A stretch of DNA of 64,000 nt. It comes from Aequorivita todarodis (GTDB lineage Bacteria; Bacteroidota; Bacteroidia; Flavobacteriales; Flavobacteriaceae). The notes under the pieces were generated by a model. That model had not been told where the DNA came from. It searched no databases and saw only the letters and a list, made by a program, of their open reading frames with translations. The stretch spans positions 1-64,000 of the forward strand of contig NZ_JAQQTG010000050.1 in assembly GCF_028561335.1 (NCBI RefSeq), read 5' to 3'. Positions 1 to 64,000 of the stretch are shown piece by piece. A program made the position numbers and the translations under genes. Position 1 is the first letter of the stretch; each line of letters opens with the position of its first letter.

Positions 1-28
1 TAAAATACCGCCAGTAAAATATGCGGAA

Positions 29-64
29 TTTAATTCTCTTGGGGCTAGCCCCAAGAGAATTAAA
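29..64. repeat. 36-bp perfect palindrome
   Basis: Bases 29-64 are a perfect inverted repeat with two 18-bp arms and no spacer, centred on GGGGCTAGCCCC (41-52) with AT-rich outer arms. There is no T-tract on either side, so it is not a standard terminator. It lies about 45 bp beyond the premature end of the MotA-like gene and may belong to the sequence that replaced that gene's 3' part. No gene is seen in 1-107. Confidence 0.85.
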
Positions 65-107
65 AATAATAAGTTTGTAGAAATATTAGAAGAATGAACA
101 GTTCTAA

Positions 108-683
108 TTAGGGGAAGCTTACAACACCATTTAGTAACTGTCCGATACTTGCAGAGGAAATTGTTGTAGTCGTTCCTGCGGTTGTTGCAGAAAAATCGAT
201 TCCCCACAAACCAATTATTATCCCAATAAAAGTACCACCTAGTCCTATGTACAATGGAACATTAATAAGGTTTCCAATTTCATTGTCCACCTTCTCAAGA
301 TGTCTTTCGCAGGTATCTTTTAAAATTCCAAAGTCTGCTGATGCTCCTTTGTTTTTACACAAGTAGGCATTAGTAGATTTTATTACCTCTGAAAAGTGGG
401 AATGATTTGCTTTTGTTGAATTGGGAATAACTAAAAGTTCCACCTGTTCGGTGTCCTTTGATTCGTCAATTATTTGAACTTCATTTGAGAGTGAATTCAA
501 GTATTTTTCAAACTGGTCAGGTTCGCTAAGAACTGCTTTGTTTATAAAGAATTTTTTGATTTGTATTTCTTTAAACGAACTTGGAAAAAACCGCTGATAC
601 GACTTTATTTTAAAGAATACGTTGAAAAATACAAATACTTGTAATACAACAAGTGCTAAAATGAATATAATCTCAAATGTCAT
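108..683 (-). CDS. MotA/TolQ/ExbB-like membrane protein, C-terminally truncated
   Basis: A 191-residue membrane protein, third gene of the darT-like operon, starting 11 nt after the NADAR-like stop. Residues 4-25 form an N-terminal membrane helix, a polar region of about 110 residues follows, and a second hydrophobic segment near 140-163 contains YIGLGGTFIGIIIGLWGI, the kind of helix found in MotA/TolQ/ExbB stators such as ZorA of the Zorya defence system. The protein stops just after SIGQLLNGV, where such proteins normally continue into another membrane helix. The sequence beyond the stop does not resume the family in another frame. I infer a gene cut short by recombination. The family call rests on motif resemblance, and whether the remnant works is unknown. 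Confidence 0.55.
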   Translation of the reverse strand: MTFEIIFILALVVLQVFVFFNVFFKIKSYQRFFPSSFKEIQIKKFFINKAVLSEPDQFEKYLNSLSNEVQIIDESKDTEQVELLVIPNSTKANHSHFSEVIKSTNAYLCKNKGASADFGILKDTCERHLEKVDNEIGNLINVPLYIGLGGTFIGIIIGLWGIDFSATTAGTTTTISSASIGQLLNGVVSFP

Positions 684-694
684 GTTCTCTGCTT

Positions 695-1375
695 TTAAAA
701 TAGAGTTGTTTGATTGTCGTCTTTTTTGTTTTGAGTTTTTTTAGTTATAGGTTTAGTTGTTTTCTTTTTAGGCTTTTCTTCCTGTGGATTAAGTTTCCTT
801 TGTTTAAGTTCTCGATACAAGTCGATAGCCTTGGGATAAACACCTTCAACATAAGCCTTTACAAGAAAGGCATGAGAAAGAGGCTTTTTCGGGTTAAGAA
901 CATCACAATTCGTTTCGTAGTCAAGCAAAACAATATCTTCCTTTTGTGATGCTTCTTTAAGTCGTTCAACTATTTCTGAAACTTTGTTTTCTAAAACCCA
1001 TAAATAACTTGGAAGATAAATCTGAATTCGAGCATCAATATAATTAAGTAATTCTTTTCCGTTTACTCCTTTTCTATGCCCCAATGGTTTACCATACTTT
1101 CTGACCGTTCTTTTAATGTCCTTCATTTTGTCATTTTGAAATTTTCCTTCATCAATGTCGGCACTGTCAAAAACCTTTAGCGCTTGCCAAATTCCTTCAA
1201 CCGACTTTGCTGTTCGTTTTTCTGAAAATGGTATAGGAATATCTCCATGAGGATAAAACGGACTTAATTTGAGTAAGTTTGTCGTTGCTTTTGAAGTAAC
1301 ATCAACAATTTTGGCATTCGGATATTTTGCCAATAATGTTTTTTCCTTCTTCTTTTTATTTTCAATGAATATCAT
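695..1375 (-). CDS. NADAR/DUF6939-like protein, probable antitoxin of the DarT-like enzyme
   Basis: This 226-residue soluble protein has features of the NADAR superfamily: FYPHGDIPIPF (40-50), then SVEGIWQALKVFD (58-70) with a candidate catalytic Glu60, then KYGKPLGHRKG near 94-103. I recall the DUF6939 family as having this layout. NADAR enzymes remove ADP-ribose from guanosine in DNA and are known as antitoxins of DarT1 toxins. The C-terminal 30 residues are a Lys-rich tail. The start overlaps the darT-like stop by one nucleotide, so the two are probably translationally coupled, which fits a toxin-antitoxin pair. Function is inferred from motif and context. Confidence 0.65.
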   Translation of the reverse strand: MIFIENKKKKEKTLLAKYPNAKIVDVTSKATTNLLKLSPFYPHGDIPIPFSEKRTAKSVEGIWQALKVFDSADIDEGKFQNDKMKDIKRTVRKYGKPLGHRKGVNGKELLNYIDARIQIYLPSYLWVLENKVSEIVERLKEASQKEDIVLLDYETNCDVLNPKKPLSHAFLVKAYVEGVYPKAIDLYRELKQRKLNPQEEKPKKKTTKPITKKTQNKKDDNQTTLF

Positions 1376-2850
1376 CAGGCAAAATTGTTAATGTTTGTGA
1401 TGTTTTCGAGAGGAATCCAAGTTTTAACAAGCACTTCGGCTTGGTGGGGCTTGAAGTCGGGGTCTTCTCTGCTTACAAATCTTTTCTTCGTTGCTGAAAA
1501 TCTAATTCTTTCTAAGTCGATTAATTCAGTGCCTTTCGAGTGACTTGAATCTGTTGCATTGATGTTACAGAAAATTGTGTTTTCGTAGTACGCAACCTCA
1601 ATATCTACTTCTAAAAGTGCTAGGTTTCTTCCTCTTTTTTCCAACCTATATTGCATTGGATGGTTTGTGCAAAAACTAACTCGCACATAGTCTTGTAAGC
1701 CATAGCGCTTATCTAAATCTCTTGACAAGGTGTCACCTCCTGGAAAATTAATTATTATTCCATTTGAGTCTGCAAAATGCCATGAGTAAAGCCCGTTATT
1801 TTCTTTTATTGATTTTAGGTTATGATAATCAGTAAAATGATAAAAAGCTGTTATCCCATTTTCTTGTAAAACCCTTTGAAATTCTCTCCAATTGAATTTT
1901 TTTCTGAGTAATGCTTTAAGTTTATCTTTCTTTTCGAACTTTTTGGCTTCTTCTATTTTTCTCTTTTCCTCTGCTAGTTCTCTTGCTATTCTTTGTTGCT
2001 CTAATATTCTTTCCTGTTCAATCCGTATTCTTTCTGCTTTTTCTTTTTGTTGCTTTAGTAGTTCAGCTTGTCTTTTTCTGAAAATATCTAACTCTTTTTC
2101 TTTAAGCTTTTCTGTTGCTTTTGCGAGTCGTTCGATTCCTCTTTTATAATCTGGTTTTAAAGATTTTGAAAGTCTATTTATGAGCAATTTGGCATCATTA
2201 AGTTTATTTTGTCCTATGAGTGAATCAAGATTATTGAGTTCTTTCTTAATGTTGCTTTTGTATATCTCACGCTGTTTTTTCTTTTCTTTTTCTCTGTTGC
2301 CGTGTTTTTTTAAAGTAGATTTTTCCTGGAGTAATCTCTCAAGTTGCTTGAAATCTTTGTCAAAAGCTGAAACAGTACAATCTGATAGTTCAATCTTGTC
2401 GTCTATTTTGTTTTTGCTTAGAAGAGAGAACAATGTATCTATTCTATTGTCAAATAAAGAAGTGTCAGGATTAGTAACTTCTTTTATGCTTGATTTCTTT
2501 AAGTCAAGTAATGTCAAGCTTGATTGAAGGAGCTTGATTTCATCTTCTAGTTCATGTAGGTCGTATAATTTCTTTCTCCTCTTTGTTGGTTTTGGTTCAG
2601 AAAGGATTTCAGGCTCTTGTTCAATAACCACCACAATTTGTTTCGCACTTTCAAATTCTATAAGGGGTTTAAGAATTTCTTTTCTTTCTTCGTCATTAGT
2701 AGCATTTGACGCTTTTGTTAGTATTTCCTCTTTGTCTATACCTTTCTCAATAGTTGCCTTAGCGTTATGATACACTTTTATATTAGACTTCTTCTTCTTA
2801 CCTACAAAGTAGATTTTAATAGTTGTCCATATTTTTTTGAGAAACTTCAT
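1375..2850 (-). CDS. coiled-coil DarT-like ADP-ribosyltransferase (DUF4433-type)
   Basis: The C-terminal domain (about 321-491) looks like DarT, which attaches ADP-ribose from NAD+ to bases in single-stranded DNA: FYHFTDYHNLKSIKENNGLY near 336-355 with NAD-site His338, VSFCTNHPMQY near 391-401, and HQAEVLV with presumed catalytic Glu472. Stand-alone DarT proteins are about 200 residues. Here some 320 extra residues precede the domain, and 240-310 are a Lys/Glu/Arg/Gln-rich coiled coil. No signal peptide is seen, though residues 1-20 are basic and amphipathic. It is the first gene of a three-gene operon with the NADAR-like and MotA-like genes. Low GC relative to the core genes suggests acquired DNA. 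Confidence 0.75.
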   Translation of the reverse strand: MKFLKKIWTTIKIYFVGKKKKSNIKVYHNAKATIEKGIDKEEILTKASNATNDEERKEILKPLIEFESAKQIVVVIEQEPEILSEPKPTKRRKKLYDLHELEDEIKLLQSSLTLLDLKKSSIKEVTNPDTSLFDNRIDTLFSLLSKNKIDDKIELSDCTVSAFDKDFKQLERLLQEKSTLKKHGNREKEKKKQREIYKSNIKKELNNLDSLIGQNKLNDAKLLINRLSKSLKPDYKRGIERLAKATEKLKEKELDIFRKRQAELLKQQKEKAERIRIEQERILEQQRIARELAEEKRKIEEAKKFEKKDKLKALLRKKFNWREFQRVLQENGITAFYHFTDYHNLKSIKENNGLYSWHFADSNGIIINFPGGDTLSRDLDKRYGLQDYVRVSFCTNHPMQYRLEKRGRNLALLEVDIEVAYYENTIFCNINATDSSHSKGTELIDLERIRFSATKKRFVSREDPDFKPHQAEVLVKTWIPLENITNINNFA

Positions 2851-3181
2851 TATTCAGGTCGTGTGTCGGGGCAAAAGCAAATATGGTGCAGCTGTGTGTC
2901 GGCTTGTGGGTAGGGTTGCACCTCTTTTGATTTTGCTGAAGCGCGGGCATTCATTTTCATTTCCTCTGTTGTTTTATTGTTCCACTGTCGTCTTTTTGGG
3001 TGAGGCACAATATGCAAATAAAAACTACATACCGCTTATTCCCTTTTATATATTATTGTTTACCTCCAAATATACCAAAAAACAATTCTCTTTTTGAATC
3101 TTGGCAAATCTTGCGTCGCTAAATTAAATCATTGCAAAACCCGCCCCATTTAAGTACCTTCATCTTTTCAAAACCATTCCC
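2851..3181. other. intergenic region between the accessory operon and the core genome
   Basis: A 331-bp gap without a convincing gene. Its first 100 bp are GC-rich against the AT-rich operon beside it and carry two copies of GTGTGTCGG (near 2862 and 2892) and an inverted pair GGTGCA/TGCACC about 24 nt apart. This could be a recombination or attachment site, but no integrase or complete att site is seen. A partial match to the -7 promoter box facing the darT-like gene lies near 2880 and lacks a clear -33 TTG. The rest is AT-rich leader for the gene at 3182. Confidence 0.4.
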
Positions 3182-6043
3182 ATGAACAAACTTTTCCTTT
3201 CGGTGCTTTGCCTGGCTACAACAATAGCTTTTTCGCAACAGCCAGCTACTCCCGCAAATAGTGTTGCAAGCGGCATTACACAAAAAACAGAATTGGCACA
3301 GGTTTCGGCTGTTAAAAACCTGTCCTTTAAAAGCATTGGCCCTACTATAATGAGCGGCCGGGTGGTAGATTTTGCAGTAAACCCAAACAATCCCATCGAG
3401 TTTTATGTGGGCTACGCCAGCGGCGGACTTTGGCATACAAACAATAACGGTACTTCCTTTACACCCGTAATGGACAGCAGCCCTACACAGAACGTGGGCT
3501 GCGTGGCGGTAGATTGGCAAAATGGCACCATTTGGGTTGGTACGGGCGAGGTGAACGCCTCTCGCTCATCATACGCCGGCATCGGTTTGCTGAAAAGTGA
3601 CGATAAGGGAAAAACGTGGCAAAATATGGGCCTTACCGACAGCCACCACATTAGCAGTATTCTTATAAATCCTACCAATTCCAACGAAGTGATTGTGGGC
3701 GTGGTGGGACATTTGTATTCTCCCAATGAGGAGCGCGGCGTTTTCAAGACCAACGACGGCGGCAAAACCTGGAGCAAAACGCTTTTTATAAATGACGAAA
3801 CGGGTATTATTGAAATTTCGGCTAACCCAAAAAATTTCAATACTATGTACGCCACGGCGTGGGACAAAGACCGAAAGGCGTGGAATTTTGACGGCAGCGG
3901 CCCGGGCAGCGGGGTTTATAAAAGCACCGATGCCGGAAGTACTTGGGCGAAAGTTTCTACCGAAAACAGCGGCTTGCCCATTGGGAAAGGCATGGGCCGG
4001 ATGGGCACCGCCGTGGTTGATGACAATACGGTTTATTTGATTGTGGACAACCAATTTCACCGAAAGGAGGAGCCAAAAAAAGAAGAAACCGATATACTTA
4101 CCAAGGACGATTTCAAAACCATGGATGTGGCTGCCTTTTTAAATTTGGACGATAAAAAGTTAAACCAATTCCTGAAAATGAACGGTTTTCAGGAAAAGTA
4201 CCGCGCCGAAAATGTAAAGCAGATGGTTCGCGTAGGCACGGTAAAACCAAAGGATTTGGCGAAATATTTGGAAGATGCCAACAGCGCGTTGTTCGATACG
4301 CCCGTAATTGGCGCCGAGGTTTACAAAAGCACCGATGGCGGAAAAACGTGGAAGAAAACCCACGACGGCTTTTTGGATGATCTGTATTATTCCTACGGAT
4401 ATTACTTCGGAAAAATTCACGTTGACCCAAACGATTCCGATAAAATCTATGTGTATGGCGTACCCATCCTGAAATCTTCCGACGGCGGAAAGACCTTTAA
4501 AAGCATAGATGCAGATAATGTGCATGTGGACCATCACGCGCTGTGGATAAATCCAAAAATGCCGGGCCATTTGATTGATGGCAACGACGGCGGCGTAAAC
4601 ATAAGTTATGACGACGGCAAAACATGGATAAAGAACAACGCTCCAGCGGTGGGCCAATTCTATTCGGTAAATGTGGACAACCAAAAAAATTACAATGTTT
4701 ATGGTGGCCTGCAGGACAACGGCGTTTGGGTGGGGCCGCATGATTATGAGGCAAATCCCGGATGGCGGCAAAACGGCAAATATCCCTATGAATTTCTTTT
4801 GGGTGGCGACGGCATGCAAGTGCAGATCGACAGCCGAGATAGCGATATTGTATATACCGGGTTTCAGTTTGGCAATTATTACAGACTTGACCGCGCCAAG
4901 GACACCACGGTGTACATTCAGCCGAAACACGAATTGGGCGAGAGCCCGTACCGCTTCAACTGGCAAACACCAATTTTATTGAGTCCGCACAACCAGGACA
5001 TTCTCTATTTGGGCGGAAATAAGTTGATGCGAAGTATGAACCAGGGCGATGATTGGACGGCAATTTCAGAAGATTTAACGCAGGGCGGAAAACCCGGCAA
5101 TGTGGCCTACGGAACCTTGACAAGCATCAGCGAATCTCCTTTTCAGTTTGGATTGCTTTACGCTGGTAGCGACGACGGGCTGCTGCATGTTTCCAAGGAT
5201 GCTGGCGGCAATTGGACGAAGGTTTCGGATAGCTTCCCAAAAGATTTATGGGTGAGCCGCGTGATTGCTTCTTCACATAAAAAGGAAAGGGTTTATGTTA
5301 CATTGAACGGCTACCGTTGGGACGATTTTAAATCCTATGTATATGTGAGCGATAACTATGGCGCTACTTGGAAGGAAATTGGCAGCAATTTGCCAACTTC
5401 TCCGGTAAACGTAATAAAGGAAGATCCGGTAAATGAAGACTTGCTGTATCTGGGAACCGATAACGGCGCGTATGTTTCCTTTGACCGCGGTGAGAGCTGG
5501 GAGGTTTTTTCAAAGGAATTGCCCAATGTTGCCGTACACGATTTGGTAATCCAGCCCGAGGCGAAACATTTGGTTTTGGGCACGCACGGGCGGTCGCTTT
5601 ATATTGCCGATATTTCATTGCTTCAAAAGTTGAATCCAAAAACGATGGATGAAGTGGTACTCGCGGAAATGGAACCTGTAAACTTTTCGCCCCGCTGGGG
5701 AAGCAAATTCAGCACTTGGGGCGAGGTGTATGAACCAAAAACGAAAATCCAATTTTACAGTCCGCAAGCTGGAAGGGCAACCATTTCCATTAAAAATGAA
5801 GAAGGGAAAGAACTGCGGAATATTTCAATGGAGGCAAATAAAGGCGTGAACGTTTTGGAGTATGATCTTTCCATTTCTGACCCGCCTGCCGAACGGGCAG
5901 GAAAAGAAAAAAGGGTTTTGGAAAACGGCGACACCAAATTGAAACAAGCGGAGAACGGAAAGTTCTATCTTCCGAAAGGAAAATACAAAGTGAATGTGTC
6001 GGTGAACGGAAAAACCGCAACTTCTGAATTGGAGGTAAAGTAA
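3182..6043 (+). CDS. secreted BNR/VPS10-type beta-propeller protein
   Basis: A 953-residue exported protein. The chosen ATG opens a signal peptide (about residues 1-18, cut after AFS). The body is built from sialidase/sortilin-like blades: at least ten Asp-box motifs of the form S-x-D-x-G-x-T-W occur, for example SDDKGKTW, TNDGGKTW, STDAGSTW, SSDGGKTF, SKDAGGNW and SDNYGATW. Such proteins are usually annotated as VPS10-domain or WD40/YVTN/BNR-like glycosyl-hydrolase-related proteins, though no glycosidase active site is visible. The last 130 residues look like a beta-sandwich. A short REP-like palindrome lies inside the coding sequence at 5885-5901. It is monocistronic and precedes the sdh operon promoter. 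Substrate unknown. Confidence 0.8.
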   Translation: MNKLFLSVLCLATTIAFSQQPATPANSVASGITQKTELAQVSAVKNLSFKSIGPTIMSGRVVDFAVNPNNPIEFYVGYASGGLWHTNNNGTSFTPVMDSSPTQNVGCVAVDWQNGTIWVGTGEVNASRSSYAGIGLLKSDDKGKTWQNMGLTDSHHISSILINPTNSNEVIVGVVGHLYSPNEERGVFKTNDGGKTWSKTLFINDETGIIEISANPKNFNTMYATAWDKDRKAWNFDGSGPGSGVYKSTDAGSTWAKVSTENSGLPIGKGMGRMGTAVVDDNTVYLIVDNQFHRKEEPKKEETDILTKDDFKTMDVAAFLNLDDKKLNQFLKMNGFQEKYRAENVKQMVRVGTVKPKDLAKYLEDANSALFDTPVIGAEVYKSTDGGKTWKKTHDGFLDDLYYSYGYYFGKIHVDPNDSDKIYVYGVPILKSSDGGKTFKSIDADNVHVDHHALWINPKMPGHLIDGNDGGVNISYDDGKTWIKNNAPAVGQFYSVNVDNQKNYNVYGGLQDNGVWVGPHDYEANPGWRQNGKYPYEFLLGGDGMQVQIDSRDSDIVYTGFQFGNYYRLDRAKDTTVYIQPKHELGESPYRFNWQTPILLSPHNQDILYLGGNKLMRSMNQGDDWTAISEDLTQGGKPGNVAYGTLTSISESPFQFGLLYAGSDDGLLHVSKDAGGNWTKVSDSFPKDLWVSRVIASSHKKERVYVTLNGYRWDDFKSYVYVSDNYGATWKEIGSNLPTSPVNVIKEDPVNEDLLYLGTDNGAYVSFDRGESWEVFSKELPNVAVHDLVIQPEAKHLVLGTHGRSLYIADISLLQKLNPKTMDEVVLAEMEPVNFSPRWGSKFSTWGEVYEPKTKIQFYSPQAGRATISIKNEEGKELRNISMEANKGVNVLEYDLSISDPPAERAGKEKRVLENGDTKLKQAENGKFYLPKGKYKVNVSVNGKTATSELEVK
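5885..5901. repeat. REP-like palindrome inside a coding sequence
   Basis: CCTGCC and GGCAGG separated by five bases. The same core is found in the intergenic elements at 22316 and 50412. Here it is read in frame as part of residues PPAERAGKEK of the propeller protein, in a variable linker of the C-terminal region. Confidence 0.5.
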
Positions 6044-6094
6044 CCCCGTTGTATTTAAACCGATTCTAAATAGATTTTAAACAATTCAGAATGT

Positions 6095-6125
6095 TTGGCA
6101 ACAAGCCTTTTGAAGCGTATTTTTG
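6095..6125 (+). promoter_or_regulatory. sdh operon promoter
   Basis: TTG at 6095-6097 and TATTTTTG at 6118-6125 with a 20-nt spacer match the Bacteroidota primary-sigma consensus (TTG, 19-23 nt, TAnnTTTG). The ATG of sdhC follows 27 nt later. Confidence 0.75.
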
Positions 6126-6152
6126 TGTAACTATTCTTGAAATAAAACCATA

Positions 6153-6809
6153 ATGGCAATACTATCCTCTTCAATTGCGCGAAAAGTTGCTATGGCGCTT
6201 TCCGGCCTTTTTCTCGTGCTGTTTTTGGCACAACACTTTACCATCAATGTTACTTCGGTTATAGATCCGGATACTTTCAATAGCTGGTCGCACTTTATGG
6301 GGCACAATATTTTGGTGCAGTTTGTCCTGCAGCCTATTTTGATCTTTGGGGTGGTTTTCCACTTTATTATGGGAATCGTACTCGAAATAAGAAACAACAA
6401 CGCAAGACAGATCAGCTACAAATCCTTTAAGGGAAACAAAAACTCAACCTGGGCCTCGCGAAATATGATTATCAGCGGCGCCGTGATTTTGGCGTTTTTG
6501 GGACTTCACTTTTACGATTTCTGGTTTCCGGAAATAGTTCATAAATACATTGAAAGCAACCCGATGGACCCAACCCGTTATTATCCAGACTTGCTTCATA
6601 AATTTGAAAGCCCGGTGCGCACAGGCTTGTACTGCTTGGCTTTTGTACTGCTGGCGCTCCACCTTTGGCACGGCTTTTCGTCGTCTTTCCAAAGTATGGG
6701 CTGGAACAACAAATATTCAAAGGGCCTAAGAGGGTTTACCCAAGTTTACGCAGTAGCTATTCCCTTAGGATTTATTTTCATTGCTCTTTACCTTCACTTT
6801 ATACAATAA
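6153..6809 (+). CDS. sdhC: succinate dehydrogenase cytochrome b subunit
   Basis: A 218-residue membrane anchor of the succinate dehydrogenase/fumarate reductase complex (complex II), passing electrons between the SdhAB head and the menaquinone pool. Five hydrophobic helices are seen (about 10-31, 52-78, 102-122, 155-175, 195-216), with His residues in several helices as candidate heme ligands. This single-anchor, two-heme layout is the one usual in Bacteroidota. First gene of sdhC-sdhA-sdhB, directly downstream of a strong promoter match. The stop is 17 nt before the sdhA start. Confidence 0.9.
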
Positions 6810-6826
6810 CCACGAAACGCAACGCT

Positions 6827-8830
6827 ATGTCAGTATTAGATTCAAAAATCCCCAAAGGACCCTTAGCCGATAAGTGGACAAAACATAAAAACGATATAAA
6901 CCTCGTTAACCCTGCCAACAAACGGAATATAGACATTATCGTGGTAGGTACCGGTCTGGCTGGAGGAAGTGCCGCCGCAACCCTTGCCGAATTGGGCTAT
7001 AACGTAAAAACCTTCTGCTATCAGGATTCTCCCCGCCGTGCGCATTCCATTGCTGCGCAGGGAGGTATCAACGCATCGAAAAACTACCAAGGCGATGGCG
7101 ATTCAGACTATAGATTGTTCTACGATACCATAAAAGGGGGCGATTACCGTTCGCGCGAGGCAAACGTATATCGTCTTGCTGAGGTTTCGGCAAATATTAT
7201 TGACCAATGCGTGGCTCAGGGTGTTCCTTTTGCGCGTGAATACGGAGGCTATTTGGACAACCGTTCCTTTGGGGGCGTATTGGTATCGCGTACTTTTTAT
7301 GCGAAAGGGCAAACCGGGCAACAACTGCTTTTGGGCGCGTATTCGGCAATGAACCGCCAAATAAACCGTGGAAAAATCACGCCGTACAACCGTCACGAAA
7401 TGCTCGATTTGGTAATAATTGACGGCAAAGCACGAGGGATTATTGCCCGCGATCTGGTTTCGGGCGAAATAGAGAGGCATTCCGCACACGCCGTGGTTAT
7501 TGCTTCGGGCGGCTACGGAAATGTTTTCTTCCTCTCTACAAATGCTATGGGAAGCAATGTTACCGCTTCGTGGAAAATTCATAAAAGAGGCGCGTATTTC
7601 GCAAATCCTTGCTATACACAGATTCACCCCACTTGTATTCCCGTTTCCGGAGAGCACCAAAGCAAGCTGACGTTGATGTCGGAATCCCTTCGGAACGACG
7701 GAAGAATATGGGTGCCGAAGAAAAAGGAAGATGCCGAAGCCATTCGCCAAGGCAAGAAAAAGCCGAACGACCTATCCCATGAAGAACGGGATTACTATCT
7801 GGAAAGAAGATACCCTTCCTTCGGAAATCTTGTGCCGCGTGATGTTGCTTCACGCGCCGCCAAAGAGCGTTGCGATGCAGGTTTTGGCGTAAACAAAACC
7901 GGGCAGGCGGTATTTTTGGACTTTGCTTCGGCCATTGAACGCTACGGAAAGGAACACGCCGCAATGCACGGAAACCATAATCCTTCCAAAGAGGAAGTAA
8001 CAAAACTTGGAAAACAGGTAATCGAGGAAAAATACGGAAACCTTTTCCAGATGTACGAGAAAATTGTAGATGAAAACCCCTACGAAACCCCAATGATGAT
8101 CTACCCTGCGGTACATTACACTATGGGCGGTATTTGGGTAGATTACAACTTGCAATCCACTATCCCGGGTTGTTACGTTACCGGCGAGGCCAACTTTAGC
8201 GACCACGGCGCAAACCGTTTGGGTGCTTCGGCATTGATGCAAGGTTTGGCAGATGGATACTTTGTATTGCCATACACCATTGGCGATTATTTGGCACAGG
8301 ACATTAAAACCGGAAAAATACCAACGGACACGAAGGAATTTGACGAAGCCGAAAAGAACGTCCGTGATTTGTTGGAAAAATTGATAAACAATAAAGGGAC
8401 CCATTCGGTAGATCACTTCCATAAAAAATTGGGTCACATAATGTGGAACAAATGCGGTATGGCGCGGAATGCGGAAGGACTGAAAGAAGCAATGGCTGAA
8501 ATTAGAGCCCTTCGTGAGGAATTTTGGCGAGATGTAAAAGTTCCTGGCGGATTGAACGAATTGAACAATGAACTTGAAAAAGCAACCCGTGTAGCAGATT
8601 TCCTTGAATTGGGAGAATTGTTTGCAAAGGATGCCTTAAATAGAAATGAATCTGCCGGCGGCCACTTCCGTGAGGAATACCAAACCGAGGAGGGAGAAGC
8701 CCTGCGCGATGACGAAAACTTTATGTACGTCGCCGCTTGGGAATACACCGGAGACCCCGGAAATGAAGTGCTTCACAAGGAAGAATTGGAGTACGAGAAT
8801 ATTGAGGTAAAGTCGCGGAGCTATAAATAA
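6827..8830 (+). CDS. sdhA: succinate dehydrogenase/fumarate reductase flavoprotein subunit
   Basis: This 667-residue catalytic subunit oxidises succinate to fumarate using covalently bound FAD. Near residues 40-56 is the Rossmann motif [33 protein letters not shown] contains the FAD-linking His. The substrate-site signature around HPTCIP and the late [12 protein letters not shown] segment are present. The reading frame is open further upstream, but that part overlaps sdhC in another frame; the ATG at 6827 gives the normal N-terminus [13 protein letters not shown]. Next in the operon should be sdhB, but a four-helix-bundle gene sits between. Confidence 0.93.
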
Positions 8831-8865
8831 GTTAAGTGTTAAGGGTTAGGCGTTAAGAGTGAAAA
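8831..8865 (+). repeat. heptamer array, five units (GTTAAGN type)
   Basis: Immediately after the sdhA stop codon come five 7-bp units: GTTAAGT, GTTAAGG, GTTAGGC, GTTAAGA and a degenerate GTGAAAA. This is the reverse complement of the longer array at 9292-9396, so the two arrays face each other across the four-helix-bundle gene. Confidence 0.8.
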
Positions 8866-8882
8866 CTTGAAATAAAATTGAT

Positions 8883-9260
8883 GTGGCTCAAATAAATTCT
8901 TTTGAAGACTTGGAGTGTTGGAAAGCGGCAACGGAATTAAGGCGCTATGTTTCCAAAAGAATTTTGCCGAAATTTCCGCCGGACGAAAAATTTGCCTTGA
9001 CAAACCAATTAAGACGGTCCTCCCGATCAGTTTCCGACAATATTTCGGAAGGATATGGAAGGTTTCATTTTCAGGAAAATATTCAATCGTGCAGAATGGC
9101 ACGTGGTTCACTTTGTGAATCATTAAATCAAGTTATCATCGCAAGGGATGAAGATTATATTGATGACCGGATTATGTTGGAATTCCGACAGATATATGAA
9201 AAAACCAAAGCTATTCTAAACGGATATATTAATTATTTAAATAATGCAAAGAAGCAATAA
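8883..9260 (+). CDS. four helix bundle protein (23S rRNA intervening-sequence family)
   Basis: A 125-residue alpha-helical protein of the family known from 23S rRNA intervening sequences (S23, TIGR02436-type). Typical segments are FEDLECWKAATELRRYV, ALTNQLRRSSRSVSDNISEG (Arg-rich pair followed by the N-I-S-E-G turn) and a C-terminal YEKTKAILNGYINYL helix. Function in the family is unknown; members recur at many loci, often beside repeats. The start is GTG at 8883, because the ATG at 8881 is in another frame and stops at once. The gene lies between sdhA and sdhB, enclosed by inverted heptamer arrays, and looks like a small inserted cassette. Confidence 0.85.
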   Translation: MAQINSFEDLECWKAATELRRYVSKRILPKFPPDEKFALTNQLRRSSRSVSDNISEGYGRFHFQENIQSCRMARGSLCESLNQVIIARDEDYIDDRIMLEFRQIYEKTKAILNGYINYLNNAKKQ

Positions 9261-9291
9261 TTATACAAATAAAAATATAAAATGGTTAGCA

Positions 9292-9396
9292 CCTAACGCC
9301 TAACGCCTAACACTTAACGCCTAACGCTTAACACTTAACGCTTAACGCTTAACGCCTAACGCTTAACACTTAACGCTTAACCCTTAACTTTTAACA
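9292..9396 (+). repeat. heptamer array, fifteen units (CYTAACR type)
   Basis: Fifteen consecutive 7-bp units without spacer, variants of CTTAACG (CCTAACG, CTTAACA, CTTAACC, CTTAACT). The array ends two bases before the sdhB ATG, so it forms the whole 5' leader of sdhB. The complementary array at 8831-8865 could pair with it in RNA, looping out the inserted gene. Confidence 0.9.
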
Positions 9397-9398
9397 AC

Positions 9399-10145
9399 AT
9401 GAAGTTAACACTAAAAATCTGGAGACAGAAAGATAATAAATCAAAGGGAGAACTAAAAACATATCCAATTGACGGAGTGGAAGGGGACATGTCTTTTTTA
9501 GAGATGCTCGACGTTCTCAACGAAGGTTTAATAAACAAAGGCGAGGAGCCCGTAGTTTTTGACCACGACTGTCGCGAAGGTATCTGCGGAAGTTGTTCTC
9601 TGCAAATAAACGGCGAACCCCACGGCCCTGACCGATTGGTAACCACCTGCCAATTGCATATGCGTATGTTCAACGATGGCGATACTATAGTGATTGAACC
9701 TTTCCGGGCCAAGGCATTTCCGGTTATAAAGGATTTGGTGGTAGATAGAAGCGCGTTTGATAGAATTCAACAAGCGGGAGGTTATATTTCCGTGAATACC
9801 TCTGGAAATACCATAGATGCCAACACCATTCCCGTTAACAAGCACGATGCCGATGAGTCTTTCAACGCAGCTACCTGCATTGGTTGTGGCGCTTGTGTGG
9901 CAGCTTGTAAAAATGCCAGCGCGATGCTTTTCACTTCCGCTAAAGTAAGTCAGTTTGCTCTGCTTCCTCAGGGAAGAATTGAAGCCACTGAGCGCGTACT
10001 GAATATGGTTGCCCAAATGGACAAGGAAGGTTTTGGAAACTGCAGCAACACCGGAGCCTGCGAAATTGAGTGCCCAAAAGGAATTTCCTTGGAAAACATA
10101 GCCCGAATGAATCGCGAGTATTTAAGTGCGAGCTTGAAGGGATAA
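9399..10145 (+). CDS. sdhB: succinate dehydrogenase/fumarate reductase iron-sulfur subunit
   Basis: This 248-residue subunit carries electrons from SdhA to SdhC through three iron-sulfur centres. The [2Fe-2S] site is CREGICGSC with an upstream Cys-containing loop. The two ferredoxin-like clusters are at [15 protein letters not shown] and [14 protein letters not shown]. Its N-terminus [10 protein letters not shown] is normal, so the inserted heptamers before it have not damaged the coding sequence, but they leave no conventional leader. A bidirectional terminator follows. Confidence 0.93.
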
Positions 10146-10172
10146 ATGGTTTAATTCCATAAAACAACAATA

Positions 10173-10202
10173 AAATCCTAAGTATAATTACTTGGGGTTT
10201 TT
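10173..10202. terminator. terminator between sdhB and the convergent kinase gene
   Basis: CCTAAGTA-TAAT-TACTTGGG stem with one G-U pair, preceded by an A-run and followed by TTTTT. It can serve sdhB on the plus strand and overlaps the stop of the minus-strand kinase gene. Confidence 0.7.
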
Positions 10203-12453
10203 ACTTTTCTACGGAAGAAGTTTTGTATTGGCAAAACATATCTTCCTCAGGATCATTTAGATTGCGCAGAATTATTTTAAGAAATTTATCGGTATCATAG
10301 GGTTTTACTATAATATCGTTCATTCCCGAAGCTTCAATTTTATTGCGCATCTCTTCAACTTCAATAGCCGTCAAAGCCAAAATTGGAATTAGTTTGTTGA
10401 ATTTCCGTATTTCTTTTGTGGTTTCAATGCCATCTTTACCGGGCATATTGATGTCCATCAAAACAAGGTCGAAATCATCATTCTGCAATTTTTGTATTGC
10501 AATATCCCCGCTTGCTGCTATGTCGCAAGCCATTCCTTGGTTTTCAAGGATTTTTTTGGTTACAATTTGATTAATACGGTTATCGTCCACCACAAGGATC
10601 TTCTTTCCATTCAAAATAATAGTATCGACTATTATTTCGTCTTGCAGCAAATGCTTCAAAATCTGAAATTTTAGGGTAAAACTAAACGTAGATCCTTTCC
10701 CGGGCTCACTTTTCAGCTTGATGGAAGAATTGGAAGCCTCCAATAATTTTTTCACAATGGTAAGCCCGAGCCCCGTTCCCTGTATTTTAAAATCTTCGGA
10801 ATCTACCTGTTGGAATTCTTCAAAAATGGCTTTCTGCTTTTCCTTCGGAATACCAATACCGTTATCTTTAATACTGAAATGTATGCTTATTTCATTTTCT
10901 GAAATTGATTCTTCCTTTGCCGAAATATAAATATCGCCGTTCGTGGTAAATTTGATGGCGTTGCCCACTAAATTCATAAGAATTTGCGAAAGCCGCACCC
11001 TATCGCCAATAATGGTATGCGGAATATTTTCTGAAATAGCTACGTGCAGTTTGTTTTTATTCTGGACCAAGGCGTATTGAAAAGAAGAAATAATGGACTG
11101 GACCAAGTCCTTTAAGTCAAAAGGGACGTTCATTTCTTCAAGCGTGTTGGATTCCAGTTTGCTTATTTGAAGCACGTCGTTTATAAGCGCCAAAAGATAA
11201 TCTGCCGAAAATTTTAGGTTCTTTAAATCCGCTTGGTGGCTTTTGAGCGATTCGTCTTCCAAAAGAACAGAGCTCAAACCAATAACACCATAAAGCGGGG
11301 TTCGCAACTCATGGCTAACCGTTGAAAAGAACTTGCTTTTGGCCAAGGCTAATTTTTCCGATTTTTCTTTCGCCTTTAAATATTGCTGGTTTTTTTCTTT
11401 TAAGGTAAGGGTCAGTTTTTTTCTTCCGCGGTGCGATATGTAAAGAATTATCAAAAATAGCCCCATCAGTATGGCCGCTCCTACAAAGAAGGAAAGTAAA
11501 ACATTGCTTAGCAAGGCCTTTTCTGAAAGCAATTTTTTTTCCAGTTCTGCTTGGCGTGCTTGTTTTTTGTATTCATTAACGCTAAACCGTGCGGCGGCGT
11601 TTTGAATGGCCATTAGCTTTTCTTTTTCAAATTGGATTGCGGTTAGGCTATCAAATTTTTTCCGGACCAAGAAGGCTTCCCTAAAATCGCCAATATCAAA
11701 AAGTGCGGCGCTGTATTCCTTGTAGGCCTCAACTAAATTGTCATCTATATAATTTCCTTTTTCAGCAAAAGCGATGGCATTCTTAAAGTTCACAATAGCC
11801 TCTTCGGGTTTTTTTGACGATAGGTTCAGCTTCCCTTCCAGCAAGTTCATTTCGGTTGTTAAACCATTAAATTTCATAGCCGCTATTCCTTTTTGCGCTT
11901 TATTGAAATAGTGCTGGGCCTTTTTTTTGTCGCCTTGGTTTAGGTAAGATTCGGACAGATTGTAATACACCAAGGATACTTCCAAGGTATCTTTTCTTTT
12001 TAGTGAAAGCGGAAGGGCTTTTTCAAGAAAGGGAAGGGCAGAGTCATATTTTTTTTCGGTGAGGTAAAGTGCCCCCATGAAATTATAGGCACGGGCGATT
12101 TTAAATTCATCTTTTGACTTTTCCGCAAACTGGAAATACGTGTCTGCATAATCGTGGGCATTTTTAAAATCTTTTAGATATGTAAAAGATGCGCCCATTA
12201 CATACCGGGAGTAAAATGCGGCATCGGTATCGCCAATGCGTTCGGCCAATTTTATATTTTCAATGGAGGAGAGGATTACGGAATCGTATTTTCCTTCAAA
12301 CAACATAAAATCCGTGCGGTCCTGCATTGTTTTGAGAGAATCCTTGAGCACGGAAAACCTGGGTTCAAGTTTTGTTGAAATAGTGTCTTGGCTGTTTTGG
12401 GCAAACCCTATGAAGGAAATCAAAAATAGTGCGAAGCTTAAATATTTCAACAT
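10201..12453 (-). CDS. hybrid sensor histidine kinase with periplasmic TPR domain
   Basis: A 750-residue one-protein phosphorelay. Order: signal peptide (1-18), TPR-like helical repeats (about 60-270) in the periplasm, a membrane helix near 317-340, a coiled-coil linker, HisKA with phospho-acceptor His381 in SHELRTP, an HATPase domain (NLVGNAIKFT near 494-503, DNGIGIP near 530, GTGLGLTIVKKL near 559-570), and a C-terminal receiver domain (VVDDNR near 621-626, acceptor Asp667 in MDINMPG, Lys717). No output domain is present, so it must signal to another protein. It stands alone, convergent with sdhB. The stimulus is not evident. Confidence 0.9.
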   Translation of the reverse strand: MLKYLSFALFLISFIGFAQNSQDTISTKLEPRFSVLKDSLKTMQDRTDFMLFEGKYDSVILSSIENIKLAERIGDTDAAFYSRYVMGASFTYLKDFKNAHDYADTYFQFAEKSKDEFKIARAYNFMGALYLTEKKYDSALPFLEKALPLSLKRKDTLEVSLVYYNLSESYLNQGDKKKAQHYFNKAQKGIAAMKFNGLTTEMNLLEGKLNLSSKKPEEAIVNFKNAIAFAEKGNYIDDNLVEAYKEYSAALFDIGDFREAFLVRKKFDSLTAIQFEKEKLMAIQNAAARFSVNEYKKQARQAELEKKLLSEKALLSNVLLSFFVGAAILMGLFLIILYISHRGRKKLTLTLKEKNQQYLKAKEKSEKLALAKSKFFSTVSHELRTPLYGVIGLSSVLLEDESLKSHQADLKNLKFSADYLLALINDVLQISKLESNTLEEMNVPFDLKDLVQSIISSFQYALVQNKNKLHVAISENIPHTIIGDRVRLSQILMNLVGNAIKFTTNGDIYISAKEESISENEISIHFSIKDNGIGIPKEKQKAIFEEFQQVDSEDFKIQGTGLGLTIVKKLLEASNSSIKLKSEPGKGSTFSFTLKFQILKHLLQDEIIVDTIILNGKKILVVDDNRINQIVTKKILENQGMACDIAASGDIAIQKLQNDDFDLVLMDINMPGKDGIETTKEIRKFNKLIPILALTAIEVEEMRNKIEASGMNDIIVKPYDTDKFLKIILRNLNDPEEDMFCQYKTSSVEK

Positions 12454-12561
12454 TTGGGGAAGTTCAAAATTGTTTTTTGGGCGAGTACTAAAATACTATA
12501 TTCTGATGAAAGTCAAATTCTTATAATAAAATTTTATCTTTAGCTACTAAATCATCTCAAA

Positions 12562-13542
12562 ATGAAGCACATACTTTTATTCTTAGGTGTTTTTTCGGTT
12601 TTTTCAACCCTAGCGCAATCAATAAAACCGAACGATCCGTTGGCGCACACTTTTTCAATCGTGGCCCGCGATGCCAAAACGGGCGAAATGGCAGTTGCAG
12701 TCCAGAGCCATTGGTTCAGTGTGGGCACCGCGGTTTCTTGGGGCGAAGCTGGCGTTGGGGTTGTGGCAACGCAATCGTTTACGAATAAATCCTTTGGGCT
12801 TCGCGGCTTGAATTTGCTGAAAGAGGGCAAATCGCCACAGGAAGCTTTAAACATCTTGTTGAGCGACGACGAGGGCAGGGATTTCCGCCAAGTTGCAATT
12901 TTGGACAACCGGGGAAGAGCCGCAACGCACACGGGCAAAAGCTGTATCGATTTTGCGGGGCACGCCAATGGCGAAAACTTTTCGGTACAGGCAAATATGA
13001 TGCTGAACGATAAAGTAGTGCCGGCAATGGAAAAGGCTTGGAAGGAAAACAGCGAAATGCCTTTGGCAGAAAGAATGGTCGCTGTGCTACAAGCCGCGCA
13101 AAATGCGGGAGGCGACATTCGCGGAAAACAATCTGCAGCGCTTTTGGTCGTTGCTGCAGCAGCTTCTGCTGAACCGTGGAATGACAAATTAATTGATTTG
13201 CGGGTTGACGATTCTGAAAACCCAATAAAAGAAATAGCTAGGCTTTTAAATGTTTTTCGAGCCTACGAGCATATGAACCAAGGCGATCTTTTTGTTGAAA
13301 AGAACGAAATGAAAAGCGCCATGGACGAGTATAACGCTGCCATGAAAATGTTTCCCGAGAATCTGGAAATGCAGTATTGGACGGCAATTACCTTAGCGAA
13401 CGATAAGCAGGTTGAAAAGGCTTCGGAAATGCTCCAAAGTATTTATGGGAAAGATCCAAACTGGCGAGCACTTACCAAACGGCTTCCGAAGGTTGGGTTG
13501 CTGAATGTTTCGGAAGAAGATTTTAAGAAGCTTATTCGTTGA
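12562..13542 (+). CDS. secreted DUF1028 protein with C-terminal helical repeats
   Basis: A 326-residue exported protein with a signal peptide ending after STLAQ (about residue 19). Residues 25-220 match the DUF1028 family, related to Ntn-hydrolases: HTFSIVARDAKTGEMAVAVQ, VGTAVSWGEAGVGVVATQS and GKSCIDFAGHANG are visible. The C-terminal 100 residues are helical and TPR-like (LFVEKNEMKSAMDEYNAAMK). Activity is unproven for the family; a secreted hydrolase is an inference. Transcribed alone, convergent with rpmA and sharing its terminator. Confidence 0.8.
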   Translation: MKHILLFLGVFSVFSTLAQSIKPNDPLAHTFSIVARDAKTGEMAVAVQSHWFSVGTAVSWGEAGVGVVATQSFTNKSFGLRGLNLLKEGKSPQEALNILLSDDEGRDFRQVAILDNRGRAATHTGKSCIDFAGHANGENFSVQANMMLNDKVVPAMEKAWKENSEMPLAERMVAVLQAAQNAGGDIRGKQSAALLVVAAAASAEPWNDKLIDLRVDDSENPIKEIARLLNVFRAYEHMNQGDLFVEKNEMKSAMDEYNAAMKMFPENLEMQYWTAITLANDKQVEKASEMLQSIYGKDPNWRALTKRLPKVGLLNVSEEDFKKLIR

Positions 13543-13579
13543 TTCCCTTCCGTAGAAAATGCTGTTGAAATCAACCCAC

Positions 13580-13615
13580 AAAAAAAAACCTCCACATTGC
13601 TGTGAAGGTTTTTTG
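13580..13615. terminator. bidirectional terminator after rpmA and the DUF1028 gene
   Basis: Arms AACCTCCACA (13587-13596) and TGTGAAGGTT (13601-13610) around TTGC with one G-U pair, an A-run on the left and a T-run on the right. It can end transcription on both strands. Confidence 0.85.
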
Positions 13616-13636
13616 GTTTATCGAACAAAGTTTTTA

Positions 13637-13900
13637 CTATGCTTCAGCGTTTGGAACGATGGAAACGTAGCTCTTGTTATTTTTCTTTTTGGTAAACTTC
13701 ACAGTTCCGTCCACTTGTGCGTGAAGGGTGTGATCTTTACCGCCATATACGTTTTCACCAGGGTGGTGCGTATAACCTCTTTGTCTTACAATGATATTTC
13801 CGGCAATAGCGGCCTGCCCTCCAAAAATCTTAACGCCAAGACGTTTCGATTCTGATTCGCGACCGTTTTTGGAACTACCAACTCCTTTTTTGTGAGCCAT
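13637..13900 (-). CDS. rpmA: 50S ribosomal protein L27
   Basis: An 87-residue bL27, placed near the peptidyl transferase centre. The N-terminus [20 protein letters not shown] is standard with no cleaved extension, followed by LGVKIFGGQ and [16 protein letters not shown]. It follows rplU after 35 nt, the usual rplU-rpmA pair, and ends at the bidirectional terminator at 13580-13615. Confidence 0.97.
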
Positions 13901-13935
13901 TTTGTTTCGGTTTTAAATATTATACTTTAGCAGGA

Positions 13936-14634
13936 TTATTTTTCGATCCCACCGTCTAATTTGTCTTGCAATTCTTTAAGTTCGTCCCACTTGCCGTCTG
14001 CAGCCAATTTTGCCTGTTTTGGCCAAGTGTCCGTAACTAAGTGTGCTAAATTGGAACTTGCTTCTGAAAGAATAGTTGCGATAGCTTCTGGTTTTGCTTT
14101 TGCAACTTTGGCAAAAGTGTCCATTCCGGCGGCAACCATTGCCTCTGCGGCTTTTGGCCCAACACCTTCAATCTTTTTAAGATCGTCTGCTTTAGCTACT
14201 TTTTTAGGAGCGGCTTTTTTGGCGGGTGCCTTGGTTTCTGCCTTTGCCTTTGGAGCAGCAGTTTTTGCTTTCGCCTTTGCAGGTTTTGCTTTAGGCTCCT
14301 CTTTTTTGGCAGGGGTAGCTCCTGAAGCTACAATGCTCTCGATTACGATTTCAGAAAGATACTGACGGTGGCCGTTTTTCTTGCGGAAACCTTTTCTTCT
14401 TTTCTTTTTGAATACAATAACCTTGTCACCTTTAAGGTGTTTTACGACTTTTGCTCCTATTTGAGCACCGTCTATAGCGGGGGCGCCAATGGTAATCTTG
14501 TCTCCGTCACCAATAAGAAGTACATTGTCAAAAGACACTTTTTTTCCTTCCTCAACTGGCAAACGATTTACAAAAACCTTTTGGTCTTTCGCAACTTTTA
14601 CTTGCTGCCCTGCTATCTCTACAATTGCGTACAT
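13936..14634 (-). CDS. rplU: 50S ribosomal protein L21 with C-terminal helix-hairpin-helix extension
   Basis: Residues 1-104 are a normal bL21 (MYAIVEIAGQQVKVAKDQK; GHRQYLSEIVIESI). The protein is 232 residues, about twice the usual length. An Ala/Lys/Pro-rich linker (about 108-150) leads to a helix-hairpin-helix-like module, DLKKIEGVGPKAAEAMVAAG, often found in DNA- or RNA-binding proteins. Similar extended L21 proteins occur in Flavobacteriaceae as far as I recall; what the tail does is not known. The gene follows a strong promoter match and a leader of about 90 nt, and is followed by rpmA. Confidence 0.93.
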   Translation of the reverse strand: MYAIVEIAGQQVKVAKDQKVFVNRLPVEEGKKVSFDNVLLIGDGDKITIGAPAIDGAQIGAKVVKHLKGDKVIVFKKKRRKGFRKKNGHRQYLSEIVIESIVASGATPAKKEEPKAKPAKAKAKTAAPKAKAETKAPAKKAAPKKVAKADDLKKIEGVGPKAAEAMVAAGMDTFAKVAKAKPEAIATILSEASSNLAHLVTDTWPKQAKLAADGKWDELKELQDKLDGGIEK

Positions 14635-14728
14635 AGCGAATCGTTTATAAAATTAGTTAAACTTAAATTTCCCTAACGTTTGCGGGGGCCTTGGCCTCCG
14701 AAGCAAATATGGTTTGCGTAGGGGGCTG

Positions 14729-14758
14729 CAAATATAATTTTTAAAAAGGAAACGGCAA
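14729..14758 (-). promoter_or_regulatory. rplU-rpmA promoter
   Basis: On the minus strand, TTG (14758-14756) and TATATTTG (14736-14729) are 19 nt apart, matching the Bacteroidota consensus. The roughly 90-nt leader before rplU contains GGAGGCC/GGCC-type inverted repeats that could fold, but no known riboswitch was recognised. Confidence 0.7.
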
Positions 14759-14821
14759 AGTGTTTTTTATTTAATCTTTTCAGAACCAATTGCCCAGCTC
14801 TTTAATTGGTTTCGTTTTTTT

Positions 14822-14842
14822 GAACACTGAACACTGAACACT
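14822..14842. repeat. three GAACACT heptamers
   Basis: Three perfect tandem copies of a 7-bp unit followed by a degenerate fourth, ending just after the stop of the minus-strand membrane-protein gene. The 7-bp period matches the other arrays in the window, though the unit sequence differs. Confidence 0.7.
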
Positions 14843-14845
14843 GAA

Positions 14846-15301
14846 TTAAAGAGTGTTCCTGTCCCCATCTTTGGTGTTCCACGATTTTTTGAGAAGTTGC
14901 ATAAAGGCAAAGGTCAGGACCAAAGTTGTAACAAAGCCCATGATCAAAATAGTCAAGAGCAGCATAAGGGTTCCCAGATCGTATTCAAGATTCCATGTTT
15001 TCAAGATTCCAGTAGCAAATTCACTATCTATCTGGTACATATAGACGGCCATAAAAATGGTAAAAAGCAGGGAAGCTATTCCCCCGGTAAAAAGTCCGAC
15101 CTCGAATCCTTTTTCAAATTTGAAATTGCTTTTCTGGGATTTGTATTTTTTGAGAGCGAGGTATATGCCAAATCCAAAAATCAATCCATTCAACGCGCTC
15201 AATATAGGATATTGATGAAGTCCTATTAATTTTAGGATAAGAAAATAAGCAATAAGGATTACTGTTATCCAGATACCATAACGGGAATATATTTTGAACA
15301 T
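14846..15301 (-). CDS. DUF4199-like membrane protein
   Basis: A 151-residue protein with four hydrophobic helices and short loops (first near 8-25, last near 115-140). The arrangement and size resemble DUF4199 proteins of Bacteroidota, whose role is unknown. I chose the ATG at 15301 (MFKIYSRYG) because the seven-codon-longer frame begins with TTG. It lies between rplU and gldD on the same strand but with gaps of about 90 bp and more, so it is probably its own unit. Family call moderate. Confidence 0.6.
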   Translation of the reverse strand: MFKIYSRYGIWITVILIAYFLILKLIGLHQYPILSALNGLIFGFGIYLALKKYKSQKSNFKFEKGFEVGLFTGGIASLLFTIFMAVYMYQIDSEFATGILKTWNLEYDLGTLMLLLTILIMGFVTTLVLTFAFMQLLKKSWNTKDGDRNTL

Positions 15302-15392
15302 AGTTGTTAGTTTTACAGTCAAAAGTTACAAAAACTTGCCGAACCTATTGCAAAGGGTTTGTTAACTTTTTTTCAATGTGGCCGAAATAGGG

Positions 15393-15956
15393 CTATTTCC
15401 AAGTGATGGTCTCCATCAATTTGCGGATGTCCTCGCGAAGATAGACCACGGCCGGATAGATGGAATCGAAGTTTGGTTTGGCATCAAAATAGAGGGCGCC
15501 ATTCAAGAAATGGTTGATGCTGTCAGTAACGTAAAATTCTGCTTGGGTGGCGGCGTTTCCGTTTATGGGATAAAACATTCCGTACACTTTTGAATCTGGA
15601 TTCACAAAAGGAAATGCGGGGATGCTGTTTGCTTTAATTGTGTGGTCATAAGCCAATTTCTGCGCATCCCGGAGCAAAGAATCCAGATTGTTATTCTGCA
15701 CATCTTGGTAGGTCAAATATAAAGTAGCCTTCATATTTGGGTAAGCAATATTTATTCCGCAGTTCTTTTTTTGGACAATATACGTGTTCTTGTTCACAGA
15801 AAAAGAATACGGACAATCCGTTTTAATCGTTCCGTATTCAGGTTTTGGATAGTCCAGACGTAGCATGGCCGAGGGTTTTACCAAAACATCGTCCTCGCAG
15901 GAAGCAAGGATGAAGAGGCTAGAAAGCAAATAGAAAACGAGCTTATTGATTTTCAA
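15393..15956 (-). CDS. gldD: gliding motility lipoprotein GldD
   Basis: A 187-residue lipoprotein with a signal sequence and lipobox ending in LASC (Cys20). GldD is required for gliding and for type IX secretion in Flavobacterium johnsoniae. The features LRLDYPKPEYG and DCPYSFSVNKNT near the N-terminus are typical. Its TTG start lies inside gldE, overlapping it by 14 nt, so translation is probably coupled. The mutY/ssb/gldE/gldD order is conserved in Flavobacteriaceae. Confidence 0.92.
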   Translation of the reverse strand: MKINKLVFYLLSSLFILASCEDDVLVKPSAMLRLDYPKPEYGTIKTDCPYSFSVNKNTYIVQKKNCGINIAYPNMKATLYLTYQDVQNNNLDSLLRDAQKLAYDHTIKANSIPAFPFVNPDSKVYGMFYPINGNAATQAEFYVTDSINHFLNGALYFDAKPNFDSIYPAVVYLREDIRKLMETITWK

Positions 15957-17277
15957 TGGTAAGTTTTATTTGTTTTATGCGCTTGCCCTCAAACGCTTCA
16001 ATGGTAAACGCATAATGGTGGAAGGATATTATCTCGTTTTTCTTCGGAAAGCCTTTTGAAATCTCCAAAAGGAAGCCTGCAAGCGTTTCCGCCTCGCCTT
16101 TTTCATCCTCAAAAATCTCGGGATCCTCTGGTTTTATCACTTTATAAAAATCCTTCAACGGGGTTTTTCCTTCAAAAACAAAAGTATTGTCATCGAGCTT
16201 TGAGAAAATGAGATCCTCATCGTCAAACTCATCGCTAATCTCGCCCACGATTTCCTCGATAATATCTTCCAGGGAAATCAAGCCACTGGTGCCGCCGTAT
16301 TCGTCAACTACAATGGCGAGGTGCATTTTCATTTCCTTGAATTCGTTGAGCAGATCGTCCAGTTTTTTGTTTTCGGGTACGAAATAGGCTTCGCGTTTCA
16401 GGGTTTTCCAATCCAAAATTTTCCGGTCTGTATATGGAATCAAATCCTTCACATAAAGAATTCCGGTAATGTTGTCCATACTGTCCTTATAGACGGGAAT
16501 ACGCGAGTAGCCGTGCTCAATAATCTCGGGAAGGATTTCCTTGAAGGACTGTTCTTCGTTCAGCGCAAAAATGTCCATTCGGTTTTTCATCACCTGTTTG
16601 GTGTCGGTATTTCCGAAGGTCACAATGCCCTGTAGAATTTTTTGCTCCTCGTGCGTGGTATCTTTATTGGAGAGTTCCAAAGCCTGTGAAAGATGGTCCA
16701 CGCTGATGTTTGATTTTTGCTTTCCGTAGCGGTCGTGCAAATAAATAGTGGCGTTGCGCATGGGCAAACTTATGGGGGAAAGCAAAGTGTCTAAAATATT
16801 TAACGGCTGGGCCATAAAAACCGCGAACGAAATACGGTTGCGGTTTGCATATATCTTCGGAAGAATTTCGCCGAAAAGCAAAATAAGAAAGGTAACCAAA
16901 ACTACTTTTATAAGGAACACAACGCTTATTTCGAAATAATGCAGATTCAAAGAGTAATCCCATCTATCAAACCAAATGGAGCTCAGGGACTCAAAAAGAA
17001 GCACAATGGCTATGTTTATAAAATTGTTGGCGACCAAAATCGTGGCCAATAATTTCTTGGGCTTTGTCAGCAAATGCTGGACGATTCCCAGTTTTTTGGC
17101 AATTGACTTTTCCTCATTCGTCTCAAAATCAGAGGGCGTCAAGGAAAAGAAAGCCACTTCGGCGCCCGAAATAAGGGCCGAACAGGCAAGCAAAACAAAC
17201 AATAAAATACAGCTTGTTATTTGGTAAAAATCCAAAACGGAAAAAAAGAATAATAAACCAGGGGGCTCTGTGTCCAA
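15943..17277 (-). CDS. gldE: gliding motility-associated protein GldE (CNNM/CBS family)
   Basis: A 444-residue membrane protein of the CNNM/HlyC-CorC family. Hydrophobic helices form a DUF21-type N-terminal domain (about 15-205). Two CBS repeats follow (around 220-340, including ILYVKDLIPY and VVDEYGGTSGLISLEDIIEE), then a CorC/HlyC C-terminal domain. In F. johnsoniae GldE is associated with GldD and helps gliding when overproduced. The start is TTG at 17277, giving MDTEPPG, an N-terminus I recall for GldE proteins; a TTG 14 codons in is the alternative. It lies 21 nt after ssb. Confidence 0.9.
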   Translation of the reverse strand: MDTEPPGLLFFFSVLDFYQITSCILLFVLLACSALISGAEVAFFSLTPSDFETNEEKSIAKKLGIVQHLLTKPKKLLATILVANNFINIAIVLLFESLSSIWFDRWDYSLNLHYFEISVVFLIKVVLVTFLILLFGEILPKIYANRNRISFAVFMAQPLNILDTLLSPISLPMRNATIYLHDRYGKQKSNISVDHLSQALELSNKDTTHEEQKILQGIVTFGNTDTKQVMKNRMDIFALNEEQSFKEILPEIIEHGYSRIPVYKDSMDNITGILYVKDLIPYTDRKILDWKTLKREAYFVPENKKLDDLLNEFKEMKMHLAIVVDEYGGTSGLISLEDIIEEIVGEISDEFDDEDLIFSKLDDNTFVFEGKTPLKDFYKVIKPEDPEIFEDEKGEAETLAGFLLEISKGFPKKNEIISFHHYAFTIEAFEGKRIKQIKLTIENQ

Positions 17278-17298
17278 GTTTTTGGTTTTAATTAAACA

Positions 17299-17754
17299 TT
17301 AAAAAGGAAGGTCATCCGCTTCTTCAGAAACTGAAGTGTTGTTTTGTGGGGCTGTGGACGCTTGCGGCTTTTGCGTATTTTGGTCAGCATTGCTATTGGC
17401 CGCATTGCTGCTTTCGCCCTTCGGACTCAAAAAGGTAAAATCCGTACAGTGAACTTCGGTACTGTATCTGTCCATTCCTTTGTCGTCCTGCCATTTGCGG
17501 GTTTTCAGGCGTCCCTCAATATAGACCAAATCTCCCTTTTTTAGGTATTTTTCGCAAATTTCCGCAGCCTTGTTCCGCACCACAATGTTGTGCCACTCGG
17601 TATTGGTTACCCGTTCGTTGGTTGCTTTGTTTGTATAGGTTTCATTGGTCGCGAGCGGGAAACGGCCCAAGCTGTTTCCGCCTTCAAAATAATGCATTTT
17701 TACATCATCGCCGGTATGCCCAATCAACATTACTTTGTTCAATGTTCCACTCAT
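17299..17754 (-). CDS. ssb: single-stranded DNA-binding protein
   Basis: A 151-residue SSB. The OB-fold spans about 1-107 (MSGTLNKVMLIGHTGDDVK; WHNIVVRNKAAEICEKYLKKG; YIEGRLKTRKWQD). A Gln/Asn/Ala-rich linker follows, and the acidic tip EEADDLPF is the docking site for replication and repair partners. It protects ssDNA in replication, recombination and repair. The gene lies between a zinc-ribbon gene and gldE, on the same strand. Confidence 0.95.
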   Translation of the reverse strand: MSGTLNKVMLIGHTGDDVKMHYFEGGNSLGRFPLATNETYTNKATNERVTNTEWHNIVVRNKAAEICEKYLKKGDLVYIEGRLKTRKWQDDKGMDRYSTEVHCTDFTFLSPKGESSNAANSNADQNTQKPQASTAPQNNTSVSEEADDLPF

Positions 17755-17858
17755 AATTGTAATTTTTCTATTTGTGCAAAGGTAGATTTTGCGTTTTAAA
17801 TATAAGGAAATTTAAGATTTTAAATCGCGGAAATTATAGATTCGCTTCATTTTCAGGG

Positions 17859-18818
17859 CTAACCAAACAGTTTTTGCCAGAGAGAAGGTTTTTTGGGAGT
17901 TGCCGTTTCATCCGTTTTTATGGAAACTTCAGGTGCTGTTTCAATTTCTTCCTCTGAAATCACGGGAGGTTTCCCCATATTGGACTTAGCTTCCGCTTCC
18001 TTCGTAATTTTGCTTTCCCAATTTATGTATTCCTCTGAGAAAATAATGTCCTCAAAGAGATATTTTACATCATCGGAATATGCTTTGCGGTCTTCCCTGA
18101 AATGGGCAATATCCTCTTCATCTGGCAAAAACCCGCTGCTTTTGCGGTGATAGGCTTTGAAGGCAGGAATGCTTTGGTTTTTAAATAACGAATGGATATA
18201 GTCAAAAGTTCTTTCCAGCTCCCCCAAACGCTGCAATATGCCCACTATGGCCTTGGATATTTTTGGCTGCCACTCATTTATCGAGGGGCCGAAGAGATTT
18301 TGGGCTTTGGTTAATTTTAGTACGGCTTCTTCCAGCTTGTCCTTTTCATTAAAAGTCAGGGCCATTGCCTTGGCGGACATGTAGTTTAGCTCCGCGAGAT
18401 AAATTATCAAAACAAATTTATCGGGGTAGCTGGAGAATATTTTGTCCCGGTCCACAGCTGCGTCAATTTTTTGTTTGGCAAATTCTTCAATCTGTTTGTC
18501 CACCAATGTGTTGAATTTCGGCAAAAGTTGTTCCCGATATGCGGGGGTTTTTATTTCAGAAAAGAACGAATAAAAAATAGTGATGTTGGCAAAGGAACGT
18601 TCAAAATATTTTGGCCGGTCCGGGGTCAGCTTTTGCTGTTCATCAAAAATCGCCTCGCATTTTTCTAAAAATTGCCGCTCGTTGCTTTTCTCCGGAAGAA
18701 TGCTTAGCTGTTCCCAATTGGAAAGGCAGTAGCCGCATTTGTAATGCCCTGGCTCGGTCTCAGAGTACGATGAGGTTGCGCCGCAGGCGGGGCATTGAAT
18801 TCTATTTAATAGTTCCAT
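17859..18818 (-). CDS. zinc-ribbon protein of unknown function
   Basis: A 319-residue, predicted cytosolic protein. Near the N-terminus is a zinc-ribbon, CPACG (9-13) paired with CGYC about 15 residues later. The remainder is mainly helical with no membrane segment, and the last 50 residues are Pro/Glu/Thr-rich and probably disordered, ending in KKPSLWQKLFG. I do not recognise the family. The gene lies between mutY and ssb, a position usually empty or short in relatives, on the same strand with gaps of 59 and 104 bp. Confidence 0.7.
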   Translation of the reverse strand: MELLNRIQCPACGATSSYSETEPGHYKCGYCLSNWEQLSILPEKSNERQFLEKCEAIFDEQQKLTPDRPKYFERSFANITIFYSFFSEIKTPAYREQLLPKFNTLVDKQIEEFAKQKIDAAVDRDKIFSSYPDKFVLIIYLAELNYMSAKAMALTFNEKDKLEEAVLKLTKAQNLFGPSINEWQPKISKAIVGILQRLGELERTFDYIHSLFKNQSIPAFKAYHRKSSGFLPDEEDIAHFREDRKAYSDDVKYLFEDIIFSEEYINWESKITKEAEAKSNMGKPPVISEEEIETAPEVSIKTDETATPKKPSLWQKLFG

Positions 18819-18877
18819 AGCTTTTTCAGAAATGTTAAAGATACATTATAATGTAGATTTTTGCCGTTTAAATCGTG

Positions 18878-19942
18878 TCAGTAGTTCTCAAAAAACTCCG
18901 AAACAAAATTTGCAATCAACACGGGCACGGCATAGCTTTCTATTTCTGAAATGGCGACGGAGCTTTCGGTTTCGTCAAAAGTTTCAATGATCCAAAAACG
19001 TGTGTTGAGATGCTGGTGCGAAAGTTTGTGCACCACAGCCTCTTGATTATAAAGTGAAATGTTCCGAATGTTTATTTTTTCGGAAAAATCTTGGAACTGT
19101 GGAAGTTTTTTCAATTCTGAAACCTCTATTTCTTTTGAAGTTTCAATCAGCGGAAACTCATATAGTTTGTGCCAAATTCCTTTTCCGTTGCGCTGTTGCA
19201 AAACAGTTCGCTCGTTTTCCGAAAGTATTACCAAGTAGTTGAAAAACCTTTGCTTTACGGGCTTCGATTTAATTTTTACGGGAAGTTCCGCCACCTTTTT
19301 CTGCTGAAAGGCTATGCAGCTGCCATTGAAAATGCAGTTTTCGCAATCGGGGTTTTGCGGTACACAGTAACGCGCGCCGAACTCCATAATGGCTTGGTTG
19401 AAGGTGCCGGGCCGTTTTTTGTCAATCAATTGTTGCGCAAGAGCCTTAAATTCCCTTTGTCCGGCGGTGGAATTTATGGGAGTGGAAATTCCAAAAAACC
19501 GGGAAAGCACGCGATACACATTGCCATCAACCACGGCCTCGGGCTGGTTGAAGGAGATGCTTGCAATGGCGCTGGCGGTATAATCTCCCACGCCTTTCAG
19601 CTTCAGCAAATCCTTATAATTGTTTGGGAAAACACCGTTCATTTCATCGGCAACCCTTTTTGCGGTAGCGTGCAGGTTTCTTGCACGGGAGTAATAGCCC
19701 AAGCCTTGCCATAGTTTTAAAACTTCATCTTCGGGAGCGCTGGCCAGATCTTCCACTTTCGGAAAAGTTTCCACAAATTTCAAATAGTAGGGCAAACCTT
19801 GCAGAACGCGGGTTTGCTGCAGCATGATTTCGGAAAGCCAAATATGGTACGGATTTGTGGTATTTCGCCACGGCAAGTCGCGCTTGTTTCGTAAATACCA
19901 CGTAATGAGTTTGTTGGAAAAACGAGGGGCTGTTTTGGGCAT
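18878..19942 (-). CDS. mutY: A/G-specific adenine DNA glycosylase
   Basis: A 354-residue base-excision repair enzyme that removes adenine opposite 8-oxoguanine. The catalytic Glu38 is in LSEIMLQQTRV. The helix-hairpin-helix is LLKLKGVGDYTASAIASIS, and the catalytic Asp lies in AVVDGNVYRVL. The [4Fe-4S] loop has four Cys in CVPQNPDCENCIFNGSC, and the C-terminal 120 residues form a NUDIX-like domain that reads 8-oxoG. It is divergent from the HU gene, with the HU promoter in the 127-bp gap. Confidence 0.95.
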   Translation of the reverse strand: MPKTAPRFSNKLITWYLRNKRDLPWRNTTNPYHIWLSEIMLQQTRVLQGLPYYLKFVETFPKVEDLASAPEDEVLKLWQGLGYYSRARNLHATAKRVADEMNGVFPNNYKDLLKLKGVGDYTASAIASISFNQPEAVVDGNVYRVLSRFFGISTPINSTAGQREFKALAQQLIDKKRPGTFNQAIMEFGARYCVPQNPDCENCIFNGSCIAFQQKKVAELPVKIKSKPVKQRFFNYLVILSENERTVLQQRNGKGIWHKLYEFPLIETSKEIEVSELKKLPQFQDFSEKINIRNISLYNQEAVVHKLSHQHLNTRFWIIETFDETESSVAISEIESYAVPVLIANFVSEFFENY

Positions 19943-19988
19943 TGGGTAAAATTAATCTATATCCCTTTAAATTTTAAAGGATTAAGGT

Positions 19989-20020
19989 TTGAATTATTGA
20001 TTTTAAAATATGTATATTTG
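19989..20020 (+). promoter_or_regulatory. HU gene promoter
   Basis: TTG at 19989-19991 and TATATTTG at 20013-20020 with a 21-nt spacer, a full match to the Bacteroidota consensus. The ATG follows 49 nt downstream. Confidence 0.75.
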
Positions 20021-20069
20021 CGGTCTTAAAAAAATCTAGTAAAAGAAAATTAATTAAAATTTAAAAGTA

Positions 20070-20360
20070 ATGACGAAAGCAGATATCGTAGCGAAGATTT
20101 CAGAAAAATTAGGAATGGAAAAGAATGAGGTACAAGCTACAGTTGAGACCTTTATGGAAGAAGTAAAAAATTCTCTGGAAGGTGGTGACAACGTGTATTT
20201 AAGAGGTTTTGGAAGCTTTATCATCAAAACGAGAGCTGAAAAAACAGGAAGAAACATTTCAAAAAACACAACAATCAAAATACCAGCCCACAACATCCCG
20301 GCCTTTAAACCTGCAAAAGTTTTTGTTGAAGGGGTAAAGACCAACGTGGACGTAAAATAA
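20070..20360 (+). CDS. HU-family DNA-binding protein
   Basis: A 96-residue histone-like protein. MTKADIVAKISEKLGMEKNE begins the helical dimerisation domain, GDNVYLRGFGSFIIKTRAEK and the arm sequence NISKNTTIKIPAHNIPAFKP follow, and the Pro in IPAHN is at the DNA-kinking position. It bends and compacts DNA. The 30-residue basic protein gene lies 45 bp downstream on the same strand and shares its terminator, so both are probably one transcript. Confidence 0.95.
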   Translation: MTKADIVAKISEKLGMEKNEVQATVETFMEEVKNSLEGGDNVYLRGFGSFIIKTRAEKTGRNISKNTTIKIPAHNIPAFKPAKVFVEGVKTNVDVK

Positions 20361-20405
20361 TTCTAACCCGTTCCACTTTGTTGGAGCATTAAAAAAAACT
20401 TTAGT

Positions 20406-20498
20406 ATGCCAAGTGGTAAAAAAAGAAAAAGACATAAGGTAGCGACCCACAAGCGTAAAAAGCGTCGTCGCGCTAACCGCCACAAAAAGAAAAAGTAG
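20406..20498 (+). CDS. 30-residue Lys/Arg-rich basic protein
   Basis: A very small ORF: MPSGKKRKRHKVATHKRKKR and ten further residues, ending in KKKK. More than half the residues are Lys or Arg. I recall near-identical short proteins next to HU genes across Flavobacteriaceae, which argues for a real gene. The composition suggests an RNA- or ribosome-binding protein. Flavobacterium ribosomes contain an extra small protein (bL38), but I cannot tell from sequence whether this is it. The stop codon lies in the first arm of the terminator. Confidence 0.75.
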   Translation: MPSGKKRKRHKVATHKRKKRRRANRHKKKK

Positions 20499-20517
20499 TT
20501 TCTAAACTACTTTTTCT
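20491..20517 (+). terminator. terminator of the HU/basic protein transcript
   Basis: AAGTAGTT and AACTACTT arms around a four-base loop followed by a T-rich stretch. The left arm includes the stop codon of the 30-residue protein. Confidence 0.85.
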
Positions 20518-20717
20518 GTTTTAAAAGTATTTTGGGAATGATGCCTTTTTGGCGCCATTTCCGAATAAAACAAACGAAAAATCGTTCTTTGAAAATGAAA
20601 TTGCAGCAGCCGGCTTTTGGTTTGGGTGCAGTTTCGCCGGATTTTTATATAAAATCTGTGAAAAATATTGTTTAATGAGTTCCGGATTTTTCTTCGGAAC
20701 AACAAAATTAATGTAAC

Positions 20718-22262
20718 GTGAACTACGAATTATTTATTAGGTCCGGTTCACAAGAAGTTGATTTTGCCCTTTTAAAGGATGGAAAGCTAATAGAGCTCCA
20801 CAAAGAGGAAGAGGACAACAATTTTACGGTTGGCGACATATTTCTTGCCAAAATACGTAAAACGGTCCCGGGCTTAAACGCCGCCTTTGTGAACGTGGGC
20901 TACGAGAAAGATGGTTTTTTGCACTATCACGATCTCGGGCCAAAAGTGCTTTCGCAATTGAAATTTGTGAAAAGCGTGAGCTCCGGTAAGTTAAAGGATT
21001 ATTCCTTAACTAATTTTCCATTCGAAAAAGAGATTGATAAGCACGGCAACCTAAACGATGCCTTAAAGAGCAATCAATCCATTTTGGTTCAAATTGTAAA
21101 AGAACCCATTTCCACCAAAGGGCCACGTATAAGCTCCGAGCTTTCCATAGCCGGAAGATATATTGTTTTGGTCCCGTTTTCAGACCGCGTCTCCGTTTCG
21201 CAAAAAATAGAGAGCAATGAAGAAAAGGACAGGTTAAAACGCTTGATAACGAGCATTAAGCCCAAAGGATTTGGCGTAATAATAAGAACCGTTGCCGAGG
21301 GCAAAAAAGTAGCAGAACTGGACAAAGATTTACAGAACCTTACCGAACGCTGGACGGCGATGTGTAAGAAGCTACAAGGGGCGCACCACCCTTCAAAAGT
21401 GCTGAGCGAGCTAAACAGGGGAGCATCCATCATCCGCGATATGTTTAACGATTCATTCTCCGCAATACATATTGACGATGAAAACCTTTACTTGCAAATA
21501 AAAGATTATGTGCAGGAAATTGCACCGAAAAAAGAAAATATCGTTAAGTTCTATGACTCCAATGTTCCGATTTTTGAGAAATTCGGAATTGAACGGCAGA
21601 TTAAAACTTCCTTCGGGAAAACGGTATCAGGCAGCAAAGGCGCTTACCTGGTAATTGAACACACCGAAGCCATGCACGTGATAGACGTGAACAGCGGTAA
21701 CCGAAGCAACAAGCAGAAAACACAGGAAGGCACAGCGCTGGAAGTGAATATGATTGCAGCCAGCGAGGTGGCAAGACAGCTAAGGTTGCGCGATATGGGT
21801 GGAATTATTGTGGTGGACTTTATTGATTTGGCAAACGCCAATCACCGCAAGCAGCTCTATAACCACCTTCGCGAAGAAATGAAGGACGATAGGGCAAAGC
21901 ACAAAATTCTCCCGCCGAGCAAATTCGGGCTGATACAGATAACCCGCCAACGGGTTAGGCCAGAGATGAACATCAAGACCCGGGAAGAAGATCCCAGCAA
22001 TGTGATAGACGGGGAGATTGAAGCGCCTATAATTGTTGTTAATAGAATAAACGAAGAGGTAAAGCGTCTTTTCGCAAAAGACTATAAAAAGATAACGCTC
22101 AATACGCATCCTTTTATAGCGGCCTTTTTAACCAAGGGCTTCCCAAGTATTCGCACCAAATGGTTTTTGGAGCACAAGAAATGGGTAAAAATACAACCTC
22201 GCGATGCCTATACGTATCTCGAATATCACTTTCACGACAAAGATGGTGAATTGATAAAATAA
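20718..22262 (+). CDS. rng: ribonuclease E/G family protein (RNase G)
   Basis: A 514-residue endoribonuclease of the RNase G type: an S1-like RNA-binding region near 38-120 (FTVGDIFLAKIRKTVPGLNA AFV-type strand pattern), followed by the catalytic core, with metal-ligand acidic residues expected in AMHVIDVNSG and IIVVDFIDLA. It lacks the long C-terminal scaffold of RNase E. It matures rRNA and degrades mRNA. Start is GTG at 20718, giving MNYELFIRSGSQEVDFALLK. A strong terminator follows. Confidence 0.9.
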   Translation: MNYELFIRSGSQEVDFALLKDGKLIELHKEEEDNNFTVGDIFLAKIRKTVPGLNAAFVNVGYEKDGFLHYHDLGPKVLSQLKFVKSVSSGKLKDYSLTNFPFEKEIDKHGNLNDALKSNQSILVQIVKEPISTKGPRISSELSIAGRYIVLVPFSDRVSVSQKIESNEEKDRLKRLITSIKPKGFGVIIRTVAEGKKVAELDKDLQNLTERWTAMCKKLQGAHHPSKVLSELNRGASIIRDMFNDSFSAIHIDDENLYLQIKDYVQEIAPKKENIVKFYDSNVPIFEKFGIERQIKTSFGKTVSGSKGAYLVIEHTEAMHVIDVNSGNRSNKQKTQEGTALEVNMIAASEVARQLRLRDMGGIIVVDFIDLANANHRKQLYNHLREEMKDDRAKHKILPPSKFGLIQITRQRVRPEMNIKTREEDPSNVIDGEIEAPIIVVNRINEEVKRLFAKDYKKITLNTHPFIAAFLTKGFPSIRTKWFLEHKKWVKIQPRDAYTYLEYHFHDKDGELIK

Positions 22263-22264
22263 CC

Positions 22265-22305
22265 AAAACCCCTTTTGAAGACTTGCTTCGGAAGGGGTTT
22301 TTTTT
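22265..22305 (+). terminator. rng terminator
   Basis: AAAACCCCTT and AAGGGGTTTT arms around a 17-nt loop and followed by further T residues, three bases after the rng stop. Confidence 0.9.
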
Positions 22306-22315
22306 GTGTCCCACC

Positions 22316-22368
22316 CCTGCCTGCCTATCGGCATGGCAGGCAGGCCCAACCCCTCCCAAAGGGAGGAG
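22316..22368. repeat. REP-like GC-rich hairpins
   Basis: A 10-bp perfect stem, CCTGCCTGCC with GGCAGGCAGG (22316-22344), followed by a second hairpin of the CCCTCCC/GGGAGG type. Parts of both recur at 47696-47769 and 50358-50460. Confidence 0.75.
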
Positions 22369-22519
22369 GACTATCTATATTTAATAATAATATCGAAGGA
22401 AGAATTTTCAAATTTTAGCCGAAACCGTCGTGGTTCGTGCAGCGAAGCGGTCTTGGTTCTTGTTTCTTTTCTGCGGAAGTAAAAAGTTTTATCTTCACAT
22501 AAAAATTTGTAAACGGACT

Positions 22520-22996
22520 TTGAACACCCACAAAACATACACCGTTGATGAAGCTACCAAGCGAATGGAGCGCTACTGCGCGTACCAAGAGCGTTGCCAT
22601 AAGGAAGTGCACCAAAAACTGTATGAAATGCGGATGATTCCCGAAGCGGTGGACCAAATAGTCGATCATTTGTTGCGAAACAATTTTTTAAATGAAACCC
22701 GCTTTGCACAGGCCTTTGCCCGGGGAAAGTTCAGAACGAAGCAATGGGGAAGAAGCAGAATTGTAAACGAATTGAAGCGGCGCGAAATCTCAAAATTCAA
22801 CATTCAGATCGCCCTAAAGGAAATACCCGATTCCGAATACTATAAAACCTTTGAAGCCCTTGCGGAAAAGCGTTTGCGGCAATTGGCCTCGGAAAAAAAC
22901 CTTCAGAAAAAGCGGAAAAAACTGGCGGATTATCTTTTTTATCGCGGTTGGGAAGCTGATTTGGTTTATGGGAAGGTAAGTGAGATTTTTAAATGA
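22520..22996 (+). CDS. recX: regulatory protein RecX
   Basis: A 158-residue helical protein that modulates RecA filaments. Recognisable parts are YTVDEATKRMERYCAYQERC near the N-terminus, RNNFLNETRFAQAFARGKFR, KQWGRSRIVNELKRREIS, and the C-terminal ADYLFYRGWEADLVYGKVSE. The frame is open to 22430, but those residues are unlike RecX; TTG at 22520 gives MNTHKTYTVDEA and a normal length. The last five codons lie inside a direct repeat whose second copy sits beyond the Fic gene, so the 3' end looks like an insertion site. Confidence 0.85.
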   Translation: MNTHKTYTVDEATKRMERYCAYQERCHKEVHQKLYEMRMIPEAVDQIVDHLLRNNFLNETRFAQAFARGKFRTKQWGRSRIVNELKRREISKFNIQIALKEIPDSEYYKTFEALAEKRLRQLASEKNLQKKRKKLADYLFYRGWEADLVYGKVSEIFK

Positions 22997-23039
22997 GATT
23001 TTTGCTTGGGCACGAGTTGCAAACTCGCGCCAGCGTGGG
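22978..23039 (+). repeat. direct repeat, copy 1 (recX 3' end and REP-like hairpin)
   Basis: About 60 bp nearly identical to 24314-24376. It runs from the last recX codons through the stop and into a hairpin with arms CGAGTT and AACTCG. The two copies enclose the Fic gene, about 1340 bp apart. Confidence 0.85.
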
Positions 23040-23081
23040 AAGTAAAATAGAGTCCAAAAGCAATAATGGAGAGATTGCATA

Positions 23082-24206
23082 TTAATTGAATATTTTCACA
23101 TACTCAGGAAACCAGTATTGTTTACCGCGTTTAGCGCCAGTTAACTCTTTAATAATTTCCAGTTGCTCAAGTTCTAATATCAATTTATATACTGATGGCA
23201 TCGATAAATTTGTTATTGTTTGGACTTTTTGGGCATCAACCAAAGGATGTTTGTACATATGGTTTATCACGTTTCTTCCATTATTCATCCTGCTTCCTAA
23301 TTTTTGAAGCTTTTCATCTACGTCTTTTTGCAGTTTTAAAATTTGATCAAATGTTTCGATGCCACTTTTAGCTGTTTCAATTACCCCTACAAGGAAGAAT
23401 TTAAACCATTGCTGTATATCGTTTTTCTCCCTAACTTTTGTCAAGTTATCATAATATAGAGTCCTGTTTCGTTCGAAGAAATCGGATAAATATAAAATTG
23501 GTTTTTTCAATATTTTTTTTTCTACCAAATATAAGGTTATCATCAACCTGCCAACCCTTCCGTTACCATCTAAAAACGGATGTATGGTTTCAAACTGATA
23601 ATGAATAAGGGCAATCTTTAATAAGTCTGGAAAAATAACTTCTTGATTGTGTGCGAAATTTTCCAAATCGCCCATTAATTCATTTATTTCAGATTTATTT
23701 GGAGGAATGAACACAGCATCTGAAATTGATGCGCCACCAATCCAATTTTGGCTACTTCTAAATTCACCAGGTATTTTATGTTTACCACGAACTCCTTGAA
23801 GTAGGATTTTATGCGTTTGTTTTATTAATCTTGAGGAAAATGGAATTTCCTCTAACCTTTTAATAGCCGTGTTTAAAGCTTCAATATAATTTTGTACTTC
23901 TTCCCAATCATCGCGCTTCTCTTCAGCAATATCTATTTTCTTTTGTAACGCTTCAGCGATGTTCGTTTTGGTTCCTTCTATTTTGCTCGATTGTGTAGCT
24001 TCCTTTAAAACGTGCATACTGATAAATAAGTCAATATTCGGAATGTAGTCAGAATACATATCCAACCTCCCTAATTGTCTATCTGCTTTACTTAATAAAC
24101 TAATAACCTCTATATCATCAAGTGACCATTGTCTATTAATTTTTTCAGGAAGAAAACTTTTAAAGCTACCTTGACTTATATATGTACCGGAATTAAAGTT
24201 TTTCAT
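23082..24206 (-). CDS. Fic family protein (AMP-transferase type, N-terminally inhibited)
   Basis: A 374-residue Fic protein. The active-site loop HPFLDGNGRVGR holds the catalytic His (His209 from the chosen start). Upstream, SSKIEG matches the (S/T)xxxE(G/N) inhibitory helix, placing it in the class with an N-terminal inhibitory motif. The C-terminal 70 residues resemble a winged helix (KVQTITNLSMPSVYKLILEL). Fic enzymes usually transfer AMP from ATP to proteins. ATG at 24206 is preferred over a TTG five codons upstream because the -7 promoter box overlaps that TTG. Recruited between recX and the three-gene cassette; AT-rich. Confidence 0.92.
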   Translation of the reverse strand: MKNFNSGTYISQGSFKSFLPEKINRQWSLDDIEVISLLSKADRQLGRLDMYSDYIPNIDLFISMHVLKEATQSSKIEGTKTNIAEALQKKIDIAEEKRDDWEEVQNYIEALNTAIKRLEEIPFSSRLIKQTHKILLQGVRGKHKIPGEFRSSQNWIGGASISDAVFIPPNKSEINELMGDLENFAHNQEVIFPDLLKIALIHYQFETIHPFLDGNGRVGRLMITLYLVEKKILKKPILYLSDFFERNRTLYYDNLTKVREKNDIQQWFKFFLVGVIETAKSGIETFDQILKLQKDVDEKLQKLGSRMNNGRNVINHMYKHPLVDAQKVQTITNLSMPSVYKLILELEQLEIIKELTGAKRGKQYWFPEYVKIFN

Positions 24207-24218
24207 CTTGTTTTTAGT

Positions 24219-24249
24219 CAAAGATAGTTCTTATTTAAGAAAATATCAA
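24219..24249 (-). promoter_or_regulatory. fic promoter
   Basis: Minus strand TTG (24249-24247), 20-nt spacer, TATCTTTG (24226-24219). The box ends 12 nt before the chosen ATG, so the transcript would have a very short leader. Confidence 0.7.
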
Positions 24250-24313
24250 AAAAATTAATTAACGTAGAATGTTATTTAAATAAATTCGCTAAAATTAAAT
24301 TAGAAGAGTGGAA

Positions 24314-24376
24314 AAGTGAGTGGGATTTTTAAATGAGATTTTGCTTGGGCACGAGTTGCAAACTCGCGCCAGTGGG
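24314..24376 (+). repeat. direct repeat, copy 2
   Basis: Second copy of the sequence at 22978-23039, with a three-base insertion and one base missing. It contains the recX-like tail codons (GTGAGT...ATTTTTAAATGA) outside any gene, followed by the same CGAGTT/AACTCG hairpin. Confidence 0.85.
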
Positions 24377-24453
24377 GTTGGCAAATCGTTTTTTTTAGCG
24401 TTATTGCTTTCTTAAAACTTGATTAATATTTTAACTAAATTCAAATAAAAACC

Positions 24454-24461
24454 TACATTTG
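24454..24461 (+). promoter_or_regulatory. -7 element before the three-gene cassette
   Basis: TACATTTG matches TAnnTTTG, 25 nt before the first ATG of the cassette. No TTG is found at the expected upstream distance, so the -33 half is weak or absent. Confidence 0.5.
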
Positions 24462-24486
24462 TAAATAAAACCATTTTTAAAATTAA

Positions 24487-25275
24487 ATGTTAGAATTTTT
24501 AAAGCCTATTTCTGAAAATCATTCGATTAGTAGAGCTGTAGCGTCAGTATTTATACCACAAGCTTTTTTAAAACCGCAAGATATCTTTGAAAAAATAAAG
24601 GAAGTTGAGGGTTTTAAAGGTTATCCTAAAAAAGGATTGTTGAAGGCAACAACCATTAATATTAATAATAACAATTTGGGAATTTCTAATGAACAGATTA
24701 GAGGTTTTATATTTGAAAGTTATGACGATAAAGGTTCGATAAATAATGTTTTTAAATTAGAAAACAGTAAAGAAAATCAGTCGATTCTGTCATTAGAGAA
24801 TAGGAAATATAAGGATTGGGAAACGTTTAAAAATCAGTTAGATTCTGATTTGAATTCGTTTTCTAGTATGAATGATTTCTATGTTGAAGCGATTAGTTTA
24901 AATTATAGAGATGAATTTATATGGACTGATAGGAACTCACCTATACCTGTGACTGACATATTTAATATTGATTCAGAGCTTTTAAACAAAAAGTTTTTAT
25001 CTTCTAAAAATGGAACTTTAGTTTTAATTTCTCAAGGAAATGAGGAAGGTGGTTTTACGTATGAAGAAAAAACTGAAATATCTTTCAATAATGATATTAA
25101 AAGAATAATAATTGACCATCAATACGCTCAAAGGTTTGGTGATATAAAATTATTTAGTACCTTAAACGAACATAAGAATTTTAGCTCCCTTTATGATTCA
25201 GCACATTTGGAGAACAAAAAAATTCTTAAAGATATATTGACAGTAGATAGTCAGAATTTAATAAAATTAAAGTAA
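24487..25275 (+). CDS. TIGR04255-like protein, first gene of three-gene cassette
   Basis: A 262-residue soluble protein, with no signal peptide or membrane segment. The order of elements recalls the sporadically distributed TIGR04255 family: SISRAVASVFIP near the N-terminus, LSLENRKYKDWETFKNQL in the middle, then YVEAISLNYRDEFIW, and a C-terminal helix DSAHLENKKILKDIL. No catalytic motif is visible, and the molecular role of the family is unknown to me. The gene is very AT-rich and rich in Asn/Lys/Ser against its neighbours, suggesting transfer. The next gene begins two bases after its stop. Confidence 0.55.
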   Translation: MLEFLKPISENHSISRAVASVFIPQAFLKPQDIFEKIKEVEGFKGYPKKGLLKATTININNNNLGISNEQIRGFIFESYDDKGSINNVFKLENSKENQSILSLENRKYKDWETFKNQLDSDLNSFSSMNDFYVEAISLNYRDEFIWTDRNSPIPVTDIFNIDSELLNKKFLSSKNGTLVLISQGNEEGGFTYEEKTEISFNNDIKRIIIDHQYAQRFGDIKLFSTLNEHKNFSSLYDSAHLENKKILKDILTVDSQNLIKLK

Positions 25276-25277
25276 TT

Positions 25278-25781
25278 ATGGCATTATTAACTAGTTTGTT
25301 TACTTTAAATCCAGAAGTTGAAAAGTTCAGTTTTTTAAATCGAAGCAATATCGAAATGGAAAATATATATCTTGAAGAAGAAGTTGTTGATTTGAAAAAT
25401 ACTTATCACTTTACTGGGATTATAAGTAATGAAAAGGCAGATTTTTTGAAAAGTCAGATTTTAGATTTTTTCAAATCAGCTGATGCAGACGTTAAAATAT
25501 CTGCGGATGTTCTATCACAATGTTATTCTTTTATTGATAATCTTTATCCTAGTGTTTTGGAACAATTAGAAATTGATGATGTATATAGTACCTCTTATGG
25601 AACTGTTGTGTTTGATTGGGAAAAGGATGTGGATAATGTTTTTTCATTAGAAATTGGTGCCAAAGAAATTGGATATTTTATTGAAGTAAACGGAACTGAT
25701 GATAAACAAGTAGATTCATTAATATTAGATGAATCTGAAAATGAATTATTACAAGATTTATCTAGCTTTTTATCAGTTTAA
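25278..25781 (+). CDS. unrecognised protein, second gene of cassette
   Basis: 167 residues, acidic, without signal peptide, membrane helix or recognisable motif. The sequence suggests alternating strands and helices, with a segment GTVVFDWEKDVDNVFSLEIG that looks like an antiparallel sheet. It lies two bases after the first gene and directly abuts the third (TAA then ATG), so the three are surely co-transcribed and probably made in fixed ratio. No function can be assigned from sequence. Confidence that it is a real gene is high from the spacing. Confidence 0.75.
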   Translation: MALLTSLFTLNPEVEKFSFLNRSNIEMENIYLEEEVVDLKNTYHFTGIISNEKADFLKSQILDFFKSADADVKISADVLSQCYSFIDNLYPSVLEQLEIDDVYSTSYGTVVFDWEKDVDNVFSLEIGAKEIGYFIEVNGTDDKQVDSLILDESENELLQDLSSFLSV

Positions 25782-26336
25782 ATGCCCCTACCAATACCAA
25801 AAGAAATTGGCGATGATGAAATTTTGGTTCATTTTATTTTCGACCGAAATTTTAAGAACAAAATCATAACAGAGGAAAAGCTAGTTTCCAAAGATATTTT
25901 TTTACCAAACAAAGGTGGTGTTTCTTTTCAACGAAATTTTTATTGTGAAGAAAGTAAATGTAAAAATTTTGCAAAAGGTTTTGCAATTGGCAAAGTATAT
26001 ATAGGCTTTATTGTTTTTCGAAAATCACACTTTGAAAAAGTAAAACAAGATTATATACTAAATGAGAGAAATGAATTTAAAGCTGATATTTTTTCGACAC
26101 CTTTAGATGAAAACTTCGAATATTTACCTAAAGAGACAGAAGTTTTTATAAATACTCCTGGAAATCCTGCGCACGCTGATTTAGTTTATGAAAATCCTGC
26201 CTTAAAAGGTAATGAAACCCCTAATACTGCAATTAGGTCGTTCTCGAGAAAGCTATCAAAAGATTGTAAACTTATAATTGATACCAACCCAATGTCTGAT
26301 TCCTATGATGATATTGAATTCAAGAAGGTTGTCTGA
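25782..26336 (+). CDS. unrecognised protein, third gene of cassette
   Basis: 184 residues, no signal or membrane segment. Visible features: ILVHFIFDRNF near the N-terminus, a Cys pair in CEESKCKNFAKGF that might bind metal or be structural, and GNPAHADLVYENP, a short His-Ala-Asp segment I associate with small uncharacterised proteins near TIGR04255 genes, without certainty. Abuts the second gene without a gap. Convergent with the flotillin gene 62 bp downstream, with no clear terminator between. Real gene likely; function unknown. Confidence 0.75.
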   Translation: MPLPIPKEIGDDEILVHFIFDRNFKNKIITEEKLVSKDIFLPNKGGVSFQRNFYCEESKCKNFAKGFAIGKVYIGFIVFRKSHFEKVKQDYILNERNEFKADIFSTPLDENFEYLPKETEVFINTPGNPAHADLVYENPALKGNETPNTAIRSFSRKLSKDCKLIIDTNPMSDSYDDIEFKKVV

Positions 26337-26398
26337 AATGTTTCCCAACATGTGTATATACGTCATGGCGATATCCTAATCTCACATTTTAAATTTCA

Positions 26399-27814
26399 TC
26401 ATTTCTTCTTCAAACCTTCATCTTTAGCATCTTTACCTCCAGCCTCAACCTTCTTCCCCTTCAAATACTCCGGCAATTCCATACCTGCCATATTGAACAT
26501 TTCCTGAAGTGGCGGCACAGAACCGTACATTCCCGAAATAAAGTTGGAAGTCGCGGTTTTGCCGTCTTTTGAAGAGCCGTTTTCCCAAACGGTAACTTTG
26601 TCGATCTTAATATTTTTAATGGCTTCAGACTGAAGTTTAACCAACTCCGGAAGCTTGTCGGCTATCAATAAAAGCACCGCATCCTTGGAGTTGTTCCCCG
26701 CAGCTTTTACAATCCTGTCAAAACCTTCTGCCTGCTTGGTCAAGATTTCAAATATACCTTGTGCCTCAGCCTGTGCCTTGAACAAGATGGCATCTGCTTC
26801 CCCTTTGGCCTGGCGCCTTATTTTTTCGGCCACTGCTTCGGCATCTATCTCTACTTTTCGTTTGTCAATTTCTGCAGGAACAATAATATCGGCCAATTGG
26901 GTGCTTCGCTCTCTTTCGGCTCGGGTAATCTCGGCTTCCTTTTCAGCTATGTACGATTCTTCCAAAGCTTTCGCAGACTGCACTTTTTCTGCGGCAATGG
27001 CCACTCGTTCGGCTTCGGCTTCCCGTTGGCGACGCAACGAATCTGAGTTTGCAACATTGATCTTCGCAATGTTTTCGCCTTCCACGGCCTGGGCGTTTGC
27101 AGCAGCTACTTGTGTGCGCTCATCCTGTTTGGCATTTGCCTCGCCGATGGAACCATCCCTATTTTTTTCGGCTACAGATTTACGTGCGGCGTTTATGGCG
27201 TGGGCGGCGGCTTCTTTTCCTAAAGCTTCAATATAGCCGGATTCGTCAACAATATCTGTTATGTTTACGTTGATGAGTTTTAAACCTACTTTCTTTAATT
27301 CAGATTCAACGCTGTTTGAAATATTGGTCAAAAATTTGTCCCTGTCATTGTTTATTTCTTCAATATCCATCGAAGCCACGACCAAACGCAACTGCCCGAA
27401 AATGATTTCCTTTGCAAGTTCCTGAATTTGCTCCAAACCTTGACCCAACAAGCGCTCGGCGGCATTTTGCATAATGCCCGGTTCGGTAGAAATACCGATG
27501 GTAAAACGGGAAGGTACGTTTACACGGATGTTTTGCTTACTCAAAGCGTTTATTAGATTCACCTCAATTGAAATGGGCGTGAGGTCAAGATATTCGTAAT
27601 CCTGGATTACAGGCCAAATGAAGGCTGCTCCCCCGTGAATACATCTTGCGGAATTGCCCGTGCCAACTTTTCCATAAATAACCAGAATTCGGTCTGAGGG
27701 ACAGCGCTTATATCTTCGTATAAAAGTAATAAGGATGATAAATACAAATAAAATGGCGAACCCGATAGCCAATAAAGGTGCAAAGGATTCTGCTTGAAGT
27801 GGTAAAAATGTCAT
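26399..27814 (-). CDS. flotillin family protein (SPFH/band 7)
   Basis: 471 residues. An N-terminal membrane segment (about 10-32, LLAIGFAILFVFIILITFI) is followed by an SPFH/band-7 domain (about 45-215), then a long Ala/Glu-rich coiled coil (about 215-370) with repeats such as AEREAEAERVAIAAEK-like runs. Flotillins oligomerise and organise membrane microdomains. The gene follows the NfeD-like gene by two bases, matching the YqiJ/YqiK-type pair. The C-terminus is Lys/Gly-rich. Confidence 0.9.
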   Translation of the reverse strand: MTFLPLQAESFAPLLAIGFAILFVFIILITFIRRYKRCPSDRILVIYGKVGTGNSARCIHGGAAFIWPVIQDYEYLDLTPISIEVNLINALSKQNIRVNVPSRFTIGISTEPGIMQNAAERLLGQGLEQIQELAKEIIFGQLRLVVASMDIEEINNDRDKFLTNISNSVESELKKVGLKLINVNITDIVDESGYIEALGKEAAAHAINAARKSVAEKNRDGSIGEANAKQDERTQVAAANAQAVEGENIAKINVANSDSLRRQREAEAERVAIAAEKVQSAKALEESYIAEKEAEITRAERERSTQLADIIVPAEIDKRKVEIDAEAVAEKIRRQAKGEADAILFKAQAEAQGIFEILTKQAEGFDRIVKAAGNNSKDAVLLLIADKLPELVKLQSEAIKNIKIDKVTVWENGSSKDGKTATSNFISGMYGSVPPLQEMFNMAGMELPEYLKGKKVEAGGKDAKDEGLKKK

Positions 27815-27816
27815 GA

Positions 27817-28392
27817 TTAGGCGGTGTGTTTGTTTACTATTAAAATTCCCGTCCCCGTTACTTGGGCTACGGATACTATATCTCCTTGGTGAAGGTCCGT
27901 GGGTTCGTCGGTCAATGCATCAAGTTCGCGCATGCCTCCCTGAATATTTATATGTACTTTTCCAATTCGGGAGCGGTTGGCGCCAATGGTAAGGTAAACT
28001 TCCCCAATTTGGTTCATGGCGTTTTCAATTTTTAGGGAGCCGCTGCTGTTCAGTTTTCCCAAATAATAAAACAGCGAGGCCATAATGGCCATCATCAACA
28101 GACCACAGATTGTCGAGATTAAAATTGTCATCCCTTTGGAAAGTCCTTCGCCAATACAGGCAATGCCCGACCATCCAAAAAGGGTGAAAAAACCGATTAA
28201 ATTTTTAAAGGAAAGAAACTGAAAGTGGATTCCCGTATCGCCCTCTATGTCTGAATCTACGTCGCCCGTGTCATCAAACTCACCGCCTACAAAGGTTAAA
28301 ATTATAAGGACGATAAAAATTGCGGAAGCGATTAAGGCAATGGACCAGTAAACCTTTTCAAAAGGCTCAAATGCTGCAAACCATTCGTTCAT
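27817..28392 (-). CDS. NfeD/YqiJ-like membrane protein with OB-fold
   Basis: 191 residues. Two to three hydrophobic helices (about 13-34, 60-80 and 85-110) precede a C-terminal beta-rich domain (about 125-191; MNQIGEVYLTIGANRSRIGK; GDIVSVAQVTGTGILIV) that looks like the OB-fold of NfeD/YqiJ proteins. Such proteins are encoded with flotillins and are thought to work with them in the membrane. First gene of the pair; the flotillin start follows its stop after two bases. Confidence 0.8.
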   Translation of the reverse strand: MNEWFAAFEPFEKVYWSIALIASAIFIVLIILTFVGGEFDDTGDVDSDIEGDTGIHFQFLSFKNLIGFFTLFGWSGIACIGEGLSKGMTILISTICGLLMMAIMASLFYYLGKLNSSGSLKIENAMNQIGEVYLTIGANRSRIGKVHINIQGGMRELDALTDEPTDLHQGDIVSVAQVTGTGILIVNKHTA

Positions 28393-28502
28393 TGGTTGGG
28401 TGTTAAATTAATCTTGGTAAGATATGAACTTTATGAAAAGGAAGCAATAAGTTGAAAAATTATTATTAAGATATTTTTGTTCGATTAGTAAAAGATAACT
28501 TC

Positions 28503-29021
28503 CTAAATATTGAACGAAGCCCCCAAATTTACGGCGAATTGGTTATGAAGTTTTTCAGCAGGGGTTAAGGTATCTGTGTTGTATTTTGCAAAGGGGACGC
28601 TAAATTCCGTAAAGACCCCAAAACCGCTGGTGAAGAAATAACGCACGCCCAAATGCCCGCCAAAGTTTTTCAAACTCACGTAAAGTCCGGGATACACATC
28701 AAAATTCGGGTCCACATTTATAACATTACCCAGGTTTGCATTGAAGCGTCCACGGAAATCGAAACGGTCTTTAAATTCCGCAAAGGGTTTTTCATTGCCG
28801 TCCAAATCGCGAACTTTATCAATTCCCAAAAGGTAAGTGGAAGCAACGCCGAGCGAAATATTTTCGCCAACGCCAAAATCCAAACTGCCCATAATCCCGG
28901 TGCCGTTGTTTTGAAAATTGGCACCCACCTGAAATTTCACATCGCCCGCACCCGAATAGGCCTGCGCAAAGGTGAGTTGAACGAAAAGAAGCGCGAAAAT
29001 GGTTGCAAATAATTTCATCAT
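28503..29021 (-). CDS. outer-membrane beta-barrel protein (DUF6646-like)
   Basis: 172 residues with a signal peptide cut after TFAQA (about residue 20). The mature part alternates polar and hydrophobic residues in strands (VKFQVGANFQNNG; ISLGVASTYLLG; GHLGVRYFFTSGFGVFTEFS) and ends in aromatic/hydrophobic NLGASFNI, as expected for a small eight-stranded barrel. I recall DUF6646 for this type but am not certain. Two adjacent ATG codons open the frame. Role unknown. Confidence 0.7.
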   Translation of the reverse strand: MMKLFATIFALLFVQLTFAQAYSGAGDVKFQVGANFQNNGTGIMGSLDFGVGENISLGVASTYLLGIDKVRDLDGNEKPFAEFKDRFDFRGRFNANLGNVINVDPNFDVYPGLYVSLKNFGGHLGVRYFFTSGFGVFTEFSVPFAKYNTDTLTPAEKLHNQFAVNLGASFNI

Positions 29022-29060
29022 TAAAAATTTTAAAAGGAAAGATACTGAATTCTTCAGTAA

Positions 29061-29915
29061 TTATAACGCTTTGTGGGTACGGACAACGGCCTGTTCGTTT
29101 TTCCAGTCAATCCATTTTTGGCCTTTCAGCTTTCGCATCAATTGGTCAAAATAGCGCATAAAGGCAATGTTGTAAACCGCCTTCGCCAAGTTTTTGGGAT
29201 TCCGGGGAATGGCGCGCAGGCTCATGGAAAAACCAGGGGTAATGTAGCGCATATAGTGCCAGTAACCTTCGGGCATATAGAGAATGTTGCCGTGCTCCAA
29301 ATTTGCGATATACCCTTTGGCTTTTTTCAGGGCAGGCCATTTTTCGTAATCCGGGTGGTTGAAATCTATGTCTTCCCTTGTTATAAGCGAATGCGGGATT
29401 TTATATAAATAATCGTTCTGTTTCTGGTCAAAAAGGATCACTTTCTTTTTTCCGTGGAAATGGAAATGGAAGATATTTGCCAAGTCGATGTCGTAGTGCA
29501 TAAAGGTATAGGAATCCTTTCCGCCGAAGAACAGCATGGGCAAACCTTTCATAAGTTTCAGTCCAAAATCGGGATATTCAAAATCTTTTTGCAGTTGGGG
29601 CACTTCCTTTAAAATATTCCAAAGAAAGATTCGGTATTTAGTGGGCTCGGTTTTTAGGAGTTCAATGTAGTCCCGCATCTTCATCTTCGCGTGCGGCTCG
29701 TTGAAACCGTCTTTGTGGCTCACGGGGCGGTTGTCATAGAGCGGCACCATTTTATCGCCCGCCACATCGGCCATATAGTCCAGGTTCCATTTGGTAAATG
29801 CGGGCCAGTCCTCAATAAACCGTTCAATAATAACCGGTTTTTGGGGCTTAAAATAGTTTTTCAGAAAATCTTCCTTGGTAATGGTCTTTACCCTGTCTAT
29901 TTGTTGTAGCTGCAT
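29061..29915 (-). CDS. cupin-like (JmjC-type) oxygenase
   Basis: 284 residues of the cupin_8/JmjC fold. FKPQKPVIIERFIEDWPA near the N-terminus is typical of the family. The iron site is suggested by TFMHYDIDLANIFHFHFHG (His and Asp of the HxD motif) and a later His, probably in the YMPEGYWHYMR segment. Such proteins are Fe(II)/2-oxoglutarate dioxygenases, often protein hydroxylases; the substrate is unknown. ATG at 29915 is chosen over the TTG four codons upstream. Confidence 0.85.
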   Translation of the reverse strand: MQLQQIDRVKTITKEDFLKNYFKPQKPVIIERFIEDWPAFTKWNLDYMADVAGDKMVPLYDNRPVSHKDGFNEPHAKMKMRDYIELLKTEPTKYRIFLWNILKEVPQLQKDFEYPDFGLKLMKGLPMLFFGGKDSYTFMHYDIDLANIFHFHFHGKKKVILFDQKQNDYLYKIPHSLITREDIDFNHPDYEKWPALKKAKGYIANLEHGNILYMPEGYWHYMRYITPGFSMSLRAIPRNPKNLAKAVYNIAFMRYFDQLMRKLKGQKWIDWKNEQAVVRTHKAL

Positions 29916-30013
29916 AGTTATTTTCAACCCTCAAATTTACAAATCCTGCATAGATTTTAAGACTGATGTTAATATAACTTTAGGTAAAATTAATTTACCT
30001 GCCTTCATTTTGC

Positions 30014-30054
30014 ATGTCCATATTTGTCCATTTTGGACATAAATCGTACATTTG
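30014..30054 (+). promoter_or_regulatory. parDE promoter and operator
   Basis: TTG at 30024-30026 and TACATTTG at 30047-30054 with a 20-nt spacer match the promoter consensus. Between them sits a palindrome TGTCCATTTTGGACA (30025-30039), with another TGTCCA half-site at 30015-30020. A ribbon-helix-helix repressor binding there would block the promoter, as in other ParD-autoregulated operons. Confidence 0.75.
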
Positions 30055-30077
30055 GATAAATTTAAAAACAGCAAATC

Positions 30078-30314
30078 ATGAACGTAAGCCTAACAGAAAA
30101 ACAACGGAAATATATTGATGACAAGGTGGCGTCCGGCGACTATATGAACGCCAGTGAAGTGGTACGGGAAGCGTTGCGCCTTCACGAAATAAACCATCAA
30201 AAGCTTGAAAACCTGCGTAAAGAAATACAAAAAGGTATTGATAGTGGGATTAGCCCGTATTCTATGAAAGATATTTTAGAGGAAAAGAAACGGAAGTATA
30301 ATATAAATGGCTGA
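30078..30314 (+). CDS. parD: ParD-like ribbon-helix-helix antitoxin
   Basis: 78 residues. MNVSLTEKQRKYIDDKVASG is the ribbon and first helix of a ParD/CC2985-type antidote, followed by DYMNASEVVREALRLHE. The charged C-terminal tail (KQILEEKKRKY-like) binds the toxin. It probably represses its own promoter at the TGTCCA palindrome. Overlaps parE by 8 nt. Confidence 0.9.
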   Translation: MNVSLTEKQRKYIDDKVASGDYMNASEVVREALRLHEINHQKLENLRKEIQKGIDSGISPYSMKDILEEKKRKYNING

Positions 30315-30615
30315 TTCGCAGAAAGATTTTTATTCCCTTACCTACGATGCAAAAATTGATATTGATGAAATATTCGATTATGGAGAAGCCCGATTTGGAT
30401 TAGATCAAGCACTTGAATATTTTTTTGGGTTAGAATCACTTTTTGAGCAATTGACTACTTTCCCATTTGAAGGAATTTTGAGAGTTGATATTGGCCATAA
30501 TATACGAAGTATCCCTTTCGGCTCACATCTCGTGTTTTATTCAGTTACTAAAAATGCTATTCTAATTATCAGGGTTTTGCACCAAAGCCAAAACGTACAG
30601 GATTATTTTGAATAA
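30307..30615 (+). CDS. parE: ParE/RelE-superfamily toxin
   Basis: 102 residues of the RelE/ParE fold: YDAKIDIDEIFDYGEARFG helix pair near the N-terminus, then LFEQLTTFP, IRSIPFGSHLVFYSVTKNAI strands and a C-terminal IIRVLHQSQNVQDYF (the Arg and His are typical). ParE proteins poison DNA gyrase. It overlaps the antitoxin gene and is convergent with atpC, sharing the terminator at 30632-30697. A likely complete, recently gained toxin-antitoxin pair. Confidence 0.9.
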   Translation: MADSQKDFYSLTYDAKIDIDEIFDYGEARFGLDQALEYFFGLESLFEQLTTFPFEGILRVDIGHNIRSIPFGSHLVFYSVTKNAILIIRVLHQSQNVQDYFE

Positions 30616-30631
30616 AAACCTTTACGAAAAC

Positions 30632-30697
30632 AAAAATCCCAAACTCCAGATTGCCGCGCAAAGCTCGCAATGGAATTTGGGATTTAAATTTTTTTGG
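30632..30697. terminator. long hairpin terminator between parE and atpC
   Basis: Arms AAATCCCAAA and TTTGGGATTT with a further paired stretch (CTCCA/TGGA, ATTGC/GCAAT), flanked by A- and T-runs. It can end both parE and atpC transcripts. Confidence 0.75.
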
Positions 30698-30710
30698 AAC
30701 TTGCTTCAGC

Positions 30711-30986
30711 CTAATCTGCCAAAACCATCACACGATTGTTGTTGCACTCAAGGGTCCCACCAGAAATTTGCAGTACCCATTTTCCGTCTTCCTGGGTGAA
30801 TTTCTTCTGAAAACCTTCCGCAATGGTCGGATTTCCCTTAAACTTCACTTTTCCTTCCTGCAAAACAGATACAATAGGAGCGTGGTTGTTCAGCATTTGG
30901 AATTCGCCTTCCACACCCGGAACGGTTATGCTTTCTACTTCTCCAGCTACTAAGGATGCTTCGGGGGTTACTATTTCAAGATACAT
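30711..30986 (-). CDS. atpC: F0F1 ATP synthase epsilon subunit
   Basis: 91 residues, limited to the N-terminal beta-sandwich (MYLEIVTPEASLVAGEVESI; GEFQMLNNHAPIVSVLQEG). The C-terminal helical hairpin present in many bacteria is absent, as usual for Bacteroidota. It links the gamma subunit to the c-ring. Downstream of atpD on the same strand, separated by 94 bp containing a hairpin. Confidence 0.93.
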   Translation of the reverse strand: MYLEIVTPEASLVAGEVESITVPGVEGEFQMLNNHAPIVSVLQEGKVKFKGNPTIAEGFQKKFTQEDGKWVLQISGGTLECNNNRVMVLAD

Positions 30987-31014
30987 AGTTTTCTAAAATT
31001 ACAAATTTCAAGAA

Positions 31015-31046
31015 CCAAATTCCAAAAACCAGGTTTTGGAATTTGG
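31015..31046. repeat. hairpin between atpD and atpC
   Basis: A 13-bp perfect stem CCAAATTCCAAAA / TTTTGGAATTTGG around six bases. The sequence GGAATTTGGGATTT with a T-run occurs here and again at the terminator beyond atpC, so direct repeats flank atpC. On the transcribed strand no T-run follows, so it should be processed or weakly attenuating rather than a full terminator. Confidence 0.7.
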
Positions 31047-31080
31047 GATTTATTTTTTTGTGATTTTCGAGCTCCGCTCG

Positions 31081-32601
<1,521 letters not shown>

Positions 32602-32647
32602 TTATAGTTATCTAAGGGCGAAAAAACCACCCCTGTTTTGAACGGTG

Positions 32648-32679
32648 CAAAGATAGTTTTTTCTGAATGAAATTTGCAA
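32648..32679 (-). promoter_or_regulatory. atpD promoter
   Basis: Minus strand TTG (32679-32677), 21-nt spacer, TATCTTTG (32655-32648), a full match to the Bacteroidota consensus. Confidence 0.75.
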
Positions 32680-32714
32680 TGGAAATGTTTAAAAAATTTG
32701 GGAACTATGTTGGA

Positions 32715-32749
32715 AAGACCCGACAGGTTTCAAAAACCTGTCAGGTCTT
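32715..32749. repeat. AAGACC-type palindrome, copy 1
   Basis: Inverted repeat with arms AAGACCCGACAGGTT and AACCTGTCAGGTCTT (one mismatch). The same palindrome in a perfect form is at 51503-51537. Confidence 0.8.
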
Positions 32750-32755
32750 GTAAAA

Positions 32756-32800
32756 TCAAAGCTTTTCGCACAATTCTATAACTTCCTGCGTGAAATCATC
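32756..32800 (-). pseudogene. remnant of a duplicated aminotransferase 3' end
   Basis: Read on the minus strand, this stretch encodes DDFTQEVIELCEKL and a stop, closely resembling the end of the adjacent aminotransferase (KKEVRGLCEKLD and stop). It is in a different frame from the gene and separated from it by the palindrome at 32800-32828. I infer a tail duplication or displaced original 3' end. Confidence 0.6.
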
Positions 32801-32828
32801 TTTGACAAAGTTTAAAACTTTGTCAAAG
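32800..32828. repeat. 29-bp perfect palindrome after the aminotransferase
   Basis: Arms of 14 bp, CTTTGACAAAGTTT and its complement, around one base. It begins directly after the aminotransferase stop codon. It may act as an RNA hairpin, but lacks a T-tract. Confidence 0.8.
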
Positions 32829-33725
32829 TTAATCGAGCTTCTCACACAATCCACGAACCTCTTTTTTGAAAAGGGAGATTATTTTTTTCTGAAGTGAATC
32901 CTCTTTGGAAACGCTGCGTCCGTCAATTTCAACAACGGGCGTAAGCTCACCCATCGTTCCCGTTGCGAAAACGCCGTCGGCATTATAGAATTGGGAAAGG
33001 GTGATGTCTGCTTCGGAAATTTCAATATCATGCTTTTTGCACATTTCAATAACTGAATTGCGAGTTATTCCGGGCAAGCAAGCGTGTGCAAAGGGTGTAA
33101 AAACTTTTCCATTTTTCACCAAAAAAAGATTGCTGCCGTTCAGTTCGGCAATAAACCCGCGGTCGTCCAGCATCAATCCGGCGTCTTTTCCGGCAACGTT
33201 TGCCTGTATTTTTGCGATAATATTATTTAGTAGATTGTTATGATGGATTTTACTGTCCAAAAACTGAGGCGAGTTTCGGCGTTGGCTGGTGCTTATCACT
33301 TTTATGCCGTGATCGTTATCGTAAACAAGTGGTTTCCATTCTGCCAATACGATTAAACAGGAGCCGTTTTGGTTGAGCCGCGGGTCCATGCCGCTGGTTA
33401 TTTTTTCGCCCCTTGTCAGCGTTAAACGAATGTGCGTGTCATCATTCATCCCGTTGGCATCGAGGGTTTGTTTTATTGCTTTTTTGATAAATTCCTTGGA
33501 AGGAATATCCACAAACGCCAGTGTTTTTGCGGATTCTTGCAAACGGGTCAAGTGTTTGTCCAAGCAGACGACGCCTTCGGGATATACGCGCAAACCTTCC
33601 CAAACGGCATCGCCGCCCTGTACCGAACTGTCGAAAACCGAAACTTTTGCTTCGCTGCGCGGATAGAGTTTGTCTTTTATAAATACTTGGATGTTGTCGT
33701 TTTTGGGATTGGATTTTTGAAGCAT
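32829..33725 (-). CDS. class IV pyridoxal-phosphate aminotransferase (IlvE/D-amino acid type)
   Basis: 298 residues. VFDSSVQGGDAVWEGLRVY near the N-terminus and TLTRGEKIT carry family marks; the PLP lysine should be in the HHNLLNNIIAKI region with LDDRGFIAELNGSNLFLVKNG following and the cofactor-phosphate loop near FATGTMGELTPVVEIDG. It transaminates branched-chain or D-amino acids; which one cannot be told. The C-terminus lies beside a degenerate duplicate of itself. The next gene upstream is a sulfotransferase-like protein, a pairing I also recall from related genomes. Confidence 0.85.
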   Translation of the reverse strand: MLQKSNPKNDNIQVFIKDKLYPRSEAKVSVFDSSVQGGDAVWEGLRVYPEGVVCLDKHLTRLQESAKTLAFVDIPSKEFIKKAIKQTLDANGMNDDTHIRLTLTRGEKITSGMDPRLNQNGSCLIVLAEWKPLVYDNDHGIKVISTSQRRNSPQFLDSKIHHNNLLNNIIAKIQANVAGKDAGLMLDDRGFIAELNGSNLFLVKNGKVFTPFAHACLPGITRNSVIEMCKKHDIEISEADITLSQFYNADGVFATGTMGELTPVVEIDGRSVSKEDSLQKKIISLFKKEVRGLCEKLD

Positions 33726-33741
33726 TTTTTTGAAGTTGAGA

Positions 33742-33832
33742 GTTAAGTGTTAAGTGTTAAGTGTTAAGTGTTAAGAGTTAAGAGTTAAGAGTTAAGTGTT
33801 AAGAGTTAAGATTTATGAGTTATGGGTTAAAG
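33742..33832 (+). repeat. heptamer array, thirteen units (GTTAAGW type)
   Basis: Units GTTAAGT and GTTAAGA run without spacer from 33742, the last three degenerate (TTTATGA, GTTATGG, GTTAAAG). Same unit family as at 8831-8865 and complementary to 9292-9396. It fills the gap between the sulfotransferase-like gene and the aminotransferase. Confidence 0.9.
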
Positions 33833-33844
33833 GTGGTTTATGTT

Positions 33845-34561
33845 TTAAATTAAAATATTACTTTTTAAAATTTCGTAATAAGGCAAAGCTTCTACCAGCA
33901 ACGGTTCCAAATGATTTGGCAAAGGTTGCGAGCTGCTTTTTTGCACGGCGAAACCTTCGGAATTGTGCACATTTTTATACCAATGTTTCGCCCAAATGCC
34001 ATCTTCCGGAATGCCGCCTTTTTTCCACCGGAGCATTTTTTCCGAAAAGGGTATTCCCAATAAATTGCAGAGTTTTTTCAGATAGTTTCCTGGGTTTTTT
34101 AAAAGTTCATCGCTATCAATTACAATCGGCGTTTTTCCGTTTTTTTTCAGAAATAGAAAAAGTTCCGAAGCTTTTTTGATGCCGATATCGTTTAAAGTAG
34201 GGGTGTGGATTACTTTTGAGAAGGAAGCAATCAACTTTTTTGGATGCCGAATCAATATCACATTTTCCCAATTCAAAATAAAATTTGGCGAATCGGTTAA
34301 ATAATGGTGCGCCATTCCTTTTACGAAAACGTTTTTCTTGTTTGAAAGTGAATTGATGTTTTCAATTACCTTTTTTTCGTTCAGTTCCATCGTTTGAAGG
34401 ATTTCCTTTTGGGAGGGATGCTCGATTTCCAAGGAAGCATTTTGAAGGTAATAGCCGTAGAAAGGTTCGTCCAAAACCGTCATATCCTCGCGTTGGGCGA
34501 AGGAATACATTAGCGCCGTTGATAGATTTCGGGGGCCGGAAATGAGGTTGATGACTTTCAC
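33845..34561 (-). CDS. sulfotransferase-like P-loop protein
   Basis: 238 residues, GTG start. ISGPRNLSTALMYSFAQRED at 7-26 resembles the PAPS 5'-phosphosulfate loop, and VILIRHPKKLIASFSK carries the Arg/Ser of the 3'-phosphate site. Such proteins are often annotated as sulfotransferase family or branched-chain-aminotransferase-like partners. No acceptor can be predicted. It is upstream of the class IV aminotransferase on the same strand, with a heptamer array between, so an operon is possible. Confidence 0.75.
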   Translation of the reverse strand: MKVINLISGPRNLSTALMYSFAQREDMTVLDEPFYGYYLQNASLEIEHPSQKEILQTMELNEKKVIENINSLSNKKNVFVKGMAHHYLTDSPNFILNWENVILIRHPKKLIASFSKVIHTPTLNDIGIKKASELFLFLKKNGKTPIVIDSDELLKNPGNYLKKLCNLLGIPFSEKMLRWKKGGIPEDGIWAKHWYKNVHNSEGFAVQKSSSQPLPNHLEPLLVEALPYYEILKSNILI

Positions 34562-34586
34562 ATCAATAAAAGTATCATTTTAATTT

Positions 34587-34675
34587 GAATCAGGACTTAA
34601 GGGAAGCAAGAAACAGGATTAAAATGAAACAGGACTTAAGGGAACCAAGAAACAGGACTTTTTGAAACAGGACGG
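34587..34675. repeat. tandem repeat of about 39 bp
   Basis: Two full copies containing CAGGACTTAAGGGAA and CAAGAAACAGGA (34587-34625 and 34626-34663) and the start of a third. It fills the gap between glmS and the sulfotransferase-like gene, with no coding sense. Confidence 0.75.
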
Positions 34676-34718
34676 TTTGACCACCGAAGTTTTGGAACCT
34701 GAAACGTGGAACTTGAAA

Positions 34719-36566
34719 CTACTCGACGGTAACCGACTTTGCCAAATTACGAGGCTGATCTACGTTACGGCCAAGCATCACGGCAATGTGGTACGAAAGC
34801 AATTGCAGTGGAATGGTGGTTACCAATGGCGACAGAGCTTCCGGGGTATGCGGCACTTCCATTACATAATCTGCCATTTCCCTAACGGCGGTATCGCCTT
34901 TGGAAACAACAGCTATAATTTTTCCTTTCCGAGCTTTAATTTCCTGAATGTTGCTTACCACTTTATCGTAATGGTCGCTTTTTATGGCGATGACCACCAC
35001 GGGCATATATTCATCGATCAATGCGATGGGGCCGTGTTTCATTTCGGCGGCGGGATAGCCTTCGGCATGTATGTATGAAATTTCCTTTAGCTTCAAGGCA
35101 CCTTCCAAAGCTACCGGGAAATTGTAGCCTCTTCCCAAATATAGGAAATTGCGCACATTCTTAAAAACGGCAGCTATTTCTTTAATCTTGTCCTCGGTCT
35201 TCAAAGCTTCTTCCACGTGTTTTGGTATAAGCTCCAATTCACGCAAATACAGCATGAAATCACTTTGGCTAATTGTTCCTTTCGCTTTTGCCAACCGAAG
35301 GGCCACCATTGCCAAAACGGTAATCTGTGTAGTAAAAGCTTTGGTGGAGGCCACGCCAATTTCCGGCCCGGCATGGGTATAGGTGCCGCTATGGGTTTCC
35401 CTTGAAATAGTGGAACCAACAACGTTGCAAACGCCATAGACGAATGCGCCTTTCGATTTTGCAAGTTTTATTGCGGCCAGTGTATCTGCGGTTTCACCAC
35501 TTTGTGAAATAGCAATAACCACATCATTCTCTGAAATAATTGGGTTTCGGTAACGGAATTCGGAAGCGTATTCCACTTCCACGGGAATGCGCACCAAATC
35601 CTCAAAAATATATTCGGCCACCAGCCCAGCGTGCCACGAAGTTCCACAGGCAACGATAATAATACGGTCTGCGTTTATGAATTTTTCAATATAGTCCTCA
35701 AGTCCGCCAAGCCTAACTATGCCTTTATCGGCGAGCAGTCTTCCGCGATAGGTGTCTTTTATTACGGCGGGCTGTTCGTGGATTTCCTTCAACATAAAGT
35801 GGTCATAGCCCCCTTTTTCAATTTGTTCCAGATTTAGCTGAAGCTCTTGAATGTAGGGAGCCACCAACTTGTCATCCTTAATTTTTCGAACCTTTACATC
35901 GCGGCCCAAACGAATAATGGCCATTTCCTCATCTTCAAGATAAATGGCGTTGTTCGTAAATTCAATAAAAGGCGAAGCATCGCTGGCAACAAAGAATTCG
36001 TCTTCGCCAATACCGATTGCCAAAGGACTTCCTAATTTGGCCACAACAATTTCATCGGGTTTTTTTCTGTCGAAAAGCGCGATGGCATAAGCGCCCACCA
36101 CTTGGTTCAGGGCAATTTGAACTGCTTTGCCAAGTTTTACTTTTTCGTTTATTTGAATGTCTTCAATAAGGTTTACCAGTACTTCTGAGTCTGTTTCAGA
36201 TTTAAAGGTGTAGCCTCTTTTTATCAATTCTTTTTTGAGGGAATCGTAATTTTCAATAATTCCGTTGTGGATAATTACCAGATCGCCACTGTTGGAGTAG
36301 TGTGGGTGGCTGTTCACGTCGTTGGGAACCCCATGGGTTGCCCAGCGGGTGTGGCCAATGCCGAGGTTTCCTTTGCGTGAAATTTCCTTTTCGGCTTTAT
36401 CCTCAAGATTTGCAACCTTGCCTTTTGTTTTGCAAAGTTGAATATCGGTTCCGTCAAAAAGTGCAATTCCGGCACTGTCATAGCCTCTGTACTCCAAACG
36501 TTTCAAGCCGTTCAGAATGATTGGGTATGCTTCTCTTTTGCCTATATAGCCTACAATTCCACACAT
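34719..36566 (-). CDS. glmS: glutamine--fructose-6-phosphate aminotransferase (isomerising)
   Basis: 615 residues. The mature enzyme starts at the nucleophile Cys2 of MCGIVGYIG. N-terminal glutaminase (1-230) is followed by two SIS sugar-isomerase domains (CGTSWHAGL; SQSGETADTLAAI; YLGRGYNFPVALEGALKLKE) and the closing AKSVTVE C-terminus. It makes glucosamine-6-phosphate for peptidoglycan and lipopolysaccharide. Nine bases after the DUF4270 gene, so co-transcribed. Confidence 0.97.
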   Translation of the reverse strand: MCGIVGYIGKREAYPIILNGLKRLEYRGYDSAGIALFDGTDIQLCKTKGKVANLEDKAEKEISRKGNLGIGHTRWATHGVPNDVNSHPHYSNSGDLVIIHNGIIENYDSLKKELIKRGYTFKSETDSEVLVNLIEDIQINEKVKLGKAVQIALNQVVGAYAIALFDRKKPDEIVVAKLGSPLAIGIGEDEFFVASDASPFIEFTNNAIYLEDEEMAIIRLGRDVKVRKIKDDKLVAPYIQELQLNLEQIEKGGYDHFMLKEIHEQPAVIKDTYRGRLLADKGIVRLGGLEDYIEKFINADRIIIVACGTSWHAGLVAEYIFEDLVRIPVEVEYASEFRYRNPIISENDVVIAISQSGETADTLAAIKLAKSKGAFVYGVCNVVGSTISRETHSGTYTHAGPEIGVASTKAFTTQITVLAMVALRLAKAKGTISQSDFMLYLRELELIPKHVEEALKTEDKIKEIAAVFKNVRNFLYLGRGYNFPVALEGALKLKEISYIHAEGYPAAEMKHGPIALIDEYMPVVVIAIKSDHYDKVVSNIQEIKARKGKIIAVVSKGDTAVREMADYVMEVPHTPEALSPLVTTIPLQLLSYHIAVMLGRNVDQPRNLAKSVTVE

Positions 36567-36575
36567 AAGCGGGGT

Positions 36576-38123
36576 TTATTTGGGTTCAGTATAATAAATC
36601 TGGAGTTTTAATCTTTTCTCTGGGTTTGCGGCTGCATTTCCGTAAAGAATAGTTCCTTCGGGCGAAACAACGGCACCGGATGGAATCTGTTCAATATTAG
36701 GCTCCATTGGATTTTGAAGCTTTTGGGTCGTGCGGATTGCAACGTTTTGTGAAACCACAATTCCCAGCGGCACATTGGTACTGTCTTTATTTATAAGGTT
36801 ACTGATGTGGCTGGTAATTTTCATTTTATAATATTTGCCATTGCCGTCGCTGCCTCTTTGCAATTTGCCAAAGTGATTGGAAAATGCATCAACAGGATCC
36901 AGACCATTTGTAGGGTCAAGCAGATAATCTGCCAAAACGTTACTGTTCTTAAGGTCGTATATCATAATTCTTTCCGGCTCGGTGGCGCCACCAACCATCA
37001 AGTCCTGGTTTACATAAAAGATGAGATTGGCTTCATTAATGATCCATTTTTTATCGCGAAGCTCTTGAAGTTCATCGGCCACGCCGTTGTTGTCAAGATC
37101 TTTTCCGAAGAGTTCTACCACCGAAATGATACCGTCGCCGCCCCGCAAATAAAGGTTTTCCTCCCCAGTTTCTATATTGGGATTCTCCAGGGCAGTTTGT
37201 ATTTGTGGCGACAGCTCGTTCTGGAAAGTATTCACGGCAATACCTCCAAAATTCAATTTGAAGACTTTGTTCTTTCTTTCCTCTGGATTGTTTTCATCAT
37301 CAACGGAGTAAAATATTGAAACATACGCTTTGGCTTTATCAAAGATGAACAGGCTTCCGTTGTTTGATGGGGAATTTACCTCAAAATAAAGCCCTCTTAA
37401 ATAATTTTTGAAGTTATTGTTGTTGCGCAACTCCTCTGTTCCCTGCATGTTGATAATATTCTTCCTGAAAAAAGCGGTATCCAGCTTCACTCGCAACCCA
37501 GGGCCCAGTTTTTCTTCATCATCTTCGCCCTTTCTTAAAATGAAACCTTTGTCGTTTGGCACAAAATTTTCAACAGCGCCCAATTGGATGTCTAAATTTT
37601 GCTCAAAAGTCTGGCCCTGATCGGTGTAATAATTTTGAAGTTCCTGAAATCCAGTATTTGGGTCATATTCTCTTAAAAAATAATTGGACTTAAAGATCTT
37701 AACGTTTATAGGCGAACTGCCATAGATTGAATCCAGCTCGTACGTGGTTGTACTATCCACTGTGGTTGCGGTACTGAAGAAAGGCAAGTACACAAAAACA
37801 CTGTCCACTTTTGCGGTTGTAGTGTCGCCAAAGGTTGGATTGCTCAGTTCCAAAGTGAGTTGCGAGAGTAAATTTATGGTCGATTTTCCATAAACAGGAT
37901 CGTTATATACCCCAAGCTGGTAGGCCGGCAATCTGTTGCTCTGCACGGGTCCAAGCTTTCTGCTGTACGAAACGACTGTTTGTGAATCGTCTAAAATTCC
38001 GTTTGGGGTTTCATCTCCCAAAATCTCGGAACCAATGGCGCTAACGTCTTCTTGGCAAGAGGACAATGCGATAATCAGGAATACAATAGTGCCTGCTATT
38101 GGCAACAAATTTTTAATTTTCAT
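36576..38123 (-). CDS. DUF4270 lipoprotein
   Basis: 515 residues. MKIKNLLPIAGTIVFLIIAL is a lipoprotein signal ending in LSSC. The rest is the DUF4270 family of Bacteroidota, beta-rich, with no enzyme motif visible. Start ATG at 38123 rather than the TTG two codons earlier. Lies between the GT5 gene and glmS, an arrangement I recall as common in Flavobacteriaceae; the reason for linkage with glmS is unknown. Confidence 0.85.
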   Translation of the reverse strand: MKIKNLLPIAGTIVFLIIALSSCQEDVSAIGSEILGDETPNGILDDSQTVVSYSRKLGPVQSNRLPAYQLGVYNDPVYGKSTINLLSQLTLELSNPTFGDTTTAKVDSVFVYLPFFSTATTVDSTTTYELDSIYGSSPINVKIFKSNYFLREYDPNTGFQELQNYYTDQGQTFEQNLDIQLGAVENFVPNDKGFILRKGEDDEEKLGPGLRVKLDTAFFRKNIINMQGTEELRNNNNFKNYLRGLYFEVNSPSNNGSLFIFDKAKAYVSIFYSVDDENNPEERKNKVFKLNFGGIAVNTFQNELSPQIQTALENPNIETGEENLYLRGGDGIISVVELFGKDLDNNGVADELQELRDKKWIINEANLIFYVNQDLMVGGATEPERIMIYDLKNSNVLADYLLDPTNGLDPVDAFSNHFGKLQRGSDGNGKYYKMKITSHISNLINKDSTNVPLGIVVSQNVAIRTTQKLQNPMEPNIEQIPSGAVVSPEGTILYGNAAANPEKRLKLQIYYTEPK

Positions 38124-38275
38124 CTGCAAGTAATATTTGATAGGTGGGAAGATGCAACGCCCGAATTATTGATTTCCGTTATTTTGCGATTTGTTAGGGG
38201 GCATTTCATTCCGTTTTTAAATGTTTTTTTTGATGAAATTTTACCGACAAATTTCATCCCGTACTATTGAAGAAT

Positions 38276-39085
38276 TTATTTTAAAACTTTACCGCTGTAA
38301 AAATCTAAATACGCCTGCGAAAAATTTTCCATATTATGATATTTTAACACTGGTTTGTCCAAAGTGTTAAGATATTCCTCCAGCTCTTTCGGTATTTCTT
38401 CAGACCCAAGGATAATAGCATCAGAGTTTTTTACGGCAATCTTCATAAGGTTTACATAGCTTGGTTCTTCAAGTTCTGCTATGGCCTCGTCCTCTATGGC
38501 GTCAAACCTCACTTTATCGATGGTGTTTTTAGCTAACGTTCCTTCGAAACCTTGATTGTAGATTGAAGTAACTATTTTGCTGTTTTCAAAAAGCGGTTCG
38601 TTTCCATAATAATTCCGCAGATATAAAGGTAAAAATGAAGCCATCCACCCGTGAACGTGGATAATATCTGGGGCCCAGTTCAATTTTTTTACGGTTTCAA
38701 TAACGCCTTTGGCAAAGAAAATGGCGCGTTCATCATTGTCTTTATAAAAATTGCCGTCTTCATCTGCATAGGTCGCCTTTCGCTTAAAGTAATCTTCGTT
38801 ATCAATAAAATAAACCTGGATACGCTCTTTTGGGATAGAGGCAACCTTGATTATTAAAGGCATATCTAAATCGTTGATCACCAAATTCATTCCGGAAAGG
38901 CGGATCACTTCGTGCAATTGGTGCCTTCTTTCGTTAATGTTGCCATAGCGCGGCATAAAAATCCGTATTTGGCCGCCATTGTTGTTGATCATGCGTGGAG
39001 CTTCAAACGACATTGAAGAAATCTCGGTCTCGGGAAGGTAGGGTATTACTTCGGAAGACACATACAAGACTCTTTTATCTTTCAT
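38276..39085 (-). CDS. glycogen/starch synthase-like GT5 N-terminal domain protein
   Basis: 269 residues matching only the N-terminal catalytic half of glycogen synthase: KRVLYVSSEVIPYLPETEIS near the start, IRIFMPRYGNINERR, DEDGNFYKDNDERAIFFAKG and PDIIHVHGWMASFLPLY. The C-terminal nucleotide-sugar-binding half of a full GlgA (about 480 residues) is missing, and the usual ADP-glucose Lys motif (KxGG) is not visible. A stand-alone short form is typical of Flavobacteriaceae at this locus. Divergent from panC, 129 bp away; upstream of the DUF4270 gene on the same strand. Confidence 0.8.
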   Translation of the reverse strand: MKDKRVLYVSSEVIPYLPETEISSMSFEAPRMINNNGGQIRIFMPRYGNINERRHQLHEVIRLSGMNLVINDLDMPLIIKVASIPKERIQVYFIDNEDYFKRKATYADEDGNFYKDNDERAIFFAKGVIETVKKLNWAPDIIHVHGWMASFLPLYLRNYYGNEPLFENSKIVTSIYNQGFEGTLAKNTIDKVRFDAIEDEAIAELEEPSYVNLMKIAVKNSDAIILGSEEIPKELEEYLNTLDKPVLKYHNMENFSQAYLDFYSGKVLK

Positions 39086-39186
39086 CTATAGGGTTTTAGG
39101 TGTTAATTCTAACATCGCCCCAAACCATCGGGGGGATTAAAAACACGCAAAATTACGAAAATTTATGTAGATTGTCTTTAATATAT

Positions 39187-39194
39187 TAATTTTG
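39187..39194 (+). promoter_or_regulatory. -7 element before panC
   Basis: TAATTTTG matches TAnnTTTG 20 nt before the panC ATG. A TTG at 39172 is too close to be the standard -33 box, so the promoter is only half supported. Confidence 0.45.
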
Positions 39195-39214
39195 CCCGCT
39201 CTTAACCCGATTTT

Positions 39215-40060
39215 ATGGTGATATATACCCAGAAAGAAACATTGGTGCAGGCCTTGTCTTCCACTTCAAAAAATGACAAAATAGGTTTTGTGCCAACGAT
39301 GGGGGCATTGCATCAGGGGCATATTTCATTGGTAAAGAAAGCGTTAAGTGAAAACGATTTGGTCGTAGTCAGTATATTTGTAAACCCGACCCAGTTCAAC
39401 AACAAGGCAGATCTTCAAAAGTATCCTCGCACTCCGAACGATGATATTTCTCTCTTGAAAAATTTGGAAGAAGAAATAATCGTGTATCTGCCAGAGGTTT
39501 CAGATTTGTATGACACTTCAGTTTCTGCAAAAAAATACAATTTTGGGGGTCTTGAAAACGAGATGGAAGGCAAGCACCGAAATGGACATTTTGACGGGGT
39601 GGGCACCATTGTAAGCAAACTTTTAAGAATCGTGAAACCAAACACTGCCTATTTTGGCGAAAAGGATTTTCAGCAATTGCAGATTGTGAAGAAATTGGTT
39701 TCAATAGAAAAACTTCCCGTAAAAATTGTAGGGTGTCCCATCTTACGGGAGCAAAACGGACTTGCAATGAGTTCGCGCAACAAACGACTAAGCGCAAAAC
39801 TATTTGAAGAAGCCGCACTTATCTATAAAACATTAAAAGAGGTCAGGGAAAAATTCAGCTCCAAATCCATTGCAGAATTGAATGCTTTGGTTGCGGAACG
39901 GTTTTTGCAAAACCCCCACTTGAATTTGGAATATTTTGAAATTGCCGAAGAAAAAACCCTCAAAACCGCTAAACGAAAAAACAAAGGCTCAAAATACCGG
40001 GCTTTTATCGCAGCATTTGCGGGTGAAGTGCGGCTAATAGATAATATGCCTTTAAATTAA
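39215..40060 (+). CDS. panC: pantothenate synthetase
   Basis: 281 residues that join pantoate and beta-alanine with ATP. PTMGALHQGHISLVKKA is the ATP-grip signature, FVNPTQF and YFGEKDFQQLQIVKKL follow, and MSSRNKRLS is the substrate-binding loop. panD begins 12 bases downstream, so the two make an operon supplying both steps around beta-alanine for coenzyme A. Confidence 0.95.
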   Translation: MVIYTQKETLVQALSSTSKNDKIGFVPTMGALHQGHISLVKKALSENDLVVVSIFVNPTQFNNKADLQKYPRTPNDDISLLKNLEEEIIVYLPEVSDLYDTSVSAKKYNFGGLENEMEGKHRNGHFDGVGTIVSKLLRIVKPNTAYFGEKDFQQLQIVKKLVSIEKLPVKIVGCPILREQNGLAMSSRNKRLSAKLFEEAALIYKTLKEVREKFSSKSIAELNALVAERFLQNPHLNLEYFEIAEEKTLKTAKRKNKGSKYRAFIAAFAGEVRLIDNMPLN

Positions 40061-40072
40061 TACCTTTGCACC

Positions 40073-40423
40073 ATGCAAATACACGTAGTAAAATCTAAAA
40101 TCCATAGGGTAAAAGTTACCGGTGCCGATCTAAATTACATCGGCAGCATCACTATTGACGAAGATTTAATGGATGCCGCCAACATCATTGAAGGCGAAAA
40201 AGTCCAAATTGTAAACAACAACAACGGCGAACGCCTTGAAACCTACGCCATTCCCGGGCCGCGAAACAGTGGCGAAATTACATTGAACGGTGCCGCCGCA
40301 AGACGCGTAGCTCCGGGCGATGTGCTTATACTTATTACCTATGCGCTGATGGAATTGGAAGAAGCCAAAGCCTTCAAGCCCGCGATGGTTTTCCCAGACG
40401 AGGAAACAAACCTACTCCGTTAA
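40073..40423 (+). CDS. panD: aspartate 1-decarboxylase
   Basis: 116 residues, a pyruvoyl enzyme. Self-cleavage should occur at Gly24-Ser25 in [10 protein letters not shown]. Other marks are [18 protein letters not shown] and [20 protein letters not shown]. Makes beta-alanine from aspartate, the co-substrate of PanC directly upstream. The next gene begins one base after its stop. Confidence 0.97.
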
Positions 40424-40424
40424 A

Positions 40425-41396
40425 TTGAGCCGCTCCCTTTCAAAATTTTTGCAGATCTTGATTCCGCTGGGATTGGGAGTTTTTTTAATTTGGTACATCT
40501 ACCAATCCTTCACGCCACGGCAATTGGATGAAACCAAAAAATATTTTGCCGATGCAAACTATGGTTTTGTCGTGCTTTCGGTTGCGTTTAGTGTCTTGAG
40601 CCACCTTTCACGATCGTATCGTTGGAATTTTATGCTGGAACCCTTGGGCTATAAAACCAAATTGGCCAATAATTTCATGGCCATTTCGGTGGCGTATTTG
40701 ATGAATATTTTTATTCCAAAAAGCGGCGAGGTTTCCCGGGGCATCATTCTGGATAAATATGAAGGAGTGCCTTTCCAAAAAGGCTTTGGAACCATTATTT
40801 CCGAAAGGGTTGTCGATCTCGTTTTCCTCCTGTTTTTCACGGTTTTGGCACTGGTCATAAAGTTCGACATATTATATGGTTATGTGGTTGAAAGTATGCC
40901 GCCTTCTCTTTTATACCTGATTAGCTTCGGAATTGTCTTGGTGGGCGTGAGCATTCCACTGTACATTAAATTTTCGAAATCGAATATCAACAAAAAACTA
41001 AAAAACTTTATTATTGGTCTGAAAGAAGGTATTTTCAGTATTCTAAAAATGAAGAAAAAGGGCGCCTTTCTTTTTCATACCTTTATTATTTGGGGGCTGT
41101 ACCTACTTTCCTTTTATACGGCGCTGCACGCGCTGCCCGACACTACCAACATCCCTTTTGGCACAATTATTATCACTTTTGTGGTGGGCAGTTTCACTTT
41201 TGCGTTTACAAATAGTGGTTTCGGTACCTATCCTGCTGCGGTGGCGGGCATTTTGACCGTTTTCGGAGTTGCCAAAACGGTGGGCGTTGCCTTTGGGTGG
41301 ATTGTCTGGATTTCAAATATTTCTTCCATCGTTTTCTTCGGCGTGCTTTCGTTATTGTTGCTGCCCATATACAACAGAAAACGCTTGAAACTGTAA
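40425..41396 (+). CDS. lysylphosphatidylglycerol synthase TM region/UPF0104 membrane protein
   Basis: 323 residues with about eight hydrophobic helices. Typical elements are SVLSHLSRSYRWNFMLEPLG and FIPKSGEVSRGIILDKYEGV, IISERVVDLVFLLFFTVLA, and late GSFTFAFTNSGFGTYPAAVA. Members of this flippase-like family include the transmembrane part of MprF; here the aminoacyltransferase domain is absent. Start is TTG directly after the panD stop, so translational coupling is likely; no ATG is near. Substrate unknown. Confidence 0.85.
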   Translation: MSRSLSKFLQILIPLGLGVFLIWYIYQSFTPRQLDETKKYFADANYGFVVLSVAFSVLSHLSRSYRWNFMLEPLGYKTKLANNFMAISVAYLMNIFIPKSGEVSRGIILDKYEGVPFQKGFGTIISERVVDLVFLLFFTVLALVIKFDILYGYVVESMPPSLLYLISFGIVLVGVSIPLYIKFSKSNINKKLKNFIIGLKEGIFSILKMKKKGAFLFHTFIIWGLYLLSFYTALHALPDTTNIPFGTIIITFVVGSFTFAFTNSGFGTYPAAVAGILTVFGVAKTVGVAFGWIVWISNISSIVFFGVLSLLLLPIYNRKRLKL

Positions 41397-41594
41397 AATC
41401 GCGAAATGACTTTCTGGCCAAGGCGTGAGCCAATATTAGTACGGGCCTTATTCCTCTTTGGGGGTCAGGGGGCAGGAGGCAGGGAGCTGTACGATGCTTT
41501 TCAAAATTAAAGTGGGGAAACTTCATTTTTTACTTCTGAAAAAAATAACAAATCGAAAAATTGTTATCTTTCGGCAGCCTAAAAATTCTTACCA

Positions 41595-42743
41595 ATGAAA
41601 AAAATCCTACTATTCGCAGTTTGCGTTTTGCTTAATTACGCCTCCTTTTCCCAAATAATTTATGAAGAATTCAATTCCAGCAAGCTCGGAGAGTCGCGAC
41701 GATTGAAAATTCAGCTTCCAAGGAATTACGATGCCAATATTGACAAAAAATACCCCATTGTCTTGGTGCTGGATGCCGATTATCTTTTTGAGCCGGTAGC
41801 TGGAAACGTAGATTATTTCAGTTATTGGGAAGATATGCCAGAGTCTATTGTTGTGGGAATTATGCAGGGCGACAAACGTTATGATGATTGTGCATACGAC
41901 GACGAAACGTTTATGCCCGGTGAGAAGGGCGCCCAATTTTTTGAATTTATCGGGATGGAACTCATTCCATATATTGACAAAAAATACCGCACCGCAAAGT
42001 TTATCATTGGCGTGGGGCACGACTTTACGGCAAACTTCCTCAATTACTATCTTTTCAAAGACCCGCCTTTGCTGAATGGCTACATAAACTTGAGCCCGGA
42101 TATGGCCCCGATGATGGAAGAGCGGCTTGCGCAACGGATTCCGCAGATACCCGGAAAACTGTTTTATTATTTGGCCACCGGAACCGATGATATTAAAGGC
42201 TTGATGGAAGCTGCCGAAGGTTTAAACAGTCAGTTGAGTGGTCTAAAAAGCAAATCGTTCAACTATTACTATGACAATTTTGAGGGCGCAACCCACTACT
42301 CCCTTGGCGGGCGGGGCATTCCGAATGCTTTGGAAAAAATATTTTCGGTCTATAGGCCCATCAGCAAAAAGGAATTTTCTGAAGTATTGTTGAAAATGGA
42401 TACGCCCATTAGCCAATATTTGCTCGATAAATATAAAGTGATCGAGGATCTTTTCGGCATAACCAATAACATTCGCGTGAACGATTTTATAGCCACCGCA
42501 ACTGCTTCGGAAAAAAGAAACCAATGGGAATCCTTGCGGGAGATTGCGACCTTGGCAAAACGGCAGTATCCAGACACGGTGCTTGGCGATTATTATTTGG
42601 GGCGTTACTACGAAGAGACCGGAGAGCCCAAAAAGGCAATGAAAATCTATCAGGGCGCCTACGACAAGGAAGAGGTAGATTTTATAACCATCGATAAATT
42701 ACTGGACCGGGCAGATAAAATAAAGGATGATTTTGGGTATTAG
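41595..42743 (+). CDS. secreted esterase-like alpha/beta hydrolase with Asp at the nucleophile position
   Basis: 382 residues. Signal peptide MKKILLFAVCVLLNYASFSQ. The core is an esterase-D/feruloyl-esterase-like fold (YPIVLVLDADYLF; SIVVGIMQGDKRYDDCAYDD). The nucleophile elbow reads IIGVGHDFTANF, with Asp143 in the place of the expected Ser of GHS. A candidate catalytic His234 follows in GATHYSLGG. A TPR-like tail covers about 320-380. An Asp nucleophile, as in dehalogenases and epoxide hydrolases, or loss of esterase activity is possible. Convergent with the response regulator, two bases apart. Confidence 0.8.
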   Translation: MKKILLFAVCVLLNYASFSQIIYEEFNSSKLGESRRLKIQLPRNYDANIDKKYPIVLVLDADYLFEPVAGNVDYFSYWEDMPESIVVGIMQGDKRYDDCAYDDETFMPGEKGAQFFEFIGMELIPYIDKKYRTAKFIIGVGHDFTANFLNYYLFKDPPLLNGYINLSPDMAPMMEERLAQRIPQIPGKLFYYLATGTDDIKGLMEAAEGLNSQLSGLKSKSFNYYYDNFEGATHYSLGGRGIPNALEKIFSVYRPISKKEFSEVLLKMDTPISQYLLDKYKVIEDLFGITNNIRVNDFIATATASEKRNQWESLREIATLAKRQYPDTVLGDYYLGRYYEETGEPKKAMKIYQGAYDKEEVDFITIDKLLDRADKIKDDFGY

Positions 42744-42745
42744 GC

Positions 42746-43399
42746 CTAGAGCTCTTTTATAACATTTCTGTTCAAATATGCCCAATTTGTCAGTGCATTT
42801 GAAGTCGTGTTTTCTATTTCCAGCTTCATAATTATGTTGCTTCGGTGTTTTTCAACCGTGCGGATTGAAATGAAAAGCTTTTCGGCAATTTCACTGCTGC
42901 TCATTTGTTCGGCCACGAGCTTTAAAATGGTTTTTTCTGAAGCAGTTAAATGTTTTATTTTTTTTAAATCTTCGGAGACGATCGCAAGCGATGATGGAAC
43001 AAAGGAACGACTAAAATATACCTCATTGTCCAGTACACATTTAATACATTCCTCGATTTCTGAAAAGGAGTCTTCTTTTAAAAGATAGCCGTTTATTTGT
43101 AGCGCCTTGGCTTGGGAGATGTATTCATTTTCCTTGTGAAAGGACAGCACAATAAACTTAGTGTCCACTTTTTTTTCCTTGGCCATTTTTATCACTTCAA
43201 AGCCTGTTAAAAGCGGCATATCGATATCTAAAAGTGCGATGATGGGATTGTGGGTTAAAATGAGTTCCAGGGCTTGCATTCCGGTGGTAGCTTGCCCAAC
43301 AACATTGTAATTATTTGCGGCGAGTTCATCATGGAGGCCTTTGAGGATCATGGGGTGGTCATCGGCTATAACAGTGGAAATATTCTTTTTATCAATCAT
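42746..43399 (-). CDS. NarL/LuxR-family response regulator
   Basis: 217 residues. The receiver domain has acidic VIADDHP near the start, phospho-acceptor Asp58 in LLDIDMP and Lys near 107. The C-terminal LuxR-type HTH is LTASEKTILKLVAEQMSSSE through SIRTVEKHRSNIIMKL. It directly follows the propeller histidine kinase (stop and start adjoining), which is surely its partner. Confidence 0.93.
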   Translation of the reverse strand: MIDKKNISTVIADDHPMILKGLHDELAANNYNVVGQATTGMQALELILTHNPIIALLDIDMPLLTGFEVIKMAKEKKVDTKFIVLSFHKENEYISQAKALQINGYLLKEDSFSEIEECIKCVLDNEVYFSRSFVPSSLAIVSEDLKKIKHLTASEKTILKLVAEQMSSSEIAEKLFISIRTVEKHRSNIIMKLEIENTTSNALTNWAYLNRNVIKEL

Positions 43400-46267
43400 T
43401 TAAATTGGAATAGTGAGGGTTACGGTGGTCCCTTTATTAAGTTGGCTCCGTATATCAATTTTTGAGTGTAACATTTTTGCGCGCTCCAATAGGGTTTTCA
43501 TACCCAGGCTTTCACTGGTTTTTACCTTTTCAGAAAATTCAAAGCCTTTTCCGTTGTCTGCAATAATGGCTTGAATGGTGTTTTTCTTTTTTTCTATAGT
43601 CACCGAAGCCGCTTTGGCTTCAGCGTGTTTTACCATATTGTTTAGCACTTCTTGGATAATTCTATACAAATGTAAGGATGCTTCCTTGCTTAAAAAAGTA
43701 TCGATGTCTTCAATTTCGTGGGTAAAAAAGATATTCGTGTTTGTATCCACTTCATCAACCATATTTCTAATTGCAGCTGTGGCCCCCAAACGTTCCAAGG
43801 TCGCGGGATGCAAGCCTCTGGAGATGGCCCTTAATTCTTGCAGTGTATTGCTTGCCAAGGATTCCATTTCAAAGTTTCCGGTGCTTTTGGTTTTTTTGGT
43901 AAGAAGCATCAACTTTTGCCCCACGCTGTCGTGAAGTTCGCGGGCTACCCGAGTGCGTTCTTCTTCTTGGGCCTTTATAAGGTTGTGGGTATATGCTTCA
44001 TTTCTTTTTTGTTCAGCCCTGTTTTTGAAATAATAAAACAGGAAAACGCTGATTGCCGTAATAGTTAGTAGAGAAACCCAAAAAAGCCAGGTTTTCCAAA
44101 ACGGGACCGTTATCACAAAGGAATATTGATAGGGTTGGGTTTGCCAAACCCCATCGCCATTGTCCGCAATAAATTCAAAAGAATATTCGCCCGGGGGCAG
44201 ATAGGAAAACACCACATTCGGGTCTTTTGTGGGTTGGGACCATTCGTCTCCGTCCCGAAGGCCTTTCATCCGGTATTGGTAGTGAACGTTCTCAGGATTA
44301 GTGAACGTTATGGCTTCCATTGAAAAGCTTAAATAATTTTTTTGATAGGGAAGAACAATGCCTTTCTTGGTTCTATAAAGGCTGTCTTCCAAAGGTTCAG
44401 AAAACAGAAGAATTTGCGAAAGATCGAGCTTCGGCGGTTGCGTGTTCGGAAGAAAGGATTTCTCGTTAAAGGCGAGCATTCCACTCAGCGAGGTGGCCAA
44501 AAGGGTTTCGTCTTCCGTAACCAGAAGCGAATTGAAATCGATGTCATTTTCCAAAAAATGGGCCACAGTGGCATATTTTTTTGCCACGATACTATCCTTT
44601 TTCAACAAAAGTTCCAGATCAACTTTCAGCAACATATCTCTTCCGGCCAACCATAAATTGTTGCCATCCACCTTCAATGCCCGAAAATGTTTTAAAGAAG
44701 GGAAACGGCTCATCTCAAAAGTCTGGGTTCTAAAATTGTCGTTTTGGAGTGTTATGTGGTATAATTTTTTTTCACTTCCAGCAAGTACCTCATTTGTATT
44801 GATGGCATCCAGACTTCTGAAATCATTGTGTACATTGGGGTGAAGCCCTGGAATGGTGTCTGTTTTTGTATCGTTCATTTGAAAGAGGCCGCTTATTTTG
44901 CAGAGTATATAACGGTCGCCAATCGGTTCAATGGCAATTGCTCTTCTCGATCTTATGAAATATGTGGAATCTTTTGCCAGAACCTTAATTTTATCGGTGC
45001 CAAATAGAAACGTTTTGTCTTTTTTCCTGAACAATAGATTGTAGTCTCCCTCATCTATCAACAGTGATCTTTCATTTTTCTTGGGATGTTCAAAAACCGC
45101 TGTTTCGGTAGTATATAGAAGGTTGTCCTCAGGGGTAACAAATAGATTTTTTATGGTGCCCCCTTTTGTTATGGGCTGGATGTTTTTAGATTCATCCAAT
45201 ACAAATACCCCGTCATTGGTGGCCATGAGCAATTCTCCGTCCCATTCCACTATGTCATTTACCGATTTTGAAGGCAGGCCCTGCGTGTCGTCATAAATTT
45301 TGAAGGAAGTATCCCGAAAACGGATAATTCCTTCGCCATAACTGGTCATCCAATGGTTGCCTTCGGTATCCTTGATGGCTCGGTAAATGTATTTGGTAGG
45401 AAGACCGTGAGCCTCATTTATTATTTTTAAAATGCCCGTTTGTTTGTTGAAGATGCCAAATCCGTTGCCTTCAAAACTTAAAAAGAGTTCCTTTTCGTTT
45501 TCCTCAAGAATGCCGTAAATGCGGTTTTTGTCAAAATCCTCTTGCTTGAATTTATATTTTGTCAGCTTCCCGTTCGCTATTTTATATAATTCGCCGTAAG
45601 CGCCCACCCAAACATCTCTGTTGGCATCCACAAATACCGAATAGCAAATGTTGTTTATCCCATCTTTTTCGTTGTAAATGTTTTCAATTTTTAAGGGATT
45701 AAGGGTCATTTTGAAAATACCCTTATCGGTCGAAGCGATATATAACGTATTGTCGTCATGCCAAGCAGCTTGTTGCAGTCCCGAAATTTGGTTTTCCGCA
45801 TTTGCTTTTAGCAAATACTCAAGTTTTCCGTTTTTATAGGTTACTATGCCTTTTACGAAAACGATATAAATAGTGCCGTCGCTACTTTCCAAAAGATAGG
45901 TGGCACTTCCCAAAAAGTCAAAATCTACGCCTTTTGGGTTCGTAATTTTTCCGTTTTCAATAATGCTTACGCCATTGTCCAGCGTGCCAACCCAAATTCT
46001 TCCTTTGGAATCCTCAAAAAGACTGAAAACGATATTCGAGGCAAGCCCATCTTCCGTAGTATAATTCTTGAAAGTCCTTCCGTTAAAGCAGCTTATTCCC
46101 CCCGTGGTGCTAACCCAAATTCTATTCTGGCTATCTTGTATAATTGCGAAAGTTTCATTGTTGACCAGCCCTTCCTCCGTTTTATATTTTTTAAATTGGT
46201 ATCGCTGTGCGGTAGAAACCAATGCGCAAAAAAACAGTAAAAAAAATGTGAGGAATAAGCGTTTCAT
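43400..46267 (-). CDS. two-component sensor kinase with Reg_prop beta-propeller
   Basis: 955 residues. Signal peptide (1-20), then two seven-bladed Reg_prop-type propellers (about 25-640; IQDSQNRIWVSTTGGISCFN; LFEDSKGRIWVGTLDNGVS), a Y_Y_Y domain (around 660-735; YQYRMKGLRDGDEWS), a membrane helix near 740-758, HisKA_3 dimerisation domain with His779 in ARELHDSVGQK, and an HATPase (DNGKGFEF). Related sensors detect extracellular sugars or fragments, but half-kinase ones without AraC output work through a partner, here the LuxR-type regulator encoded next. Signal unknown. Confidence 0.93.
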   Translation of the reverse strand: MKRLFLTFFLLFFCALVSTAQRYQFKKYKTEEGLVNNETFAIIQDSQNRIWVSTTGGISCFNGRTFKNYTTEDGLASNIVFSLFEDSKGRIWVGTLDNGVSIIENGKITNPKGVDFDFLGSATYLLESSDGTIYIVFVKGIVTYKNGKLEYLLKANAENQISGLQQAAWHDDNTLYIASTDKGIFKMTLNPLKIENIYNEKDGINNICYSVFVDANRDVWVGAYGELYKIANGKLTKYKFKQEDFDKNRIYGILEENEKELFLSFEGNGFGIFNKQTGILKIINEAHGLPTKYIYRAIKDTEGNHWMTSYGEGIIRFRDTSFKIYDDTQGLPSKSVNDIVEWDGELLMATNDGVFVLDESKNIQPITKGGTIKNLFVTPEDNLLYTTETAVFEHPKKNERSLLIDEGDYNLLFRKKDKTFLFGTDKIKVLAKDSTYFIRSRRAIAIEPIGDRYILCKISGLFQMNDTKTDTIPGLHPNVHNDFRSLDAINTNEVLAGSEKKLYHITLQNDNFRTQTFEMSRFPSLKHFRALKVDGNNLWLAGRDMLLKVDLELLLKKDSIVAKKYATVAHFLENDIDFNSLLVTEDETLLATSLSGMLAFNEKSFLPNTQPPKLDLSQILLFSEPLEDSLYRTKKGIVLPYQKNYLSFSMEAITFTNPENVHYQYRMKGLRDGDEWSQPTKDPNVVFSYLPPGEYSFEFIADNGDGVWQTQPYQYSFVITVPFWKTWLFWVSLLTITAISVFLFYYFKNRAEQKRNEAYTHNLIKAQEEERTRVARELHDSVGQKLMLLTKKTKSTGNFEMESLASNTLQELRAISRGLHPATLERLGATAAIRNMVDEVDTNTNIFFTHEIEDIDTFLSKEASLHLYRIIQEVLNNMVKHAEAKAASVTIEKKKNTIQAIIADNGKGFEFSEKVKTSESLGMKTLLERAKMLHSKIDIRSQLNKGTTVTLTIPI

Positions 46268-46314
46268 TTTGCGAAGGTTTGTAGCGTAAATATATTTATT
46301 TTAGCGGAACTATT

Positions 46315-47676
46315 ATGGCCAAAACAAAGACAACATTTTTCTGCCAAAACTGCGGCGCGCAATATGCAAAATGGCAGGGACAGTGCAATTCCTGTAAAGA
46401 ATGGAACACCATTGCCGAGGAAGTAATCCAAAAAGCTGAAAAGGTGAGTTGGAAAGCTTCCGAGGGTACTTCCAAAAGAGTTGCGAAGCCACAGCGTATT
46501 TCTGAAATTTCAACCCAAGCGGAAGCTCGGTTAAATACAAAAAACAACGAATTGAACCGTGTGCTCGGCGGCGGATTGGTGCCCGGCTCATTAACGCTTT
46601 TGGGCGGCGAACCCGGAATTGGGAAGAGTACGTTGATGCTTCAAATTGCGCTGCAACTTCCCTATAAAACACTCTATGTTTCCGGCGAGGAAAGTGCGCA
46701 ACAAATAAAAATGCGGGCGGAACGGATCCAACCTATTTCTGAAAACTGTTTCATTTTAACCGAAACAAAAACACAAAATATTTTCAGAAATATCGAAGAG
46801 ATTGAACCAGATATCGTGGTGATTGATTCCATCCAAACCCTCCACACAGATTATATTGAAAGTACGGCCGGAAGCATTTCGCAAATTCGTGAAACTACAG
46901 CCGAGCTTATAAAATTTGCAAAGGAAACGGCAACACCGGTTATTTTAATCGGCCACATCACCAAGGATGGAAACATCGCCGGCCCAAAAATTTTGGAACA
47001 TATGGTCGATACCGTTCTCCAATTTGAAGGCGACCGAAACCATATTTACAGAATCCTCCGTGCCAATAAAAACCGTTTTGGAAGTACCAACGAATTGGGA
47101 ATTTACGAAATGCAGGGCAGCGGTTTAAGAGAAGTTTCAAACCCTTCGGAAATTTTGATTTCGAAGAATGACGAAGATTTAAGCGGTACGGCGATCTCCG
47201 CGACTTTGGAAGGCATGCGTCCGTTGATGATAGAAATTCAAGCCTTGGTGAGCAGCGCCGTTTACGGTACGCCGCAGCGCAGTGCCACGGGCTATAACGC
47301 TAAACGCCTAAATATGATTCTTGCCGTTTTGGAAAAACGGGCAGGCTTCAAACTTGGCGCAAAAGACGTCTTTTTAAACGTAACCGGAGGAATAACCGTT
47401 GACGATCCCGCAATTGATTTGGCGGTAGTTGCCGCGGTGCTTTCCTCAAATATCGACATTGCAATCGACAAGCGACTTTGCTTTGCCGCTGAGGTAGGTC
47501 TCGCAGGCGAAGTGCGCCCCGTTACCCGTGTGGAGCAACGCATTTTGGAAGCCGAAAAACTTGGGTTTACTTCTATCGTTATTTCAAAATATTGCAAAAT
47601 TCCGAAGCAAAACTTCCACATTAATATCATAAAAGTGGCAAAAGTGCACGATGTGGTGCACCATCTTTTTGGGTAA
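46315..47676 (+). CDS. radA: DNA repair protein RadA
   Basis: 453 residues, a RecA-like helicase for branch migration in recombination. N-terminal C4 zinc finger CQNCGAQYAKWQGQCNSC, Walker A GGEPGIGKST, the RadA signature KNRFG in ANKNRFGSTNELG, and a C-terminal Lon-like domain (FLNVTGGITVDDPAIDLAVV). Divergent from the propeller kinase gene with 47 bp between. Confidence 0.96.
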   Translation: MAKTKTTFFCQNCGAQYAKWQGQCNSCKEWNTIAEEVIQKAEKVSWKASEGTSKRVAKPQRISEISTQAEARLNTKNNELNRVLGGGLVPGSLTLLGGEPGIGKSTLMLQIALQLPYKTLYVSGEESAQQIKMRAERIQPISENCFILTETKTQNIFRNIEEIEPDIVVIDSIQTLHTDYIESTAGSISQIRETTAELIKFAKETATPVILIGHITKDGNIAGPKILEHMVDTVLQFEGDRNHIYRILRANKNRFGSTNELGIYEMQGSGLREVSNPSEILISKNDEDLSGTAISATLEGMRPLMIEIQALVSSAVYGTPQRSATGYNAKRLNMILAVLEKRAGFKLGAKDVFLNVTGGITVDDPAIDLAVVAAVLSSNIDIAIDKRLCFAAEVGLAGEVRPVTRVEQRILEAEKLGFTSIVISKYCKIPKQNFHINIIKVAKVHDVVHHLFG

Positions 47677-47695
47677 CTTTTTAATCCGAAGAGAG

Positions 47696-47769
47696 AAAGT
47701 CCCCTCCCAGCCTCCCCTATGGGGATGGGTCAACGCAAGAGTTCCCCCTTTGGGGTTTTGGGGGACTTT
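47696..47769. repeat. GC-rich hairpin mosaic, copy A
   Basis: Outer arms AAAGTCCCC (47697-47704 region) and GGGGACTTT (47761-47769) enclose CCTCCCC/GGGGATGGG and GTTCCCCCTTTGGGG. The GCAAGAGTTCCCCCTT core is shared with 50358-50460. Confidence 0.75.
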
Positions 47770-47787
47770 AAGTATTTTAGCTTCGCT

Positions 47788-48921
47788 ATGAATCTGAGAA
47801 TTTATTTTATCATATTCCTTTTCGGGACGGTATTCATTGGCTGCAAGCAAGTGCGCAAAGCGGCCGATGTAATCGTGCAACCTACGGCCCGCGAAGTTTA
47901 CGAACGCAACTTTTCAAAAAATGATTCGCTATTATTACTTTGGAAAAATGCTTTTGAAACCGCAAAACGCGACAGTATCCAAATCACGTTGCCATATTCC
48001 GAAAGCGGTGTTTTTTCCGAAGAAAATCTCAACGTTTATAGCTATAACATTCAACTGAAAGAAGGTGAACGGATTGTGGTTGAGGTTGAGAAACAGCCCG
48101 ATTCCGCTTTGGTATTTGTTGACCTTTTTCAAGCGAAATCCGATTCCTTGAAATCTTTCAAACTTTTAAAATCTTCCGAAGACAAAAAAGCATTTCTTTC
48201 ACAAGAAATTGAAGCCTCCGGTTTTTATAAAGTTATCGTCCAGCCACAAATGAAACTGCAATTTCCTTTTGTGCTGAAAATTTATACGGAACCTATCTAT
48301 GCGTTTCCGGTGAGCGGAGCAAATAATAAAAACATTCAAAGTTTTTGGGCAGATCCGCGCGATGCGGGAAGCCGTTCCCACGAAGGTGTCGATATTTTTG
48401 CCGATCGTGGCACGCCCGTGGTTGCGGTTACTGATGGCATCATTACTTCGGCTGGCGAGCGCGGTCTCGGAGGAAAACAGGTTTGGCTCCGCGATGGACT
48501 TTTCGGAAAAACTATTTATTATGCACATTTGGACAGTATCTCGGTTTCAGAAGGGAAAAGGGTAAAGATTGGCGACACCCTTGGCTTTGTTGGCAATACG
48601 GGCAATGCAAAAACTACGGCGCCCCATCTTCACTTTGGAATTTATAAATCGAAAGGCGCCATAAACCCGTTATCGTTTATCAAAAAAACTGAAATACAGC
48701 CCAGTGAAAAAGCGTCGGCCATTGTAAAGGCGGTAAGTTTAAGAAACCGTGCAGATGTCTATAAAGGTCCTGCTTCGGTCTTTGAACAATTTGGAAGTCT
48801 GAAAAAGAACGATACCATCACAGTTTTGGGCAAAAACCAAAAGTGGTTCCACATTCAAACTGCGGACAGCCTAAAAGGTTATGTAAATGAAACCGTGATA
48901 AAACCGCTTCCTCCAAATTAA
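47788..48921 (+). CDS. M23-family metallopeptidase lipoprotein with SH3 domain
   Basis: 377 residues. MNLRIYFIIFLFGTVFIGC is a lipoprotein signal; the frame is open further upstream, but that stretch lies in the repeat element, so ATG at 47788 is chosen. The LytM/M23 domain shows SHEGVDIFADRGTPV (His and Asp zinc ligands), GGKQVWLRDGLFGKTIYYAH and APHLHFGIY. The final 80 residues look like a bacterial SH3 domain (VSLRNRADVYKGPASVFEQF). It should cut peptidoglycan cross-bridges at the envelope. Confidence 0.9.
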   Translation: MNLRIYFIIFLFGTVFIGCKQVRKAADVIVQPTAREVYERNFSKNDSLLLLWKNAFETAKRDSIQITLPYSESGVFSEENLNVYSYNIQLKEGERIVVEVEKQPDSALVFVDLFQAKSDSLKSFKLLKSSEDKKAFLSQEIEASGFYKVIVQPQMKLQFPFVLKIYTEPIYAFPVSGANNKNIQSFWADPRDAGSRSHEGVDIFADRGTPVVAVTDGIITSAGERGLGGKQVWLRDGLFGKTIYYAHLDSISVSEGKRVKIGDTLGFVGNTGNAKTTAPHLHFGIYKSKGAINPLSFIKKTEIQPSEKASAIVKAVSLRNRADVYKGPASVFEQFGSLKKNDTITVLGKNQKWFHIQTADSLKGYVNETVIKPLPPN

Positions 48922-48986
48922 CTTTTTTTTAGCCTTAAGAAAATCGCATAATGGTATCTTTAGAAGTCAATTCTAAAAAAACCGTT

Positions 48987-50351
48987 ATGTCCTTCTTTTC
49001 AAAAATCAAACAGACTATAAGCTTAATGCAGGATATCGATCTGGATGCGCTGGGGAAACTTTCGCAAAAAGTAGATCTTTCTGAAATTATGAAAACCGTG
49101 GGCGAGCTCGACGATCGGCAACTTGCGGGTTTGATGCGGATGCTGAAACACAAAGGTGGAAAAAAAGGCCAGCACAAATTGCCGCCAATTGATGGCGATT
49201 TTTATGATATGGCGCTAAAACTCACTCCCCAACAACGCGAACTTCAGATAAAAGTGCGCAATTTTATGGAGGACGAAATAAAACCGATAGCAAATGAATA
49301 CTGGAACAAAGCCGAATTTCCCTTTCAGATTATTCCAAAAATGGCGGAATTGAACATTTGCGGCCTTACCTATGAAGGCTACGGCACACCTTACGAAACC
49401 TACGTTATGGAAGGCATTATCGCGATGGAATTGGCGCGGGTCGATGTTTCCATTTCTACCTTTTTTGGAGTGCACAGTGGTTTGGCGATGGGTTCCATCT
49501 ACATCTGCGGAAGCGAGGAGCAAAAACAGGAATGGCTACCAAAAATGGCGAAAATGGAGCTAATCGGTGCCTTCGGGCTTACTGAACCCGACGTGGGCTC
49601 TGCCGTAGCGGGAGGTTTGGGAACTACGTGCAGACAGGAAGGAGACGAATGGGTTTTAAACGGACAGAAAAAATGGATTGGGAATGCAACATTCGCAGAC
49701 GTTACAATAATTTGGGCGCGTGACGAAGCTTCCGACCAAGTAAAGGGATTTTTGGTTAGAAAAGGAAATCCGGGTTTTAAGGCCGAAAAGATTGAAAACA
49801 AAATGGCGCTTCGCACGGTGCAAAACGCTTTGATTACCATGACGGATTGCCGAATTCCCGAAAGCGACCGACTTCAAAAATGTGATTCTTTTAAAGATAC
49901 CGCCAAAGTACTGCGAATGACGCGGGCCGGAGTAGCTTGGCAGGCCGTGGGATGCGCAAGAGGTGCTTATGAAGCCGCGCTGAAATACACAAAAAAACGC
50001 GAACAGTTCGGAAAACCGATTGCCTCCTACCAATTGGTTCAAAACCATTTGGTCGAAATGGTTTCCAATCTCACGGCGATGCAGACTTTATGTTACCGTC
50101 TTTCCGAATTGCAGGATGAAGGCTTACTCACTGATGAACATGCGTCGCTCGCCAAAGTCTTTTGCAGTATGCGAACCCGCGATATAGTAAGCCAGGCCCG
50201 TGAAGTTATGGGCGGCAACGGAATTCTCTTGGAATACGACGTTGCCCGTTTTGTAGCCGATGCCGAAGCTATTTACAGTTACGAGGGCACCAAAGAAATC
50301 AATTCGTTGATAGTGGGTCGTGCAATTACTGGTTATAGTGCGTTTGTGTAA
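48987..50351 (+). CDS. acyl-CoA dehydrogenase family protein
   Basis: 454 residues. An N-terminal extension of about 60 residues precedes the standard fold: FFGVHSGLAMGSIYICGS, IGAFGLTEPDVGSAVAGGLG and WVLNGQKKWIGNATFADVTI around the FAD and substrate sites. The catalytic base should be the Glu in IYSYEGTKEINSLIVGRA. This subgroup resembles glutaryl-CoA dehydrogenases. ATG at 48987 (MSFFSKIKQT) is preferred to one 12 codons upstream, on the basis of the N-terminus I recall from relatives. Confidence 0.9.
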   Translation: MSFFSKIKQTISLMQDIDLDALGKLSQKVDLSEIMKTVGELDDRQLAGLMRMLKHKGGKKGQHKLPPIDGDFYDMALKLTPQQRELQIKVRNFMEDEIKPIANEYWNKAEFPFQIIPKMAELNICGLTYEGYGTPYETYVMEGIIAMELARVDVSISTFFGVHSGLAMGSIYICGSEEQKQEWLPKMAKMELIGAFGLTEPDVGSAVAGGLGTTCRQEGDEWVLNGQKKWIGNATFADVTIIWARDEASDQVKGFLVRKGNPGFKAEKIENKMALRTVQNALITMTDCRIPESDRLQKCDSFKDTAKVLRMTRAGVAWQAVGCARGAYEAALKYTKKREQFGKPIASYQLVQNHLVEMVSNLTAMQTLCYRLSELQDEGLLTDEHASLAKVFCSMRTRDIVSQAREVMGGNGILLEYDVARFVADAEAIYSYEGTKEINSLIVGRAITGYSAFV

Positions 50352-50357
50352 AAAAAA

Positions 50358-50460
50358 AGCCCCTCCCGACCTCCCCGAAGGGGAGGAGTAGTGCAAGAGT
50401 TCCCCCTTCGGGCCTGCCTGCCCGAGGCACGTAGGCAGGGGTTAGGGGGACTAAGGGGCT
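50358..50460. repeat. GC-rich hairpin mosaic, copy B, between convergent genes
   Basis: Outer arms AGCCCCT and AGGGGCT; inside, CTCCCC/GGGGAG, the shared GCAAGAGTTCCCCCTT segment, and a CCTGCCT/AGGCAGG stem as at 22316. It may act as a bidirectional terminator. It overlaps the last bases of the aldo/keto reductase gene. Confidence 0.8.
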
Positions 50461-51488
50461 GGATTAGGAATTTGATTGTGGATAGCATCAATTTCCTTCA
50501 ATATTTCTTTGGAAAGGGAAATGTTGATGCTCCCAATATTTTCTGAAAGTTGCGCGATGGAAGTGGCGCCAATAATTGGCGCGGTTACAAATTTCTTCTG
50601 AAGAATAAAAGCCAGTGCCATCTGTGCAAAACTCAAATTATGCTTTTTGGCGATTTCAAAATATTTCTCAGTGGCTTCCAATGCGGGTTTGCTGCTGTAA
50701 CGGGTGTATTGTTTAAACTGATTTATGCGCGAATTTTCATCAGCGGTTCCGTTTAAATATTTTCCGCTGAGCGTTCCAAAGCCCAATGGCGAATACGGTA
50801 AATAGCCAATATTTTCCCGGTGAAGTATTTCACTCAAACCAATTTCATCTTTCCGATTTACCAAATTGTAGGGGTTTTGGACTGAAACAATTTTCAACTT
50901 TCCTTTCCGGGCTTCTTCCATACAGCGCATTACCCCAAATGGCGTTTCGTTTGAAAGTCCGATGTGGCGGATTTTTCCCGCTTTTACGAATTCTTCCAAA
51001 TCATTTAAAACTTCAGCAAAATTATCGCTCCAACTTTCATCATCCTTATGGCTATAATCGCGCTGCCCGAAATAATTGGTGTTGCGCTCCGGCCAATGCA
51101 ACTGGTACAAATCGATATAATTTGTTTGCAAACGTTTCAGACTTTTGTGAATCGCATCTTCCAAAGATTTTTTGCTGAAATCCAACGGTTGGCGAATGTG
51201 GTCCATTGAACGGCTGGGCCCGGCAATTTTGGTGGCCAAAACCAGCTCTTCCCTATTTTTCCGTTTCGCAAACCATTTGCCGATGTAAGTTTCCGTTCTT
51301 CCCTGCGTTTTTGGGTTTGCGGGAACGGGATACATTTCGGCACAGTCTATGAAATTGATGCCTTTTTCAATGGCGAAATCAAGTTGTTCCTGGGCTTCGG
51401 CTTCGGTGTTTTGCTGGCCCCAAGTCATGGTGCCAAGGCAGAGTTTGCTGATTTTTAAATCTGTATTTGGGAGGGTTGTGTATTTCAT
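50451..51488 (-). CDS. aldo/keto reductase
   Basis: 345 residues, an NADP(H)-dependent TIM-barrel oxidoreductase. KYTTLPNTDLKISKLCLGTM starts the barrel; FIDCAEMYP holds the catalytic Asp/Tyr pair, VLATKIAGPSR the Lys, and YIDLYQLHWPERN the His. The frame continues 41 codons upstream, but that part covers the palindrome at 51503 and is unlikely; ATG at 51488 is chosen. Resembles the Tas/YghZ group. Substrate unknown. The palindromic element sits in its leader. Confidence 0.9.
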   Translation of the reverse strand: MKYTTLPNTDLKISKLCLGTMTWGQQNTEAEAQEQLDFAIEKGINFIDCAEMYPVPANPKTQGRTETYIGKWFAKRKNREELVLATKIAGPSRSMDHIRQPLDFSKKSLEDAIHKSLKRLQTNYIDLYQLHWPERNTNYFGQRDYSHKDDESWSDNFAEVLNDLEEFVKAGKIRHIGLSNETPFGVMRCMEEARKGKLKIVSVQNPYNLVNRKDEIGLSEILHRENIGYLPYSPLGFGTLSGKYLNGTADENSRINQFKQYTRYSSKPALEATEKYFEIAKKHNLSFAQMALAFILQKKFVTAPIIGATSIAQLSENIGSINISLSKEILKEIDAIHNQIPNPAP

Positions 51489-51502
51489 TTTACGTTTTTG
51501 AA

Positions 51503-51537
51503 AAGACCTAACAGGTTTTAAAAACCTGTTAGGTCTT
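51503..51537. repeat. AAGACC-type palindrome, copy 2 (perfect)
   Basis: Two perfect 17-bp arms beginning AAGACCTAACAGGTTTT around a single base. A near-identical copy is at 32715-32749. It lies 15 bp upstream of the aldo/keto reductase start, between two minus-strand genes. Confidence 0.9.
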
Positions 51538-51555
51538 AGTTCATGAGATTCCTCG

Positions 51556-52326
51556 CTATGCTCGGAATTCGAGTTCCACCAAATGCGGGCAATGGTCACT
51601 GTGCATGGCATCGGGCAGGATTACGGCGCGTTTTAGGTTATCCAATAACGGTTCCGAGACCAAATTGTAATCTATCCGCCAACCTTTGTTATTGTTTCGG
51701 GCATTGGCGCGATAGCTCCACCAAGTATAATTGTGCGGTTCCTTGTTGAAATGACGAAAACTATCAATAAACCCACTTTTCATAAATCCGTCCAGCCATT
51801 TCCGTTCAACAGGTAAAAAACCGGAAACATTTTTATTTCTTACGGGATCGTGTATATCTATTGCTTCGTGACAGATGTTGTAATCGCCACAGATTACCAA
51901 GTTTGGAATTTCCTTTTTCAGATTGTCAATATATTTCTGAAAATCGGCCATATAGGTAAGTTTGTGTTCCAAACGGTCAAGGTTTGTGCCGCTGGGCAAA
52001 TACAAGCTCATCACCGAAACATCGTCAAAATCTACGCGGATGTTTCTTCCTTCGGCGTCCATATATTCAATGCCGGTGCCGTATTCTATATGGTTCGGTT
52101 TTATTTTTGAAAGGATCGCCACTCCACTGTAACCCTTTTTTACGGCACTGTACCAATAATGATAGGGGTAACCTGCTTTTTCAATTTCCTCGATTTCCAC
52201 TTGGTCAAAATTGGCTTTTGTTTCCTGAAGGCAGATAACATCTGGGTTTGCGGCTTTCAGCCAATCGATAAAACCTTTACGCATCGCGGCGCGGATTCCG
52301 TTTACGTTGTATGAGATTATTTTCAA
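51556..52326 (-). CDS. xth: exodeoxyribonuclease III
   Basis: 256 residues of the EEP nuclease fold. KIISYNVNGIRAAMRKGF (metal-site Asn), CLQETKAN (Glu), CGDYNICH (Asp-x-Asn) and the final SDHCPHLVE (catalytic Asp-His) are all present, so an active AP endonuclease/3'-exonuclease of base-excision repair. The open frame extends 12 codons further, but TTG at 52326 gives the usual MKIISYNVNG start and no ATG fits. Confidence 0.92.
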   Translation of the reverse strand: MKIISYNVNGIRAAMRKGFIDWLKAANPDVICLQETKANFDQVEIEEIEKAGYPYHYWYSAVKKGYSGVAILSKIKPNHIEYGTGIEYMDAEGRNIRVDFDDVSVMSLYLPSGTNLDRLEHKLTYMADFQKYIDNLKKEIPNLVICGDYNICHEAIDIHDPVRNKNVSGFLPVERKWLDGFMKSGFIDSFRHFNKEPHNYTWWSYRANARNNNKGWRIDYNLVSEPLLDNLKRAVILPDAMHSDHCPHLVELEFRA

Positions 52327-52341
52327 AATTAAAGTCTTTTT

Positions 52342-52432
52342 TCTCTGCGGTTCTCTGCGCATTTCTCAGTGCAACTCTGCGTTATAGCTATTTCACAGAG
52401 TTTCGCAGAAAACCACGGAGTTACACAGAGGA
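52342..52432. repeat. CTCTGCG/CGCAGAG interspersed repeat
   Basis: Repeated CTCTGCG-like words on the left (52343-52380) face CACAGAG, CGCAGAA and ACACAGAG on the right (52394-52430), an imperfect inverted repeat about 90 bp long. I recall this type of sequence as a common intergenic repeat in Bacteroidota. Confidence 0.65.
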
Positions 52433-52542
52433 TTTGCATTTGCTAAAGTAAATAAGATTGTATTTTTACGCTAACCATTTCCAAAAAGGTTATCAAAAAA
52501 TATCCGACAAAATAAAAACCCAAGTGTTTAGTTTTATAGTTG

Positions 52543-55500
52543 ATGAAGTTATACCTGTTAGTTTTTTTCCTTTTTATTGCGGCCATTGGCCATACGCAGG
52601 ATATTTCTTCAAACTATAAAGAGAGGAAGGTTGCGGTGAAAGATACCGTGATTTTGGACAGCTTGGGCATTAATCCGAAACGGTTCGCAATACTGGACAA
52701 AGATGGAAATTCGCCAAACCCTTTCAGTTATAGAATAGATTTCAAAAAAGGAATCATAATTTTTACCGAAGAATTGCAGCAACAGCAGGATTCGCTTACC
52801 ATTCAATATTTGCAGTATCCGGAATTTTTAACGCGGGAATATTTCGCCCTCGACCCAAAAATTATTGTTGAAAATACGGGGCAAATCGATAAGCTGTACT
52901 CTTTGGACGAAAGTACCAATAAAAGCACATTTACCCCTTTTGATGGGTTGAATACTTCGGGGAGTATTTCGCGCGGCATTACCATTGGGAACAATCAAAA
53001 TGCAGTGGTGAACAGCGAACTTGACCTTCAGATTACAGGAAAGTTGAGCGAGAAAGTTTCCATTCGGGCATCGATTCAGGATGCCAATATCCCCACGCAG
53101 GAAGGCGGCTACTCCCAAAGTTTGAATGAATTTGACCAGATTTTTATCGAACTTTTTGGCGAAAACTGGAACATCCGCGCTGGCGATATTGACTTGCAGA
53201 ACAGCAATAGTTATTTCGGCCGATTTACAAAAAAAGTACAGGGAATCTCGCTTGGCGGAACTTTTAACAACGAAGACGGTTCCAAAATTTCAGCTTTTGC
53301 TTCGGGAGCTCTGGTTCGCGGTGTTTTTTCGAAAAGTGAATTTATTGGGCAGGAAGGTAATCAAGGGCCCTATAAATTGGTCGGTCCCAATGGCGAACTT
53401 TATATTTTGGTGGTTTCGGGAAGCGAGCGGGTTTACGTTAACGGACTGCTTTTGCAGCGAGGAGAAAACGAAGATTATGTAATTGATTATAACGCTGGGG
53501 AAATAAAATTCAACCCGACGTATCCGATAACCAGCAATATGCGCATTTCGGTAGAATATCAATATACCGATAGAAGTTACACGCGTTTCATCGGCTACGG
53601 CGGCGGGAATTATATCAGTGAAAACCTTGATTTAGGCGTATATGTTTATTCTGAAAACGACGCAAAAAACCAACCTTTGCAACAAAATCTCACCGAAGAA
53701 CAGGTGGCTATTTTACAGGCCGCCGGCGATGATAAGGATTTGATGACAGCTCCGTCGGCCGTGCCCGATACGTATTCCGAAAACAAAATTCTCTATAAAA
53801 AGGAAATCATCAATGGAGAGGAAGTTTTCGTGTTTTCAAGCAATCCAGAGGATGAACTTTTCAGCGTGCGGTTTTCATTGGTGGGTCCCAATAACGGCGA
53901 TTATGTAATTAGTGAGACCAACGCCATCAGCCGAATTTTTGAATATGTAGCGCCTGTAGATGGTATTCCGCAGGGCAATTATGCGCCGGTTATTCGGCTG
54001 AACGCTCCCGTAAAATTGCAGGTGGGCGGTGTGAACGGAAGCTTTCACCCTTCGGAAAAGACGCGTATCGATTTTGAGGTTGCGGGCAGCCAAAACGACC
54101 TCAACCTTTTTAGCGATATTGACGATAATAATAACGATGGTTTCGCGGGAAGATTGGCTTTTAAACAACGGTTGCTGACCACGGCCGATACCTTAAAAAT
54201 TGACGGTTTCGGCTCGTTGGATTTCGTTCAAAAAGACTTTAGAACCATCGAAAGACTTTACAATATTGAATTCAACCGCGATTGGAACCTTATCAACCCG
54301 ATGGGCAACCAAAGTTTTGTAATATCGGGCGTAGAAGTCTCACACCCGAAAATTGGTGGTGGGCGCTATGAATTCCAAAATTTGAATTATTCTGAAAATT
54401 TCAACGGTACGCGGCACGTGATTTCTTCAGCAATAAAACTTAAAAACTTGCGATTGCAGACCTACGGGAGCTTTCTGAACAGCAAAGCCGATTCCATTTC
54501 CTCCAAATTTATCAGACTGAACAACACGACTACCTATTCTTTTGAAAAAGCTTGGGTGGGCGGCAAAGTGGCTATGGAAGACAACCAGATTAAGGATGTT
54601 TCCCGCGATAGCATTTCGCCCATAAGTCAAAAATTTGCGGCATTCGAGGCTTTTTCGGGCATTGGCGACAGTACGAAGGTTTTTGTGGAAGCGGGCTATC
54701 AGTTTCGGGTGAATGACAGCGTTCGGAACAATATGCTGCAAAAGGTAAATTCATCGAACACCTATTATTTAAAATCACGACTTATAAATACTGAGAACAC
54801 GCAGCTTTCGGCCTTTGCAAATTACAGAACGCTGAAATACGAACCCAATTCGGGAACGGGTATTGACCCAAACGATACGCTGCCCGTAACCATCGACAAG
54901 CGGGAGACCGAACGTTCGCTCAACTCGCGCATTATTTATAACCAAGCACTTTTTGACGGCGGAATTCGTTTAAATACGGCTTTGGAGTCCAACAATGGGG
55001 TAATTCCGCAGCAGGAATTTACCTATGTAAAAACCGAGCCGGGGCAGGGCGTTTACACTTGGATTGATTATAACAACAACGGCATTCAGGAATTGGAGGA
55101 ATTTGAAGTGGCGCAGTTTCAGGACCAAGCCGAATATATTCGGGTGTTGCTTCCCAATCAGGTTTTTATAAAGATTCGGCAGAATAAGTTCAGTCAAATC
55201 CTTACGCTGAATCCGCAAAACTGGTCGAATAAAGAAGGGTTCAAAAAGGTACTTTCACATTTTTACAATCAGACTTCCTATGTTTTGGACCGAAAAGTAA
55301 AGCGGAAAAACGACGGTTTCAACATCAATCCGTTTGAAGATGGCGGCGATGACCAATTGGGATTGACGTTGAATTTTCGCAATGCTTTATTTTTCAATCG
55401 AGGAAAACAGCATTTCACTACGAGTTATACTTTTATTTCTACTTCGGCGGATAATTTACTCGCCGTTGGTTTGCAACGAAATAATCTGAAAAGTCACCAA

Positions 55501-56007
55501 CTCAACTTCAACCATAAATTTTGGAAAAGCTGGCTGTTGAATTTAAAGGGCGCAACCGGCAGCAATGAAAGCCTTTCGGAAAATTTTGCGAATAGAAATT
55601 ACCGTCTCGATTCCTATGAATTCAATCCAAAAATTTCCTATTTATTGAGCCAGCAAACGCGATTTGATGTTTTTTATGAATTTGCAAACCAAGACAACCA
55701 ATTGGGCGAGATGGAAAAGTTGAACCAGCAAACAGTAGGTTTTTCTTTCGCCTATACCAATGCCGAAAAAGTTTCAATAAATGGGGAATTCAATTATATC
55801 GACAATAAGTTTGAGGGCAGTCCTTTTTCGCCTGTGGCCTACCAAATGTTGGAAGGCTTGCAGCCGGGCACCAACTATACGTGGCGCTTGCTTTTTCAGA
55901 AACGGATCACGAAATATTTGGATGCCAATCTTTCCTATTTCGGCAGAAAAAGCGAAACTACCAAAACGGTCCATACGGGCAGTATTCAGTTGCGGGCGTA
56001 TTTTTAA
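52543..56007 (+). CDS. large outer-membrane beta-barrel protein with SprA-like segments
   Basis: 1154 residues. Signal peptide ends after GHTQ (about 19). The first third has segments resembling the type IX translocon channel SprA: ELDLQITGKLSEKVSIRASI, QSLNEFDQIFIELFGENWNI, and RVYVNGLLLQRGENEDYVID followed by YNAGEIKFNPTYPITSNMRI. The last 600 residues alternate strongly and end in an aromatic strand (IQLRAYF), as in outer-membrane barrels. SprA itself is about twice as long, so this is a paralogue-like protein, possibly for secretion or surface attachment. Function unknown. ATG at 52543 is used (the frame one codon earlier is TTG). Confidence 0.7.
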   Translation: MKLYLLVFFLFIAAIGHTQDISSNYKERKVAVKDTVILDSLGINPKRFAILDKDGNSPNPFSYRIDFKKGIIIFTEELQQQQDSLTIQYLQYPEFLTREYFALDPKIIVENTGQIDKLYSLDESTNKSTFTPFDGLNTSGSISRGITIGNNQNAVVNSELDLQITGKLSEKVSIRASIQDANIPTQEGGYSQSLNEFDQIFIELFGENWNIRAGDIDLQNSNSYFGRFTKKVQGISLGGTFNNEDGSKISAFASGALVRGVFSKSEFIGQEGNQGPYKLVGPNGELYILVVSGSERVYVNGLLLQRGENEDYVIDYNAGEIKFNPTYPITSNMRISVEYQYTDRSYTRFIGYGGGNYISENLDLGVYVYSENDAKNQPLQQNLTEEQVAILQAAGDDKDLMTAPSAVPDTYSENKILYKKEIINGEEVFVFSSNPEDELFSVRFSLVGPNNGDYVISETNAISRIFEYVAPVDGIPQGNYAPVIRLNAPVKLQVGGVNGSFHPSEKTRIDFEVAGSQNDLNLFSDIDDNNNDGFAGRLAFKQRLLTTADTLKIDGFGSLDFVQKDFRTIERLYNIEFNRDWNLINPMGNQSFVISGVEVSHPKIGGGRYEFQNLNYSENFNGTRHVISSAIKLKNLRLQTYGSFLNSKADSISSKFIRLNNTTTYSFEKAWVGGKVAMEDNQIKDVSRDSISPISQKFAAFEAFSGIGDSTKVFVEAGYQFRVNDSVRNNMLQKVNSSNTYYLKSRLINTENTQLSAFANYRTLKYEPNSGTGIDPNDTLPVTIDKRETERSLNSRIIYNQALFDGGIRLNTALESNNGVIPQQEFTYVKTEPGQGVYTWIDYNNNGIQELEEFEVAQFQDQAEYIRVLLPNQVFIKIRQNKFSQILTLNPQNWSNKEGFKKVLSHFYNQTSYVLDRKVKRKNDGFNINPFEDGGDDQLGLTLNFRNALFFNRGKQHFTTSYTFISTSADNLLAVGLQRNNLKSHQLNFNHKFWKSWLLNLKGATGSNESLSENFANRNYRLDSYEFNPKISYLLSQQTRFDVFYEFANQDNQLGEMEKLNQQTVGFSFAYTNAEKVSINGEFNYIDNKFEGSPFSPVAYQMLEGLQPGTNYTWRLLFQKRITKYLDANLSYFGRKSETTKTVHTGSIQLRAYF

Positions 56008-56043
56008 TTTTTGTATCTTCATAAATCATTTAAAACCGATTTT

Positions 56044-56412
56044 ATGTTAAAACCGATTCTTGTATTCTTTTCGGCTATAATTCTTTCCTGTGGTTCCACG
56101 AAAAAGCAAACCCAGAATACTTCGGCAGAAGGAACAACTTCCACGGAAGAAACAGTTGACCCACAAAAATTAATGGCGGAGGGTTATATGTTGGGGACAA
56201 TTGTATATTCCGACAAGGAAGGCGACTGCCCGTACACGATACAGATGCCGGGCGATAAAATGGAATTTTACTATTTGGATCCCATCAATTTGGAGGAAAA
56301 ATTTAAAGTGGACGGACAGAAAGTATGGATAAAATTTAACGGCTTACGAAGAATGAACCGATGTGATAAAGCAACCCCCGCAGAAATAGTTGACATAAAA
56401 AAAGGAGGATAA
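56044..56412 (+). CDS. small lipoprotein of unknown function
   Basis: 122 residues. MLKPILVFFSAIILSC is a lipoprotein signal (Cys16), followed by a Thr/Glu-rich linker and a compact C-terminal domain with GDCPYTIQMPGDKMEFYYLD and a Cys near the end. No family recognised. It is 36 bp downstream of the SprA-like gene and may be co-transcribed. ATG at 56044 is preferred to the TTG eleven codons upstream. Confidence 0.75.
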   Translation: MLKPILVFFSAIILSCGSTKKQTQNTSAEGTTSTEETVDPQKLMAEGYMLGTIVYSDKEGDCPYTIQMPGDKMEFYYLDPINLEEKFKVDGQKVWIKFNGLRRMNRCDKATPAEIVDIKKGG

Positions 56413-56425
56413 CCAAATATCCTCC
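56404..56425 (+). terminator. weak hairpin overlapping the lipoprotein stop codon
   Basis: GGAGGATA and TATCCTCC arms around six bases, overlapping the stop. No T-run follows, so termination is uncertain. Confidence 0.45.
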
Positions 56426-56459
56426 TCCTTCAAAATATAGAATTAACCACTTAAAAAAA

Positions 56460-57998
56460 TTATTCGGAAAGCCAGTTTTTATACGAAATGGTTTCCTTCA
56501 TTTTTTCTGAAATCGCTGCAATAGAGATTCGTTCCTGTTCCATCGTGTCGCGATAGCGAATCGTTACGGTATTGTCTTCAATAGTTTGATGGTCCACGGT
56601 AATGCAGAATGGCGTTCCAGCTGCGTCTTGGCGACGGTAGCGTCTTCCCACGGCATCTTTTTCGTCATAGATTACGTTGTAATCCCATTGCAGATCGTCA
56701 ATTATTTTTTGGGCAATTTCGGGCAGACCGTCCTTTTTCACCAAAGGTAAAACGGCAGCTTTTACGGGTGCCAATATTGCCGGAAGTTTCAAAACGGTAC
56801 GCACGCTTCCGTCTTCCAAAGTTTCATCCTGTAGCGAATTGCTCAAAACGGCGAGGAACATCCTGTCCAGACCGATGGAGGTTTCAACCACATACGGAAC
56901 ATAACTTTCATTTAATTCTGGATCAAAGAATTGCAGTTTTTTTCCAGAGAATTTTTCGTGTGCCTTTAAGTCGAAATCGGTGCGGGAATGGATGCCCTCC
57001 AATTCCTTAAAGCCGAAAGGAAAGTTGAATTCAATATCTGCCGCGGCATTGGCGTAATGTGCCAGTTTTTCGTGGTCGTGGAAACGGTAGTTTTCTTCGC
57101 CCATACCTAACGAAAGGTGCCACTTTAATCGGGTTTCCTTCCAGTATTCGTACCATTTCAGCTCTTCGCCCGGACGTACAAAAAATTGCATCTCCATCTG
57201 TTCAAACTCACGCATACGGAAGATAAACTGTCGCGCAACAATTTCGTTACGGAAGGCTTTCCCTGTTTGTGCGATTCCGAAAGGAATTTTCATCCTGCCG
57301 CTTTTTTGCACGTTCAGAAAGTTCACGAAAATACCTTGGGCGGTTTCCGGGCGGAGGTAAAGGTCCATGGCACTTTCGGCGGAAGCGCCCAGTTTGGTGC
57401 CAAACATTAAATTGAACTGTCGCACCTCGGTCCAGTTTTTTGAACCGGTTTCGGGATCGGCAATTCCAAGTTCTTCGATCAAAGCCTTTACATCTGCCAA
57501 GTCTTCCTTTTCAAGCGAACGGGCCAGGCGTTCCAAAACGGTGCGCTGTTCCTCAAGATAGCGAACTACACGGGGATTTGTAGTAATAAACTGCGCTTCG
57601 TCAAAGCTATCGCCAAAACGGCCTTTGGCTTTTTCAATTTCCTTTTGGGCTTTTTGGTTCAGCTTTTCGGCGTAATCTTCAATAAGCACATCGGCGCGGT
57701 AGCGTTTTTTGGAATCCTTGTTGTCAATCAACGGGTCGTTGAAAGCATCAACGTGGCCGGAAGCCTTCCAGGTTGTGGGGTGCATCAGGATTGCGGCATC
57801 GATACCCACAATATTTTGGTGCATATAGACCATGCTGCGCCACCAGTATTCGCGAATGTTTTTCTTGAGTTCTACACCATTTTGGGCGTAATCATAAACC
57901 GCGCTGAGGCCGTCGTAGATTTCGCTGGATGCGAAAATATAGCCGTACTCCTTTGCGTGGGAGACTACTTTCTTAAATTGATCGTCGTTGTTTGCCAT
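56460..57998 (-). CDS. glyS: glycyl-tRNA synthetase
   Basis: 512 residues of the single-chain alpha2 class II enzyme (as in Bacillus or eukaryotes). FKKVVSHAKEYGYIFASSEI begins the catalytic core; RPETAQGIFVNFLNVQKS, QTGKAFRNEIVARQFIFRMR and the C-terminal anticodon-binding domain (LPLVKKDGLPEIAQKIIDDL) follow. The frame is open 12 codons upstream, but ATG at 57998 gives the normal start MANNDDQFKK. Charges tRNA-Gly. Confidence 0.95.
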   Translation of the reverse strand: MANNDDQFKKVVSHAKEYGYIFASSEIYDGLSAVYDYAQNGVELKKNIREYWWRSMVYMHQNIVGIDAAILMHPTTWKASGHVDAFNDPLIDNKDSKKRYRADVLIEDYAEKLNQKAQKEIEKAKGRFGDSFDEAQFITTNPRVVRYLEEQRTVLERLARSLEKEDLADVKALIEELGIADPETGSKNWTEVRQFNLMFGTKLGASAESAMDLYLRPETAQGIFVNFLNVQKSGRMKIPFGIAQTGKAFRNEIVARQFIFRMREFEQMEMQFFVRPGEELKWYEYWKETRLKWHLSLGMGEENYRFHDHEKLAHYANAAADIEFNFPFGFKELEGIHSRTDFDLKAHEKFSGKKLQFFDPELNESYVPYVVETSIGLDRMFLAVLSNSLQDETLEDGSVRTVLKLPAILAPVKAAVLPLVKKDGLPEIAQKIIDDLQWDYNVIYDEKDAVGRRYRRQDAAGTPFCITVDHQTIEDNTVTIRYRDTMEQERISIAAISEKMKETISYKNWLSE

Positions 57999-58014
57999 AG
58001 AGCGCAAAAGTATG

Positions 58015-58128
58015 AAAAGCCCCCTAACCCCCAAAGGGGTAACTAAAAAAAGAACCCCGAAATATTTTAATTTATCGGGGTTCTTTTTAGCGATAAGCTT
58101 GTAATTCCCCCTTTGGGGGCATGGGCTT
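58015..58128. repeat. GC-rich hairpin mosaic, copy C, around a terminator
   Basis: Outer arms AAGCCC and GGGCTT; CCCCCAAAGGGG and TCCCCCTTTGGGGG occur near each end. The terminator at 58047-58088 lies in the middle. Relationship to copies at 47696 and 50358 is through these GC cores. Confidence 0.65.
58047..58088. terminator. terminator downstream of the coiled-coil membrane protein gene
   Basis: A 14-bp stem AAAAAGAACCCCGA / TCGGGGTTCTTTTT around a 14-nt AT-rich loop, usable on either strand. It lies between the minus-strand gene at 58127 and glyS. Confidence 0.85.
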
Positions 58129-59014
58129 ATTTAAGCTCCATAGTAGTAGTTGCGATTTGGTTCGGGCCATCAAAAAGATTGAGGGTATATCTTCCTTCCA
58201 CAAGATCGGCCTCGGAAGCATTTACGAGAATACAAACATCAAGTTCTTCATTTTCATAAAAAACGTTTGTTGAAGCACTGTAGTTTAGGTTTTTGTCTTC
58301 AAATTGTTTCACGGTATTGTCGCCCATCATTTTGTTTTTTGGGTTTATAACCTGTACGTAAAGAATTCTATCCCCTTTTTGGGCAATAGCATTTGGAGCT
58401 AACGTAAAACAAGCTCTAATTTTGTCGGCACGGCTTGCGCGTTTTGTATCTACAACCTTTCCGTTATTTCTAATAATAACAGCTTCTCCACGTAAATCCG
58501 TAGCCTTAACAATGGAACCTTTTTTAATGGTTTCGGTCATCGCCATATTTTCTTGGCTTACGGAATCCACCACCATTCTGGTATTAGTTAGTTCAGTAGA
58601 AGTACTGTCGCGTTCCATGGCAAGTTGCTTGTTCGCGGCTATCAAACTATCCGCACGTTTAAAAAGCATAGTGCGTTCTTGTTTTAGCCTGCCCACTTCA
58701 GCTTTGTACCTTTCAATCAAGCCAATATTTGCCTTTGCGTCCTTTACAGAATCCAAAAGAACCGTAATTCTTTCCCTGGCGGCGAGCAAATCTTTATCCT
58801 TGAGTTCATTATCCTTGATTACTTCGTCATAATTAGCAATTAAGCCCTCTAATTCCTGCTCGATGTCTGCTTTTTGTGTTTCAAGATTTGAAATCGTAGA
58901 TTTATTGTCGTTGAACAATGTTACGGTATAAACCGCCAAGGCAATAAGCAAAACCGAAAGAACCCCGATGAGGATCTTGAATTTACCACTATTGTTTTCG
59001 TTTTCAGTACTCAT
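58127..59014 (-). CDS. coiled-coil membrane-anchored protein of unknown function
   Basis: 295 residues. One membrane helix near 13-33 (ILIGVLSVLLIALAVYTVTL), then a coiled coil (about 37-165) rich in Glu/Lys/Leu heptads, and a C-terminal beta-rich domain of about 120 residues (GEAVIIRNNGKVVDTKRASR; RILYVQVINPKNKMMGDNTV). Probably periplasm-facing. I recall similar proteins in many Flavobacteriaceae but no function. Monocistronic, divergent from comF. Confidence 0.8.
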   Translation of the reverse strand: MSTENENNSGKFKILIGVLSVLLIALAVYTVTLFNDNKSTISNLETQKADIEQELEGLIANYDEVIKDNELKDKDLLAARERITVLLDSVKDAKANIGLIERYKAEVGRLKQERTMLFKRADSLIAANKQLAMERDSTSTELTNTRMVVDSVSQENMAMTETIKKGSIVKATDLRGEAVIIRNNGKVVDTKRASRADKIRACFTLAPNAIAQKGDRILYVQVINPKNKMMGDNTVKQFEDKNLNYSASTNVFYENEELDVCILVNASEADLVEGRYTLNLFDGPNQIATTTMELK

Positions 59015-59097
59015 AATTAATAAGTTAAGTTTAGGTGGTAAAAGTAGGTAGGTATTTCTTTAACAAACGTTTACAAAATGGTAAAAATTCTTAAAAT

Positions 59098-59760
59098 ATG
59101 TTAAATCTTCTTTTTCCCAAAGTATGTGCTGGCTGTAAGGGCCAACTTCTCATGGGAGAATCGGTGCTCTGTTTGGAATGTATTCATTCACTTCCCATGG
59201 CTTCCTTTCACAAAACGGAAAGTGACATGCTGAAGGATAAATTCTATGGAAGATTTCTGGTAAAAAATGCAACGGCGTTAATTTATTTTCAGAAAAGAGG
59301 GCTAACACAGGAATTGTTGCACAATTTAAAATATCGCGGAAAAAAGGAAATAAGTTCATTCTTCGGGAAATGGCTGGGCGCGGAATTGGCAGAAAACCAT
59401 CATTACAAAGCGATAGAAATGGTAATCCCTGTTCCTTTGCACCAGCAAAAGTTGAAGAAACGGGGCTTTAACCAAGTGGAAGGATTCGGAAAGGAAATTG
59501 CTTTGGCTTTAAATGTTCCATATCGGGATGATATTTTGATAAAAATCTCCAAAACGGGTTCCCAGGTTTTCAAAACACGAATCCTGCGTTTTGAGGCGGA
59601 AGAGGTTTTTTCTATTCAAAACCTGGAAGCCATAAAGAACAAGCACGTGCTGCTGGTTGACGATATAATAACCACGGGAGCCACGCTGGAAAAATGTGCG
59701 CTGCAACTCTTGAAAGGTAAAAACGTATGCGTCAGCATTGCTACGATTGCAGTTGCGTAA
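59098..59760 (+). CDS. comF: ComF-family phosphoribosyltransferase-like protein
   Basis: 220 residues. An N-terminal zinc-binding pair CAGC and CLEC precedes the PRTase domain, whose PRPP motif is VLLVDDIITTGATLEKC near the C-terminus. ComF homologues are needed for DNA uptake in naturally competent bacteria, but here there is no neighbouring competence gene. Followed by a hairpin of heptamers and a lipoprotein gene. Confidence 0.9.
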   Translation: MLNLLFPKVCAGCKGQLLMGESVLCLECIHSLPMASFHKTESDMLKDKFYGRFLVKNATALIYFQKRGLTQELLHNLKYRGKKEISSFFGKWLGAELAENHHYKAIEMVIPVPLHQQKLKKRGFNQVEGFGKEIALALNVPYRDDILIKISKTGSQVFKTRILRFEAEEVFSIQNLEAIKNKHVLLVDDIITTGATLEKCALQLLKGKNVCVSIATIAVA

Positions 59761-59762
59761 AA

Positions 59763-59851
59763 GTTAATGGTTAATGGTTAATAGTTATTTGTTATTGATT
59801 AATTTTGAAACTTTCCCATTGGCAACAACTTTTAACAAATAACAATTAACG
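59763..59851 (+). repeat. inverted heptamer arrays before a TTG start
   Basis: Left, GTTAATG twice, GTTAATA, GTTATTT, GTTATTG and a degenerate unit (59763-59804); right, TTTAACA, AATAACA, ATTAACG (59831-59851). The halves are complementary and could form a long hairpin ending three bases before the TTG start of the next gene. Confidence 0.8.
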
Positions 59852-59854
59852 CTT

Positions 59855-61459
59855 TTGAAACACCGCCTCCTTTATATACCCATCGCATTTCTGTTTATGC
59901 TATCTTTTGTGGACTGTGCAAAAAAAGGAACGCCCTCGGGCGGGCCGAGGGATACCATTCCGCCCATAATCGTTAGGAGCAGCCCCGAAAATTACAGTAC
60001 AAATTTTACGGGAGATGAAATTGAAATCCGTTTTGATGAATATATAAAGCTGAAAGATTTAAACAAGGAGCTCATCATTTCCCCACCGATGAAATATACG
60101 CCCGTCATCACGCCGCTCAGCACTTCAAAAACCCTGAAGATTAAATTGATAGACACTTTAAAGCCGAGCACAACCTATTCCTTCAATTTTGGGAAGAGCA
60201 TTGTGGACAATAATGAAGGAAACCAGTTTGAGTATTTTAAATATGTTTTTTCCACGGGAAGTTATATCGATAGCTTAAAACTTTCCGGAACTGTTAAGGA
60301 TGCCGAGCTCATAGCCCCCGAAATTCCCACAACCGTAATGCTTTATGAGGTGAACGAAACATTTAATGATTCATTGGTTTATTCCGAAAAGCCAACGTAT
60401 ATAACCGTTACAAAAGACAGCACGGGCACGTTTGAATTGACCAATTTAAAGGAAGGGAACTATTTGTTGCTCGCTTTAAAAGAAAAAAATAATGACTACA
60501 CTTTTCAACCGAAAAACGATAAGATTGGGTTTGTAAACGAAATGATCACCGTGCCTTCAGATTCCACATATTCATTGACCCTTTTTAAGGAAACCCCCGA
60601 CTACAAAGTAGCGCGGCCCAGTCAGGTTGGCAGAAACCACATTGTTTTTGGTTATGAGGGACGCGCAGATAGTTTAAACATCGAAGTGCTTTCCGAAGTT
60701 CCGCAGGATTTTGTTTCCACAATTTTTAAGGACGAAAAGAAGGACACGCTCCACTATTGGTTTAAGCCTGCCATTGAAGCCGATTCGTTGGTTTTTAAGA
60801 TTGCGAATGGAAATATAATTGATACCGCCACAGTAAGAATGCGCGAACTTTATAAAGATTCGCTGAATATTTCGGCAATAAAAACGGGTGTTTTAAAATT
60901 GAAGGACACCTTTAAACTCCGCGCCAACACACCATTCGTTTCTTTCGATGCCGAAAAATTTCAGGTAATGGCAAAGGATTCTTCCCTAATTGAACCTACG
61001 GTAAAACTAAACAGCGAGTACAACTGGGCCGAAGTTTTCTTTCCAAAAACCGAAGACCAAAGCTATCAGATAAAGGTCTTTCCGGGGGCACTGACCGATT
61101 TTTTTGAGAAGACGAATGACACCCTTCAATTTAGTATAAACACAAGACTTGCTTCAGACTACGGAACACTGAATCTTACCTTAATAAACGTAGATCGTTT
61201 CCCTATTATAGTGCAAATGGTTGATAAAAAGTACAATGTTGTGGCGGAAGAATTTCTATCCGAAAACAAAACTGTGTTTTTTGACGAACTTTCTCCCGAC
61301 AAATATTTCCTTAGAATTATTTATGACGACAATCAAAACGGCAAATGGGACACCGGCAGCTTCCTAAACCGAAAGGAACCCGAAAAAATAATCTATTACC
61401 CAAAACAAATTGAAGTGCGCGCCAATTGGAGCTTGAATGAAACTTTTACGTTAAAGTAA
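59855..61459 (+). CDS. Ig-like (Big_5) lipoprotein
   Basis: 534 residues, TTG start. Signal MKHRLLYIPIAFLFMLSFVD ends at a lipobox Cys. KKGTPSGGPRDTIPPIIVRS and FTGDEIEIRFDEYIKLKDL begin an Ig-like Big_5 domain (about 35-130) found in many Bacteroidota surface lipoproteins. Repeated beta-sandwich segments follow; the last 100 residues contain DDNQNGKWDTG, a calcium-binding-like loop. Role unknown. Overlaps the 3' end of the convergent amidase gene by 14 nt. Confidence 0.85.
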   Translation: MKHRLLYIPIAFLFMLSFVDCAKKGTPSGGPRDTIPPIIVRSSPENYSTNFTGDEIEIRFDEYIKLKDLNKELIISPPMKYTPVITPLSTSKTLKIKLIDTLKPSTTYSFNFGKSIVDNNEGNQFEYFKYVFSTGSYIDSLKLSGTVKDAELIAPEIPTTVMLYEVNETFNDSLVYSEKPTYITVTKDSTGTFELTNLKEGNYLLLALKEKNNDYTFQPKNDKIGFVNEMITVPSDSTYSLTLFKETPDYKVARPSQVGRNHIVFGYEGRADSLNIEVLSEVPQDFVSTIFKDEKKDTLHYWFKPAIEADSLVFKIANGNIIDTATVRMRELYKDSLNISAIKTGVLKLKDTFKLRANTPFVSFDAEKFQVMAKDSSLIEPTVKLNSEYNWAEVFFPKTEDQSYQIKVFPGALTDFFEKTNDTLQFSINTRLASDYGTLNLTLINVDRFPIIVQMVDKKYNVVAEEFLSENKTVFFDELSPDKYFLRIIYDDNQNGKWDTGSFLNRKEPEKIIYYPKQIEVRANWSLNETFTLK

Positions 61460-62222
61460 ACTTATCGCGATCATTCAAAAACTGCAAATGCTTCCGGTTG
61501 CTCTCAATGTGCTCCTTGGATAAAGTTACCGTTTCAATAAACTCATCAAAAGCGGAAGGGGAAACCTGTTTTCCCAAAACGTCATAAACCGCCGAATGGC
61601 CTACATATTCGTGGTCATTGCCGTCAAAACCCACGCGGTTTACGCCCACGCAGTAGCTCATATTTTCAATGGCCCGTGCACGAAGCAGCGTATCCCAAGC
61701 AACGGTACGCACTTTTGGCCAGTTGGCTACATAAATTAAAACGTCATAATCTTCGGTATTTCTGGACCATACAGGGAAACGCAGATCGTAACAAATGAGC
61801 GGGCAGATTTTCCAGCCTTTGTAATTTACGATTAAACGCTCCTTACCTGCGGTGTATGTTTCATTTTCCTTTGCCAAGGTGAAGGTGTGCTTTTTGTCGT
61901 ATTTTTCATAAGTGCCATCGGGCAAAACGAAAAAGAGGCGATTGTAGAATTTGTCATTTTCTGAAATAATCACGCTGCCGGTAATGGCGCAGTTGTGTTT
62001 CCGGGCTTCGGAAATCATCCAGTTTAAACTGTCGCCATCATTGGGTTCGGCAAGTTTTTTGGCATTCATCGAAAATCCGGTAGTGAACATTTCTGGCAGG
62101 ACTATCAAATCTGTTTCCCCTTCAAAGGTTTGGAATTTCTTTGAAAACAATTCCCTATTGGCCGATGCGTTTTCCCAAATTAGTTCACTTTGAACAAGCG
62201 TTATTTTTAAATCGGTTTTCAT
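61446..62222 (-). CDS. omega-amidase (nitrilase family)
   Basis: 258 residues. The Glu-Lys-Cys triad is visible: Glu in VLPEMFTTGFSMN, Lys in YDKKHTF, Cys in LICYDLRFPVW. Such enzymes hydrolyse alpha-ketosuccinamate or alpha-ketoglutaramate. Its neighbour upstream on the same strand, 52 bp away, is a methionine/glutamine aminotransferase, whose keto product is deamidated by omega-amidase. The pairing is well known in methionine salvage and glutamine transamination. Confidence 0.9.
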   Translation of the reverse strand: MKTDLKITLVQSELIWENASANRELFSKKFQTFEGETDLIVLPEMFTTGFSMNAKKLAEPNDGDSLNWMISEARKHNCAITGSVIISENDKFYNRLFFVLPDGTYEKYDKKHTFTLAKENETYTAGKERLIVNYKGWKICPLICYDLRFPVWSRNTEDYDVLIYVANWPKVRTVAWDTLLRARAIENMSYCVGVNRVGFDGNDHEYVGHSAVYDVLGKQVSPSAFDEFIETVTLSKEHIESNRKHLQFLNDRDKFTLT

Positions 62223-62274
62223 TTTTTTCTTTTAAAAGTACGGTTTCCTTTTAATACCAACATACAAAATAATC

Positions 62275-63414
62275 CTATAATTCGCGAAGGATTTTTGCAG
62301 CTTCCGCAAGCGTTTCATCGGTTTTGGCAAAGCAAACCCGAATCTGTTTAAAATCTTTTCTGCCTTCGTTGAAAACAGAAGTGGGAATGGTCGCAATCTT
62401 GTGTTCCTTCGTAAGCCTTTCCGCGAAAGCGATATCGTTTTCATTTGAAATTTCTGAAAAATCAAGCATCTGAAAATACGTGCCTTTTGATGGAACAATT
62501 TTGAAATTGGAACCTTCCATTAAATGCAGAAAAAAATCGCGCTTTTGCTGATAAAAATCCGAGAGTTTTAAATAATGGCTTTCGTCTTTCAAATAAGTGG
62601 CCAATGCTTTTTGGATGGGGTGATTCACACAAAACACAACAAATTGATGCACTTTTTGAAATTCTTGCATCAACTTCTCAGGAGCGGCGCAATAGCCCAT
62701 TTTCCAGCCCGTATTGTGAAATGTTTTGCCGAAGGAAGCCGTTACAAAACTTCGCTCCGCCAAGGCTTCAAATCTCGATGCACTTTGATGCACCTTGCCG
62801 TCAAAAATGATGTGTTCGTAAACTTCATCGCTTAAAATCAACAAATTGTTTTTTTCTGCCAAATCTTGTAATTCGAGCATATCATCTTTTGAAAATAGCA
62901 TCCCACTCGGATTGTGTGGCGAGTTGATGATAATCATTTTCGTTTTGGAAGAAATGTTATCCGCAACTTGCTGCCAATCCACACTATAAAAAGGAGGTTT
63001 AAGTTGAATTGGGACAATCTTTCCGCCGAACAATTCCACTGTTGGCGCGTAACAATCATAAGCTGGGGTGAAAATAATCACTTCATCCCCTTTGCTAATT
63101 GTAGCCGCGATTATTGTGAAAATAGCTTGCGTTGCACCAGCGGTAATCGTGATTTCGATTTCGGGATTGTAAAAACGATCGTGGAGGGTTTCGATTTTCT
63201 TTGAAATTTCCATCCGAAGCTCAAAATCGCCGGGCATTGGGGCATATTGGTTAAAACCATCGCTCATTGCTTGGTCCACCAAGGCGTTTAAAGCGGGGTC
63301 GCTTGGAAAGTTTGGAAATCCCTGTGAGAGGTTTAAGGCGTTATGTTCTGCTGCCATTTTGCTCATTTTGGCGAAAATGGAGGTTTCAATATTGGGTAAT
63401 TTTGAGTTAATCAT
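62275..63414 (-). CDS. methionine/kynurenine-type aminotransferase
   Basis: 379 residues of the class I/II PLP fold. AEHNALNLSQGFPNFPSD near the start, ITAGATQAIFTIIAATISKG, IINSPHNPSGMLFSKDD, and the PLP lysine in TASFGKTFHNTGWKMGY are typical of methionine/glutamine aminotransferases. It runs into the omega-amidase gene, forming a transamination/deamidation pair. The start overlaps the Vsr gene by 8 bp. Confidence 0.92.
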   Translation of the reverse strand: MINSKLPNIETSIFAKMSKMAAEHNALNLSQGFPNFPSDPALNALVDQAMSDGFNQYAPMPGDFELRMEISKKIETLHDRFYNPEIEITITAGATQAIFTIIAATISKGDEVIIFTPAYDCYAPTVELFGGKIVPIQLKPPFYSVDWQQVADNISSKTKMIIINSPHNPSGMLFSKDDMLELQDLAEKNNLLILSDEVYEHIIFDGKVHQSASRFEALAERSFVTASFGKTFHNTGWKMGYCAAPEKLMQEFQKVHQFVVFCVNHPIQKALATYLKDESHYLKLSDFYQQKRDFFLHLMEGSNFKIVPSKGTYFQMLDFSEISNENDIAFAERLTKEHKIATIPTSVFNEGRKDFKQIRVCFAKTDETLAEAAKILREL

Positions 63415-63877
63415 TCTGTCCGGTATTTATATACACCAAAATATCGTTGATGCATTTGTTGAGGTTGTTCTTTATTTCGTTGGTCCAAAACCGAAACACG
63501 GTATAGCCCATTTCTTCGAGTTGTTTGTTCACTTCGCGGTCGCGCTGCATATTTCGTTCTATTTTTGGAATCCAAAAACCGCGGTTACTTTTTAAAGTTT
63601 TCTTTCTTTCGGGCCAATTGTAGCCGTGCCAAAACTCACCGTCGATAAAAATGGCAAGTTTGTATTTTCGGATGGAAACATCGGGTTTTCCCGGGAGTTT
63701 TTTGCTATCCACGCGATAACGGATGCCTTTCTTCCAAAGCGCTTTTCTAAAAAGCAATTCCGGCTTGGTATTCTTCCCACGAATTTTGCCCATCATTTTT
63801 GAACGCTTTTTCGTGGTGTAGAAGCCGGATTCTTCATTGAATCTTGGGACTTTTATTTTGTTATCTTCGTAATTCAT
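63407..63877 (-). CDS. vsr: very short patch repair (Vsr) endonuclease
   Basis: 156 residues. ESGFYTTKKRSKMMGKIRGK and NTKPELLFRKALWKKGIRYR open the fold. The metal site is suggested by LPGKPDVSIRKYKLAIFIDG and the FWHGYNWPERK loop, with RNMQRDREVNKQLEEMGYTV after it. Vsr nicks at T:G mismatches left by 5-methylcytosine deamination, so it normally accompanies a cytosine methylase, not seen in this window. It lies 17 bp from the divergent restriction-enzyme-like start and overlaps the aminotransferase by 8 bp. Confidence 0.9.
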   Translation of the reverse strand: MNYEDNKIKVPRFNEESGFYTTKKRSKMMGKIRGKNTKPELLFRKALWKKGIRYRVDSKKLPGKPDVSIRKYKLAIFIDGEFWHGYNWPERKKTLKSNRGFWIPKIERNMQRDREVNKQLEEMGYTVFRFWTNEIKNNLNKCINDILVYINTGQND

Positions 63878-63894
63878 AGCAATTGATACAAATT

Positions 63895-64000
63895 ATGAAT
63901 AATCTTGGCGAATCGAAAAATAAATACGTAGATTTTGTAAGTGATGAACACTTGTTAAAATGTATTTCTAATTTACACAATTCATATTTATCGGCTAAAA
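63895..64000 (+). CDS. N-terminal fragment, probable type II restriction endonuclease
   Basis: The window ends 35 codons into this frame. It begins MNNLGESKNKYVDFVSDEHL and continues LKCISNLHNSYLSAK. I associate this opening with Eco47II-type restriction enzymes (recognising GGWCC), but the fragment is too short to be sure. Divergent from vsr with only 17 bp between, so its promoter must overlap the vsr coding region. The likely methylase gene would lie past the window. Confidence 0.45.
   Translation, partial: MNNLGESKNKYVDFVSDEHLLKCISNLHNSYLSAK

Follow-up and report, generated by a model that had tools for sequence, protein, structure and literature searches.

A DarT-DUF6939 gene pair forms a conserved operon with Zorya-like zorAB genes that is interrupted in Aequorivita todarodis

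To what kind of system does the darT gene at the start of Aequorivita todarodis contig NZ_JAQQTG010000050.1 belong? We analyzed positions 1 to 64,000 of this contig (64,000 nucleotides, referred to as the window), a stretch that begins at the contig end. The three minus-strand genes of a preliminary description were confirmed at their places (Table 1), and the region is AT-rich as described (G+C of 0.337 over positions 1 to 2000). darT and the DUF6939 gene overlap by one base, and 11 bases lie between the latter and the zorA-like gene. Rfam and tRNA scans of the window found nothing, and a DarT search of the organism's own genome yielded no copy besides the window darT. The proposed three-gene operon turned out to be incomplete, as a fourth, zorB-like gene on another contig (C29) had been missed. 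The window genes are part of a conserved four-gene operon in the order darT (with N-terminal extension), DUF6939, zorA-like, zorB-like. We consider it rather likely that the locus is what an interruption has left of a four-gene operon, probably directed against phages and similar to Zorya, where ZorAB would recruit or activate DarT on infection and DUF6939 would clear background ADP-ribosylation.

Table 1. Features at the start of the window (positions in window coordinates)
Feature	Position	Strand	Description
End of repeated insertion element	1..123		Cuts zorA; inverted-repeat end 112-123; 36-base perfect palindrome 29-64, matching its own complement
zorA-like gene, 5' part only	108..683	-	191 aa called; about residues 1-186 native
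DUF6939 protein gene, NADAR-like	695..1375	-	226 aa; predicted ADP-ribosyl-nucleobase hydrolase and antitoxin
darT	1375..2850	-	491 aa; N-terminal extension (about residues 1-315) fused to DarT ADP-ribosyltransferase domain
DarT domain of darT gene	1378..1905	-	Residues 316-491
Leader upstream of darT	2851..3020	-	Conserved with locus L016; near edge of shared segment

The operon copy in this genome is cut in two by a mobile element. Bases 1 to 123 of the window are the end of a repeated element, and the final zorA codons and the stop at position 108 are therefore not native. Window bases 1 to 123-127 recur on five contigs (C8, C31, C33, C37 and C39), the 12-bp inverted end TGTAAGCTTCCC is present on both C46 and C29, and the facing element end on C29 has copies at five further sites. 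The target duplication flanking the element is GTGT. The rest of zorA was found on C29 (L104:127-1070, plus strand) together with an intact zorB, by which we rejected the 191-aa gene as a natural short form. Because the motor is broken and the toxin and reversal genes are left, the Aequorivita copy probably cannot respond.

Besides the window, conservation of the arrangement was followed in the best 80 of 229 confirmed relatives and in five viral loci, which makes 86 loci, with near-copies among them (L070/L071, L022/L023). All four genes were present in 15 of the 85 relatives, in one order and on one strand, with gaps or overlaps below 25 bases except for 75, 88 and one called overlap of 73. 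With the window counted, ZorA occurred in 16 of 35 loci with DarT versus none of the 51 loci lacking it (P = 4.2e-8 by Fisher's test, without regard to kinship), the latter class being an upper limit because some loci end at contig edges. The preliminary description had made its reading depend on the linkage of the membrane gene elsewhere, and this linkage held, with ZorA beside DarT and DUF6939 in 16 of the 86 loci. Chance adjacency was rejected by the same survey. The carriers of the four-gene operon are several gut and environmental Bacteroidota. Additionally, a Parabacteroides record listed as a plasmid contains DUF6939 and ZorB by tblastn, preceded by DUF4433 and with a 498-aa hypothetical protein in between. 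Phage records gave no match to DUF6939 or ZorA, and a ZorA scan of viral contigs gave none beyond the contig of locus L096.

The same loci bear on the possibility that the DarT/DUF6939 toxin-antitoxin pair and the motor are two independent defense units that travel together on mobile elements. Of the 35 DarT loci, 19 have DarT-DUF6939 but no ZorAB, and mobile-element genes were found near 4 of 6 operons tested. Related ZorAB pairs without DarT and DUF6939 were found in five other genomes, four of them adjoining a protein of 1126-1157 aa; this motor type is thus not exclusive to DarT. However, order and strand are fixed in all 15 complete sets, mostly with short gaps or overlaps, no other gene order was seen among the 16 ZorA loci, and most groupings are shared by the ZorA and DUF6939 trees, which differ in the order of L049, L056 and L070. 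We regard two independent units as unlikely.

The first protein belongs to the DarT family. Pfam DarT (PF14487) matches residues 337-487 (E = 2.4e-23) and the PADLOC DarT model matches with E = 1.2e-15, while the score of the window protein in NCBIfam toxin_DarT lies below the cut-off (37.9 of 150 bits). H338 and E472, proposed from motifs beforehand, are both kept in a Fibrella homologue, and the residues matching them show no variation across the 27 DarT domains aligned. A profile from 27 DarT domains identified DarT1 of E. coli C7 as the closest among solved structures (E = 3.2e-12). The N-terminal approximately 315 residues are K/E-rich, as judged by eye.

The second protein had been assigned to the NADAR type, a relation that profiles support. 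Pfam places it in DUF6939 (PF22075, E = 2.9e-78), and NADAR-DarT1 (PF22397) stays below threshold for the window protein, P0002 (E = 0.024; 14.5 bits versus a cut-off of 27). Across the family, 39 of the 54 members in the alignment match NADAR-DarT1 at E<=1, the best of them reaching 7.5e-7, and hhalign of DUF6939 against seven DarT1-type NADARs gave E = 2e-5 and a probability of 77%, with the catalytic E and K aligned. E60, K67 and D152 are invariant in all 54 aligned members, window protein included. At D158, which is aligned with the NADAR catalytic aspartate, 42 of the 54 have D. The catalytic residues given for the C7 NADAR are E88, K95 and D171 (PMC11543638); their places in our alignment A7 were read from the motif. 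PDB searches with DUF6939 matched no solved NADAR, and we rejected the view that it is an ordinary NADAR recognizable by sequence. One such search returned two RNF8 chains (0.0057 and 0.009), which we take as chance. On the profile comparisons, we conclude that DUF6939 is homologous to the DarT1-type NADAR, though distantly related. A literature search on DUF6939 found no paper, and the operon would give this family a likely function.

For the third gene, PADLOC ZorA matches (7.7e-7 for L016, 6.4e-9 for L056) and three predicted membrane segments plus about 290 further residues in ZorA are in line with the description as MotA/ExbB-like. The gene is broken by the insertion, and the sequence similarity is weak. 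ZorA residues 1-186 of the window are 90% identical to the intact ZorA of L016, and the intact relatives (n = 15) measure 454-526 aa; L071 was left out of the ZorA and ZorB alignments. ZorA chains were absent from the PDB matches of ZorA alignment A4 at E<=0.1; with alignment A6, 8QYH came up at 0.0034, ranked below four unrelated proteins. The A4 profile matched none of the ZorA genes of eight fetched ZorB1 loci (E<=0.01 in a set of 71 proteins). The similarity to the Zorya ZorA, as judged by these profiles, is weak.

With zorB in the operon, the parallel to Zorya is much stronger. The ZorB profile found the Zorya ZorB chains 8VVN (6.7e-11), 8QYD (2.9e-7) and 8VVI (3.7e-5) in the PDB, and flagellar MotB was absent from its matches at E<=0.1. 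It also matched ZorB in 8 of 8 Bacteroidota loci at 1.1e-4 to 4.1e-8 (E-values calculated over 71 proteins only). These are candidate Zorya loci that had been picked out of 15 strong ZorB1-model matches. A gene of about 200-280 aa follows ZorB in these eight loci. Our ZorB has one predicted membrane segment and a sub-threshold OmpA Pfam match (0.0044); D18 and the LSxxRA motif are invariant in 15 of 15. D18 aligns with D24 of 8VVN, and ZorB D24 is reported to be necessary for defense. We did not accept PADLOC E-values as proof of ZorB identity and relied on the PDB profile instead, since the PADLOC ZorB model is not specific (matches in 336 of 395 genomes and 4 of 14 controls).

How does the operon relate to known systems? 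With Zorya (types I, II and III) it shares a zorA-zorB pair, the first predicted to be ExbB/MotA-like with a long cytoplasmic region and the second MotB-like with an OmpA-like periplasmic part, and cytoplasmic partner genes within the same operon. In contrast to Zorya, the partners are DarT and DUF6939 and not ZorC/ZorD, ZorE or ZorF/ZorG (neighbors of the 15 complete operons, from gene calls), and ZorA has diverged too far to be matched confidently by sequence. As in DarTG1 (DarT1-NADAR), DarT is directly followed by the gene of a predicted NADAR-type hydrolase, and the DarT profile is closest to the C7 DarT1. However, the annotated DarT in four plasmid records has 173-209 aa, compared to 491 aa and an N-terminal extension here, the partner belongs to a Pfam family distantly related to NADAR-DarT1, and two motor genes are added. 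Flagellar MotAB, ExbBD and TolQR belong to the same general class of motor proteins, but the ZorB profile finds Zorya ZorB in place of MotB, and toxin genes are linked here. Matches to TerY and PP2C accompany DUF6939 and a DarT domain in 11 of the 86 loci, nine of which also have a kinase match, resembling the TerY-P triad (TerY, PP2C, STK_OB); these counts rest on profiles grown from single proteins of L022, the one such locus put to family search, in which DarT is fused to TerY. With no motor and a coupling that would run through phosphorylation, this arrangement is a sister of the darT-zorAB operon, not the same operon. Among the literature matches listed, judged by title or wording, an operon joining DarT, a NADAR-like enzyme and a ZorAB-type motor was not described, and papers covering both Zorya and DarTG treat the systems separately in their accessible parts.

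For the mechanism we propose that ZorA and ZorB would form an ion-driven motor in the inner membrane, whose OmpA-like periplasmic half of ZorB may sense cell-wall or envelope damage at phage entry. Ion flow would move ZorA, and its long cytoplasmic tail would gather or activate DarT via the N-terminal extension of the latter. DarT would then ADP-ribosylate DNA close to where the phage enters and so either stop phage replication or arrest the cell, though its substrate may be other bases or nucleic acids. DUF6939 would strip ADP-ribose from bases and so tolerate background toxin activity, which only a local, motor-driven burst of DarT would override. For known Zorya systems, a role of ZorAB in recruiting ZorE or ZorCD has been proposed (PMC11890865). 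The reported trigger of Zorya II is the phage protein Ocr, so the trigger need not be envelope sensing.

The preliminary description had suggested, as a speculative reading, that infection makes a membrane sensor set a DNA ADP-ribosyltransferase free, and this may be so. By analogy with ZorAB and ZorE (PMC11890865), a motor that recruits or activates DarT is the better fit compared with one that lifts an inhibition, because darT and the DUF6939 gene stay open although zorA is broken. This observation, from one genome in which genes and not expression were read, also speaks against the idea that ZorAB, as a brake or second antitoxin, keeps DarT inactive at the membrane until the motor or the membrane potential fails and then lets it go. 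An N-terminal membrane segment is predicted in 7 of 8 DarT proteins without ZorAB or TerY and in 0 of 13 complete DarT proteins with ZorAB, so that ZorAB could replace the anchor, as a brake would have it; all in all, we consider a brake quite improbable. That ZorAB itself kills by ion leak, with DarT/DUF6939 modulating it or marking a target that opens it, follows an earlier idea for Zorya, repeated in the PADLOC paper (PMC8565338), in which a proton channel brings about abortive infection, but is very unlikely given that later work makes ZorE and ZorCD the effectors and ZorAB sensor and recruiter (PMC11890865) and that DarT is an enzyme whose catalytic residues are conserved.

Compared to L016, the 100-base blocks read down from 1800, 1700, 1600 and 1500 show 49-55% nucleotide identity, versus 74-94% for the other blocks between 3000 and 124; approximately the last 130 residues of the window DarT domain diverge sharply from the closest operon. 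In the leader, identity is 82% and 93% for the blocks that run down from 3000 and 2900, compared to 36-49% for the blocks from 3300 to 3100. The tree of the DarT catalytic domain (34 of 35 sequences, short L059 left out) conflicts with the ZorA and DUF6939 genealogies (AU P = 7e-9, clades named after the trees were seen; two of 80 rows were left out of the DUF6939 tree). Further, the periplasmic half of ZorB changes abruptly. Toxin and sensor domains thus appear to have been exchanged on a steadier scaffold. Tentatively, and with somewhat less than even confidence, we suggest that a Zorya-type motor is a general, interchangeable trigger wired to a DNA ADP-ribosylating toxin and its own eraser, that DarT catalytic and ZorB sensing domains are swapped as cassettes in an arms race on a steadier ZorA-DUF6939 scaffold, and that DUF6939 is protective even where DarT domains differ greatly.

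The exchange of toxin and sensor domains leads to testable predictions on which parts meet the phage. As to how ZorAB passes an infection signal to its cytoplasmic partners, the presumed effector here has a measurable product and its eraser is encoded beside it, so that triggering would be directly readable as DNA ADP-ribosylation. If our reading is true, a toxin-antitoxin pair can be under the control of a membrane motor, rather than relying on the loss of the antitoxin.

The three minus-strand genes and the DarT domain of the preliminary description are present at 108-2850, at the start of contig C46 (126,081 bases; the genome comprises 3.33 Mb in 51 contigs). The second gene had been called NADAR-like; profile comparisons uphold a distant relation to NADAR-DarT1, but its Pfam family is DUF6939. 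The third protein yielded only sub-threshold matches in family profile searches, among them TolQ (0.0013) and ZorA (0.0063). What had been read as a three-gene operon is a set of four, which zorB completes in 15 loci.

Features of the window, with the evidence for each
Feature	Position	Strand	Evidence
darT fusion, 491 aa	1375-2850	minus	gene call; DarT domain Pfam 2.4e-23
DUF6939 protein, 226 aa	695-1375	minus	gene call; DUF6939 Pfam 2.9e-78
membrane protein, 191 aa (third gene)	108-683	minus	gene call
end of insertion element, at contig end	1-123
36-base perfect palindrome within element end	29-64
Fic-like gene, adjoining the trio below	23082-24221		by eye
three function-unassigned genes	24487-26336	plus	very AT-rich stretch (G+C 0.274 in 24001-26000)

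The third gene resumes close to the beginning of contig C29, at a point aligned with residue 178 of its homologue in the closest operon (L016); an intact 223-aa gene, the zorB of this genome, comes next. Window bases 1 to 123-127 are a repeat found again on five other contigs, and the C29 end of the element is seen at five further places in the assembly. The 12-base inverted end TGTAAGCTTCCC is present at the ends of both C46 and C29, GTGT stands on both flanks of the break as a target duplication, and the element end on C29 encodes MRRSKFSPQQIAKILKEFDN, which we take to be the start of an IS3-type OrfA. Because of the shared inverted ends, the GTGT duplication and the recurring element ends, we read the two contig ends, separate in the assembly, as the probable flanks of one simple insertion in zorA. 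The element also lies at contig ends of C8, C13, C23, C26, C29, C31, C33, C35, C37, C39 and C49, apparently in at least six copies. In relatives, darT is in pieces and looks interrupted at L059:6747-7987, and at L070:4707-7998 a transposase-like gene pair (one with rve at 1.9e-7, just below cut-off) precedes a darT that also looks interrupted. With the window, 3 of 16 operons look damaged (among the best 80 of 229 relatives, five viral loci and the window).

A search of genome contigs with the DUF6939 alignment (one genome per species, 84,980 species) confirmed 229 relatives, of which the best 80 were used; a viral contig scan gave five loci, making 85, or 86 with the window. Of these 86 loci (best 80 of 229, viral and window), 35 carried DarT, 16 ZorA and 15 ZorB; the window ZorB sits on C29 and hence outside its surveyed locus. 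The membrane gene is linked to DarT/DUF6939 elsewhere: ZorA was found in 16/35 DarT loci and in 0/51 loci lacking DarT (Fisher p = 4.2e-8, kinship ignored). Another 11 DarT loci had TerY and PP2C matches, and 8 had no such partner. The order darT, DUF6939, zorA, zorB on a single strand was kept in all 15 complete sets, and the four-gene architecture is almost certainly real and conserved. Titles of records holding the operon include Chitinophagaceae, Crocinitomicaceae, Prevotellaceae, Bacteroides, Parabacteroides, Symbiothrix and others. Another set seems to be present in a plasmid-labelled record of Parabacteroides distasonis: tblastn found DUF6939 and ZorB there, with a DUF4433 gene ahead of them and a 498-aa gene between, and three of the four genes are annotated 'hypothetical protein'. 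Integrase or relaxase genes were present in four of the six loci with neighbours tested (L017, L018, L056, L070). Two loci of Tenacibaculum-type genomes (L013:5721-13312 and L014) have DUF6939 without DarT, in a cluster with, by eye, NAD-salvage, ADP-ribosylglycohydrolase, NADAR, sirtuin-like, macrodomain and KptA-like genes.

In the PDB, a DarT profile (27 domains) matched C7 DarT1 (3.2e-12), 7OMU (1.4e-10), 7OMV (6.6e-7) and 7YK3 (0.0056); because the matches spread over all four, no base specificity can be assigned. NADAR-DarT1 was matched by 39 of 54 aligned DUF6939 members at E<=1 (best 7.5e-7), and hhalign against seven DarT1-type NADARs gave E 2e-5 (probability 77%). Residues E60 and K67 of the window protein, kept in 54/54 members, were placed on the NADAR E and K, and D158 (D in 42/54) on the NADAR aspartate; we equate these with catalytic E88 and K95, and with D171, of PMC11543638, to which they would correspond by alignment.

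The ZorB profile (15 sequences) matched 8VVN (6.7e-11), 8QYD (2.9e-7) and 8VVI (3.7e-5), and no flagellar MotB in the PDB at E<=0.1. PMC11890865 gives 8VVN and 8VVI as type I and type II ZorAB; 8QYD has a chain in common with 8QYH, labelled anti-phage ZorAB. D18 of the zorB-like protein paired with D24 of 8VVN. The PADLOC ZorB1 model (PDLC00609) reached E<=1e-8 in 336/395 genomes of the phylum and 4/14 controls, apparently via MotB/OmpA-like proteins, and since it is so unspecific we give its E-values little weight; its scores leave a clear gap between 15 strong matches (3.3e-37 or better) and the rest (1.0e-19 or weaker). The zorA-like protein gave weak matches only. Its position in the operon, three membrane segments and long C-terminal region are consistent with ZorA, which it may be, at a divergence too great for firm assignment. 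Related ZorB genes with adjoining ZorA-like genes occur in five other genomes (n = 395); the stretches examined around them held neither DarT nor DUF6939. Four such loci (L120, L121, L122, L124) place the ZorAB relatives beside a 1126-1157-aa protein (Pfam: weak FtsA match of 0.0022 in L120, none in L124) and a second gene, without DarT; at L123, pieces that look tubulin-like by eye replace the large protein.

Compared with L016 in 100-base blocks, the window shows 74-94% nucleotide identity over the leader, the darT N-terminal part, DUF6939 and zorA, against 49-55% in the catalytic part of DarT (the blocks running down from 1800, 1700, 1600 and 1500) and 40-53% in the zorB periplasmic half, the first 45 alignment columns of zorB being identical. 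L016 and L018 are alike in the DarT catalytic part (70-80% protein) and not in the N-terminal part (22-52%), and L017 and L018 show the reverse. The DUF6939 tree groups the window with L016, L017 and L018 (100/99), L041 with L058 (100/98), and L049, L056, L070 and L071 (100/93); the ZorA tree recovers these groups (93/95, 100/98 and 100/99, the third without L071), with a different order among L049, L056 and L070. All three are broken on the DarT-domain tree, and forcing them together was rejected (AU p 7e-9, 9e-7 and 0.009, for groups chosen after the trees had been viewed). Because of this conflict, we infer that the DarT catalytic domain has been transferred among operons whose scaffold is more stable. 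The zorB periplasmic half appears to have been exchanged too, judging by the sharp identity step.

The DarT N-termini differ with the partner. Of the eight DarT proteins that have neither ZorAB nor TerY as partner, seven showed an N-terminal membrane segment (best 19-residue hydrophobicity mean 1.08-1.47; exception L074, 0.60), as against 0/13 ZorAB-linked proteins with a complete N-terminus (0.37-0.88). In the seven loci (L020, L024, L040, L047, L052, L064, L094), DUF6939 follows this DarT, possibly a membrane-anchored form, and neither a motor nor TerY was matched. The 13 ZorAB-linked proteins begin with a short hydrophobic-aromatic stretch, e.g. MKFLKKIWTTIKIYF, likely a basic amphipathic helix in the window, L016-L018, L041 and L058 and less clearly so in others. 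In the TerY class (L021, L022, L023, L025, L027, L028, L029, L031, L034, L045, L048), the DarT domain is N-terminal in a protein of ~480 aa, beside DUF6939 and a PP2C match, with a kinase match in 9/11. In L022, whose protein was the only one of this class tested, the remainder is TerY (5.8e-53); with its neighbours (PP2C 2.5e-13, STK_OB 8.8e-76), it makes up a TerY-P triad to which DarT has been added.

For known Zorya, PMC11890865 proposes that ZorAB detects damage to the envelope via ZorB and that the ZorA tail recruits ZorE or ZorCD. In the simplest extension of this scheme, DarT would replace ZorE/ZorCD as effector and DUF6939 would act as safety eraser. We hold this motor-coupled mechanism, with its predicted function, complex and fold, to be somewhat favoured. 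The reported response of Zorya II to the phage protein Ocr counts against a purely physical trigger. The window genome is a natural motor knock-out; because darT and DUF6939 are still open despite the broken zorA, this single genome argues weakly that ZorAB may not be needed to restrain the toxin. The literature searched held no description of DarT/DUF6939 combined with ZorAB, although an earlier mention is possible. The operon, interrupted in the window, is an apparently undescribed Zorya-like variant with a DarT/NADAR-type toxin-antitoxin pair as presumed effector. Across the loci surveyed, one toxin-eraser pair appears in at least three different couplings.
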